Part shown: positions 1 to 39,194 of the stretch, piece after piece
Numbering within the stretch: position 1 is the first letter of the stretch
How the letters are laid out: each line of letters begins with the position of its first letter
Source of the DNA: Gemmatimonadota bacterium
GTDB lineage: Bacteria; Gemmatimonadota; Gemmatimonadetes; Gemmatimonadales; Gemmatimonadaceae
NCBI GenBank assembly: GCA_003223455.1
Contig: QHVE01000057.1
Span: 13,889-53,082 of the forward strand
DNA length: 39,194 nt
Reading direction: 5' to 3'
Position numbers and translations under genes: made by a program
The notes under the pieces: model-generated
What the model was told of the DNA's origin: nothing
Seen by the model: the letters and a program-made list of their open reading frames with translations, nothing else
Databases searched by the model: none

Positions 1-262
1 CGAGCGCCAGGTTGACGACGAGGCTGAGCCCCAGCGCGACCCCGAGGATGGAGACGGCGCTGCCGGGCAGAATGCTCCGCCGCTCGGCGACCACGGCGAG
101 CAGCGCGGCTGCGACGATGATCAGGTTCGCGCCGGCGAGCTTCCCGAGCAGAGGAACCTGCAGCGCACGCTCGGCCAGCCCCGGCAGCGCACGATGCGCC
201 GGCTGGCTGGCGGTGCGCGGCGGCTCGATCGGGACTCCCACGAGGACGGATGCTTCGGGCAT
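1..262 (-). CDS. N-terminus of a membrane protein, possibly a sensor histidine kinase (runs off left edge)
   Basis: The frame opens with ATG at 262 and stays open to the window edge, giving about 87 residues. A polar 35-residue start (MPEASVLVGV) is followed by two hydrophobic stretches: VPLLGKLAGANLIIVAAALL at about residues 36-57, and a second ending in LGLSLVVNLAL at the edge. A short tail, a GKLxGANLIIV helix and a second helix ending VNLAL resemble the start of membrane sensor kinases, but no kinase domain is inside the window, so this is only a suggestion. It lies 85 bp downstream of the nadC stop on the same strand. No ATG, GTG or TTG lies in frame between the nadC stop and this ATG, which supports the start. 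Confidence 0.5.
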   Translation of the reverse strand, partial: MPEASVLVGVPIEPPRTASQPAHRALPGLAERALQVPLLGKLAGANLIIVAAALLAVVAERRSILPGSAVSILGVALGLSLVVNLAL

Positions 263-347
263 GGCCGAAAGGTGCTCGGGCGCCTGGGATGCTGCGAGAG
301 GAATTACCGGACGATCCGTCAGGGAATCCCCTCCATGTTCGCCCTCG

Positions 348-1286
348 CTACTCGAAGTCGAGCGCGAGGTCGAGGGCCGGGGCGGAGTGCGTCAGCGCTC
401 CGACCGAGATCCAGTCGACTCCCGCCTGCGCGACGTGACGCACCGACTGGAGGTTCACGCCACCTGATGCCTCGGTGATGGCGCGGCCCGCGACGAGCTC
501 GACGCACTTCGCCATCTCGTCCGGCCGCATGTTGTCGAACATGACGATGTCGGCGTTCGCGTCCACCGCCGCCTTCACCTGCTCGACGCTGTCGCACTCG
601 ACTTCGATCTTGGTGCCAGCCGGCGCGAGATCGCGTGCACGGCGCACCGCGAGGGCGACGTCACCGTCCACCGCGGCGAGGTGGTTGTCCTTGATGAGCA
701 CCGCCGCCGAGAGGTTGAGCCGATGGTTCGTGCCGCCCCCGGCGCGCACGGCGTATTTCTCGAGCAGGCGCCAGCCGGGCGTCGTCTTCCGCGTGTCGAG
801 GATCTTCGCCTTCGTCCCCTTCACCGCATCGACGTACCGCGCGGTGAGCGTGGCGATCCCGGAGAGCCGCTGCATGAAGTTGAGCGCCACGCGCTCGGCG
901 GCGAGCAGTGCTCGGGCATGGCCGGACAGATACAGGATGTTCGATCCCTTCCGGAGCCGCGCGCCGTCCTCGAGATCGACGCGGATCGTGACTTTCGGAT
1001 CGAGCTGGCGGAACGCCTCGACGGCGAGCGGAACGCCGCAGAGCACGCCCTCGGCGCGCGAGACGAGCTGCCCGCGCGCGTGGCGGTCCGAGACGACGGT
1101 CGCGATCGTCGTCAGGTCGTTGAACGCCTCGTCCTCGTCGAGCGCCGTGCGCACGAGGTTGCGCAGATCGTCCTGATGGTACGGGAAGCGGAGCAGGCCC
1201 ATGCCGCCAAGGGTAGCGGGTGTGCTGAGCGGCGTGATCGTGCGCGGTGTCGGACGGCGCTCGTGCTCGTGCGACTGCATTTCCAT
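348..1286 (-). CDS. nadC: Nicotinate-nucleotide pyrophosphorylase (quinolinate phosphoribosyltransferase)
   Basis: NadC condenses quinolinate with phosphoribosyl pyrophosphate, releasing CO2 and forming nicotinate mononucleotide, the last step of de novo NAD ring synthesis in the cytoplasm. The 312-residue product has the family landmarks in order: LDTRKTTPGWR with RAGGGTNHR after it, LIKDNH, EVECDS, FDNM, EASGG and ISVGALTHS near the C-terminus. Family members are usually about 280-290 residues; the extra length is a 28-residue N-terminal tail. The ATG at 1286 is preceded by GGAGG with 7 nt spacing. An internal ATG at 1202 (MGLLRFPYH) fits the domain boundary better but has no clear ribosome site. 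It follows nadA by 42 bp, so the two are probably one transcript. Confidence 0.95.
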   Translation of the reverse strand: MEMQSHEHERRPTPRTITPLSTPATLGGMGLLRFPYHQDDLRNLVRTALDEDEAFNDLTTIATVVSDRHARGQLVSRAEGVLCGVPLAVEAFRQLDPKVTIRVDLEDGARLRKGSNILYLSGHARALLAAERVALNFMQRLSGIATLTARYVDAVKGTKAKILDTRKTTPGWRLLEKYAVRAGGGTNHRLNLSAAVLIKDNHLAAVDGDVALAVRRARDLAPAGTKIEVECDSVEQVKAAVDANADIVMFDNMRPDEMAKCVELVAGRAITEASGGVNLQSVRHVAQAGVDWISVGALTHSAPALDLALDFE

Positions 1287-1328
1287 GCGGTGGCCTCCGC
1301 GGGTGGCCGGCTGGCGGTCGCCCGAGTG

Positions 1329-2363
1329 TTATTCGCCTGGGTCGATCGTGGTCTCAGGCACGGGACTCAGCGGATGCTGGCCGCCGATGGCGATCATGCG
1401 CTCGATGGCGCGGCGAGCCCTGTTCGCGATGTCTTCGGGCACCGTGATGCGGTGCTCCAGGCGCTGCAGCGCGCGCTTCACCTTCGGCAGGGTGGTGACC
1501 TTCATGTAGGCGCACGACGCGCGCTCGTTCGCCGCGACGAAGCGTTTCGCCGGATTCTCGCGCCGTAGCCGATGCAAGATGCCGACCTCGGTCGCGACGA
1601 TGAACTCGGTTGCCGCGGAGATCGCGGGCCGCTTGATCATTCCCTCGGTCGAGAGGATCTGCACTCCTTCGGGGTCGATGTCGCCGGCGGACATCGCCTC
1701 GAGGACGCTGGTCGAGCAGCCGCACTCCGGATGGATGAGGAACTCCGCTTCGGGGTGGAGCGACCGCTGGAGACGGATGTTCTCCGGGTCGATGCCGGCA
1801 TGCACGTGGCACTCGCCCATCCAGATCCGGATGTTCTGGCGTCCGCTCATGCGCTTCACGTGCGCGCCGAGGAACATGTCCGGACAGAACAGGATCTCGG
1901 TGTCGGCGGGGATCGAGTTCACCACCTCGACCGCATTGCCGGAGGTGCAACAGTAGTCGCTCTCCGCCTTCACCTCGGCGGTGGTGTTGACGTACGACAC
2001 GACCACTGCGCCCGGATGCTCGGCCTTCCAGGCACGGAGCTGCTCGGCGTCGATCGTCGAGGCGAGGGAGCAGCCCGCGGCGAGGTCGGGGAGGAGGACC
2101 GTCTTGTTCGGCGAGAGGACGGCGGCGGTCTCCGCCATGAAGTGGACGCCGCAGAAGACGATGACGTCGGCGTCGGTCTTGGCGGCCTCGCGCGAGAGGC
2201 CAAGCGAGTCGCCCACGTAGTCGGCGACGTCCTGCACCTCGGCTCGCTCGTAGTTGTGGGCGAGGATGACGGCGTTCTTCTCGCGCGCGAGCGTCTTGAT
2301 CTCACCCTGCAGCTGGGCGACGAGCTCTTCCCGTGACAGGATACCTGTATCGGTCGTTGCCAT
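1329..2363 (-). CDS. nadA: Quinolinate synthase (4Fe-4S)
   Basis: NadA joins iminoaspartate, supplied by NadB, with dihydroxyacetone phosphate to give quinolinate. It needs a 4Fe-4S cluster held by three cysteines. Counting from the chosen ATG (MATTDTG), C98 in DLAAGCSLA, C185 in MGECHVH and C284 in RASCAYMK have spacings of 87 and 99, close to the spacing I recall for the three ligands in E. coli NadA. Other landmarks are AHNYERAEVQDVADYVGDS, FCGVHFMAET, HPECGCS and STEGMIKR. The frame is open further upstream to 2456, but those residues are proline/alanine-rich and unlike the family, so 2363 is preferred. No strong Shine-Dalgarno is visible. The gene is divergent from mscL and has a hairpin in its leader. 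Confidence 0.95.
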   Translation of the reverse strand: MATTDTGILSREELVAQLQGEIKTLAREKNAVILAHNYERAEVQDVADYVGDSLGLSREAAKTDADVIVFCGVHFMAETAAVLSPNKTVLLPDLAAGCSLASTIDAEQLRAWKAEHPGAVVVSYVNTTAEVKAESDYCCTSGNAVEVVNSIPADTEILFCPDMFLGAHVKRMSGRQNIRIWMGECHVHAGIDPENIRLQRSLHPEAEFLIHPECGCSTSVLEAMSAGDIDPEGVQILSTEGMIKRPAISAATEFIVATEVGILHRLRRENPAKRFVAANERASCAYMKVTTLPKVKRALQRLEHRITVPEDIANRARRAIERMIAIGGQHPLSPVPETTIDPGE

Positions 2364-2392
2364 GGTCGTTTGAAGGTAATCGGGCGCTGGGT

Positions 2393-2423
2393 GCTCCGTG
2401 AGCGCCGCGCCGGCGCACGGAGC
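2393..2423. promoter_or_regulatory. Stem-loop in the nadA leader
   Basis: GCTCCGTG at 2393-2400 pairs with CACGGAGC at 2416-2423, and the GC-rich 15 nt between can extend the stem through GCGCC/GGCG with a small bulge. It lies 30-60 nt upstream of the nadA start, inside the 136-bp divergent gap shared with mscL. It could be a leader attenuator or regulator site, or simple GC-rich self-complementarity. NAD riboswitches are known upstream of nadA in some phyla, but I cannot match the consensus by eye. Confidence 0.3.
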
Positions 2424-2499
2424 GGTGCCCTGGCGCGGCAGGGCCGCCCGGGGCATGCTCTTCCGTCCGGCTCCACTTCACCTTTCACGCCGAAGATCA

Positions 2500-2955
2500 A
2501 TGCTCAGGGAATTCAAGGCGTTCGTGATGCGCGGCAACGTGCTCGACCTCGCCATCGCCGTCATCCTCGGCGCGGCGTTCGGCAAGGTCGTGACGTCGTT
2601 CACCAGCGACGTGCTGATGCCACCACTCGGCCTCGCGCTTGGCCACGTGGACATGACCAACCTGTTCATCGATCTCTCGGGCACGCATCACGCGACGCTC
2701 GCCGAAGCGAAGGCGGCCGGCGCGGCGACGATCAACTACGGCGTGTTCCTGAACACGATCGTCGATTTCCTGATCGTCGCGTTCGTGATCTTCCTGCTCA
2801 TCCGCCAGGTGAATCGCCTGAAGGGACCCGTGGCGGAGGCGGAAGCGCCGAGGACGCGCGAGTGCCCGGAGTGCCTCTCGATGGTGCCGGCGCTCGCACA
2901 CCGCTGCGCACAGTGCACGTCGGTGCTGCCGCCGCCGACCGTGGCGATCGTGTAA
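2500..2955 (+). CDS. mscL: Large-conductance mechanosensitive channel with a C-terminal zinc ribbon
   Basis: MscL is an inner-membrane pentameric pore that opens under membrane tension and releases solutes during hypo-osmotic shock. The 151-residue protein begins MLREFKAFVMRGNVLDLAIA, the typical N-terminal amphipathic helix and pore-lining TM1 (about 16-40, with AVILGAAFGKVV). A periplasmic loop (45-75) and TM2 (about 78-102, NTIVDFLIVAFVIFLLI) follow. The usual cytoplasmic bundle is replaced or extended by a four-cysteine knuckle, C122-x2-C125 and C136-x2-C139, which looks like a zinc ribbon. The frame is open upstream to 2398, but homology starts exactly at this ATG. A DUF4142 gene follows 99 bp downstream. 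Confidence 0.93.
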   Translation: MLREFKAFVMRGNVLDLAIAVILGAAFGKVVTSFTSDVLMPPLGLALGHVDMTNLFIDLSGTHHATLAEAKAAGAATINYGVFLNTIVDFLIVAFVIFLLIRQVNRLKGPVAEAEAPRTRECPECLSMVPALAHRCAQCTSVLPPPTVAIV

Positions 2956-2982
2956 GCGCTTCGCGCGAGCGGTTCGTCCGGG

Positions 2983-3017
2983 GAACGGCGCTTGCCTCGC
3001 TACGACTGAGGCCGTTC
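2983..3017. terminator. Imperfect hairpin after mscL
   Basis: GAACGG (2983-2988) and CCTC (2995-2998) pair with GAGG (3008-3011) and CCGTTC (3012-3017), leaving a 6-nt bulge on the left arm and a 9-nt loop. It lies between mscL and the next plus-strand gene. Its paired bases read AACGG-CCTC, the same order as in the strong hairpins at 9957 and 36101, so it may be a decayed member of that family. The bulge makes the call weak. Confidence 0.3.
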
Positions 3018-3054
3018 AACGGCACGCACACCGACTCAGAGCGAGGGTAGCCAC

Positions 3055-3750
3055 TTGGCAGACATCCCGATTCAACGTAAGGAAGGGCGGAACATCTGGC
3101 CGCTCCTGCTCGGCCTGCTGGTCCTGTTGGGAATCCTGTGGTTCATCTTCGGTCGCCGGAGCAGCCCCACCGCGGCGGCGCGCGCCGACTCGACCGCCGT
3201 CGCCAGCGGCGCGGTGACGACCGACAGCGCGGCGGGCGCGTCAGGGAACAACATGGCCGGCGCCGCGTCGAGCAACATGGCGAGCGGTACCGGCGGCGCG
3301 ACGACGCTCGGCGACGCGGACATCGCGAACGTGATCCACGAGGTGAACGCGGGCGAGATCGCCGCCGGCAAGATCGCGCAGACCAAGGCGTCGAACGCCG
3401 AGGTGAAGGCGTACGCGCGCGACATGGTCCAGGCGCACACGGCGCTCGACAAGCAGGGCGCGAAGGTCAGCGGCCAGACCGCGGCGACCAACGCGGCGAT
3501 CCGCGACTCGGTCGTCAGGGCGAACGAGGCGATGAGCTCGCAGCTCCAGAGCGCGAACTCGGGGGCCGCGTTCGACAAGGCGTACCTGGATGGTCAGGTC
3601 CAGGGCCATCAGAACGCGCTGAGCTTCCTCCAGTCCGCGCAGACCCAGACGAAGAGCGCCGACCTGAAGAAGATGATCTCGGCGGCGATCCCGGACGTGC
3701 AGAAGCACCTCGACCGCGCGCGGTCATTGCAGACCAAGGTCGGTCAGTAG
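3055..3750 (+). CDS. Membrane-anchored DUF4142 protein
   Basis: The 231-residue protein has one N-terminal transmembrane anchor (about residues 14-33, NIWPLLLGLLVLLGILWFIF) flanked by basic residues. An Ala/Ser/Thr/Asp-rich linker runs to about residue 85, and a helical DUF4142 domain (about 88-228) follows, with IANVIHEVNAGEIAAGKIA, VKAYARDMVQAHTALDK and KAYLDGQVQGHQ. DUF4142 is a ferritin-like four-helix family of unproven function, usually periplasmic. The start is TTG at 3055, preceded by GAGGG at a 7-nt spacing. A second DUF4142 protein lies at 23760-24416. The gene sits between mscL and a PRC-barrel gene and ends at a clear hairpin. Confidence 0.85.
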   Translation: MADIPIQRKEGRNIWPLLLGLLVLLGILWFIFGRRSSPTAAARADSTAVASGAVTTDSAAGASGNNMAGAASSNMASGTGGATTLGDADIANVIHEVNAGEIAAGKIAQTKASNAEVKAYARDMVQAHTALDKQGAKVSGQTAATNAAIRDSVVRANEAMSSQLQSANSGAAFDKAYLDGQVQGHQNALSFLQSAQTQTKSADLKKMISAAIPDVQKHLDRARSLQTKVGQ

Positions 3751-3780
3751 CGCGTTTCCTGGCCAACCGGCTTCACCCAA

Positions 3781-3806
3781 CGACGGGCGCCGCAGGGCGC
3801 CCGTCG
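3781..3806 (+). terminator. Hairpin terminator after the DUF4142 gene
   Basis: CGACGGGCGCC (3781-3791) and its exact complement GGCGCCCGTCG (3796-3806) form an 11-bp stem with a GCAG loop. It lies 30 bp after the DUF4142 stop and 27 bp before the PRC-barrel start. No T-tract follows, so intrinsic termination is inferred from the stem alone. Confidence 0.6.
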
Positions 3807-3832
3807 CACGTTCACGCTGTGAGGATGTATCG

Positions 3833-4558
3833 ATGAAAGCGAAGGACTACGACAACGAGGGGATCGATCGCGAGATCAAGCGCAACCGTCCGAGCACCAA
3901 TCCGGTGTGTGCGGCGCTCGGCGACCTCGGCCACTTTCAGGTCGCGGAGGGCTATCCCGATCCCCGTGGCTGGACCGTGCGTTCAGCCGACGGCCGAGAC
4001 GTCGGCACGGTGCGCGATCTCATCGTCGACACGGGCTCGATGCGCACCCGCTACCTCGCCGTCCGACTGAACGACTACTTCACCACGAGCACCGGCACAT
4101 ACGACGTGCTCGTGCCGATCGGGACGGCGCGACTCGACGACAAGGACGACGTCGTCCTCGTGAACGGTCTGACGGCCGCCGGCGTCGTGTCGCTCCCGGC
4201 GTACGAGGCTCGGACGCTGACGCGCGAGCAGGAGCACGATCTTCGCCGGCACTTCACCACCGGGGAGGCGATGTCGTCCGGTGCGATCGGGCCGGGCGCA
4301 ATCGCGGGGGGCGAGTTCTACGACCACGAGCACTTCGACGACCGTCAGTTCTTCTCGCGCGGCCGCGACCAGACGGAGGGCGAGCGGCGGGGCGACGTCG
4401 AGGTGACACGACCTCGGACCGACGCGGCGGACCAGCGTCCCGCGAGCGAGAAACAGCTCGCTGCGGACAGGCAGCCGGTGACGGAGGAGATCATCGTCCC
4501 CCGGGACGTGGAGCGCGACAGGAAGTCGATCGCGGAGGAGCAGCGCGAGCAGTTCTGA
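3833..4558 (+). CDS. PRC-barrel domain stress-type protein
   Basis: The 241-residue soluble protein carries a PRC-barrel domain at about 45-120 (GWTVRSADGRDVGTVRDLIVD, then TRYLAVRLND and VLVPIGTARLD). A long charged tail follows that ends in an acidic/basic repeat region (EEIIVPRDVERDRKSIAEEQ). PRC-barrel domains occur in RimM and photosynthetic reaction-centre H subunits and in many uncharacterised stress-induced soil proteins; this architecture belongs to the last group. GAGGAT precedes the ATG by 8 nt. The gene is convergent with nadB, with only 8 bp between the two stops. I cannot assign a specific partner or reaction. Confidence 0.75.
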   Translation: MKAKDYDNEGIDREIKRNRPSTNPVCAALGDLGHFQVAEGYPDPRGWTVRSADGRDVGTVRDLIVDTGSMRTRYLAVRLNDYFTTSTGTYDVLVPIGTARLDDKDDVVLVNGLTAAGVVSLPAYEARTLTREQEHDLRRHFTTGEAMSSGAIGPGAIAGGEFYDHEHFDDRQFFSRGRDQTEGERRGDVEVTRPRTDAADQRPASEKQLAADRQPVTEEIIVPRDVERDRKSIAEEQREQF

Positions 4559-4566
4559 ACGATCGA

Positions 4567-6075
4567 CTACAGCTCGATGTGCCGCCCGCGCCAGACGCTC
4601 TTGGCGCGGGGGAAGTCGCTGCGATAGTGCCCGCCGCGCGACTCCTTGCGCATCAGCGCCGCCTCGGCGATGAGCCGCGCCGTCTGCACCAGATTGACCT
4701 CTTCGGTCGCGCCGGTGGGCAACCGCTGCTCGATGCCGGCCAGCTCCTCGAGCGCGGTGCGCAGTCCCTTTGCCGTGCGCGTGATCGCCGCGTGCTGCCA
4801 CATCAGCGCGCGAATGCGCTCGGCGGCCACGTGCGCCGCGCCGCGATCGGCGAGCGGCGGGACCTGCCACTTCTTCACGGCCGGCACCGACTTGAGCGGC
4901 GCGGCGTTCGAGAGGTCGCGCGCGACACGCTCGGCGAACACGAGCCCCTCGAGCAGCGAGTTCGATGCGAGGCGGTTCGCGCCGTGCACACCCGTACGCG
5001 CCACTTCTCCCACCGCGTAGAGGCGCGGCATGCTCGAGTGGCCGATCAGGTCCGTGACGATGCCCCCCATCATGTAGTGCGCGGCCGGCGTGACGGGGAT
5101 GAGATCCTTGCGAGGGTCGATGCCGCGCGCCGTGCACAGCGCGAAGATCCCCGGGAAGCGCTTGGTGAAGCCGCGCCCGAGCTTGCGCGCGTCGAGGTAG
5201 ACGCGGCTGCGCTTCTGCTCGCGGTAGATCGCGCGTGAGACGACGTCGCGCGGCGCGAGCTCGGCGTCACGGTGCTCTGTGAGCATGAACCGCACGCCCT
5301 TCTCGTTGACGAGGATCGCTCCCTCGCCGCGCACCGCCTCCGAGATGAGTGCGAGCGGGTTCTCCGGCGTGTCCAGCGCGGTCGGATGGAACTGCACGAA
5401 CTCCATGTCGGCCAGCGTCACGCCGGCGCGGTGCGCGATGGCGTAGCCGTCGCCCGTGGCGACCATCGGGTTCGTGGTGTAGCGGAAGACCTGGCCGCAG
5501 CCACCCATGGCGAACACCGTGGCGTCGGCGATGATCTCCACCGCCTTGCCGGCGATGCTCGCGCGCACTCCGACCGCGGCGCCGCGCGTGACGATGAGAT
5601 CCAGCACCCGCGCCCGCTCGAGGACCCGGATTCGCGTGCTCGCCCGCACGCGCTCGATCAGCGTGCGCGCCACCTCGGCGCCGGTCTGGTCGCCGTGCGC
5701 GTGGACGATGCGATTCGTCGAGTGCGCCGCTTCGCGCCCGAGCTTGAGCTGCCCGCTCGGGTCGAGATCGAACTCGGCGCCCGCCGTCTGCAGCTCGCGC
5801 ACGCGCGCGGGGCCTTCCTCCACCAGCACCTCCACCGCCGCCGCGTCGCACAGCGCAGCCCCCGCGGCGAGCGTGTCCCGACGGTGGAGCGTCGGCGAAT
5901 CACCGGCGCCGAGCGCCGCAGCGATCCCGCCCTGCGCGTACGCCGTCGCGCTGTCGAACAGCGAGCGCTTCGTGAGCAGGAGCACGTCGCCGTGCTGCGA
6001 CGCGCGCCACGCGGTGTGCAGACCTGCAATGCCGCTGCCGACGACGAGGAAGCGGGTAGTGAGGCGGTCGGGCAT
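4567..6075 (-). CDS. nadB: L-aspartate oxidase
   Basis: NadB is an FAD flavoprotein that oxidises L-aspartate to iminoaspartate, the substrate of NadA. The 502-residue length is normal. Visible landmarks are the N-terminal dinucleotide fold VVGSGIAGLHTAWRAS (about 11-26), the loop TAYAQGGIAAAL, ATVFAMGGCGQVFRYTTNP, the substrate/flavin segment FVQFHPTALD, RFMLTEHRDAELAPRDVVSRAI, and the C-terminal FAD contact HGANRLASNSLLEGLVFAERVA. A helical C-terminal domain follows and ends SVWRGRHIEL. It lies 62 bp downstream of a CBS-pair gene on the same strand and may be transcribed with it. It is separated from nadA-nadC by three unrelated plus-strand genes. Confidence 0.95.
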   Translation of the reverse strand: MPDRLTTRFLVVGSGIAGLHTAWRASQHGDVLLLTKRSLFDSATAYAQGGIAAALGAGDSPTLHRRDTLAAGAALCDAAAVEVLVEEGPARVRELQTAGAEFDLDPSGQLKLGREAAHSTNRIVHAHGDQTGAEVARTLIERVRASTRIRVLERARVLDLIVTRGAAVGVRASIAGKAVEIIADATVFAMGGCGQVFRYTTNPMVATGDGYAIAHRAGVTLADMEFVQFHPTALDTPENPLALISEAVRGEGAILVNEKGVRFMLTEHRDAELAPRDVVSRAIYREQKRSRVYLDARKLGRGFTKRFPGIFALCTARGIDPRKDLIPVTPAAHYMMGGIVTDLIGHSSMPRLYAVGEVARTGVHGANRLASNSLLEGLVFAERVARDLSNAAPLKSVPAVKKWQVPPLADRGAAHVAAERIRALMWQHAAITRTAKGLRTALEELAGIEQRLPTGATEEVNLVQTARLIAEAALMRKESRGGHYRSDFPRAKSVWRGRHIEL

Positions 6076-6137
6076 GCGTAAACGTAACGACCGTCGGTTT
6101 GACCGTGTGACCGACGTACGGCGCGCCGACGGTGCAC

Positions 6138-6575
6138 CTACCGCATATCAAACACGTACGAGTTCAAATGCTGAATCGTCGTCTCCTGCTCCGACACGCG
6201 GTGCGCGAGCAGATCGCCGATCGTCACGACGCCGTGGAGGCCGCCGGCGTCGACGACCGGGAGATGTCGCACGCGGCGGGTCGACATGATCGCGCCGCAC
6301 TCGTCGACGCTCGTCTCGGGGACGCAGGTCACGATGTCGCGCGTGAACACGTCGGCGACCTTGGTCGTCTCCGGATCGAGCCCCGCCGCCACGACGCGGC
6401 GCAGGATGTCGCGCTCCGTGAAGATGCCGAGCAGCGCGCGCGCGTCGTCCACGACGACGAGTCCACCGACGCTCCGATCGTTCATCAGGCGCGCCGCTTC
6501 GAGCACCGTGGCCGTTGGTGTGACGGAGACGATGCTCGTCCCCTTGCGGTTGAGGAGGTCACGGACGACGGCCAT
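6138..6575 (-). CDS. CBS-domain pair protein
   Basis: The protein is two tandem CBS domains and little else: the first at about 5-60 (TATVLEAARLMNDRSVGGLVVVD with GIFTERDILRR), the second at about 72-130 (VPETSVDECGAIMSTRRVRHLPVVD with GVVTIGDLL). Stand-alone CBS pairs bind adenosine nucleotides and act as energy or redox sensors for partner proteins. The partner here is unknown; the nearest candidate is nadB, 62 bp downstream on the same strand, which is inference only. GGAG lies 8 nt before the ATG at 6575. A GTG three codons upstream would touch that site, so ATG is preferred. Confidence 0.88.
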   Translation of the reverse strand: MAVVRDLLNRKGTSIVSVTPTATVLEAARLMNDRSVGGLVVVDDARALLGIFTERDILRRVVAAGLDPETTKVADVFTRDIVTCVPETSVDECGAIMSTRRVRHLPVVDAGGLHGVVTIGDLLAHRVSEQETTIQHLNSYVFDMR

Positions 6576-6693
6576 GGGGGGCACTCCGTTGGGGTGATGT
6601 CTCGATGGTACGCCCGAGCCCGACCCGGCGCCAGACGGGGCGGGTGAGGGGTCATTAACGGATGAGTACGTTTGACCGTGAAGCCCTTTTGCT

Positions 6694-6752
6694 GGTGAAG
6701 TGGTCAGGCAGCAACGGCCCAGCGAACCAACTCACCACCTCACCAACTCACC
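6694..6752. repeat. Octamer-type inverted repeat upstream of the DUF1080 gene
   Basis: Three tandem 8-bp units (AACTCACC, ACCTCACC, AACTCACC) fill 6729-6752. The first, with its preceding ACC, can pair with GGTGAAGTGGT at 6694-6704 (9 of 11 positions). The loop holds AACGGCC at 6713-6719, the same heptamer found in the hairpins at 7728, 9959 and 36119. It sits in the 258-bp divergent gap between the CBS gene and the DUF1080 gene. Confidence 0.6.
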
Positions 6753-6833
6753 GCCTTCTTGACACGACCCCGCGCCCTCCGGCACAATGCGCGTCCGTCG
6801 CTCCCCCACACAACAGACTCCGGATTTCCTGCG

Positions 6834-7670
6834 ATGCGTTCCAGCTTGCTCTCGCTTTCCATCCTCGGCGCGCTCGGTCTGATCGGCTGCGCCGGGAAGC
6901 AGCCGGCGCCACAGAGCGCGCCTGCACCAGCGTCCACGACGACGACCGCGGCATCCGGCGCGCGGGTGCCGACGCGCCCGGAGGAGACAGAGGTCTGGAC
7001 GCCCGTGCCGCCGATCGTCACTCCGGGCACCAATGGCGCGCCCCCGTCCGACGCCGCCGTGCTGTTCAACGGCTCCAATCTCGACGAATGGGTGCTGACG
7101 AAGGACAAGTCCCCCGCCACGTGGCCGGTCGCCGACGGGGTGCTCACGGTGAACAAGGCGGCGGGAGGCATCGAGACCAAGCGCTCCTTCACCGACTACC
7201 AGATGCACATCGAATGGCGCATCCCGGTCGGCATCACGGGCACGGGCCAGGCGCGCGGCAACAGCGGCATCTTCCTGGCCTCCACCGGCGCTGGCGACGC
7301 GGGCTACGAGCTGCAAGTGCTCGACTCGTACGACAACAAGACGTACGTGAACGGCCAGGCGGGGAGCATCTACAAGCAGTCGCCGCCGCTGGTCAACGCG
7401 ATGCGCCCACCCGGCGAGTGGCAGACGTACGACATCGTCTGGACCGCGCCGCGCTTCAACGCCGATGGATCGGTGAAATCCCCCGCATACGTCACGGTGC
7501 TGCACAACGGCGTGCTGGTGCAGAACCACTACGCCTTGAAGGGCCCCACGCAGTACATCGGCATTCCGCGGTATTCGGCGCCTCACGGCGCTGCGCCGAT
7601 CAAGCTGCAGGCGCACGGGGATCCGAGTCCGCCGATCAGTTTCCGGAATATCTGGGTGCGATCACTGTAA
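6834..7670 (+). CDS. DUF1080 (3-keto-disaccharide hydrolase-like) lipoprotein
   Basis: The 278-residue lipoprotein has a signal ending in LGLIGC (lipid-modified C19) and a low-complexity Ala/Pro/Thr linker to about residue 65. A DUF1080 jelly-roll domain follows (about 72-278), starting AAVLFNGSNLDEWV and containing TKRSFTDYQMHIEWRIP, RGNSGIFL, GYELQVLDSY, GEWQTYDIVW, LHNGVLVQNH and the terminal ISFRNIWVRSL. Members of this family hydrolyse 3-keto-glycosides or bind glycans outside the cytoplasm. The two exported Gfo/Idh/MocA proteins 18 kb away are the usual functional partners. The frame extends upstream to 6759, but the signal peptide fixes the ATG at 6834. It is convergent with the M13 peptidase gene. 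Confidence 0.88.
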   Translation: MRSSLLSLSILGALGLIGCAGKQPAPQSAPAPASTTTTAASGARVPTRPEETEVWTPVPPIVTPGTNGAPPSDAAVLFNGSNLDEWVLTKDKSPATWPVADGVLTVNKAAGGIETKRSFTDYQMHIEWRIPVGITGTGQARGNSGIFLASTGAGDAGYELQVLDSYDNKTYVNGQAGSIYKQSPPLVNAMRPPGEWQTYDIVWTAPRFNADGSVKSPAYVTVLHNGVLVQNHYALKGPTQYIGIPRYSAPHGAAPIKLQAHGDPSPPISFRNIWVRSL

Positions 7671-7676
7671 ACCCTG

Positions 7677-7780
7677 CGAGTTGGTGAGTTGGATAGCTAG
7701 TTAGTCAGTCGGTGAGCTGGTGAACGGAACGGCCCTGGCGACAACCCACCAACCAACTCACCCTTTCACGACTCACCAGA
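7677..7780. repeat. Degenerate octamer inverted repeat between convergent genes
   Basis: GAGTTGGT-type units (7678-7721) face inverted units CCACCAACC and AACTCACC (7746-7762) and a further ACTCACC (7771-7777). GGTGAGCTGGT at 7711-7721 pairs with ACCAACTCACC at 7752-7762 with one mismatch. The 30-nt loop contains AACGGCC at 7728-7734. It fills the gap between the DUF1080 stop and the M13 peptidase stop, and the peptidase stop codon itself lies in the last unit. It is probably a bidirectional transcription end signal. Confidence 0.6.
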
Positions 7781-9806
7781 TCCGCGCTCGGGCTCCCTCC
7801 GGCCTCACCATCGCGTCCCCGTCCTTGCACCCAAACGCCCGCGCGAACTCGGGCATGTTCGACAGGGGGCCGTTCACGCGGAAACGGCCGGGCGAATGGG
7901 GGTCGGTCGCGACCATCATGCGCGCCGCCTCGGGGCGCAGCACGGTGAGTCGCGCGCGTGCGTAGGCGAGGAAGAACCGCTGCGCCGGGGTGAAGCCGTC
8001 GATCGTCGTCTGTGGCTTGCCGCGCATCGCGCGCTGCATCGCCTCGTAGGCGATCGATACGCCGACGACGTCGGCGATGTTCTCGCCGAGGGTGAGGCGC
8101 CCGTTGATGCGCAGTGTGTCGATCACGACGTAGGAACCGTACTGCCGCTCGACGATGCCGGCACGTTCGCCGTAGCGACGTGCGTCCTCCGGCGTCCACC
8201 AGTCGCGCACGTTGCCGCCCGCGTCGTACTTGCGGCCCGAGTCGTCGAAGCCGTGCGAGAGCTCGTGGCCGATCGTCGCGCCGATGCCGCCGTAGTTCGC
8301 CGGATCGTCGTACGTCACCGAGAAAAAAGGCGGCTGCAGCCGTCCCGCGGGGAAGACCACTTCGTTCAGCGCCGCGCTGTAGTACGCGTTCACCGTCGGC
8401 GCCGTCATCAGCCACTGGTCGCGGTCCACCGGCTTGCCCACGTGCGCGAGATCGCGCCTGATCTGATGCGCACGGGCACGCCGCATGTTGGCGGCATACG
8501 AGTCCGACAGCACCTCGAGCTCCGCGTAGTCCTGCCAGTGCTCGGGGTAGCCGATCTTCTGGTTGAACGAGGCGAGCTTCGCGAGCGCGTGCTCGCGCGT
8601 GCGGTCGCTCATCCAGTCCGCGCGCGTGATCCGGTCGTGCAGCACGTCGCGAAGGCTGCGCACGATCTCGAGCATCTTCGCCTTCGCCGCGGGGGTGAAC
8701 TCCGTCTTCACGTACTCGCGGCCCAGGGCATCACCAAGCGACAGATCGGTCGCGACGAGACACCGCCGCCACCGTGGCTGCTGCGCGCGCGTACCGGTCA
8801 GCATCGACGCGAGCCTGAACGATTCCTCGACGAACGGCGTGCTGAGCTGCGACGCGCTGCGCCAGAGCACCGTCCATCGCAGATACGCCTTCCAGTCGTC
8901 GAGCGACCGCGTCGCCAGTGCGCTGCCGAGCGCGGTGAAGAAGGGGGGCGCGTTGATCGTCACGGACTGAAGCTCCCCGAGCCCCATCGTGCCCAGGTAT
9001 CGTGCCCAGTCGAAGCCGGTCGCCGCGCTGGCCTCGGCGACGGTCATGTGATGGTAGCGCGCACCCGGGTCGCGAAGCGCGACGCGCGACAGCTGCGCCT
9101 TCGCCAGCGTGGTCTCGAGGTCGAGCACGCGCGCCGCGCGCGTCGCCGCCACCGACGCGGAATCACCGGCGAGCTCGAACATGCGGGCGATGCTCGCCTG
9201 ATAGCGCGTGCGCATCGACAGCGCGTCGGCGTCGGTGCGGAGGTAGTAGTCGCGGTCGGGGAGCCCGAGCCCGCCCTGCGTGGCGTAGGCGATGGCGAGC
9301 CGCGCGTCGCGCGGGTCCGCCGTCGAGCCGAAGCCGAACGCGCCCCCGTAGCCCAGCGAGTGCATGCGGGCCAGCTCGTCGCGCAGCTCGGTGCGGTCCG
9401 CGATGGCGTCGATGCGCCGAAGCTCGTCGGCGATCGGCTCGATCCCCGCCCGCTCCGCCGCCGTCGAGTCCATGCAGCTCGCGTAGAAGGCGCCGAGCTT
9501 GCGCGCGCTGGCGTCCGAAGTCGTCGCTGCCTGCTCGGCGGCGCGATCGAGGATGCCCTTCAGCACGAGTGTGTTCCGCTCGGTGAGCTCGTTGAATGCA
9601 CCCCAGCTCGAGAACGCGGGCGGGATCGGGTTCCGCTCGATCCAGCCGTTGTTGGCGAACATGAAGAAGTCCTGACACGCGCCGAACTTCCGGTCGATGC
9701 TCGACGGATCGAACGCCGGCATCGGGACGGCGCTCTGCGCGCCGAGCGGAGCGGCGAGGACGATCGCGAGGAACGGAACGAGTGCGCGGCGAATCGGCAT
9801 CGGCAT
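7773..9806 (-). CDS. M13 family (neprilysin/PepO-like) zinc metallopeptidase
   Basis: This 677-residue secreted peptidase has a Sec signal (MPMPIRRALV to APLGAQS, about 1-24) and the two-domain M13 layout. The N-terminal helical domain starts FDPSSIDRKFGACQDFFMFANNGWIERNPIP. The C-terminal domain has the substrate motif NAYY (N473), the zinc motif HELSH (H514, E515, H518) and the third ligand E575 in GENIADVVG. It ends DPHSPGRFRVNGPLSNMPEFARAFGC and a terminal RARIW in place of the usual CxVW. M13 enzymes cut short peptides on the outside of the inner membrane. The frame is open upstream through the octamer array, but the signal peptide fixes the start; a second ATG lies 6 nt further in. All catalytic residues are present. 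Confidence 0.95.
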   Translation of the reverse strand: MPMPIRRALVPFLAIVLAAPLGAQSAVPMPAFDPSSIDRKFGACQDFFMFANNGWIERNPIPPAFSSWGAFNELTERNTLVLKGILDRAAEQAATTSDASARKLGAFYASCMDSTAAERAGIEPIADELRRIDAIADRTELRDELARMHSLGYGGAFGFGSTADPRDARLAIAYATQGGLGLPDRDYYLRTDADALSMRTRYQASIARMFELAGDSASVAATRAARVLDLETTLAKAQLSRVALRDPGARYHHMTVAEASAATGFDWARYLGTMGLGELQSVTINAPPFFTALGSALATRSLDDWKAYLRWTVLWRSASQLSTPFVEESFRLASMLTGTRAQQPRWRRCLVATDLSLGDALGREYVKTEFTPAAKAKMLEIVRSLRDVLHDRITRADWMSDRTREHALAKLASFNQKIGYPEHWQDYAELEVLSDSYAANMRRARAHQIRRDLAHVGKPVDRDQWLMTAPTVNAYYSAALNEVVFPAGRLQPPFFSVTYDDPANYGGIGATIGHELSHGFDDSGRKYDAGGNVRDWWTPEDARRYGERAGIVERQYGSYVVIDTLRINGRLTLGENIADVVGVSIAYEAMQRAMRGKPQTTIDGFTPAQRFFLAYARARLTVLRPEAARMMVATDPHSPGRFRVNGPLSNMPEFARAFGCKDGDAMVRPEGARARIW

Positions 9807-9860
9807 CGGGTGACGGGACGACGATTCAATCTGGTGCGATGCTCGAGGATGCGCAGGGTA

Positions 9861-9924
9861 CGCGGGTGCGCGGGTGCGCGGGTGCGCGGGCGCGCGGGTG
9901 CGCGGGCGCGCGGGCGCGCGGGCG
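9861..9924. repeat. Eight-copy 8-bp tandem repeat CGCGGGYG
   Basis: Eight uninterrupted octamers fill exactly 64 bp: CGCGGGTG three times, CGCGGGCG, CGCGGGTG, then CGCGGGCG three times. Only the seventh base varies. The array lies 54 bp upstream of the M13 peptidase start and just beyond the strong hairpin at 9957-9996. The following bases GCGCGAAACGGC recur at 37781-37792. A copy-number-variable array this close to a start could affect expression, which is inference. Confidence 0.85.
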
Positions 9925-9956
9925 CGAAACGGCCGACGCATCGGATCTCGGACAGA

Positions 9957-9996
9957 CGAACGGCCTCGGGAAGGCGAAGCATCCCGAGGCCGTTCG
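9957..9996. terminator. Perfect 15-bp hairpin with AACGGCCTCGGGA tip, after the TonB-type receptor gene
   Basis: CGAACGGCCTCGGGA (9957-9971) and its exact complement (9982-9996) flank a 10-nt loop AGGCGAAGCA. It lies 29 bp beyond the receptor stop codon and is the likely transcript end of that gene. The 13-nt arm tip AACGGCCTCGGGA is identical to the tip of the hairpin at 36101-36172, and both loops are 10 nt. The loop contains GCGAAGC, a sequence known to form a very stable mini-hairpin in DNA. No T-tract is present. Confidence 0.75.
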
Positions 9997-10025
9997 CGCA
10001 CGCGCACGCGCGCGCTGACGCATCC

Positions 10026-12506
10026 TCACCCCCCGAACCCGCCACCCTGCTGCGGCTGGTCCTGTTGCTGCGGCTGCCGGACGCGCGGCTGCTGACCATA
10101 GTTGTACTGGAAGGTCAGGTACGCGGCGCGGTTGCCGAAGTTGCGCTCGGTGATCTGGGTCAGCGTCGACGTGCCCGCCTGGACGCGGAACTTGCCCGTG
10201 TTGAATGGATCCGACACGCGCAGGCTCACCGACGCCTTGTCGCCGTCGAGCTTCCGGCGGACGGTGAGGTTCGTGAACTGCTGCGCCGACATCCGCCCAC
10301 CCTCGACCTTCATCGGCGCGCGGTACAGGTAGAACGCCTGGATGGACGTCGTCGGCGTGACTTCCGTGGTGCCGTTCAACCGGATCATCCACGTCACCGC
10401 ATCGGTGCCGGCGATCGACGTCGTCGAGCCGCCTTCGGTGACGATCTTGAAGACGTTGCCACCGGCGAAGCCCGTGAAACGCTTGCCCAGTCGCAGCGAC
10501 CCGTTCACGTCGGCGCCCCACGAGTTGCTGCGCGCGAGGTTCTTGAAGCTGATCGTCGTCACGTTGCGGCCGTCCACGATGTCGTCCGTGTTGATGATGA
10601 AGCGGATGACGTTCGTCGTGTGACGATAGAAGGGCGACAGCTGGAGGTTGCCGAACTTCCCGCTCTTCGTGAATCCGAGCTCGTAGGCGTCGGTGTACTC
10701 GGGGTTCAGCGACGGGTTACCGATGAACACGTTCTGGACGTCGAAGAAGCTCGGGAACGGGTTGAGCTCCTGCGTGCCCGGACGACGGATGCGGCGCGAG
10801 TAGCTGACCTTGGCCTGGGTCGTCGGCGTGAGGTTGTAGTTCAACACGCCGCTCGGGAAGAAGCTCATGTAGTGGTACGGGTAGCTGTTCGCCGCCAGCA
10901 CGAAGTCGCGGCTCGCGTACTCGGCGCGCAGACCGGCCTGCGCCTCGAGCTTCCCGATCGGGCGGCTCAGCACCGCGTAGCCCGCCTCCACCTGCTCGTT
11001 GAACGTGAACGCGTTGCTCAGACTGCTCCGCGCCCACGCATTGTCGCCGAGCGAGTCCTTCATTACCTGGTAGTCGCGATCGAGCCAGCGCCCGTTGCCC
11101 TTGTATCCCGTCTCGAGCTTGGCGGTACCGAGCGGACGGGTGTAGTCGACCTGCGCGGTGAGCTGCTTGGTCACGGCGTCGACGTCGTCCGTCTGCCGCT
11201 GGATCTGCGTGCCGGTCGGCGAGCCGGTCGACAAGACCGACTCGCGCCAGATCTCGGTGGCGTCCTCGTCGTGCGAGCGGTTGAAGCGCAGCTCGGCGTT
11301 GAGCTCGTGCTTGCGCGGTTCGATCGTGCGCTTGAGCGCGCTCGTGTAGTCGAAGTTGATCCCCTTCGACGCGTTGTCGCGCGGGCGGAGGTAGCGGTCG
11401 GTCGGCGTGCGCGAGCCGTTCAGCTCGAGGTAGTCGCTGCGCGAGTCGTCGGTGGAGCGGCGATGATTGAACGACACCGCGTTCGAGAACACGTCGCGTG
11501 CATTCAGCTTGTAGTCGACGTTGGTGCTGAAGTTCTGTCCCTTGAAGCCGTTGTTGCCGTCGATGTCCTGCTCGGTCACGGCGAAGAGCGTCTGGGCGGC
11601 GTCGTAGCGGAGGCGGTCGTTGATGCCGACGACGCTCCGCTTGTCGCTGAAGATGCCGAGGTTGGAGAAGGTCGTGATCTTCCCCACCTGATAGCCGAGG
11701 TTGCCGGACGTGTTGTACTTGTCCTTCGTCGCGGCGCCGACGGTGAGGCCGGCACTGATACCGAGATCGACGTTCTGCTTCAGCACGATGTTGATGATGC
11801 CGGCCATCCCTTCGGGGTCGTACTTGGCCGACGGGTTCGGCACCACCTCGACGCGGTCGAGGATGCCGGCGGGGAGGCTCTTGAGGTACGCGCCCAGCTG
11901 CTGACCCGAGATCGGCGCCGGCCGACCGTTGATCTGGATCGCGACGTTCTCGTTGCCGCGCAGGCTGACCTTGCCGTCGGCGTCCACGGTGACCGACGGT
12001 GTGGCCTCGAGCACCTGGCTCGCGTTGGTCGCCGCCGGCGCGACGTCCTTGGCGCGGTAGGTGTTGCGGTCGGGCTCGATCGTCACCGCATCCTGCTTCT
12101 CGACGACCTCGACCTGACCGAGCGCCACGGCGACGCGCGTGAGCTGCACGGTGCCGAGGTCCACGACGGGCGCCGCCGGCGTGATGGCGACGTCCTGCAG
12201 CTTCGGCGCGAAGCCGAGGAAGGTGATGCGAAGGGTATAGGCGCCGGGACGGAGGCCCTGCACGCGGAAGGCTCCATTGGCGCCGGCGATGGCTCCGGTG
12301 ACGAGTGCGGTCGTGGCCTTGTTGCGCACCGTGACCGAGGCGCGCGCGACGGGCGCGCTGCTCTTCTGGTCGACGATGATGCCCTTCACCTCCCCGGGAG
12401 CCGGCGGCGGACCTCCCGGTCCACCTGGGCCAGGACCTTGTGCGGACAGGGAGCCGGCGGCGAGAAGAAGACCGAGCGCGGCGGCGAGGGTGGCGGGGGG
12501 CCTCAT
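10026..12506 (-). CDS. TonB-dependent receptor-type outer-membrane beta-barrel protein
   Basis: This 826-residue outer-membrane protein has a signal peptide (1-23, ending GSLSAQ) and a Gly/Pro linker. A carboxypeptidase-regulatory-like domain (about 39-123, VKGIIVDQKSSAPVARASV) and a plug domain (about 145-245, with ATPSVTVDADGKVSLRGNENV, INGRP, DRVEVVPNPSAKYDPEGMAGIINIVLK) follow. The rest is a beta-barrel of the kind that follows this plug in Bacteroidota-like receptors. The C-terminus is Gln/Gly-rich (RQPQQQDQPQQ then GGGFGG) and lacks the usual terminal aromatic. The substrate is unknown; no TonB or ExbBD is in the window. The frame is open far upstream (to 12815), but the signal peptide fixes the ATG at 12506. 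The 221-bp gap upstream should hold its promoter. Confidence 0.92.
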   Translation of the reverse strand: MRPPATLAAALGLLLAAGSLSAQGPGPGGPGGPPPAPGEVKGIIVDQKSSAPVARASVTVRNKATTALVTGAIAGANGAFRVQGLRPGAYTLRITFLGFAPKLQDVAITPAAPVVDLGTVQLTRVAVALGQVEVVEKQDAVTIEPDRNTYRAKDVAPAATNASQVLEATPSVTVDADGKVSLRGNENVAIQINGRPAPISGQQLGAYLKSLPAGILDRVEVVPNPSAKYDPEGMAGIINIVLKQNVDLGISAGLTVGAATKDKYNTSGNLGYQVGKITTFSNLGIFSDKRSVVGINDRLRYDAAQTLFAVTEQDIDGNNGFKGQNFSTNVDYKLNARDVFSNAVSFNHRRSTDDSRSDYLELNGSRTPTDRYLRPRDNASKGINFDYTSALKRTIEPRKHELNAELRFNRSHDEDATEIWRESVLSTGSPTGTQIQRQTDDVDAVTKQLTAQVDYTRPLGTAKLETGYKGNGRWLDRDYQVMKDSLGDNAWARSSLSNAFTFNEQVEAGYAVLSRPIGKLEAQAGLRAEYASRDFVLAANSYPYHYMSFFPSGVLNYNLTPTTQAKVSYSRRIRRPGTQELNPFPSFFDVQNVFIGNPSLNPEYTDAYELGFTKSGKFGNLQLSPFYRHTTNVIRFIINTDDIVDGRNVTTISFKNLARSNSWGADVNGSLRLGKRFTGFAGGNVFKIVTEGGSTTSIAGTDAVTWMIRLNGTTEVTPTTSIQAFYLYRAPMKVEGGRMSAQQFTNLTVRRKLDGDKASVSLRVSDPFNTGKFRVQAGTSTLTQITERNFGNRAAYLTFQYNYGQQPRVRQPQQQDQPQQGGGFGG

Positions 12507-12727
12507 GATCGTACTCTCTGGCAGACTGTGGAATGCGGACATCGCCAAGCGCCGCGAGCGGCGCGTCGACGTCGGCACTACGACCGAGCTTCCGAGAGGT
12601 TTCAGACCGCGCGTGGGTGAAAATGGTTTGCTGTGAGTGGGCGATCTCCTTGTTGTGGATGATCTTGCGCGCTGCGCGCCGTACAGAGGCCGAATCCTTG
12701 TACGATCGTGCGGCGAGTCTCTCAGAC

Positions 12728-12934
12728 TCAGCGCGTCACTGCGTAGTACAGCACGTAGAACCAGGAGAAAAATCCCTGCACGATGGCCCACAGGATCGAG
12801 TGGTGCACGCTCCACGAGATCGCGATCGCCAGCGCCGAGCCGAAGCTCGCGCCGGCTTTCACCACCTGCACCGATCGCGCACGCGCGCGCGTGCGCGGGG
12901 GCTCGCCGTCGTAAACGGGACCGCTGTGCGTCAT
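12728..12934 (-). CDS. Small conserved membrane protein
   Basis: The 68-residue protein has a polar, Arg-rich N-terminus and a hydrophobic C-terminal half with the signature SWSVHHSILWAIVQGFFSWF then YVLYYAV. I recognise this pattern (helix, N/H-x-S-x-x-WAI, GxxxWFYVxYY) from small single- or double-helix membrane proteins in many bacteria; I know of no function for them. Codon use and the hydrophobic pattern support a real gene. It is the last gene of a probable minus-strand operon, 31 bp after the secreted protein gene. Confidence 0.7.
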   Translation of the reverse strand: MTHSGPVYDGEPPRTRARARSVQVVKAGASFGSALAIAISWSVHHSILWAIVQGFFSWFYVLYYAVTR

Positions 12935-12965
12935 CGGAGATTCCCGGTGATGGAGCGCGTCATCA

Positions 12966-13568
12966 TCACATCTTCGGCTCGAACATGATGTGCGCCTTCG
13001 GCGTGCCGGGGAACATCAACCACATCCTCCCCTCCGCGGGCTTGGCCGAGAGCCCGGTCGATGCCACCGTCGCATTCGGCATGTACACGATGTACAGCGC
13101 CTGCGCCTTCGGTGCCGTGCCGGACGATGCATCGAACGCGTCGGGTGGGCCGAAGAGCTGATACAGCGACGCCGGATGCGCCGGCACGGCGAGCTTCTTC
13201 GCACGCACCTCGGCGAAGCGCACGGTGTCCACCTGATCGCCCTTCACGCCGCTCGCACGCAGCGCGCGGCCACGCGCCATGAACGGCTCGAGCGACTGGT
13301 GATAGCACGCGACGTGGAAGCCCTGGGCCGCGGGATCGCTGGCGAGGCAGGTGAACGGACCCTTCCCCTCGCGCAGCGGCACCAGGCCGCGCTTGCCGGC
13401 CTCGTAGCCCAGCACGCGCGCATCGGCGCGGAACTCCGGCGGAAGCGCGAGCACCGCGGCCGCGATCTGCTGCGCCCCGGGCGGTACGGCGGGCACCGGC
13501 GCGGCCTGCGCCTGCGCGAGCACCGGCAGGAAGGCGGCGAGACCGAGGACCACGAGGCGGGGCGTCAT
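12966..13568 (-). CDS. Secreted protein of unknown function
   Basis: The 200-residue protein has a cleavable signal (MTPRLVVLGLAAFLPVLAQAQA) and a mature part with two conserved-looking cysteines in FTCLASDPAAQGFHVACYHQ, which may form a disulfide. It ends WLMFPGTPKAHIMFEPKM. I do not recognise a named domain. The His/Tyr/Met-rich tail could bind metal, but nothing proves it. GGAGG stands 8 nt before the ATG at 13568; an in-frame ATG 15 nt upstream would overlap that site. It lies 34 bp after the glutaminyl cyclase gene and 31 bp before the small membrane protein gene, so it is probably part of the same transcript. Confidence 0.75.
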   Translation of the reverse strand: MTPRLVVLGLAAFLPVLAQAQAAPVPAVPPGAQQIAAAVLALPPEFRADARVLGYEAGKRGLVPLREGKGPFTCLASDPAAQGFHVACYHQSLEPFMARGRALRASGVKGDQVDTVRFAEVRAKKLAVPAHPASLYQLFGPPDAFDASSGTAPKAQALYIVYMPNATVASTGLSAKPAEGRMWLMFPGTPKAHIMFEPKM

Positions 13569-13602
13569 GCGAACATCCTCCATTGAGAGTTGAGTGCAGC
13601 AG

Positions 13603-14457
13603 TCATTCGCGCGGCGCCGAGCTGGCGCGCGCGGTCGCGCGTGTCGGGCGGAGCGCCGCGCTGTCAAGCTGGAACACGAACGGCCAGTACTTCCCCGTCA
13701 CGAGCAATCGCGCGGTCGACGAATCGTACGCGATTCCGTTCGCCACGCCACCACGCGGCTCGAGACGCTGAGTCTCGTCGTCGGGCAGCAGCCGCCGCAC
13801 GTCGATCCATCCGACGATGCGGCCCCTCGCCGGATCGATCCGCGCGATGAGACCGGTCCAGTACACGTTCGCCCACAGCTCTCCCCGCACCCATTCGAGC
13901 TCGTTGAGCATGTTCACGGGCTGCTCCGCTTCCGTCACGCGAATCGTACGCACGACGCGATAGCCATCGGGGTCGATGACGCGAATGCGGCTCGTGCCGT
14001 CGCTCAGGTACAACAGCGCGCCGTCGGTCGTCAGCCCCCAACCCTCGCCGTCGTACGGAAAGGAGTCCACCGGCGCGAAGGTTCGCGCGTCCAACACGTA
14101 CCCGCGGTGAGACTTCCACGTGACCTGGTAGATCCGCCCGCCGAGCGCCGCGATCCCTTCACCGAACTCCGTGCTCGGCAGATCGGCGCGCCGCAATACG
14201 CGTCCCGTCGCCACGTCCACCTCGCGTACGCCGGAGTGTCCCTCCAGCCCCGTGCTCTCCAGCAGGCGTCCGTGACTCACGAGCAGGCCCTGCGTGAACG
14301 CGGTGGTGTCGTGCGGCAGGCGAGCTACCACGCGCGGCACCAGCCGCGGCGTCGCCGGCGAGAACGGCACGCGGGGCGTCGACGCATCCGCGTTGTCGCG
14401 CTGCGGAAGGAACGCCCCGATCGCCAGCAGCGCACCGAGCATGCGCCACACGCTCAC
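13603..14457 (-). CDS. Glutaminyl-peptide cyclotransferase (beta-propeller type)
   Basis: This enzyme family converts N-terminal glutamine of exported peptides to pyroglutamate. The 284-residue protein has an N-terminal signal-like stretch (MLGALLAIGAFLP) and the family's landmarks: LPHDTTAFTQGLLVSHGRLLESTGLEG, FGEGIAALGGRIYQVTWK, FPYDGEGWGLTTDG, LYLSDGTSRI, NMLNELEWVRGELWANVYW and GVANGIAYD near the end. These fit the plant/bacterial five-bladed propeller class. The start is GTG at 14457, and it overlaps the stop of the PQQ dehydrogenase gene as GTGA, so translation is coupled. An ATG at 14442 is possible. The pairing with a secreted dehydrogenase is consistent with periplasmic action. Confidence 0.88.
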   Translation of the reverse strand: MSVWRMLGALLAIGAFLPQRDNADASTPRVPFSPATPRLVPRVVARLPHDTTAFTQGLLVSHGRLLESTGLEGHSGVREVDVATGRVLRRADLPSTEFGEGIAALGGRIYQVTWKSHRGYVLDARTFAPVDSFPYDGEGWGLTTDGALLYLSDGTSRIRVIDPDGYRVVRTIRVTEAEQPVNMLNELEWVRGELWANVYWTGLIARIDPARGRIVGWIDVRRLLPDDETQRLEPRGGVANGIAYDSSTARLLVTGKYWPFVFQLDSAALRPTRATARASSAPRE

Positions 14458-16400
14458 GGCGCCACTCCGTCCGGCAGCGCGTACGCCGCCACGACGTCCG
14501 CCTGGTCACGGTCGAACTGCCCGCCGCCGCCGGCCGCGATCACGACGAACTGCTTGCCGCTGCGCGCGCCACGATAGGTGATCGGCGTCGCGTGCGCGCT
14601 TCCCTCGAGCCGAGTGACCCACAGCTCTTCTCCGGTGCGCACGTCGAAGGCGCGGAGCCGCTTGTCGTTCGTGCTGCCGATGAACACGAGTCCACCGGCC
14701 GTCGCGATCGAGCCGCCGATGTTCGGCGCGCCGGTCTTCCCCACGCCGCGCGCGAGCAGGCTGTCGTTCACACCGAGCGGCACGGTCCACCGGAACTCGC
14801 CGGTCGCGAGGTCGATCGCGTGCAGCTTGCCCCACGGCGGACGCTGGCAGGGCAGATCATGGTCGTCCCAGAAGCGCGCGTAGCCGCCACCCGGTGCCCA
14901 CCGCTCCCACGCCGGCGCAGGGGCGCCGGGCGCGCGGCGACGGATCACCCCCATCGCGCCGATCTCGTTCACGTTGACGAACGCGGTGGCGGTCGCCGGA
15001 TCGATCGACGCGCCCGACCACGTGGCGCCGCCGAGCGTGCCGGGGAACCACATGCCGAGCACGGTGTCGGGAGGCGTATACGCGCCGCCGCTCTGTCCGA
15101 ACTGCGCGAACAACCGTGTGCAGTACGCGCGCGATTCCGGCGTGACGTCGGTCAGCTCGGCGGCCGTGATCGCCGTGTGTCGCGACAACGGCGCCGGCTT
15201 GACCGGATAGGGCTGCGTCGGCGAAGCCTGCTCGCCCGGAACGTGGCTCGCTGGCATCGGCCGCTCCTCGATCGGAAAGAGCGGCTCGCCCGTGCGCCGA
15301 TCGAGCACGAACATCAACCCGCTCTTCGTGAGCGCCACCACGGCGGGGATCTCGCGACCGTCGCGGCGGATCGTCACGAGCGCCGGCGGCGACGCCACGT
15401 CGTAATCCCAGATGTCGTGGTGCACGAGCTGGCGATGCCAGCGCAGCCGACCGGTCGCCGCGTCGAGGGCGACGAGGGAGTTGGCATAGAGATTGGCGCC
15501 CTTGCGATCGCCACCATAGAAGTCGGACGCCGCGGAGCCGATCGGCAGGAACACCAGCCCTCGCTCGACGTCGACGGTCATGATCGACCAGACGTTCGCG
15601 CCGGTGCGATCGCGCCACGAACCCGGCTCCCACGTGTCGTTCCCGGGCTCGCCCTCGTGCGGCACCGTATGGAACTGCCACACGAGCTTTCCCGTGCGCA
15701 CGTCCCACGCGCGGATGTCGCCGCTCGGTCCGCGCGCCGCACTCTCCGGCACGAGCGCGCCCGTGATCACCAGATCGCGGTAGATGGCGGGGGGCGACGT
15801 CATCCCGTAGGCGCCGGGCACGTCGGTCATCCCCGCGCGGAGGTTCACGACGCCCGCGTCGCCGAATGTCGGCACGGGGCGCCCGGTGGCCGCGTCGAGC
15901 ACGATGAGCCGGCCGTCGATCGTGCCGTACACGATGCGCGTATCGCGCGAGCCGTTCGGCCCGCGGCCCTCCCAGTACGCGACGCCGCGGTGCGGCGAGC
16001 CGGCGCGCAGCTTCTCGCGGCCGGCGTACGGATCGTACGTCCATCGCTCGCGTCCCGTCTCGGCGTCGAGCGCGATGACGCGCTGGTACGCCGTGGAGAG
16101 ATAGAGCACATCGCCGACCATCAGCGGCGTCGTCTCGAGCGCGGGGGGGCGGCGTGCGTCGCGCGCGCTCGCGCTGTCGCTGCGCGTCTCGAGCTCGCCG
16201 GTGTGGTACGTCCACGCGCGCGCGAGCCGCGACACGTTGCCGCGGTCGATCTGCGCGAGCGGCGAGAAGCGCATCCCGCCCGCGTCGTGGCCGTAGCTGC
16301 GCCACTCGCCGTCGACGCCCGCGGGCGTCGCGGGCGTCACCACCGGGCGTGCGCATGCGGTGAGCGCGAGGAGGAGCGCGAGGGTCGTGCGGCGACGCAT
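14454..16400 (-). CDS. PQQ-dependent dehydrogenase, lipoprotein (glucose/alcohol dehydrogenase type)
   Basis: The 648-residue quinoprotein has a lipoprotein signal (MRRRTTLALLLALTAC, C16). An eight-bladed propeller follows, with repeated GxxxW-type blade ends (ALDAETGRERWTYDP, AWDVRTGKLVWQFH, ALDAATGRLRWHRQL, AIDLATGEFRWTVP, AFDVRTGEELWVTRL). Other landmarks are the GDTW-like PGNDTWEPGSW, HDIWDYDVASPPALV and the glucose-dehydrogenase-like end TPITYRGARSGKQFVVIAAGGGG. It would oxidise a sugar or alcohol in the periplasm using PQQ and pass electrons to quinone or cytochrome. It lacks the N-terminal membrane helices of classical membrane glucose dehydrogenase and has no fused cytochrome. No PQQ synthesis genes are in the window. 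The gene is divergent from glpK across 135 bp. Confidence 0.9.
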   Translation of the reverse strand: MRRRTTLALLLALTACARPVVTPATPAGVDGEWRSYGHDAGGMRFSPLAQIDRGNVSRLARAWTYHTGELETRSDSASARDARRPPALETTPLMVGDVLYLSTAYQRVIALDAETGRERWTYDPYAGREKLRAGSPHRGVAYWEGRGPNGSRDTRIVYGTIDGRLIVLDAATGRPVPTFGDAGVVNLRAGMTDVPGAYGMTSPPAIYRDLVITGALVPESAARGPSGDIRAWDVRTGKLVWQFHTVPHEGEPGNDTWEPGSWRDRTGANVWSIMTVDVERGLVFLPIGSAASDFYGGDRKGANLYANSLVALDAATGRLRWHRQLVHHDIWDYDVASPPALVTIRRDGREIPAVVALTKSGLMFVLDRRTGEPLFPIEERPMPASHVPGEQASPTQPYPVKPAPLSRHTAITAAELTDVTPESRAYCTRLFAQFGQSGGAYTPPDTVLGMWFPGTLGGATWSGASIDPATATAFVNVNEIGAMGVIRRRAPGAPAPAWERWAPGGGYARFWDDHDLPCQRPPWGKLHAIDLATGEFRWTVPLGVNDSLLARGVGKTGAPNIGGSIATAGGLVFIGSTNDKRLRAFDVRTGEELWVTRLEGSAHATPITYRGARSGKQFVVIAAGGGGQFDRDQADVVAAYALPDGVAP

Positions 16401-16535
16401 TCGGTGAATACCACTCGCGGCCGAGAGCCCGTCAAGTCGGCTTGCCCGCCATCGCACGCGCCCGCATCTTCGGGGCCCGCTGCACCCACCTCCTCCAGTC
16501 GTCCGTTCGCCGCGGACACTCACCCGATCCGCACC

Positions 16536-18005
16536 ATGCCTGTCCTCGCGCTCGACGCCGGCACCACGAGCACCCGCGCCATGATCTTCGCCGACGACGG
16601 CGCCGTGCTCGCCCAGGTGCAGAAGCCGTTCGGCCAGCACTTCCCCGCCGACGGTTGGGTGGAGCACGACGCCGACGAGATCTTCGCCGCCACCGTCGCG
16701 TGCGGGCGGGAGGCGCTCGCCGCCGCGGGGCTCACGGCGAACGACGTGGCGGGCATCGGCATCGCCGTACAGCGCGAGACGGTCGTCGTGTGGGATCGCG
16801 CGACGGGAGCGCCGGTGCAGCGCGCGATCGTGTGGCAGGACCGTCGCACCGCCGATCGATGCCGCGTCCTCGCGAGCGATCCAGCCGCGGTCGAGCTGGT
16901 CGGTCGCACGGGACTGCTCCTCGATCCGTACTTCTCGGCCACCAAGCTCGCCTGGATCCTCGACGAGGTGCCCGGTGCGCGCGCGCGCGCCGACAAGGGC
17001 GAGCTGCTCGCCGGTACGATCGACACGTGGCTGCTCTGGAAGCTCACCGGCGGTCGTGTCCACGCGACCGACGCGACCAACGCGTCGCGCACGCTGCTGT
17101 TCGACATCTATCGGCAGCAATGGGACGAGGAGCTGTGCGTGCTGTTCGGCGTCCCGTCGTCGATCCTGCCCGTCGTGCGCGACAGCGCGGACGATTTCGG
17201 CAGCACGACGCCCGGCCTGTTCGGCGCACCCATCATGGTGCGCGCGATGGTCGGCGACCAGCAGGCGGGCGCGGTGGGCCAGGACTGCGTCGCGCCCGGC
17301 GAGGCCAAGGCCACCTACGGCACCGGATGCTTCGTGCTCGTGCACACCGGCGACGCGGCGCGCGTGTCACGCCACCGGCTGCTCGGCACCGTCGCGCTCC
17401 GGCTCGCCGGCGTGGTGACCTACGCGCTGGAAGGGAGCATCTTCAACGCGGGAACGGTGGTGCAGTGGCTGCGCGATCAGCTCGGCCTCATCGAGCACGC
17501 CGCGCAGAGCGCGACGGTCGCGGCGAGCATCCGCTCGTCCGAGGGCGTGTATTGCATCCCGGCGTTCACGGGACTCGGCGCCCCGTGGTGGGATCCCGAT
17601 GCGCGCGCCGCGCTGATCGGCCTCACGCGCGACAGCGGTCGCGCGCACATCGTGCGCGCCGCGCTCGAATCGGTGGCGTACCAGACGCGCGACCTCGCGA
17701 GCGCGTTCGGCGAGGACGGCGTGCCACTCCGCGCGCTGCGCGTCGACGGCGGGATGGCGGCGAACGACTGGCTGATGCAGACGCTGGCCGATCAGCTCCG
17801 CATCCCGGTCGAGCGGCCCGCCGTGCTCGAGACGACGGCGTGGGGCGCGGCACGCCTCGCGGGTATGCACGCCGGGATCTATCCGCCTCTGGGCGAGCAG
17901 GGATTCCGACGCGTCGAGCGCACGTTCAAGCCGCAGGAGAAGGCGGCGGTGAGCGAGGCGCAGCACGACGGCTGGCTGAAGGCCATCGCGCGCGTGCGGT
18001 CGTAG
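16536..18005 (+). CDS. glpK: Glycerol kinase
   Basis: GlpK phosphorylates glycerol to sn-glycerol 3-phosphate with ATP. The 489-residue FGGY-family kinase has the N-terminal phosphate motif LALDAGTTSTRAMIFADDG, the contact region IVWQDRRT, DPYFSATKLAWILDE, the TIDTWLLWKLTGG segment, DATNASRTLLFDI, the second-domain ATP motifs GDQQAGAVGQ and KATYGTGCFVLVHTG, then CIPAFTGLGAPWWDP and the C-terminal LRVDGGMAANDWLMQTLAD. It is close to the usual length of about 500. No other start codon fits the homology. It has no glpF or glpD beside it; its divergent neighbour is a PQQ dehydrogenase. It is convergent with the DUF1801 gene, with 6 bp between stops. Confidence 0.94.
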   Translation: MPVLALDAGTTSTRAMIFADDGAVLAQVQKPFGQHFPADGWVEHDADEIFAATVACGREALAAAGLTANDVAGIGIAVQRETVVVWDRATGAPVQRAIVWQDRRTADRCRVLASDPAAVELVGRTGLLLDPYFSATKLAWILDEVPGARARADKGELLAGTIDTWLLWKLTGGRVHATDATNASRTLLFDIYRQQWDEELCVLFGVPSSILPVVRDSADDFGSTTPGLFGAPIMVRAMVGDQQAGAVGQDCVAPGEAKATYGTGCFVLVHTGDAARVSRHRLLGTVALRLAGVVTYALEGSIFNAGTVVQWLRDQLGLIEHAAQSATVAASIRSSEGVYCIPAFTGLGAPWWDPDARAALIGLTRDSGRAHIVRAALESVAYQTRDLASAFGEDGVPLRALRVDGGMAANDWLMQTLADQLRIPVERPAVLETTAWGAARLAGMHAGIYPPLGEQGFRRVERTFKPQEKAAVSEAQHDGWLKAIARVRS

Positions 18006-18011
18006 CGGCGA

Positions 18012-18464
18012 CTACTTCCTTCGTACCGACTTCGCGATCTCGACCCAGCGCTCCATCGGCGTGCTCGCCACGATCTCGCCGATGACGTCGAGGTCGAGAT
18101 CGTCGGCGCGCTTGAAGCGGACGCACCCCTTTCCCATGTCGAGCTTCTTTCCCTTCGCGGCGAACGCGTCGCGCAGTCGCTGTTCCTGCTGCTTGTCGCC
18201 GTACACCGGCACGAGGTGCAGCGAGAGGTAGTTCTTCTGCGACGCGAGCGCGACGTAGCCGAGCGGCTGCTTGTTGTAGGTGTCGGGATAGACGCTGAGC
18301 GGTACCGCGTAGTAGAGCATCCCGTAGGCGATGAGCTCCACATAGCCCTCGGGCAACCGCTCACGCACGACGCGTCGCACGCGCTCGATCTCGGCGCGGC
18401 GGTCGTCGGGAAGCGACGCGAGGTACTCCGGCACCGTCATCGGCGCATGGCTCTTCGCCGGCAT
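18012..18464 (-). CDS. DUF1801 domain protein
   Basis: The 150-residue cytoplasmic protein fits the DUF1801/YdhG-like family: MTVPEYLASLPDDRRAEIERVR, then LPEGYVELIAYGMLYYAVPL, an aromatic middle (PLGYVALASQKNYLSLHLVPVYG), and GKGCVRFKRADDLDLDVIGEIV. These are small alpha/beta proteins related to iron-chaperone frataxin-like folds; function here is not established. It starts one nucleotide after the cupin stop (TGACATG) and is the last gene of the four-gene operon that begins at 20376. Confidence 0.82.
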   Translation of the reverse strand: MPAKSHAPMTVPEYLASLPDDRRAEIERVRRVVRERLPEGYVELIAYGMLYYAVPLSVYPDTYNKQPLGYVALASQKNYLSLHLVPVYGDKQQEQRLRDAFAAKGKKLDMGKGCVRFKRADDLDLDVIGEIVASTPMERWVEIAKSVRRK

Positions 18465-18465
18465 G

Positions 18466-18822
18466 TCAGACCACGCGCCTCGGTTGCGCCGTCGCGGCGT
18501 TGCCGGTGTTCGGCGTGCCCGTCGGCTCGATGAGCAGCACGTGCACCTCCTCCCTGGCGACGGGGCGGTGCTCGACGCCCCTCGGGACGATGAACAGCTC
18601 GCCCGGGTGCAGGGTCACACTGCGGTCGCGCAGCTCGATCGTCAGCTCGCCGCGCAGCACGAGGAAGAGATCGTCCGTCTCGTCGTGCTTGTGCCACGTG
18701 AACTCGCCCTGCGCCTTCACGACCATGATGTCGTGGCCGTTGTATTCGGCCACCGTGCGCGGCTGCCAGTGCTCGGTGAATCCGGCGAGCTTCTCCGCGA
18801 GGTTGATCGCCTGAGTGGCCAT
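18466..18822 (-). CDS. Cupin-domain protein
   Basis: The 118-residue protein is a single small beta-barrel. It shows the first cupin motif (GEFTWHKHDETDDLFLVLRGE, with two His and a Glu) and a second motif region (LHPGELFIVPRGVEHRPVA, with the last His). These residues match the usual metal-binding set. Similar proteins act as mannose-6-phosphate-isomerase-like or small-molecule-binding cupins, but no substrate can be read. It starts 7 bp after the arginase-family stop and ends one base before the DUF1801 gene, so it is within the operon. Confidence 0.85.
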   Translation of the reverse strand: MATQAINLAEKLAGFTEHWQPRTVAEYNGHDIMVVKAQGEFTWHKHDETDDLFLVLRGELTIELRDRSVTLHPGELFIVPRGVEHRPVAREEVHVLLIEPTGTPNTGNAATAQPRRVV

Positions 18823-18829
18823 GCGAGAG

Positions 18830-19714
18830 TCAGTGCCGGGGTTGAGCGGCGTGGCGCACGTCGCCCGCGTTCGCGAGCGCGAGCGCGACGTCGATCGCCG
18901 TCCGCGCGACGCGCCCGTCGGTGTCGTACGCAGGATCGTACGCCGTGATCGCGCCGGCGGCTACCCGGCAGCGCTGGCCTGCCGACTCGATGGCGGCGAG
19001 CAGCTCGGAACGTGAGAGCCCCTGCCCGCCCGAGTACCCGTTCACCCGCCCCTCGCTCGCATCGAGCACGTCGAGATCGACGTGGACGTAGATCTGGTCG
19101 ACGCGCCGACCGAGCGCCGCGAGCTCGGCATCGAGTCGCGTCGCTGCCTCCTCGGCGCGCAGGTGCACCACCGCGCTCGCGTTCAGCAGCTCGGACTCCG
19201 CGTCGTCGAGGTCTCGCGCGCCGACGAGCACCACATTCGCCTCCGCGACGGGCGCGAATCCCGGGACGCTGGCGGCGAGCGATGTCCAGCAGCGGCCGAC
19301 GACCGTCGCCAGCGCCATCCCGTCGAGGAACCCGCCGACCGTGGACTCGGGAGTGTTGAAGTCGCCGTGCGCGTCGAACCAGAGCACGCCGGTCGTCCCC
19401 GCGCCGAGCCCGCCGACGGTGCCGACGCTCGTGATGCAGTTGCCAGCGAGCGTGAGCGGGAAGGCACCTCGCGTGCGCGCCGCGGCGACGGTGCCCGCGA
19501 GCTGCCGGTCGAGGTCGAACGCGGTGCGGATCTCGGCGACCCACGCCTCGTGCGGCGGTGCGAGCTCGCTCAGCTCGACGCGACGGCGCGACTCCCGCAG
19601 CCGGTCGAGGAGCCCGCAGGCGACGAGATGCGGCGGGCCCGCACCCATGCGGCGGGCGCGGTGCGCGGAATCGAACGGGACGGCGATGACGTGGACGTTG
19701 CCGTGCCCGCTCAC
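18830..19714 (-). CDS. Arginase/ureohydrolase-family protein with altered metal motif
   Basis: The 294-residue protein has the arginase fold: WFDAHGDFNTPE (the D-x-H-x-D metal motif), GGFLDGMALA (the region that is normally NxHGMPLA) and VHVDLDVLDAS (DxD). The usual GGDHS motif near residue 90 reads LAGNCITS, so the His that normally binds the first manganese is a Cys. A related GN-type motif occurs in some actinobacterial relatives, so activity may persist on a different guanidino or amidino substrate. The start is GTG at 19714, overlapping the upstream lipoprotein stop as GTGA. An upstream extension to 19840 overlaps the lipoprotein gene and is rejected. The operon partners are a cupin and a DUF1801 protein. 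Confidence 0.87.
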   Translation of the reverse strand: MSGHGNVHVIAVPFDSAHRARRMGAGPPHLVACGLLDRLRESRRRVELSELAPPHEAWVAEIRTAFDLDRQLAGTVAAARTRGAFPLTLAGNCITSVGTVGGLGAGTTGVLWFDAHGDFNTPESTVGGFLDGMALATVVGRCWTSLAASVPGFAPVAEANVVLVGARDLDDAESELLNASAVVHLRAEEAATRLDAELAALGRRVDQIYVHVDLDVLDASEGRVNGYSGGQGLSRSELLAAIESAGQRCRVAAGAITAYDPAYDTDGRVARTAIDVALALANAGDVRHAAQPRH

Positions 19715-20376
19715 TCGGCGCGGACCGCCGTCGTCGGCTTCCGGGAGCTGATGAGCATCATGTCGGCGATTCGCCACGACGCCGACGCGGAGTCGGCGCG
19801 TAGCGCGGTGACGATCGAATGGCCGCACGATGGGCCGCACTCCCAGCGCACGAACACGACGGCTTCCTTCCCGGAGGGCGAGAAGCCGATCGGCGAGAAT
19901 CGCAGCAGGCCGGCCGCACCGCGGTTGTAGTACTGGAACTCACCCCACATCCCCTCGTTGCTCCACGAGACCGGGATCTGACGCGTCGGGATGGCGATGA
20001 TGTCGTCGTGGCCGTCGGCGATCGCATGCAGATCGACCGTGTCGGCCGCGTGCTTGAGGAGCGCGGCATTGCCCGCCGAGGCGCCCGCCGCTCCGGCGAC
20101 GTCCGCCCACCACGGCGACTCGATCCCCCAGCGCTGCTCGAGCGGCGGGCACTCTACGCTCGCGCACGCCGAATCGAGCGAGGTGGCGACGACGGCGATC
20201 GGGCGCCCGGTCGAGCGCACGTAGGTGGACTCGGTGAGCACCCGATAGATCTCGAGCTCCGCCGCGTTCGCCAGTCGATGCTGATGCTGCGGTGCGGGCT
20301 GAATCACAGGCGCGTGCCGGCACGATGCAAGGCCGACGGCGAGCACGAGAGTGACGAGCAGGCGACGATACGACAT
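19711..20376 (-). CDS. Lipoprotein of unknown function
   Basis: The 221-residue lipoprotein has the signal MSYRRLLVTLVLAVGLASC with a LASC lipobox. The mature part has an alpha-rich start (LANAAELEIYRVL) and a cysteine-containing middle (DSACASVECPP). The C-terminal domain reads FSPIGFSPSGKEAVVFVRWE then CGPSCGHSIVTALR, ending with a secretion-type beta strand (SWRIADMMLISSR). I do not recognise a named family; the four Cys suggest disulfides. It heads the operon with the arginase-family gene (4-bp GTGA overlap). Its start codon lies only 18 bp from the divergent methyltransferase start. Confidence 0.8.
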   Translation of the reverse strand: MSYRRLLVTLVLAVGLASCRHAPVIQPAPQHQHRLANAAELEIYRVLTESTYVRSTGRPIAVVATSLDSACASVECPPLEQRWGIESPWWADVAGAAGASAGNAALLKHAADTVDLHAIADGHDDIIAIPTRQIPVSWSNEGMWGEFQYYNRGAAGLLRFSPIGFSPSGKEAVVFVRWECGPSCGHSIVTALRADSASASWRIADMMLISSRKPTTAVRAE

Positions 20377-20394
20377 GACGAATAACATTCCAGA

Positions 20395-21066
20395 ATGACT
20401 GGAGAGCCTCAAGTACGCCGCGCCGAGGAGGGATCGGACGTCGCGCAGGCGTACGACCGCTGGTCGCGGCGGTACGATGACGACCACAACGCCACGCGCG
20501 ATCTCGACGCGCGCGTCGTCCGCGGGTCACCACTGCACGTTGCGGGCTCAAAAGTCCTCGAGCTCGGCTGTGGCACCGGGAAGAACTCGGAGTGGCTCGC
20601 CGCGCAGGCGCGCGAGCTCGTGGCGCTCGACTTCTCTCCAGGCATGCTCGACGTCGCGCGTCGGCGCGTGCGCTCGGAGCGCGTGCGGTTCGTCGAGCAC
20701 GACATCACGCGTCCATGGCCGGTCGAAGCGTCGTCGATCGACGTCGTCGTCGGCAATCTCGTGCTGGAGCACGTGCGCGACCTCGGCCCGATCTACGCAG
20801 AGGCAGCGCGCGTGCTGCGGCCCGGCGGCGAGCTCTTTCTCTGCGAGCTGCATCCGTATCGCCAGCTTCGCGGCGGGCAGGCGCACTTCGAGGATGCGGA
20901 CACGAACGAGACGATCCCCGTCGCGGCATTCCAGCACAGCGTGAGCGAGTACGTGAACGGCGGCCTCGCCGCCGGGTTCACGCTCCGCGCGCTCGGCGAG
21001 CACCTCGAGGAGGGCGCATCGGCGGATGCGGCGCCGAGGCTGTTGTCGGTCTTGTTCGAACGCTGA
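20395..21066 (+). CDS. Class I SAM-dependent methyltransferase
   Basis: The 223-residue cytoplasmic protein shows the Rossmann-type methyltransferase motifs in order. Motif I is KVLELGCGTGKNSEWLA (about 53-69), the acidic post-I loop is LVALDFSPGMLDVARRR, VRFVEHDITRPWP follows, motif IV is IDVVVGNLVLEHV and motif V/VI is AARVLRPGGELFLCELHPYRQ. The combination matches the ubiquinone/biotin-type 11/25 subfamily; the acceptor is unknown. The start ATG is 18 bp from the divergent lipoprotein start, leaving little space for two promoters. It is convergent with the disrupted DinB-family gene. Confidence 0.9.
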   Translation: MTGEPQVRRAEEGSDVAQAYDRWSRRYDDDHNATRDLDARVVRGSPLHVAGSKVLELGCGTGKNSEWLAAQARELVALDFSPGMLDVARRRVRSERVRFVEHDITRPWPVEASSIDVVVGNLVLEHVRDLGPIYAEAARVLRPGGELFLCELHPYRQLRGGQAHFEDADTNETIPVAAFQHSVSEYVNGGLAAGFTLRALGEHLEEGASADAAPRLLSVLFER

Positions 21067-21119
21067 TCGCCGAGTGACGGCTTGGCCGCGTTCCGTCGTT
21101 GAGGCCGGGGGGGCTGAGC

Positions 21120-21631
21120 TCAGCTCGGCTTCGTCTTTCGCCCCGGAGAAGCGTCGTACTGGTTCGACATCCCTTTCGGGATGCTCAGCGACTGCCACGG
21201 CTCGGCGGCGTTGATGCGGGCGAGGAGGACGATCTGGCCGACGTGATATGCCAGGTGCGCGAGTGAGCGCGACAGCGCCGCGTGTACCGTCAGATCGTCA
21301 CCGTGCGCTCGAGCACATCGTCGCCGAGCGGTGCGAGTGCGTCGTCGAGAACGGCGAATCCCTTCGCCCAGAGCGCGTTCACCTCGGCGCGCGAGTACGC
21401 GCGTTCGTCGAACTCCCGGTCACGGTCGCGGTTCGGTTTCTCGCCGTCCTCGGTGAGGAAGTTCGTGAAACGGGAGATCAGGTTGCCGCTCATGTGGCGC
21501 ACGATCATGGCGGCGGAGTTTCCCTCGGGGGCGAGGACGCGGTTCAGCTCTGCATCCGGCATCTGGGCGAGCGCCTTCTCAGCGAGCTGGCGGTAGCGCG
21601 CGTACTCGGCGCGGAAGTCGGCGATGAGCAT
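21120..21631 (-). pseudogene. DinB-like (DUF1572) protein gene, frameshifted
   Basis: The first 113 residues (21631 to about 21293) are a good DUF1572 N-terminus: FRAEYARYRQLAEKALAQMP, IVRHMSGNLISRFTNFLTEDGEK, then VLERTVTI and a TGA stop. The next frame continues the family: LTVHAALSRSLAHLAYHVGQ, IVLLARINAAEPWQSLSIPK, GMSNQYD, ending at 21120. Between VTI and LTVHAAL the family normally has about four residues (RGEP-like). The bases ATCTGACGG fit a deletion of about 13 nt that shifted the frame. DUF1572 proteins are DinB-superfamily helical bundles with His-bound metal, several of them thiol-dependent transferases. The break may be real or a sequencing error. Confidence 0.85.
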
Positions 21632-21690
21632 GGTCGGTGTCGAGCAAGAGTGTGAAGTGCGCGAGCAGCCCGAAGATAAGCGTCGAGGGC

Positions 21691-22627
21691 TCAGCGAATC
21701 ACATAGACCCTGTTTCCCTCACCCGTGACCAGGGCGGCCGCACCCGAGAGCCCGAATGCGACGTTTCGCGGAGAGAGAAGGCCTTGGATGGTCGTGACCT
21801 GCAGCGTGGCGATGTCGACGATCTGAACCTTTCCCCTCGGCGGATTGGTGACGTAGACGACCAATCCGTCCGGGGCGAGCGCCAAGCCGACCGCTTGCGG
21901 ATCCACGCCGGCGACCGTCAGCCGCTCGCCCGTGGTCAGGTTCAGTATGTCGAGACCGTTGGACTCGTTGGCGACGAACAGCTTTTTGCCATCCTCCGAC
22001 AACGCGATGCGCTGCGGCATCGCGCTCACCGGGTAGATGCGCACGACCGCATTCGTCCGCCTTACGATCGAGGGCGAGGCCGTTCGATGCCGGGCCGGTC
22101 GCGACCTGACTCACGATCGTGCGCGCGCCGCCGTCGACCACCTGCAGCGATCCCGTCGACGTCGTCACGTAGACGCGTGAGCTTCCGGGATCGGCGAGGA
22201 CGTTGAACCCATCGCTGGGGAGCGGAATCGTGGCGACGACGGCCGACGCGGCGGCGTTCACAATGCTCAGGCTTCGACTACTCTGGTTTGCGGTGTAGGC
22301 CTGATCTCCGTCGGCGGACAGGGCGACGTGGGCCGGTTCTGCACCAACCGGAATCGATCCCAGCAGCGTCACGCCGCTGGCAGTGAGCATCCCGCAGGTC
22401 AGCGACGCGGCATCGATCTGCGAGACGCAGAATCGCCCGGTGCTCGCGATCGCCACTCCGTGCGGCCGGCCCGACAGCGTCAGCGTCGAGCTGATCGTTC
22501 CCGTCGGATGGGTGAACTTCTGGCCCAGCTCGGGCGCCGTCGCACGGGAGCTTCCGCAGGCGACGGAGAAAAGGAGGACGAAGACAGCGGTCGGGCTGCC
22601 TCGAAAGACGGCGGAACGAATGCTCAT
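21691..22627 (-). pseudogene. YncE-like beta-propeller lipoprotein gene, frameshifted with an internal deletion
   Basis: The 5' part (22627 to about 22060) encodes a lipoprotein signal (VLLFSVACG) and propeller blades (TLTLSGRPHGVAIASTGRFC, AEPAHVALSADGDQAYTANQ, GASSAVVATIPLPSDGFNVL-type strands, SNGLALDRK). The 3' part is in another frame: RTNAVVRIYPVSAMPQRIAL, SEDGKKLFVANESNGLDIL, LTVAGVDPQAVGLALAPDG, ending GEGNRVYVIR at 21691. Between DRK and RTNAVV a typical blade would have about 20 more residues (tip of one blade and start of the next). So the scar is a deletion whose length is not a multiple of three. It lies directly upstream of the disrupted DinB-family gene. Confidence 0.82.
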
Positions 22628-22728
22628 GGCGAAGTCCACGGTTGGGGCGGTGAATGTGGACGATCGACTCATCGAGCGGCAAGTAAGGTCGAGCCCGCAA
22701 TTTCGGTGCGTTCGTGAGATAACCATTT

Positions 22729-22805
22729 GTAGCGAGCGCTACCGTAAATCGTGACGTGTCAAGACTTTAAATCGTCTTCGAGAGCGCTTAAGTTACATAC
22801 GTAAC
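22729..22805. promoter_or_regulatory. Divergent regulatory region with two palindromes
   Basis: The region is clearly more AT-rich than its surroundings. GTAGCGAGCGCTAC (22729-22742) is a perfect 6-bp-arm palindrome, and GTTACATACGTAAC (22792-22805) is a perfect 5-bp-arm palindrome with a 4-nt spacer. On the minus strand a consensus -35 hexamer, TTGACA, is read from 22762 to 22757. The site separates the disrupted propeller gene (minus) from the L,D-transpeptidase gene (plus). The palindromes look like repressor sites; no regulator gene is nearby, so this is inferred. Confidence 0.4.
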
Positions 22806-22832
22806 GGGCGATGCTGCCCTCACTCGGAGACC

Positions 22833-23648
22833 ATGCGACCAGCTGCCTTCCTTCAGAACACGCTCCTCGGTGCGAGCGCGCTCCTCATCGCGGGCGCCCA
22901 TTTCGCCCCTGATCGCGACCATACCGGACCAGTCCTCGACGCCGCCGTCACCTTCGTCAACGGAAGCAAGGACACCAGCGCCACCGTAGAAGCGAGCTCT
23001 ACTATTGAGGATGGACTTGCCGGCCTCACCCGGTCGGCCGTGGCGGCCTTCACCGGCGTCGTGCGGCCACTCAGCCGGCCCGAGGCCCTCGAGTCGGCGT
23101 TCCGCAGCTACTTCGCCTTCAAGGCCGCGCATCCGGAGCAGGTACGCAAGCCGCTCCTCTACTTCGTCGACTACGGTCTGCCGAACACGGCCAAGCGCGG
23201 CTACGTCTTCGACATGGAGCAGATGCGTGTCGTCGACGGACCATTCACCGTCGCGGCGGGACGCGGCTCGGCGGAAAGCAACGGTGTGCCGACCAGGTTC
23301 TCCAACTCGTCGGGGAGCAGTGCCACCTCGCTCGGGCTCTACGTCACGAAGTCGATCTACGATTTCAGCGGACATTCGGCGGGCAAGCGATACAGCTCGA
23401 TCGGTCTGCGACTGATGGGTGTCTCGACGGGGTTCAACGACCAGGCGTTCGCGCGCGGCGTCGTGGCGCACGGCGCGCCCTACGTCACGCCGAGCAAGGC
23501 GGGGCGCAGCCAGGGCTGTCCGGCGATGGAGCCGGGTCGTGCCCAGCGGCTGCTGCCGAAGCTGGCAGACGGGGGGATGGTGTTCCTCTTCGCCCCCGAC
23601 CAGCACTGGATGACGCGTGATCCCTGGCTGACGGGTAGCGCGAGCTGA
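22833..23648 (+). CDS. Murein L,D-transpeptidase catalytic-domain family protein
   Basis: The 271-residue exported protein has an N-terminal signal (about 1-25) and matches the YkuD-like family of transpeptidases that crosslink or anchor peptidoglycan. In order: YFVDYGLPNTAKRGYVFDME, MRVVDGPFTVAAGRGS, PTRFSNSSGSSATSLGLY, RLMGVSTGFNDQAFARGVVAHGAPYV with catalytic H213, and KAGRSQGCPAM with catalytic C229. The S-x-G-C-P motif matches the active site. A 34-bp hairpin follows. It is convergent with the second DUF4142 gene. Confidence 0.9.
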   Translation: MRPAAFLQNTLLGASALLIAGAHFAPDRDHTGPVLDAAVTFVNGSKDTSATVEASSTIEDGLAGLTRSAVAAFTGVVRPLSRPEALESAFRSYFAFKAAHPEQVRKPLLYFVDYGLPNTAKRGYVFDMEQMRVVDGPFTVAAGRGSAESNGVPTRFSNSSGSSATSLGLYVTKSIYDFSGHSAGKRYSSIGLRLMGVSTGFNDQAFARGVVAHGAPYVTPSKAGRSQGCPAMEPGRAQRLLPKLADGGMVFLFAPDQHWMTRDPWLTGSAS

Positions 23649-23667
23649 TACGGAGTCGCCAGGACGA

Positions 23668-23701
23668 CGAAACGGGCGGGCCAGATGGCCCGCCCGTTTC
23701 G
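23668..23701. terminator. Strong bidirectional hairpin terminator
   Basis: CGAAACGGGCGGGCC (23668-23682) and its exact complement (23687-23701) form a 15-bp stem with an AGAT loop. It sits in the 111-bp gap between the convergent L,D-transpeptidase and DUF4142 genes, 20 bp after the first stop. A weak T-run (TTTCG) follows on the plus strand. It does not share the AACGGCC tip of the other hairpins. Confidence 0.85.
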
Positions 23702-23759
23702 TTTCGCATCGCTCGGCAGATCGCTCGCGTGATCCCGGTCGAGACGATGCTTCGCGGTC

Positions 23760-24416
23760 TTACTTGAGGCCCGCCTTGATGCTCTGGGCCTTCGTCAGGT
23801 GCTCCTGGACCTTCGCGGTCGCCTTCGAGAGCGCGGCGGTCACCGTCGTGTCGGTGTTGTTCTTCACCGCGTCCTGCAGCTTGTCGAGCACGCGCTGGTG
23901 CATGTCGACCTGGCTCTCGATGTAGTTCTTGTCCCAGTCGGCGCCCTTCTCCTTGCCGTTCAGTTCCTTGAGCTTCTCATTGCCGTCGTTGGCGAGGTCC
24001 TTCGCGTCGTCCCAGGTGGAGTCGACGCTCGCCTTGACCTTGGACATGAGCGCGTGCGCGTCCTTCATCATCGCCTGGTGGTCCTTCACCATCTGCGCAC
24101 CGAACGCCTTCACCATGGAGTTCGTCGCCTTGGTGGAGGCGAGCTTGCCGAGCGCGATCTCGCCGTTGTCGGCGTTGTGGACGTAGCCGAAGAGGTGGTC
24201 GTTCGTCCACGAGCCGGCGGAGGCGTTCGCGCGGTTGGCGGAGTCGTTCGCCATCGCGCCCGTGGTCGTCGCGGCCGAGTCGACGCGGCCCGCTGCGCTA
24301 TCGGTGCGCGCCGCCGCGGTGTCTGCGGTCCTGTCCGCCTTGCTGCATGCGCCGAGCGCGCCGACGCACAGCAGCGTCAGTGAGAGCTTGGTGAATCGAA
24401 GTGCTTGGCCAGTCAT
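23760..24416 (-). CDS. DUF4142 lipoprotein
   Basis: The 218-residue protein has a lipoprotein signal (LSLTLLCVGALGAC) and an Asp/Ala/Thr/Ser-rich linker. A DUF4142 helical domain (about 85-218) follows: LFGYVHNADNGEIALGKLAS, NSMVKAFGAQMVKDHQAMM, WDKNYIESQVDMHQRVLDKL. The order of motifs and the charged linker match the TTG-start protein at 3055-3750, but the anchor differs (lipid here, transmembrane helix there). GGAG precedes the ATG at 24416; an ATG 18 nt upstream would overlap it. Function is unknown; such proteins are often made in stress or stationary phase. Confidence 0.86.
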   Translation of the reverse strand: MTGQALRFTKLSLTLLCVGALGACSKADRTADTAAARTDSAAGRVDSAATTTGAMANDSANRANASAGSWTNDHLFGYVHNADNGEIALGKLASTKATNSMVKAFGAQMVKDHQAMMKDAHALMSKVKASVDSTWDDAKDLANDGNEKLKELNGKEKGADWDKNYIESQVDMHQRVLDKLQDAVKNNTDTTVTAALSKATAKVQEHLTKAQSIKAGLK

Positions 24417-24641
24417 GGTCCGTCTCCAATGCATGGGGGGCTTGCCATTTAGCCGCGAACGCGCCGATGGGACGCCAGTGGCGGCCGCGACGTTCTACGA
24501 GGTGGCAAGCGACGGACCAATAGGTCTGAACTCGGGCGTCGCGGACGAGAATGATGGCGGCCTGATCGTTCACGGAGCGAGGTGATGCAAGATGGGTCAC
24601 CATCGCGGTGTGCGGTGGAGCCTCCTCGCCCCCGACGCCGC

Positions 24642-26048
24642 CTACCGGCTCATCCGGTACGCCTGCATGATCGTCGCGTACTTCACGAGCATGTTCGGCA
24701 CCTCCCACTCCGGCAGCTTCCCCTCGCGGAGATAGCGCAGGAAGTCCGACGTCACCTGCGCGAAGTGCGACTCGTGACCGACGTCGTACTTCGCCGGCAC
24801 GTCGACGGTGAAGTGATCGCCCTCGCGGCGGACCGCGACTCCGGGCCACCGCCCCTGCAGATGCTCCACCGCCGCCGTGAGGGCCGCTTCGTGCGCCGCT
24901 GGCGTGACGGACGGATTGCGCTCGACGTAGAGCACCGGCTTGTACTTCTGCTCCGCGCCCTGCCGGATGACGAGATTCGCCTTCGTGCCGCGCATGATGG
25001 AGAAGTGGGTGTCGCCCGTGCCGGGCGGACCCTCGAACTGCCACGAGTCCGACACGCGCACGTGAATGCCGCGCAGCGTGTAGTTCATCTCGCCGTTCGA
25101 GTACACCTGCAGCACACCGTTCCTGAGATCGCGCTTGAGGAAATCCGGGAAGCTGTCGGCGCCGGTGACCTTGGTGAACTGCGCGAGTGAGATCGGCGTC
25201 GGCCAGCGGCGCGCGTTCAGCATGTGCACGTCGCTCTGCGTCAGTGTCTGGCCGGGAAACGCCTCCCACTGCACGAGGTCGACGAGGTGCGTGGTCACGT
25301 CGACGATGCCCTCGCCCTGCTGACGCACGTCGAAGAACCACTGCGGGCGCTTGAGCGGTGAGCCGGCGACGATCTTGGAGTAGTTGTGGACGCTCACCTT
25401 CGTGATCGCCGGGCTCTGCGTCGTCCCCTTCACGAGCGTTCCGAACAGCGCGGGGTCCATCGACAGCTCGCGCTGCAGCGCCGTGGTGACTTCGTTGCGC
25501 TCGGTCATGATGTCGTAGAGCAGCACGTGCTTCGCCGCCGCGGTCTTGAACGCCTGCCGAAGCTTCACGAGGTCGTCGGGGGTGCGGACCATCGGCTTGT
25601 CGGCGAGCACGTTGAGCCCCGCGTCGATCGAGCGGACGATGTACTCGGTCTTGCGCGCGTTGTTGCCGGCGATGACCACGACGTTGCCGGCGCGGTCGGC
25701 GAGCATCCGCTCGAGGAAGTCCGGGCTGGTGTGGATCCGCTCCACCCAGTGCGTGGGCTGCTCCTCGCGCGTGTTGAAGCTCTTGATGCGCGCGAGGTGC
25801 TGCTCGAGGTCGTCGCCCCCCGCCGAGTACACGTGCACGACGCTGTCGACGTCCGGATACATGAACTTCTGGACGAGCGACGCGTGAAAGTGCCCGGGAT
25901 CGAGCGTGAGCAGCCGGAAACGCGCCGAATCGGCGCGTGCGCTCTGCTGCACGACCTGCTGCGCGGACGCGGAGCCGGTGGCGGACATGACGAGGAGCGT
26001 CGCGAGGGCGGAGAGCGCGCGGCGACGCGCGCGGAGCGTGGGAGGCAT
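24642..26048 (-). CDS. Exported Gfo/Idh/MocA-like oxidoreductase with an oxidoreductase C-terminal domain
   Basis: The 468-residue protein has a Sec-type signal (about 1-30) and an N-terminal NAD(P)-like fold (about 45-165): RLLTLDPGHFHASLVQKFMY and VVVIAGNNARKTEYIVRSID, then GLNVLADKPMV, the lysine motif of the family. The large C-terminal part (WFFDVRQQGEGIVDVTTHLV, DLVQWEAFP, MRGTKANLVIRQG) matches the oxidoreductase C-terminal domain seen in this group. Such proteins act on sugars or amino sugars, often with an exported partner. It begins one base after the stop of its Tat-exported paralog, so they form an operon. Confidence 0.87.
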   Translation of the reverse strand: MPPTLRARRRALSALATLLVMSATGSASAQQVVQQSARADSARFRLLTLDPGHFHASLVQKFMYPDVDSVVHVYSAGGDDLEQHLARIKSFNTREEQPTHWVERIHTSPDFLERMLADRAGNVVVIAGNNARKTEYIVRSIDAGLNVLADKPMVRTPDDLVKLRQAFKTAAAKHVLLYDIMTERNEVTTALQRELSMDPALFGTLVKGTTQSPAITKVSVHNYSKIVAGSPLKRPQWFFDVRQQGEGIVDVTTHLVDLVQWEAFPGQTLTQSDVHMLNARRWPTPISLAQFTKVTGADSFPDFLKRDLRNGVLQVYSNGEMNYTLRGIHVRVSDSWQFEGPPGTGDTHFSIMRGTKANLVIRQGAEQKYKPVLYVERNPSVTPAAHEAALTAAVEHLQGRWPGVAVRREGDHFTVDVPAKYDVGHESHFAQVTSDFLRYLREGKLPEWEVPNMLVKYATIMQAYRMSR

Positions 26049-26049
26049 G

Positions 26050-27534
26050 CTAGCGGGTGGCGGTCTTGGATTGGGCGAGCCTGGTCGCGCCGTACGGCGC
26101 GCGCTCGGGGCGCGAGAGCATCGCGTTGGCTTCTGCGTCGTTCACGAACCGCTCGGCCTTCGCGTCCCACGTGAGCGGACGGTTCAACTTCATGGCGATC
26201 CAGCTGAGGATGCACGCGGTGTTGCTGCGGTGCGCGATCGGCGCCGGCGCGAGCGGCGTCTTCCGCGACTGCACGCACTCCAGCCAGTTCCGATGGTGCG
26301 AGAGGCTGTGCGGCAGCTGGACCTTCACGCCGGCGGGATCGAGCAGCCGCGGATCGCTCGCGTCGAGCGACTTGAGCGACGTCGCGCGCCCCGAGGGATC
26401 GCTCGCCGTCTGGGACGCGTCGCGTGAGACGAAGATCCATCCGTCGTCACCGATGAACTTGATGCCATTCGGGAACTCGTCCGACACGGTCAGCTTCACG
26501 TTGCCCGGGTACGTGAGCTCGACGTGATACTTGCCGTGCACGTTCCAGATCTTGTTGCTCGGGAACTCGCCCCGCCCTTCGATCCGCGACGGGCCGGTGA
26601 GCTCCATGTCCATCCCCCAGTGTGCCGTGTCGAAGTGGTGCGCGCCCCACCCGGTGATCATGCCGAGCGAGTAGTTCTCGTTGCGCAGCCAGCCGGGACG
26701 CGACTGCACGTCGGGCTCACCGTTGGGCAGCGTCTTCTGGGGATGCACGCGCTGCTCGGTGTAGTACACCTCGGGGGTCGGACCCAGCCACATATCGTAG
26801 TTGAGGTTCGGCGGCACGGGCTGCGGCGGATCGTCCGGCGCGGTGGGATCGATCGGCAGCCCGATCTCGACGCGACGCAACTGACCCACGCGGCCGCTTC
26901 GAACGAACTCCACGGCCTTGCGGAACTGTTCGTTGGGGCCCCAGGAGCGCTGCTGGCTTCCGACCTGGAGGATCCGCCCGGTGCGCGCCACCGCCTCGCG
27001 CAGGATGATCCCCTCGGCGTGCGTCATCGTGAACGGCTTCTGCAGGTAGACGTCCTTCCCGGCGTACAGCGCGCGCAGCGCGACCTCGGCGTGCTGGTGG
27101 TCGGGGAGGCTGATCGTCACCGCATCGATGTCGGAGCGCGCGAGCAGCTCCTTGTAATCCTGATAGACGGCGATCGTGGGCTTGGGCGCGTTGCGCGCGG
27201 CGAACAGCCGCTCGACGCGCGTCTTTCCGCTCGCGGCGCGGCGCGAGTCGAGATCGGCGACGGCGAGCACGTCGGCGAGATCGGCACCGGCGACACCGAC
27301 CATGTCGTGCCCCTGCGCGATCCGCCCCGCGCCGATGTGTCCCACGCGCACGCGATTGCTCGGTGCATCCTTGCCGAGCAGCCGCGACGGAATGACGAGC
27401 GGCGCCGCGACGACGGCCGCAGTGGTGCCGGTGCGCTGGAGGAACGAGCGCCGGGAGATCGATTCCGGATGTTCGATTGGCTTCTTGGACACGATCGAGT
27501 CACTCAGAGAAGGTGAGCGGGCGCTCGACTTCAT
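26050..27534 (-). CDS. Tat-exported Gfo/Idh/MocA family oxidoreductase
   Basis: The 494-residue protein carries a Tat signal with the twin-arginine motif SRRSFLQRTG (R28, R29). The NAD(P)-binding fold follows: VRVGHIGAGRIAQGHDM, SDIDAVTISLPDHQHAEVAL, GKDVYLQKPFTMTHAEG, with Lys as the catalytic-domain Lys. The substrate domain has GWGAHHFDTAHWGMDMELTG, conserved in the secreted Gfo/Idh/MocA group, and HRNWLECVQSRKTPLAP. The family reduces or oxidises sugar alcohols and 3-keto sugars, with cofactor bound in the periplasm after folded export. It is the first gene of the pair with the 24642-26048 protein. The DUF1080 lipoprotein at 6834 is a probable functional partner. Confidence 0.9.
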   Translation of the reverse strand: MKSSARSPSLSDSIVSKKPIEHPESISRRSFLQRTGTTAAVVAAPLVIPSRLLGKDAPSNRVRVGHIGAGRIAQGHDMVGVAGADLADVLAVADLDSRRAASGKTRVERLFAARNAPKPTIAVYQDYKELLARSDIDAVTISLPDHQHAEVALRALYAGKDVYLQKPFTMTHAEGIILREAVARTGRILQVGSQQRSWGPNEQFRKAVEFVRSGRVGQLRRVEIGLPIDPTAPDDPPQPVPPNLNYDMWLGPTPEVYYTEQRVHPQKTLPNGEPDVQSRPGWLRNENYSLGMITGWGAHHFDTAHWGMDMELTGPSRIEGRGEFPSNKIWNVHGKYHVELTYPGNVKLTVSDEFPNGIKFIGDDGWIFVSRDASQTASDPSGRATSLKSLDASDPRLLDPAGVKVQLPHSLSHHRNWLECVQSRKTPLAPAPIAHRSNTACILSWIAMKLNRPLTWDAKAERFVNDAEANAMLSRPERAPYGATRLAQSKTATR

Positions 27535-27648
27535 TATGTCACGCGGGACGGCGAAGTGGCGAGGTCAACTGCCGGTGTCGCGTGCGCTCGAGACAGGGTT
27601 CGATTGGCGGTCCAACGGCGGAGCGCGCGAACGGCGTCGACCTCGGAG

Positions 27649-28854
27649 CTACGGCATCAACTGGCGGTGCGTTGTGCTGCGCTTGGGCTCGGGGGCGAGG
27701 ACACCGGCGATGAGGAGGCCGGCGACGAGCGAGACTGCGGTGAGCACCATGGTGAACGCGGTGTCGATGCCGGCCACGGTGTTCCGTTCCATCAACGAGG
27801 ATACGCTGAGGTAGCCGATGCTCCCGGGCACCAGCAGCAGGATGCCGGGCACGAGCACGACCGGCGCGGGCCGGTTCCGCCAGCGCTCGTAAGCAGCGCT
27901 CGCCATCGCCACACCGAACGCGGCGACGAAGGTGCCGAGCTCCTGTCCGAGCTTCGCGGCGCCGAACCGGCCGGCGAGCACGCCGAGCACTCCCGCGGCC
28001 ACGATCCACGGGGCATCACGCGGATCGGCGCGCAGGATCACGACGGAGCACGAGGCCGCGAGCACGATCGCAACGAGGGGCGCCCAGGTCGGCAGCGCCG
28101 CCGGGGGTGCGACGAGCGGTGCGCCGAACAGCATCGTGCCGAGCCGCGTGCCGAGGGCGACGCCGAACACGATGCCGAGGAGTGTCATGAACGCACTCGC
28201 CATGCGCAGTGTGCCCGAAGCGAGGTGGCGCGTGGCGAGCTCGGTGATCGCCGTCGTCAGGAGCAGGCCGGGCAGGAGCACGATCAGGCCGGCGAGCGTG
28301 GCGACGAACACCGACATCGGACCGACCAGCCGCGCCAGTCCGATCGCCGCGGTGCTGACGAGGAACGCGGCGAGCGACTCGAACACCCGGCCGACGCGCA
28401 CGTGGCTCGCGGCGTAGATCGCCAGCAGGCCGAGACCGAGCCCGAGCACCGTGGCGACGACGATCTCGCGCCCGCCCCCGCCGAGGAACTGGCAGACCGC
28501 GCCAGACAGGATCCCGTGCGCCAGTGTGACGAGTGCGGGCCCGTACGGCGAGGGCGCCGCAACGATGCGCTCGATCCGCGCCATCCCTTCCTGCGGCGAG
28601 GCGCGCCCCTGCGCGACGTCGAGCGAGACCTGCTCGAGAGACGCGACCTTGCCGAGGTTCACTTCACCCGGCTCGACGCGCAGCAGGTGCGTGCGCTGCC
28701 GCTCCTCCGGACCGAATGCGGCCATGATCTGCGTCGGCATGGAGAAGAACCGGTGACCGGAGAGGCCGAGACGGTCGGCTGTGGCTCCGAGGATGTCTTC
28801 GAGGCGCGGCGCGGAATAGCCGTAGGCGTGGAGCGCGCGCGCGAGCCGGAGCAC
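27649..28854 (-). CDS. ThrE-type threonine/serine exporter family membrane protein
   Basis: The 401-residue protein has the two ThrE halves. A cytoplasmic N-terminal part reads LHAYGYSAPRLEDILGATAD, FFSMPTQIMAAF and EVNLGKVASLEQV, then about ten hydrophobic helices, with GLIVLLPGLLLTTAITELAT in the middle and VPGILLLVPGSIGYLSVSSL near the end. The P-G-I-x-x-L-P-G motif and repeated helices match exporters of threonine and serine. The only canonical start in the open frame is GTG at 28854, right at the domain boundary. Upstream in the same frame, residues GF, VAV and PDP precede it back to the TAG of the DUF1707 gene, with only CTG (28914) as an alternative. See findings. Confidence 0.87.
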   Translation of the reverse strand: MLRLARALHAYGYSAPRLEDILGATADRLGLSGHRFFSMPTQIMAAFGPEERQRTHLLRVEPGEVNLGKVASLEQVSLDVAQGRASPQEGMARIERIVAAPSPYGPALVTLAHGILSGAVCQFLGGGGREIVVATVLGLGLGLLAIYAASHVRVGRVFESLAAFLVSTAAIGLARLVGPMSVFVATLAGLIVLLPGLLLTTAITELATRHLASGTLRMASAFMTLLGIVFGVALGTRLGTMLFGAPLVAPPAALPTWAPLVAIVLAASCSVVILRADPRDAPWIVAAGVLGVLAGRFGAAKLGQELGTFVAAFGVAMASAAYERWRNRPAPVVLVPGILLLVPGSIGYLSVSSLMERNTVAGIDTAFTMVLTAVSLVAGLLIAGVLAPEPKRSTTHRQLMP

Positions 28855-28944
28855 GAAGCCGACGGCGACGGGATCCGGATCGTCGCCGCGCGGGGGTATC
28901 GGCTCGTCGGTCAGGGGACGCTCGGGAGTGGCCGACGCGCCACC

Positions 28945-29565
28945 CTATCCCTCGAGGTGGTGCTCGTCACCGTGCACGTCTTTCCGGATCACGACTTCGG
29001 CTGAGCTCATCGTCACGCGTCCGGTGAAGCGGACGACACACGAGACACGGCTGCTCTCCGTCCAGCTCGCGGCGCGCGGATGGCGGCGGTATTCGAACGA
29101 GCCGAGGACGGCGCTGACGTGGTCCTCGACCCCGACGTGCGGCGGCAGCTGGATCTCGATGTTCCCCATGAAGGCGTGGAGCGCGATCTCCGTCACGCCG
29201 GGCGCGAACGTCGCGTGCGTGAGATCCAGCTCGACGTTTCCGAGCACGGTTCGGACATCGAGCACGCGCGGAACGGCGTGCATGTCACGCACGATGCTCC
29301 CGAGCACGACGCCGACGTTCATCGCCGGCAGGCTCGCTCGTGCGCCGGGCACACCTCCGTCGCCGAGATCGGCGGTGAGCGTTGCGAGATCCGCCGGCGT
29401 CCGCGCGGCGTACGCGGCCGCGGCGCGTCGCTCGAACTCGTCGAGCGTGAGATGATCCTGCGCATAGCCCTCGGTCAGCAGCGCGATGACTCGTTCGCGC
29501 GCCGCGGGCGACACCGGAGGCGCCATCGGCGGCGCGGGCGGATCAGCCGGGGGGTCGGTCATCAT
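28945..29565 (-). CDS. DUF1707 / LiaF-like protein
   Basis: The 206-residue protein has a Pro-rich start. A DUF1707 domain (about 20-70) shows RERVIALLTEGYAQDHLTLD then EFERRAAAAYAARTPADLAT. A LiaF-like C-terminal domain (about 85-195) follows, with repeated strand-turn units VLDVRTVLGNVELDLTHATF, GVTEIALHAFMGNIEIQLPP, VSAVLGSFEYRR and VTMSSAEVVIRK. Such proteins are membrane-stress sensors or regulators in other bacteria; there is no membrane helix here. The start ATG overlaps the stop of the HEGMH gene (ATGA). Its TAG stop is in the same frame as the downstream exporter. Confidence 0.82.
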   Translation of the reverse strand: MMTDPPADPPAPPMAPPVSPAARERVIALLTEGYAQDHLTLDEFERRAAAAYAARTPADLATLTADLGDGGVPGARASLPAMNVGVVLGSIVRDMHAVPRVLDVRTVLGNVELDLTHATFAPGVTEIALHAFMGNIEIQLPPHVGVEDHVSAVLGSFEYRRHPRAASWTESSRVSCVVRFTGRVTMSSAEVVIRKDVHGDEHHLEG

Positions 29566-30146
29566 CCGTCAGAATGCATCCCAGGGGACCGCCGCGAAAG
29601 TGCCTGCGCGCGATCGACCTCGGCGACGCGGCGCTCCGCCTCGCCCCACTCGATGGCCGGGGCGACGTCGGCGTCGGCGAGCCGCATCGACTCCACGGCG
29701 CGCTGCACCACCGGAGCCCCATCGGGGACGGCGAGCCCGAAATCGAGCTCGGCGCGGCGGCAGATGCGCTCGTGGCGCGCGCGCGCGTGGCTGAACGGCG
29801 TGACTCCGTACTTCTCGGCGAGGCGGTCGAGCCGTGCGTGCATCCCCTCGTGGACGAACGAGGCGGCGACCTGGGAGTCGGAGAACTGCTCGTTGGCCAT
29901 GAAGGTCAGCTCGAGCATGCACTGCCGCGTCTCGGGAAAGTAGGCAGCGCGGCACGCATAGCGCACGACGATGATGCCAGCGATGTCGCGCTGGATGTGG
30001 GCCAGGCGCCAGGGCTGGTACTGCTGCACCCGCGCGATCACCGCCTCCGCTCGCCGAAACACGCGCTCCGTGCTCACATCCTCGCGGGTGTTGAGCACTT
30101 CGACGACGATGCCCTGGATGACGCGGGAGTCGGGGCGTGGGGGCAT
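29562..30146 (-). CDS. Putative zinc-motif protein (HEGMH), family not recognised
   Basis: The 194-residue cytoplasmic protein has no signal peptide or membrane helix. Its strongest motif is SFVHEGMHARLDRLAEKYGV, which holds HExxH (H99, E100, H103) on a helix, as in zinc peptidases. Two Cys (C65, C76) lie in a strand-rich part before it (VVRYACRAAYFP, QCMLELTFM), and a later segment HARARHERICRRAELDFGL may give further ligands. Without a third ligand or family match, peptidase activity is unproven. The gene overlaps the next gene by 4 bp (ATGA). An octamer repeat begins 11 bp upstream of the start. Confidence 0.75.
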   Translation of the reverse strand: MPPRPDSRVIQGIVVEVLNTREDVSTERVFRRAEAVIARVQQYQPWRLAHIQRDIAGIIVVRYACRAAYFPETRQCMLELTFMANEQFSDSQVAASFVHEGMHARLDRLAEKYGVTPFSHARARHERICRRAELDFGLAVPDGAPVVQRAVESMRLADADVAPAIEWGEAERRVAEVDRAQALSRRSPGMHSDG

Positions 30147-30156
30147 GGAGGGAGTG

Positions 30157-30249
30157 GGTGAGTTGGTGAGTTGGTGAGTTGGTGAGTTGGTGAGCTGGTG
30201 AGTTGGTAAATCGAATTACCAATTCACCAGGTTACCAACTCACCAATTG
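30157..30249. repeat. GGTGAGTT octamer array facing its inverted copy
   Basis: Six tandem 8-bp units run from 30157 to 30204 (GGTGAGTT, one with a T to C change), followed by GGTAAATC. The right part (30214-30249) has AATTACC, AATTCACC, AGGTTACC, AACTCACC, AATTG, which are the reverse complements of the same unit with decay. The two halves can fold into a long hairpin with 8-nt periodicity. The element lies between the epimerase/NHL tail gene end and the HEGMH gene start. It is the clearest member of the family at 6694, 7677 and, in its hairpin form, 9957 and 36101. Confidence 0.85.
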
Positions 30250-30263
30250 TAGAAGCGGAGCGC

Positions 30264-30403
30264 TCAGTGTGTGGTTCGCGTCGGCCAGACGGTGCCCTGA
30301 TTCGGCTTCGTCACCGGCGCCAGGCCTTTGTAGACGAATTTCTGCAGGCGCTGCCCGCGATACGTCTCGGTCGTGTAGACGTTGCCCTTCGAGTCGGTGG
30401 CTT
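30264..30403 (-). pseudogene. C-terminal remnant of an NHL-type six-bladed beta-propeller gene
   Basis: Read in the frame that ends at 30264, this stretch encodes KATDSKGNVYTTETYRGQRL then QKFVYKGLAPVTKPNQGTVW, PTRTTH and a stop. DSxGNxYTxExxxGxRxQKFxxKG and a short Gln-Gly-Val-Trp-Pro-like end are typical of the last blade of secreted NHL/propeller proteins. No 5' part of that gene is present; its start is replaced by aldose epimerase sequence. The junction is at about 30400-30405. The frame differs from that of the epimerase, so the fused reading frame does not encode it. Confidence 0.8.
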
Positions 30404-31417
30404 TCCGGCGAAGCTGCCATCGAGGAAGTTGCCGGAATAGAACTGCACGCCGGGTTCCGTCGTATAGATGTCGAGCGTACGGCCGGTGGTCGGCTCGGTG
30501 ATGTGCGCGGCGTGCGAGAGCGCGGTACCAGCCGCACGGTCGAGCACGAAAGTGTGATCGTACCCGCGGCCGTACCGGATCTGGACGTGCGGGTCTTCGA
30601 TGCGGGCGCCGACGGCCGTCGGCTTGCGGAAGTCGAACGGCGTGCCGTCGACCGGCATCAGCGCACCAGTCGGGATGAGCGTCGAATCCACGGGCACGAT
30701 CGCGCTCGACTCGAGCGTCACCACGTGGCCGAGGACGTCACGCGATCCGTCGCCGGCGAGGTTCCAGTACGTGTGGTTCGTGAGGTTCACCGGCGTCGCC
30801 TTGTCCGTCGTCGCCTCGTAGTCGATCGCGAGCTCGTCGCGGTTGGTGAGCGTGTACGTCACCTTCGCGCGCAGCGTCCCGGGATAGCCCTCGTCCCCAT
30901 CCGGACTGGTGTGCGTGAGGACGACGCCGACGCCGCTGTCGCTGCTGAATGGCTGCGCCGTCCACACGACCTTGTCGAACCCCTTGATCCCGCCGTGCAG
31001 ATGGTTCGGCCCGTTGTTGATCGCGAGCGTGTACGTCTTCCCATCCAGCGTGAAGCGTCCGCGCGCGATGCGGTTGCCATACCGGCCGACGATCGCACCG
31101 AAGTAGGGAGAGCTCTTCACATAGCCCTGCAGGTCGTCGAAACCGAGCACGACGTCGTCGAGCTTGCCGGCGCGATCGGGTGTCTCGATCGACTGCACGA
31201 TCCCGCCGTACGTCAGGATACGCGTGCGAATGCCGTGGGTGTTGACGAGGGTGTAGGCGTCGACCGGCGTGCCGTCGGGCGCCGTGCCGAACGGCGCGCG
31301 AGTGACGCTGGCGGCCGTTGTGGCGGCAGCGGGAGGACGCTCCTTCGTGCAGGCGAGCGCCAGCATTGCGGATGCGGCAAGGCTGGCCGCGATCGCGCGG
31401 CGTCGGGCGAGGGTCAT
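30311..31417 (-). CDS. galM: Aldose 1-epimerase lipoprotein, C-terminus replaced
   Basis: GalM interconverts alpha and beta anomers of aldoses. The protein has a lipoprotein signal (MLALAC, C23), then GTPVDAYTLVN, YGGIVQSIETPDR, VVLGFDDLQGY, FGAIVGRYGNRIARGRF, PNHLHGGIKGFD (catalytic-region His), PVNLTNHTYWNLAG (second His) and TTEPGVQFYSGNFLDGS (the catalytic Glu). Homology stops at FAGK. A normal GalM has about 45 more residues (CLETQHFPD, then a strand-rich end). Here the frame reads PPTRRATSTRPRRIAG and stops at 30311, from joined NHL-gene DNA. The three catalytic residues remain, but loss of the final strands probably destroys activity. The ATG at 31417 is fixed by the signal peptide. 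Confidence 0.85.
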   Translation of the reverse strand: MTLARRRAIAASLAASAMLALACTKERPPAAATTAASVTRAPFGTAPDGTPVDAYTLVNTHGIRTRILTYGGIVQSIETPDRAGKLDDVVLGFDDLQGYVKSSPYFGAIVGRYGNRIARGRFTLDGKTYTLAINNGPNHLHGGIKGFDKVVWTAQPFSSDSGVGVVLTHTSPDGDEGYPGTLRAKVTYTLTNRDELAIDYEATTDKATPVNLTNHTYWNLAGDGSRDVLGHVVTLESSAIVPVDSTLIPTGALMPVDGTPFDFRKPTAVGARIEDPHVQIRYGRGYDHTFVLDRAAGTALSHAAHITEPTTGRTLDIYTTEPGVQFYSGNFLDGSFAGKPPTRRATSTRPRRIAGSACRNSSTKAWRR

Positions 31418-31542
31418 GCGCGGTCTCTCGTGGAGGCGGTCGTAGCGGGCCGCCGCGCGGAGTGCGCGACGTCGATGCGCGGTGAAGATGTCGCGACCGT
31501 TTCCAGTTGGCGAGTGAGTGCGTGCGCCGTTTCCAGAAGTTG

Positions 31543-31863
31543 CTATGCGGCGAGCGATCGATCGAGCAGCTCGGCGAGCAGGCCCGCGGTGCCAGCGGGT
31601 CCGGTGACGTCGAGCGTGAGCGAGTTGCCCCCGAGCGCGAGCCCGACGCGGAACTCGAGGAACGGGCAGCACTCACGCTCGCGGCGCACGACGGCATCGA
31701 TCTGCCGCATGCGTTCCGCCGTCGCCGGAAAGCGGAGCCGCATGCCGCTGGCGAGCGCAGTGCGCTGGACGGCGTGGTCGGCCAATCCGACGAGAAGCGT
31801 CTCGCGCTGGGCGGCAAGCTGCCGGGCGGACAGGGAACAGGCGATGGGAAGCGTCGTCGTCAT
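31543..31863 (-). CDS. Small cysteine-motif protein (ERECCPFLEF)
   Basis: The 106-residue cytoplasmic protein has a lone Cys near the start (IACSLSARQLAAQRETLL), an Arg-rich amphipathic helix, and the motif RRERECCPFLEFRVGLAL, then LTLDVTGPAGTAGLLAELLD. The layout (Cys, then ER-x-CC-x-F-L-x-F, then a GP-G turn) is shared by many small bacterial proteins that I have seen beside metal-resistance genes; I cannot name the family with certainty. Paired cysteines suggest metal or redox binding. The frame is open upstream to 32439, overlapping a kinase gene, so the ATG at 31863 is chosen. No neighbour shares its direction closely. Confidence 0.6.
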   Translation of the reverse strand: MTTTLPIACSLSARQLAAQRETLLVGLADHAVQRTALASGMRLRFPATAERMRQIDAVVRRERECCPFLEFRVGLALGGNSLTLDVTGPAGTAGLLAELLDRSLAA

Positions 31864-32101
31864 GGTGCGCGCGCGGTTGCCCGATGAATACGCCGACGCC
31901 CGATTTCGCTCCCCACGACGACACCGCGCGGGCTCGGATCGTGCTCGGCCGAGCCCGCCGCGGGGGTGTGTGACATACGCACTTGACACCGTCGCGCCGC
32001 ACGCCAGCGTACTCATCGCCGGACGGTGTGTGATTTCTCGGAGATGCGAGCATGAGGCAGCGAGCTGCAGTGCCGGACAGCGGTCCTGAGGGACGCGAGT
32101 A

Positions 32102-33778
32102 GTGCGTGCGCCACGGGCCGAGGCGGCGAGACTCACCGCCGCGTGCGCACTGGTGACGTTCGGCATCGGCGCGGCCGTCCTCGTCGGCTGGACGCTCGGC
32201 GTCGACGCAATGCAGCGCCTCGCCCTCGGCAGCGTCCACATGCTGCCGATCACCGCGGTGACGTTCATCATCGCGGCGATATCGCTCTGGATGCAGCGCG
32301 TGACCGCGCGCGACACCGGGCACCAGTGGCTCGTCGCGCGCGGGCTCGCGCTGCTGGTGCTGGCGATCGGGCTGGTGACGCTCATGGAGCGCGTACTGGG
32401 GTGGAATGCGGGGATCGACACGCTGTTCTTCCGCGACACGCTACGGAGACTGCCCTACCAGCCGATCGGCCGGATGGCGACCAACACCGCCTTCACGTTC
32501 ACGCTGGTCGGTGCCGCGCTCTTCCTCCTCGACGGCCAGACGCGCCGCGTACGCTTTATCGCACACTGGTTCTCGACGCTGGGCATCATCATCGCGGTGC
32601 TCGCCCTCATCGGGCACCTCTACGGCGCGACGGCGTTCTTCCAGATGGACGCCGCGGCGGCAATGGCGGTGTCCACGGCGTGCGCGTTCTTCACGCTGTC
32701 GGTCGGGATCCTCAGCGCGCGCCCCAACGCCTCGTGGGCGGGACGCATCGTGTCGCGCACGGGCACCGGCATGCTCGCGCGGCGGCTGCTCCTCGCGCTG
32801 ACGATCGTGCCCGTGGTGCTGGGATGGCTCTACCTCCTGGCGCGCGAAGCCCAGGTGGTGAGCCGCGAGGCCGGCGTCGCCATCCTCGTCGTCGTGGTGA
32901 TGGCGATCCAGCTCACCGTGCTCCTTCGTGCCGCGGCGATCGTGCAGCGCGGCGAGCGCGCACAGGCGCTGGCGCTGGAGAACGCCGCCGCGGCACGCGA
33001 CGAGGCACAGCAGGCGAACCGCGCCAAGAACGACTTCCTCGCCGTGATGTCGCACGAGCTGCGCACGCCGCTGAATGCGATCATCGGCTACGGCAGCCTG
33101 CTGGGCGACGGTATTCCCGATCCGGTGACCGCCGGGCAGCGCCGGCAGATCGAGCGCATCGGCGTGAGTGCGCGGCATCTGCTCGCGCTGATCGACGAGG
33201 TGCTCACACTCTCGCGGCTCGACCTGGGACGCGAGCGGATCACGCCGACGCCGATCGACGTCGCGACGCTCGTCGAGGAAGCGGCGGCGATGATGGAGCC
33301 CGAAGCGCGGAAGAAGGGGCTCACGCTGTCGCTCGTACTGCCCGTGGAGGCGGTCTCGATGGTGAGCGACGCGGGAAAGCTGCGCCAAGCGCTCGTGAAC
33401 CTGCTCGGCAACGCGGTGAAGTTCACCGATCGGGGCGAGGTGTGCATCCGCGCGCTCGCCGAGCAGGAGGGCGAGGAGGTGGTGTTCGAGATCGAGGACA
33501 GCGGCATCGGAATCGCGCCGCAGCATCTGCCGCGCGTGTTCGATGCGTTCTGGCAGGTGGATCAGGCGCCGACGAGGCGCGTGGGCGGCACGGGTCTCGG
33601 GCTGCACGTCACACGCCGGCTCGTCCGACTGCTCGGCGGGGACGTCTCCGCACGGAGCGTCGCCGGCCAGGGGAGCTGCTTCACGATCCGCATGTCGCGT
33701 GCATGGTGGGGCGTGACGGAGGATGCGCACGACGTGGAGCGGGAGTCGACGGAGGCTGTCGCGGAAGTGGTGAGCTAG
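32102..33778 (+). CDS. Membrane sensor histidine kinase with eight helices
   Basis: The 558-residue kinase has about eight predicted membrane helices (about 11-33, 46-64, 78-98, 124-144, 152-174, 187-206, 226-247, 256-281). A coiled-coil linker (QALALENAAAARDEAQQA) follows, then a HisKA domain with NDFLAVMSHELRTPLNAIIG (H318). The HATPase domain has the N box NLLGNAVKFT (N437), G1 DSGIGIA (466-472), F-box VFDAFWQVDQ and G2 GGTGLGLHV (495-503). The ligand-sensing part is the membrane domain itself; there is no PAS or HAMP. The start is GTG at 32102. No response regulator gene is beside it, so it is an orphan kinase in this window. Confidence 0.92.
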   Translation: MRAPRAEAARLTAACALVTFGIGAAVLVGWTLGVDAMQRLALGSVHMLPITAVTFIIAAISLWMQRVTARDTGHQWLVARGLALLVLAIGLVTLMERVLGWNAGIDTLFFRDTLRRLPYQPIGRMATNTAFTFTLVGAALFLLDGQTRRVRFIAHWFSTLGIIIAVLALIGHLYGATAFFQMDAAAAMAVSTACAFFTLSVGILSARPNASWAGRIVSRTGTGMLARRLLLALTIVPVVLGWLYLLAREAQVVSREAGVAILVVVVMAIQLTVLLRAAAIVQRGERAQALALENAAAARDEAQQANRAKNDFLAVMSHELRTPLNAIIGYGSLLGDGIPDPVTAGQRRQIERIGVSARHLLALIDEVLTLSRLDLGRERITPTPIDVATLVEEAAAMMEPEARKKGLTLSLVLPVEAVSMVSDAGKLRQALVNLLGNAVKFTDRGEVCIRALAEQEGEEVVFEIEDSGIGIAPQHLPRVFDAFWQVDQAPTRRVGGTGLGLHVTRRLVRLLGGDVSARSVAGQGSCFTIRMSRAWWGVTEDAHDVERESTEAVAEVVS

Positions 33779-33823
33779 GGAGTTCGCAGCCGGCACCCCG
33801 AGTACCCGGTGCTGAAGCGTTCG

Positions 33824-34804
33824 TCATCTCTCCACCTTCATCTCCCCCGAGAAGTACTCCGCCCTCCACCCCGCATTCGCGTCATCGAGGAGCAGCGCCG
33901 TCGCGGCGCCAACGGGGTAGAACGTGACGCGACGATCCCGCGCCAGTGGCGCGCGCAGCCCCGCGTGGATTCCCGCCTCGATGCGCTCGGCGGCCGTGCC
34001 GAATGGCACGAAATCGGGCAGCGCGCGGAACGCGGCGCTCGGCGTGTAGTGGCGTGCGGCGAAGCGCGCCGCCTGCAGCTCGGTGTAGCGCGCCACCCCC
34101 TCCTGCCACATCTGGAAGGCGAGATAGCGCTCGTCGTCGGGCGGCAGGGCCACGCGCAACGCGACACGCGCCACGCGCGCGGCGAGCCAGTGCGAGAGAC
34201 GCACGTCGGGCGCCGTCGCGGTGAGGGCGCTGTCGAGATGTGCTGCGAGCGCACCGAATCGCGCCTGCACGATCGACGAGTCGTAGGGGAATGCATAGTT
34301 CAGCATCCACATCCCCGTCTTGTCGCCATGGGCGAGACCGAGCGCCTCGACGCGGGTGTAGTAGTCGGGACGCGACGACTGCAGTTGATGGAAGTGCTCG
34401 TGAAGCAGCGTCAACACCCACTCGGTGCTGGTCTTCCCCGTCGCGCGAGGCTGTCCGACGACGATCGTCGACACCCCGCCGACGGCGGGAAAGGTCGCGA
34501 GAAGTGCCGGCGAGAGCGTGCGTGCGCGCACGAACAGCTCGCTGCGGAGCAGCGAGTCGTAGCCCACGCGCGTGAAGTCGGGCGACGGACGCGGATGCCG
34601 CACGAGGAGCTCGTGCTCGGGTGTGACGAGCAGCACCGCGAATGGGGCCGAGGTCCAAAAGGCTTCGGCGAGGCGAACGCGGTCGTCGGGCGCGAGCGTC
34701 GCCGAGGCAGGCGTGGGCGTAGCACTCCGACGAGGCGCCGGCGTGGACGAGCACGCGGTGAGCGTCACGACGACGAGCGCGAGCAGTGAGAAAGCACGGA
34801 GCAT
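33824..34804 (-). CDS. Lipoprotein with HExxH metallopeptidase motif
   Basis: The 326-residue lipoprotein has the signal MLRAFSLLALVVVTLTAC (C18). The middle carries TLLHEHFHQLQSSR, with H135, E136 and H139 forming HExxH. E235 in WQEGVARYTELQ may be the third zinc ligand, in the gluzincin order (HExxH then a downstream E in a helix). A small later domain ends FYPVGAATALLLDDANAGWR. I do not recognise a named peptidase family. It acts outside the inner membrane if active. A weak hairpin may lie in the 45-bp gap to the kinase gene, with which it is convergent. The frame is open upstream to 34855, but the signal peptide fixes the start. Confidence 0.8.
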   Translation of the reverse strand: MLRAFSLLALVVVTLTACSSTPAPRRSATPTPASATLAPDDRVRLAEAFWTSAPFAVLLVTPEHELLVRHPRPSPDFTRVGYDSLLRSELFVRARTLSPALLATFPAVGGVSTIVVGQPRATGKTSTEWVLTLLHEHFHQLQSSRPDYYTRVEALGLAHGDKTGMWMLNYAFPYDSSIVQARFGALAAHLDSALTATAPDVRLSHWLAARVARVALRVALPPDDERYLAFQMWQEGVARYTELQAARFAARHYTPSAAFRALPDFVPFGTAAERIEAGIHAGLRAPLARDRRVTFYPVGAATALLLDDANAGWRAEYFSGEMKVER

Positions 34805-34990
34805 GAACGAGGGTGGTGGTGAGTCGGCCGGACCACGCGAGCGTACGTGAGACACGGCGGCCGTGGGAAAGGAGCCCGCGCTCGACCTTCGCGAAAGTGG
34901 CTCGCTGCCTGCCGGCCGCTGTCAACCCTCGGCGCGGGCATGGTGTCCCGATGGAGCCTGCTTCTCCGACGACACCCACCGCTTCACGCC

Positions 34991-36082
34991 ATGCGACTGT
35001 CCCCGACGTTCGCGTTCGTCACGAGCCTCTGCTGCTCACCGGTCGTTCTCCGCGCGCAAGCCGCCGACGACCCGCCCCCGATCACGGCGCAGGAGATCGT
35101 TCAGCGCTACATCGCCGCACGCGGCGGGCTGGAGCAGCTGCGCGCGATCCGCACGCTCGACATGCGCGGCCCGCCGAGGCCGAACGGCCGTCCGGGACGA
35201 CGGATCCTCCGCGCGCGTCCGTTCTATCTGAACGTCGGCGCCGAGGGGAACGACGGATCGCCCTGGGAAGCGTACGACGAGTCGGGCCTGGAGCCGCGCG
35301 TGACCGACGCGCCCGGCGCCGCGCTCCGCCACACCGCGTACTTCGACGATCCGCTCGTCATGACGCTCGAGCCGGGATGGAATGTCGAGCTCACCGGCTC
35401 GGAGCGGATCGGCGACCGCGACGCATGGCGGCTTCGCGTCACGTATCCCGACGGCTTCGTCAACGAGTCGTTCATCGACAAGGCGAGCTGGCTGCTGATC
35501 GCGCGGCGCATGACGGCGCCAGTGCATGCGTTCGGGGCGAGCGTGACGGGGCAGGCGCTCATCGGGGACTACCGTCCGGTGAACGGCGTGCTCTTCCCGT
35601 TCGCGCTGCGCGAGGTGGACCTCGCGACCGGTGCGGTGATGGACAACTTCACCTGGGCGACGATCGAAGCGAACGCGCCGCTGGACTACGCGGTGTTCTC
35701 GCCTCCGGTGCGGACGGCGACGCCGGTGTCGCGGCTCGTCAACGGCATCTTCGCTTCACGCCACGTCACCGCCGACGCACTCGGCTGGTATCACGATTTT
35801 CTGCGCGACCCCGCGACGGCGACGGTCGACATCGAGGCGGCGATCGAATCGGTGGGCTACGAATGTCTGAAGAATGGCGCCGTCGCGACGGGCACCGCGC
35901 TGCTCGAGGAGAACCTCCGCGCGCACTCGACCTCCGCACGCGCGCACTTCGGCGTGGGTCGCGCCTATCGCGCCGCGGGCCGCGAGGCCGACGCGCAGGA
36001 ACGGTTCCGCGAAGCGCTCCGACTGGATCCGACGCTCGACGCGGCGAAGCAGGCGCTCGCGTCGCGGGTGCTGTGGTATTGA
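34991..36082 (+). CDS. Secreted LolA-like protein with C-terminal TPR
   Basis: The 363-residue protein has a signal peptide (MRLSPTFAFVTSLCCSPVVL then RAQA). An N-terminal domain shows ITAQEIVQRYIAARGGLEQL, typical of LolA-like proteins and carrier-like outer-membrane lipoprotein sorters. Its beta-sheet part has GERIGDRDAWRLRVTYPDGF, LLIARRM and IGDYRPVNGVLFPFALRE (the classical strand near the end of these domains). The C-terminus (about 325-360) is a TPR pair: ARAHFGVGRAYRAAGREADA and RFREALRLDPTLDAAKQAL. Likely role: lipid or protein carriage in the periplasm; no partner is visible. The frame is open upstream to 34847 but without a signal peptide, so ATG 34991 is used. It ends before the 36101-36172 hairpin. 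Confidence 0.83.
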   Translation: MRLSPTFAFVTSLCCSPVVLRAQAADDPPPITAQEIVQRYIAARGGLEQLRAIRTLDMRGPPRPNGRPGRRILRARPFYLNVGAEGNDGSPWEAYDESGLEPRVTDAPGAALRHTAYFDDPLVMTLEPGWNVELTGSERIGDRDAWRLRVTYPDGFVNESFIDKASWLLIARRMTAPVHAFGASVTGQALIGDYRPVNGVLFPFALREVDLATGAVMDNFTWATIEANAPLDYAVFSPPVRTATPVSRLVNGIFASRHVTADALGWYHDFLRDPATATVDIEAAIESVGYECLKNGAVATGTALLEENLRAHSTSARAHFGVGRAYRAAGREADAQERFREALRLDPTLDAAKQALASRVLWY

Positions 36083-36100
36083 AGGCGGTGAGGGGTGAAT

Positions 36101-36172
36101 GGTGTGGTGGTGAGTGGCAACGGCCTCGGGAAGCTATTGCCTCCCGAGGCCGTTGCCACTCACCACTACACC
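36101..36172. terminator. 31-bp hairpin with AACGGCCTCGGGA tip between convergent genes
   Basis: The left arm (36101-36131, GGTGTGGTGGTGAGTGGC then AACGGCCTCGGGA) and the right arm (36142-36172) pair over 31 bp with one mismatch, around a 10-nt loop (AGCTATTGCC). The base of the stem has GGTGAGT, as in the octamer repeats, and the tip has the 13-nt AACGGCCTCGGGA shared with 9957-9996. It separates the LolA-like gene (stop 36082) from the DcaP-like gene (stop 36181). It is probably a two-way terminator and also a member of the repeat family. Confidence 0.85.
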
Positions 36173-36180
36173 ACCAGCCG

Positions 36181-37461
36181 CTACTTCTGCGCCACCGTTC
36201 CGTTCTTGAACGTCACCCCGAAGTTGTACTTGAAACCGAACTGCATCTTGAAGTCGTTCGAGTTGAAGCCATCGCTGAAGTTGTCGCGGCGTACCCATTG
36301 GAGCTCGCCACCGACCATGATGTTCTTCGCCGGCGTGGCCAGCAGGTTGAGCGAGGCGTACTGACCGTCCCTGAAGGCGGCCGGCGCCTGGCCCGAGCTG
36401 TTGGTGATGTCGACGCGCGAGTAGCCGATCGCCGTGCTCAGGAACTTGTTCCAGGTGTGATCGAGGTAGAGCACCAGCCCGAACACGGGGAGCGGGGTCG
36501 CTTCGATCGGGCGGAACCGCTCTCCCGTGTTGATCTTGGGACCGACGTCTGCCGGCGCATCGTTGAAGTAGTTCTCGATGCCTTCGCCGTACACGGCCTG
36601 GAAGCGAACGACATTCGACTGGCTGGGCTTGTAGTTCGAGCTGAGGCTGAGTCCCCAACCGAGCATGCTCTTGTTCAGATCGAATGTGTCCGCGAGCAGA
36701 TCGTCGAGCTCCATCGCGCGGAGGATTCCCGCCAGCTCGACGTAGCCCCAGTTCGTGCCGTGCCGATACTCCGCCGAGAGGTCCGGGAGCGGGAAGCGCG
36801 CCTTGACGTTCTGGAGCTCGATGCGATCCGCGTAGTTGCCCTGATCGCCGCTGGCGCCGGGTCGCTCGAGCGCGATCGACGCTTTCGAGTTGTGGTTCCC
36901 CTGGTTGGGCAGGATCGGCATCCAGCGCGCCTGCGGCTGACGGAAGTAGAGCATGCCGGCCGGGCCCCAGTACTCGAGGATGTTCGGGAACACGTCGCCG
37001 TCCATGAACGGGCTGTCAGCCTGGCCGGCACCGAAGTGGCCGATCTCTCCCCACATGGTGCGTGGACGGATCGTCGTCTGTCCCGCGTCGACGCCGACAC
37101 CGTACAGATCGAACTCGAACGTCGTCTTCAGCGACCCCAAGGCGGTCGGGATCGTGCTCTTCGCGCCGAGCTTGGATTGCCGGACGCCGGCATAGAAGCG
37201 GCCGTCCTTTCCGAACTCGTCTTCCGCCGCGGGCAGCTTCGAGGGGCGGAGGGCGTCGAACCAGTCCGGGTTGCTCTGGCCGAACTCGAAGAGCATGTCG
37301 GCCATGACGAAGCCGTACAGGTCGAAGGTCGGCCCCGACGCGTCCTGCGCTTTGGCTGTCGGCGCCACGACCGCCAACCCGAGCACGCAGACGATACCAG
37401 CGACGACTCGCCGTATCGCGTTCGTCGGACGTACGATCATACCGCGTTGCGCATGAAACAT
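36181..37461 (-). CDS. DcaP-like trimeric outer-membrane porin
   Basis: The 426-residue protein has a signal peptide (to about residue 40, LGLAVVAPTAKAQD). The start reads FDLYGFVMADMLFEFGQSNP, which matches the DcaP family. Alternating beta strands follow (TTFEFDLYGVGVDAGQTTIR, WGPAGMLYFRQPQARWMPIL, ALERPG, SAEYRHGTNWGYVELAGIL, LGWGLSLSSNYKPSQSNVVR, VFGLVLYLDHTWNKFLSTAI), ending MQFGFKYNFGVTFKNGTVAQ, then K. DcaP proteins are channels for dicarboxylates and other anions. GAGGGGAG precedes the ATG at 37461 by a few bases. No transporter gene is beside it. The last residues are not the canonical F-terminal strand. Confidence 0.9.
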   Translation of the reverse strand: MFHAQRGMIVRPTNAIRRVVAGIVCVLGLAVVAPTAKAQDASGPTFDLYGFVMADMLFEFGQSNPDWFDALRPSKLPAAEDEFGKDGRFYAGVRQSKLGAKSTIPTALGSLKTTFEFDLYGVGVDAGQTTIRPRTMWGEIGHFGAGQADSPFMDGDVFPNILEYWGPAGMLYFRQPQARWMPILPNQGNHNSKASIALERPGASGDQGNYADRIELQNVKARFPLPDLSAEYRHGTNWGYVELAGILRAMELDDLLADTFDLNKSMLGWGLSLSSNYKPSQSNVVRFQAVYGEGIENYFNDAPADVGPKINTGERFRPIEATPLPVFGLVLYLDHTWNKFLSTAIGYSRVDITNSSGQAPAAFRDGQYASLNLLATPAKNIMVGGELQWVRRDNFSDGFNSNDFKMQFGFKYNFGVTFKNGTVAQK

Positions 37462-37939
37462 GGTGCTCCCCTCAGTTCGTGTAAGAAGTCTCTCACGCTC
37501 GCACGCTGTGCCCGAGCACGTCGAACCGGCCAACGGACGCTGGCTATCGCGTTCGAGCAGAGTGCCTTCGGCGAAAGAACGCAGAGACGGCCGGCGCTAC
37601 GTCACGCCAGCGGTGTCGAGGAGCCACCGATCATCGGCATGATGATTCGACGGGTAACTCGTATCCGCATGACGTGTCCGCTCTTGGGTGCCGACATTAC
37701 CCAGTCGCGGTGACCCCGGCCCATCGGACCTTCGTTGTATGGGACGAAGCGGAGGCGAGCGGGTGCGCTAGTTCGCTGGTGCGCGAAACGGCGGACGCTC
37801 ACGCGCGGCGTGTAAGCGCAAGGGCGACGACGAGTGGAATGCTCTCGGCCCAGGGCGCAATGAAGCTAGACGATCCAGGGCGAGACAATCGCAGATGGCC
37901 AGCACACCCGCGCACCTGCGCGCTACCGCATCACACCGC
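37462..37939. other. Gene-free stretch
   Basis: Between the DcaP-like gene and the TM2 gene I see no convincing coding frame; the open frames lack homology and ribosome sites. The upstream side should hold the promoter of the DcaP-like gene. At 37757-37800 there is a degenerate octamer pattern (GCGGGTGC GCTAGTTC GCTGGTGC GCGAAACG), whose end GCGCGAAACGGC matches 9922-9933 beside the eight-copy array. Nothing else is assigned. Confidence 0.5.
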
Positions 37940-38272
37940 TCACGTCCACTCGGTGATGCGATTTCCTTCCTTGTCCTTGAACTCTCCGCTCACGAGCATG
38001 ATCAGATCGACGAGCATCCAGATCCCGAGGCCGCCGAGCGTGAGGAGTTGAAGGATCCCCGTCCCGATCTTGCCGACGTAGAAGCGGTGCGCGCCGAACA
38101 CGCCGAGGAAGAAGCAGAGCAGCCCCGCCGGCAGGATGCGCTTGTCGGTCGCGAGCTCGCGTGGCAGGGGCTGCATCACGCCGCAGGAGGTGCACACGAC
38201 CGCCTCCGCATCGATCACGCGATTGCAGGCGAGACAGAACTTGGTCGGACGCGCGGGCATGTACGTGCCCAT
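37940..38272 (-). CDS. TM2-domain protein with N-terminal zinc ribbon
   Basis: The 110-residue inner-membrane protein begins with a zinc-ribbon-like region (C13, C16, C27, C30: KFCLACNRVI and VVCTSCGVMQ). A TM2 domain follows: ILPAGLLCFFLGVFGAHRFY, VGKIGTGILQLLTLGGLGIW, MLVDLIML. The G-x-H-R-F-Y turn between helices is the TM2 signature. Its function is unknown. AGGAGG lies 5 nt before the ATG at 38272; an upstream ATG at 38287 lacks this spacing. It is 93 bp after the BrkB-like gene on the same strand. Confidence 0.87.
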   Translation of the reverse strand: MGTYMPARPTKFCLACNRVIDAEAVVCTSCGVMQPLPRELATDKRILPAGLLCFFLGVFGAHRFYVGKIGTGILQLLTLGGLGIWMLVDLIMLVSGEFKDKEGNRITEWT

Positions 38273-38365
38273 GGAGGCCTCCTTCACGGTAGGGCGCCGC
38301 GGAACGCCGCGGGGTCGCTCGGCGGAATATGTCGCACCGGCGGCGGCGCGCGATAGCAGCCGCGG

Positions 38366-39194
38366 TCAGCCCTTCGCCACGCTCCGCTCCTCCTCGACGT
38401 ACGCGACGGCACCCTTGATCGGCACGATCCCCTTCCCGTAGCGCTGCGCCCACAGCTTGGTGAACTCGGCGCCGAACAGCACGATCATCGACGTGTAGTA
38501 GACCCAGATGAGCACGAGCACGAGCGAGCCCGCCGCGCCGTACACGCTCCCAGGATTGGCGCGGCCGAGGTAGACGCCGATCGCCGTGCGTCCGACGACG
38601 AAGAACAGCGCGGTCCCGATCGCGCCGGCACGCACGTCGCGCCAGCTGATGCGCGCGTCGGGGAGGTAGCGGAACATCACCGCGAACAGCAGCGCGATGA
38701 CGAGGAAGCTGCCGATCGCCGTCGTGATCTGGAGCGCCACGGGCGGAATGCCGATGCGTGTCGTGAGCGCATCGCTGATCGCGGCGATCACGGTGCTCAG
38801 CGTCAGCGACACCAGCAACAGGAAGGCGACCGAGATCAGGATGCCGAACGAGAACACGCGCTTCACGAGAAAGACGCGGATCTGATTGCGGTGCGGATCC
38901 GGCTTCACCGCCCATGCCTTGTTGAGCGCGTCCTGCAGGTTGGCGAACGTCCCCGTCGCGCCGAGCAGGAGGACGACGAGCGAGACCACGGTGGCGACGG
39001 TCGCGGTGTGCTGCGAGCGATTGGCGTTGCTGATGATGCCCGCCACCTGCGTCGCACTCGCCGTCCCGATCAGCTTTCCGACCTGGCCGACGATGGCCTT
39101 CTCCACCTGTCGCGGATCGGCGAACCGTCCGACGAGCGAGAGCAGCAGGGTGAGGAGCGCGGGAAGCGAGAAGAAGGTGTTGAACGACAGCGCA
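38366..39194 (-). CDS. YihY/BrkB-family membrane protein (runs off right edge)
   Basis: The C-terminal 275 residues are present. The upstream frame is open to the edge with ALSFNTFFSLPALLTLLLSLV, the family's first helix region (AYxxxFSLxPL). At least five further helices follow (VATVVSLVVLLLGATGTFAN, FSFGILISVAFLLLVSLTLS, IGSFLVIALLFAVMFRYLPD, ALFFVVGRTAIGVYLGRANP, YGAAGSLVLVLIWVYYTSMI), then the end LFGAEFTKLWAQRYGKGI. YihY/BrkB proteins are polytopic inner-membrane proteins of uncertain role, once called ribonuclease BN. About 25-60 N-terminal residues lie outside the window. A GTG at 39106 is in the middle of homologous sequence and is not a start. Confidence 0.88.
   Translation of the reverse strand, partial: ALSFNTFFSLPALLTLLLSLVGRFADPRQVEKAIVGQVGKLIGTASATQVAGIISNANRSQHTATVATVVSLVVLLLGATGTFANLQDALNKAWAVKPDPHRNQIRVFLVKRVFSFGILISVAFLLLVSLTLSTVIAAISDALTTRIGIPPVALQITTAIGSFLVIALLFAVMFRYLPDARISWRDVRAGAIGTALFFVVGRTAIGVYLGRANPGSVYGAAGSLVLVLIWVYYTSMIVLFGAEFTKLWAQRYGKGIVPIKGAVAYVEEERSVAKG

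Follow-up and report, generated by a model that had tools for sequence, protein, structure and literature searches.

A facing octamer array in a Gemmatimonadota genome as a probable decayed copy of a dispersed palindromic element with a four-helix-bundle gene-bearing partner

Introduction

How an array of 8-bp words comes to face its own inverted copy between two genes, and whether such a structure is a local accident or one of a family, is the question raised by positions 30157-30249 of the window, the 39,194-nt stretch analysed here, which is part of contig C23 in a 4.96-Mb draft genome of 127 contigs from a Gemmatimonadota bacterium. A sequence-only reading had described the site as six octamer units running into decayed inverted ones, had pointed to related sites elsewhere in the window, and had placed the structure in a class that it did not recognise. 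Membership of the window array in a dispersed family is well supported by the comparisons below. The reading that we favour, with a probability of about 0.65, sees the array pair as the decayed remains of one copy, now lacking its core, of a dispersed palindromic element; the element would resemble REPINs and MITEs and have a partner that bears a four-helix-bundle gene.

Structure and fold of the array pair

The left arm lies on the plus strand at 30152-30207, where Tandem Repeats Finder reports a period of 8, 7.0 copies and 93% matches. Repeat finding and the inverted-pair search agree on a tandem array of about seven units of GGTGAGTT, and the stretch 30157-30204 consists of five exact GGTGAGTT units (starting at 30157, 30165, 30173, 30181 and 30197) and one GGTGAGCT at 30189. 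Opposite, on the minus strand at 30213-30246, is a right arm of decayed inverted octamers (TTACCAAT TCACCAGG TTACCAAC TCACCAA), in which four decayed units at 30218-30246 keep the 8-bp spacing of the left array. The two arms meet in a best inverted pair of 34 + 34 nt (30179-30212 with 30213-30246) that is 88% complementary and has zero spacer, so the array meeting its inverted units was read correctly from the sequence. The long hairpin proposed for the site is also borne out by folding, with a predicted -55.4 kcal/mol for plus-strand RNA (z -8.6, equalled by 0 of 200 shuffles) and -29.7 for DNA (z -9.5). Across the window, GGTGAGTT occurs 41 times with at most one mismatch, against 16.9 expected and a maximum of 27 in 100 shuffles.

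The array pair lies between two tandem genes, both on the minus strand and therefore not convergent. One of them has its called start at 30146, some 6 bp away from the array, and an N-terminus unlike that of the orthologue in the congener G007. The other (30311-31672), set against its G007 orthologue, seems to contain a frameshift or assembly error near 30400, at the 3′ end, and its true stop may be closer to the array. No terminator-like site, that is, a GC-rich stem-loop followed by a U-tract, is called at 30050-30400, and Rfam gives 0 matches above the gathering score in the window and in three further sequences (L005, L009 and L028), which places the structure neither among intrinsic terminators nor in a known Rfam family.

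A dispersed palindromic element of about 176 bp

The doubled octamer GGTGAGTTGGTGAGTT, or GGTGAGTT twice, matches 49 times (19 + 30) in the 4.96-Mb genome and 0 times in the reversed control. Among relatives it is present in one of nine congeners (G007, 54 matches) and in none of 89 others. With octamer runs this abundant elsewhere in the genome, a single local slippage product can be dismissed. At other loci a palindromic element of about 176 bp begins and ends with these arrays, with a core between them at most loci inspected. The octamer array, first taken as the unit, is better described as an arm, and the unit is the larger dispersed element, whose hairpin core is conserved. We recovered 35 full-size copies with a mean identity of 0.79, all with the same word order and core, and with length differences in 8-bp steps. 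The arms keep the octamer register and carry variant words in a fixed order (GGTGAGTT GGTGAGTT GGATAGTT AGTGAGTT GGTCGGTG AACTAGTG ...), a long hairpin (AACGGCCCTGG...CCAGGGCCGTT) makes up the core, and one complete copy has a predicted folding energy of -118.6 kcal/mol (z -13.3). A core subfamily at C69:63784, C113:79905, C43:78502 and C109:38574 has GGCACGTGCCACGAACCAGCGT in place of GGCCCTGG, which indicates at least two core lineages.

Against these full copies, the window copy consists of arms only: the core is gone, and GGTAAATCGAATTACC stands at the centre in its place. Further core-less copies exist, for example at C97:28131-28190, and very long arrays are found at C66 and C47. The two related sites in the window are likewise real members of this intergenic, recurring family and carry the same words, though they are degenerate. 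By sequence comparison, 7677-7780 is an internally deleted copy that keeps a left arm with the ordered variant words, the start of the core (GAACGGCCCTGGCGACAACC), AACGGCCCTGGCGACAACC and part of the right arm; it occupies a convergent gap, and the minus-strand gene at 7773-9806 ends on a TGA within it. The copy at 6694-6752 is heavily decayed, with GGTGAAGTGGT, a relic of the core (AACGGCCC) and a right arm of AACTCACC-like units at 6729-6752.

Selection on the structure of each copy was considered and rejected. Covariation across the 35 copies is weak (4 double-change pairs, against a shuffle mean of 1.8 and maximum of 5), and arms pair no better within a copy than between copies (self -104.5, cross -108.4 kcal/mol). 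Together, these results indicate that structure is not constrained within single copies, and the pairing comparison makes the copies look like relics decaying after arrival and not like maintained sites. That the arms of a copy are not co-maintained argues against a per-copy function.

The same architecture occurs with other words. A near-perfect hairpin at 36085-36180 (DNA fold z -11.7), with arms GGTGTGGTGGTGAGTGGC / GCCACTCACCACTACACC of GTGGTGAGTGGC words around the AACGGCCTCGGG core hairpin AACGGCCTCGGGAAGC...GAGGCCGTT, exactly spans the gap between the convergent genes 34991-36082 (+) and 36181-37386 (-). What looks like a further relative with a different word lies at 9850-10018, with a TGCGCGGG octamer array at 9850-9926, a hairpin AACGGCCTCGGGAAGG...GAGGCCGTT at 9959-9994, and CGCGCACG units on the right. 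GTGGTTT, a second word of the genome, also forms core-less copies (L168, L173). In four mixed elements of G007 (L105, L112, L117 and L248) an AACGGCCTCGGG hairpin is flanked by GGTGAGTT words to one side and by GCATCCCC words to the other, and at L109 the end of a four-helix-bundle element (L138) is joined to a GGTGAGTT array. Another intergenic octamer family, AGTGACTC, is present in the window's own genome at C70:54003, C115:66375, C66:44617 and C23:68835, and no four-helix-bundle partner for it was found there.

Placement at gene ends

Full copies are concentrated in convergent gaps, with 17 of 34 scored copies so placed, whereas 106 of 758 neighbouring gene pairs are convergent in 855 kb of this genome (Fisher test, p 1.5e-6), the genes having been called by a simple codon-usage script whose individual calls may be wrong. 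Of 68 element ends, 48 have a gene reading inwards, and for 46 of these genes the stop codon lies between -23 and +13 bp of the edge, with 19 of the 46 stops being a TGA within the element's own GTGAG word. These edges may reflect annealing of the GTGA of the word to a native TGA stop, or mere tolerance of insertion there. An unbiased scan for 7/8-bp arrays gave 0.57 per 100 kb of coding and 19.7 per 100 kb of intergenic DNA, three of its 20 rows being runs of N that the Fisher test excludes. The position near transcript ends or starts that had been suggested for the arrays holds as nearness to gene ends, and for full copies the link is with stop codons in particular, more than with the starts or ends of transcripts at large.

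In G007, the gene pair at the window site is syntenic (78-79% identity) with no array between the genes, a comparison with one outgroup that cannot separate gain from loss. At a second site, the convergent slot C66:37121-37362, the GGTGAGTT element is found in none of the five congeners in which the slot can be read. G001, G003 and G007 each hold a hairpin built from different words, and in G004 and G009 the matched gene ends are only 45 and 81 bp apart. The different word hairpins point to reuse of the slot by different word families; they could also mean a local process, which counts against the reading that we favour. No target-site duplication was seen at the slots compared, where the congeners are too diverged, and no transposition event was seen.

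It is for this placement that the best-surviving alternative speaks, namely that the elements are repeat-built bidirectional transcription terminators or 3′-end stabilisers, selected at convergent gene ends. The excess in convergent gaps, the element edges at stop codons and the occurrence of different hairpins in one convergent slot in different species would all be accounted for, and the compact GC-rich hairpin AACGGCCTCGGGAAGC...GAGGCCGTT, found within many G007 and some G000 elements, is in keeping with it. We nevertheless consider it unlikely, given the weak covariation and the self-versus-cross pairing, the lack of a called terminator-like site at 30050-30400 and the position of the window copy between tandem genes; it also leaves unexplained both the sequence shared by dozens of loci and the four-helix-bundle genes.

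A partner bearing a four-helix-bundle gene

Five PF05635 genes are present in the genome, and GGTGAGTT ends are found on only one of them. This gene, L100 (C20:13271-13585), has a GGTGAGTT array on one side and the inverted copy of that array on the other, in a span of about 585-590 bp, the right end of which is 78-88% identical over 59-80 nt to many gene-less copies. Another PF05635 gene, L101, has GTGGTTT arrays on either side. The encoded proteins match PF05635 and TIGR02436 (23S_rRNA_IVP, the S23 protein family), a family known since the 1990s and, to our knowledge, without an assigned function. They also match the solved protein XCC0516 (2GSC, E 3e-18), for which the title of its paper, cited in PMC3936711, gives five four-helix bundles as the quaternary structure.

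The identity of this partner bears on a second alternative, by which the elements would be REPs or REPINs proper, palindromes spread by a Y1 (RAYT) transposase. The layout is the same, hairpin-forming inverted doublets in intergenic DNA (PMC3116915), and the genome does contain one Y1_Tnp gene. That gene (C32, L099), however, has neither octamers nor core within 1.5 kb, although REPs are by definition found at the flanks of their RAYT genes, and the ends in question belong to a PF05635 gene. We hold this explanation to be improbable. Slightly less probable again is that a host DNA- or RNA-binding protein, either IHF/HU-like or a post-transcriptional regulator, binds the arrays. Opposed pairs of four tandem octamers in Geobacter metallireducens are predicted to be sites of a global regulator (PMC2700814), and intergenic TAACTGA repeats in Beggiatoaceae have been discussed as regulatory (PMC4679880); here, by contrast, full copies sit at gene 3′ ends and not at promoters, the word changes completely between congeners, and the arms are not co-maintained. 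Least probable of all, and already disfavoured, is local growth of each array through slippage during replication and template switching at a small hairpin. The shifts in copy number by whole words and the very long arrays at C66 and C47 speak for it as an account of array length only; the same word, variant-word order and core recur at dozens of unlinked loci, and the doubled octamer is matched 49 times against none in the reversed control.

Association of four-helix-bundle genes with facing arrays

For a wider comparison, 63 four-helix-bundle genes were picked regardless of their flanks, from PF05635 matches in relatives and from 14 named MAG loci, covering Gemmatimonadaceae and relatives, Gallionella, Nitrospira and Bacteroidetes. 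Inverted flanks lie above the 99th percentile of 834 control windows (1% of controls) in 51 of the 63 and beyond the control maximum in 28, in a test that favoured high-scoring family matches and whose control windows came from any setting, not from intergenic DNA only. Where tandem words are present at the flanks, their period is mostly 7 or 8; L131, L138 and L139 are among the genes that have long inverted ends without clear tandem words. Some flanks are asymmetric, with different words on the two sides (G007) or words on one side only (G014). Plasmid-borne genes, mostly cyanobacterial, are clearly above the local control maximum in 10 of 15 cases, often with plain heptamers, as for the TAGGGAG heptamers at the gene on Nostoc edaphicum pNe_5, between ribonucleotide reductase genes. 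The gene of N. edaphicum CCNP1411 (L317) and those of Gemmatirosa kalamazoonensis (L136, L182), both cultured organisms, each lie between facing arrays. No match to the four-helix-bundle protein was found in phages.

A different word in each genome is the rule, and partner words can be dispersed in their own genomes: GTGGTTT in G000, and AGCGG words with a GGTACC-type end in G007. GCAGAGT has 221 matches in G014 and 0 in four other genomes. Coevolution of protein and word was rejected, with no overall correlation between word similarity and protein identity (Spearman 0.006) and with word sharing tending to occur only between proteins at least 80% identical.

On plasmids of Pseudanabaena galeata, Picosynechococcus PCC 7003 and Anabaena 90, inverted-repeat-flanked four-helix-bundle genes (L316, L318 and L328) sit in cas loci, with cas6/cas4 or cas10/cmr3 on either side. 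The arrays around these genes suggest insertion into a cas operon, and such array-bounded insertion would explain why the family turns up in cas loci, where PF05635 genes had been noted earlier (PMC3936711). We found no paper that ties four-helix-bundle genes to tandem words, in a search that subscription journals mostly fell outside, and the novelty of the link is provisional.

A candidate mechanism

If the array pair is indeed a relic of a mobile palindromic element, copies would spread to new places and land at gene 3′ ends beside stop codons, after which whole words would be gained or lost by slippage, the core could be deleted, and decay would follow. The partner of about 590 bp, which has the same ends, carries the 23S_rRNA_IVP (S23) gene; its product, an oligomer in the solved relative, may bind the facing-array hairpin as single-stranded DNA or RNA and could help to copy it into a new site by way of host enzymes. 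We infer that copies moved by transposition, and the copying route is proposed in the same way. A resident reverse transcriptase was rejected as that route, with 0 matches to PF00078 in the 96%-complete genome. The combination of no reverse transcriptase and an unlinked Y1 transposase favours protein-assisted copying of hairpin-forming single-stranded DNA or RNA. That the four-helix-bundle protein is the mobiliser is a step that, taken alone, we put forward as a tentative suggestion, with the odds rather against it; we know of no nuclease or recombinase activity for this fold. Its strong association with facing arrays, which spans several phyla, and the dozens to hundreds of copies of the same words within one genome nonetheless give the S23 family a candidate role in the spreading of DNA.

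Comparison with known systems

No description of the class as such was found, which agrees with its having gone unrecognised, and scattered precedents do exist. REPINs and their RAYT genes offer the closest layout: intergenic, hairpin-forming short inverted doublets that are dispersed, lineage-specific in sequence and accompanied by a gene-bearing partner with the same flanks (Bertels and Rainey, 2011; PMC3116915). The dispersed inverted doublets are found here, and a repeat-flanked Y1/RAYT gene is not: the arms are tandem 7/8-bp words in variable number, in contrast to the 16-25 bp palindromes of REPINs, and the partner is a PF05635 four-helix-bundle gene and not a Y1 transposase. As in MITEs, the copies are small, numerous and free of an ORF, with terminal inverted repeats and ends common to a larger gene-bearing element, which in this case encodes no recognised transposase.

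The 23S rRNA intervening sequences (IVSs) share the protein. The Coxiella IVS has a PF05635/TIGR02436 ORF in the loop of a stem made by complementary ends, in 400-600 bp. Adjoining the ORF are tandem heptamers (GACAGAT), variable from strain to strain, and the origin of IVSs is debated (PMC4990558). An S23 ORF between complementary ends is likewise found in the L100 element and at 51 of the 63 genes, and not in the gene-less window copy. IVSs lie inside rRNA helices, from which RNase III removes them, whereas protein-gene ends are the setting of L100 and of the full copies here, and many copies are gene-less.

In Geobacter metallireducens, four tandem octamers (GTTGCTYN) are paired on opposite strands in intergenic DNA, and a GGGACCG heptamer element has 49 intergenic copies; the elements there are read as IHF/HU regulatory sites, and mention of four-helix-bundle genes was not found in the text (PMC2700814). 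The TAACTGA repeats of Beggiatoaceae are also abundant, lineage-specific and intergenic 7-mers, with the difference that nearly all are direct, lie upstream of start codons and have no predicted fold (PMC4679880).

Lineage-specific 7-mers that are abundant in intergenic DNA also make up the STRR-type heptamers of cyanobacteria. Heptamers of this kind flank the cyanobacterial plasmid four-helix-bundle genes described above, and STRRs and these genes may belong together. In essence, four-helix-bundle (S23/23S_rRNA_IVP) genes with facing 7/8-bp arrays could form a widespread class of minimal mobile element, with no recognised transposase, that seeds many genomes with gene-less hairpins at stop codons and unites the 23S IVSs with the lineage-specific heptamer and octamer repeats of cyanobacteria, Geobacter and others, a generalisation to which we give somewhat less than even odds. 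Short tandem repeats that were described independently of one another and interpreted as regulatory sites would then have one possible origin.
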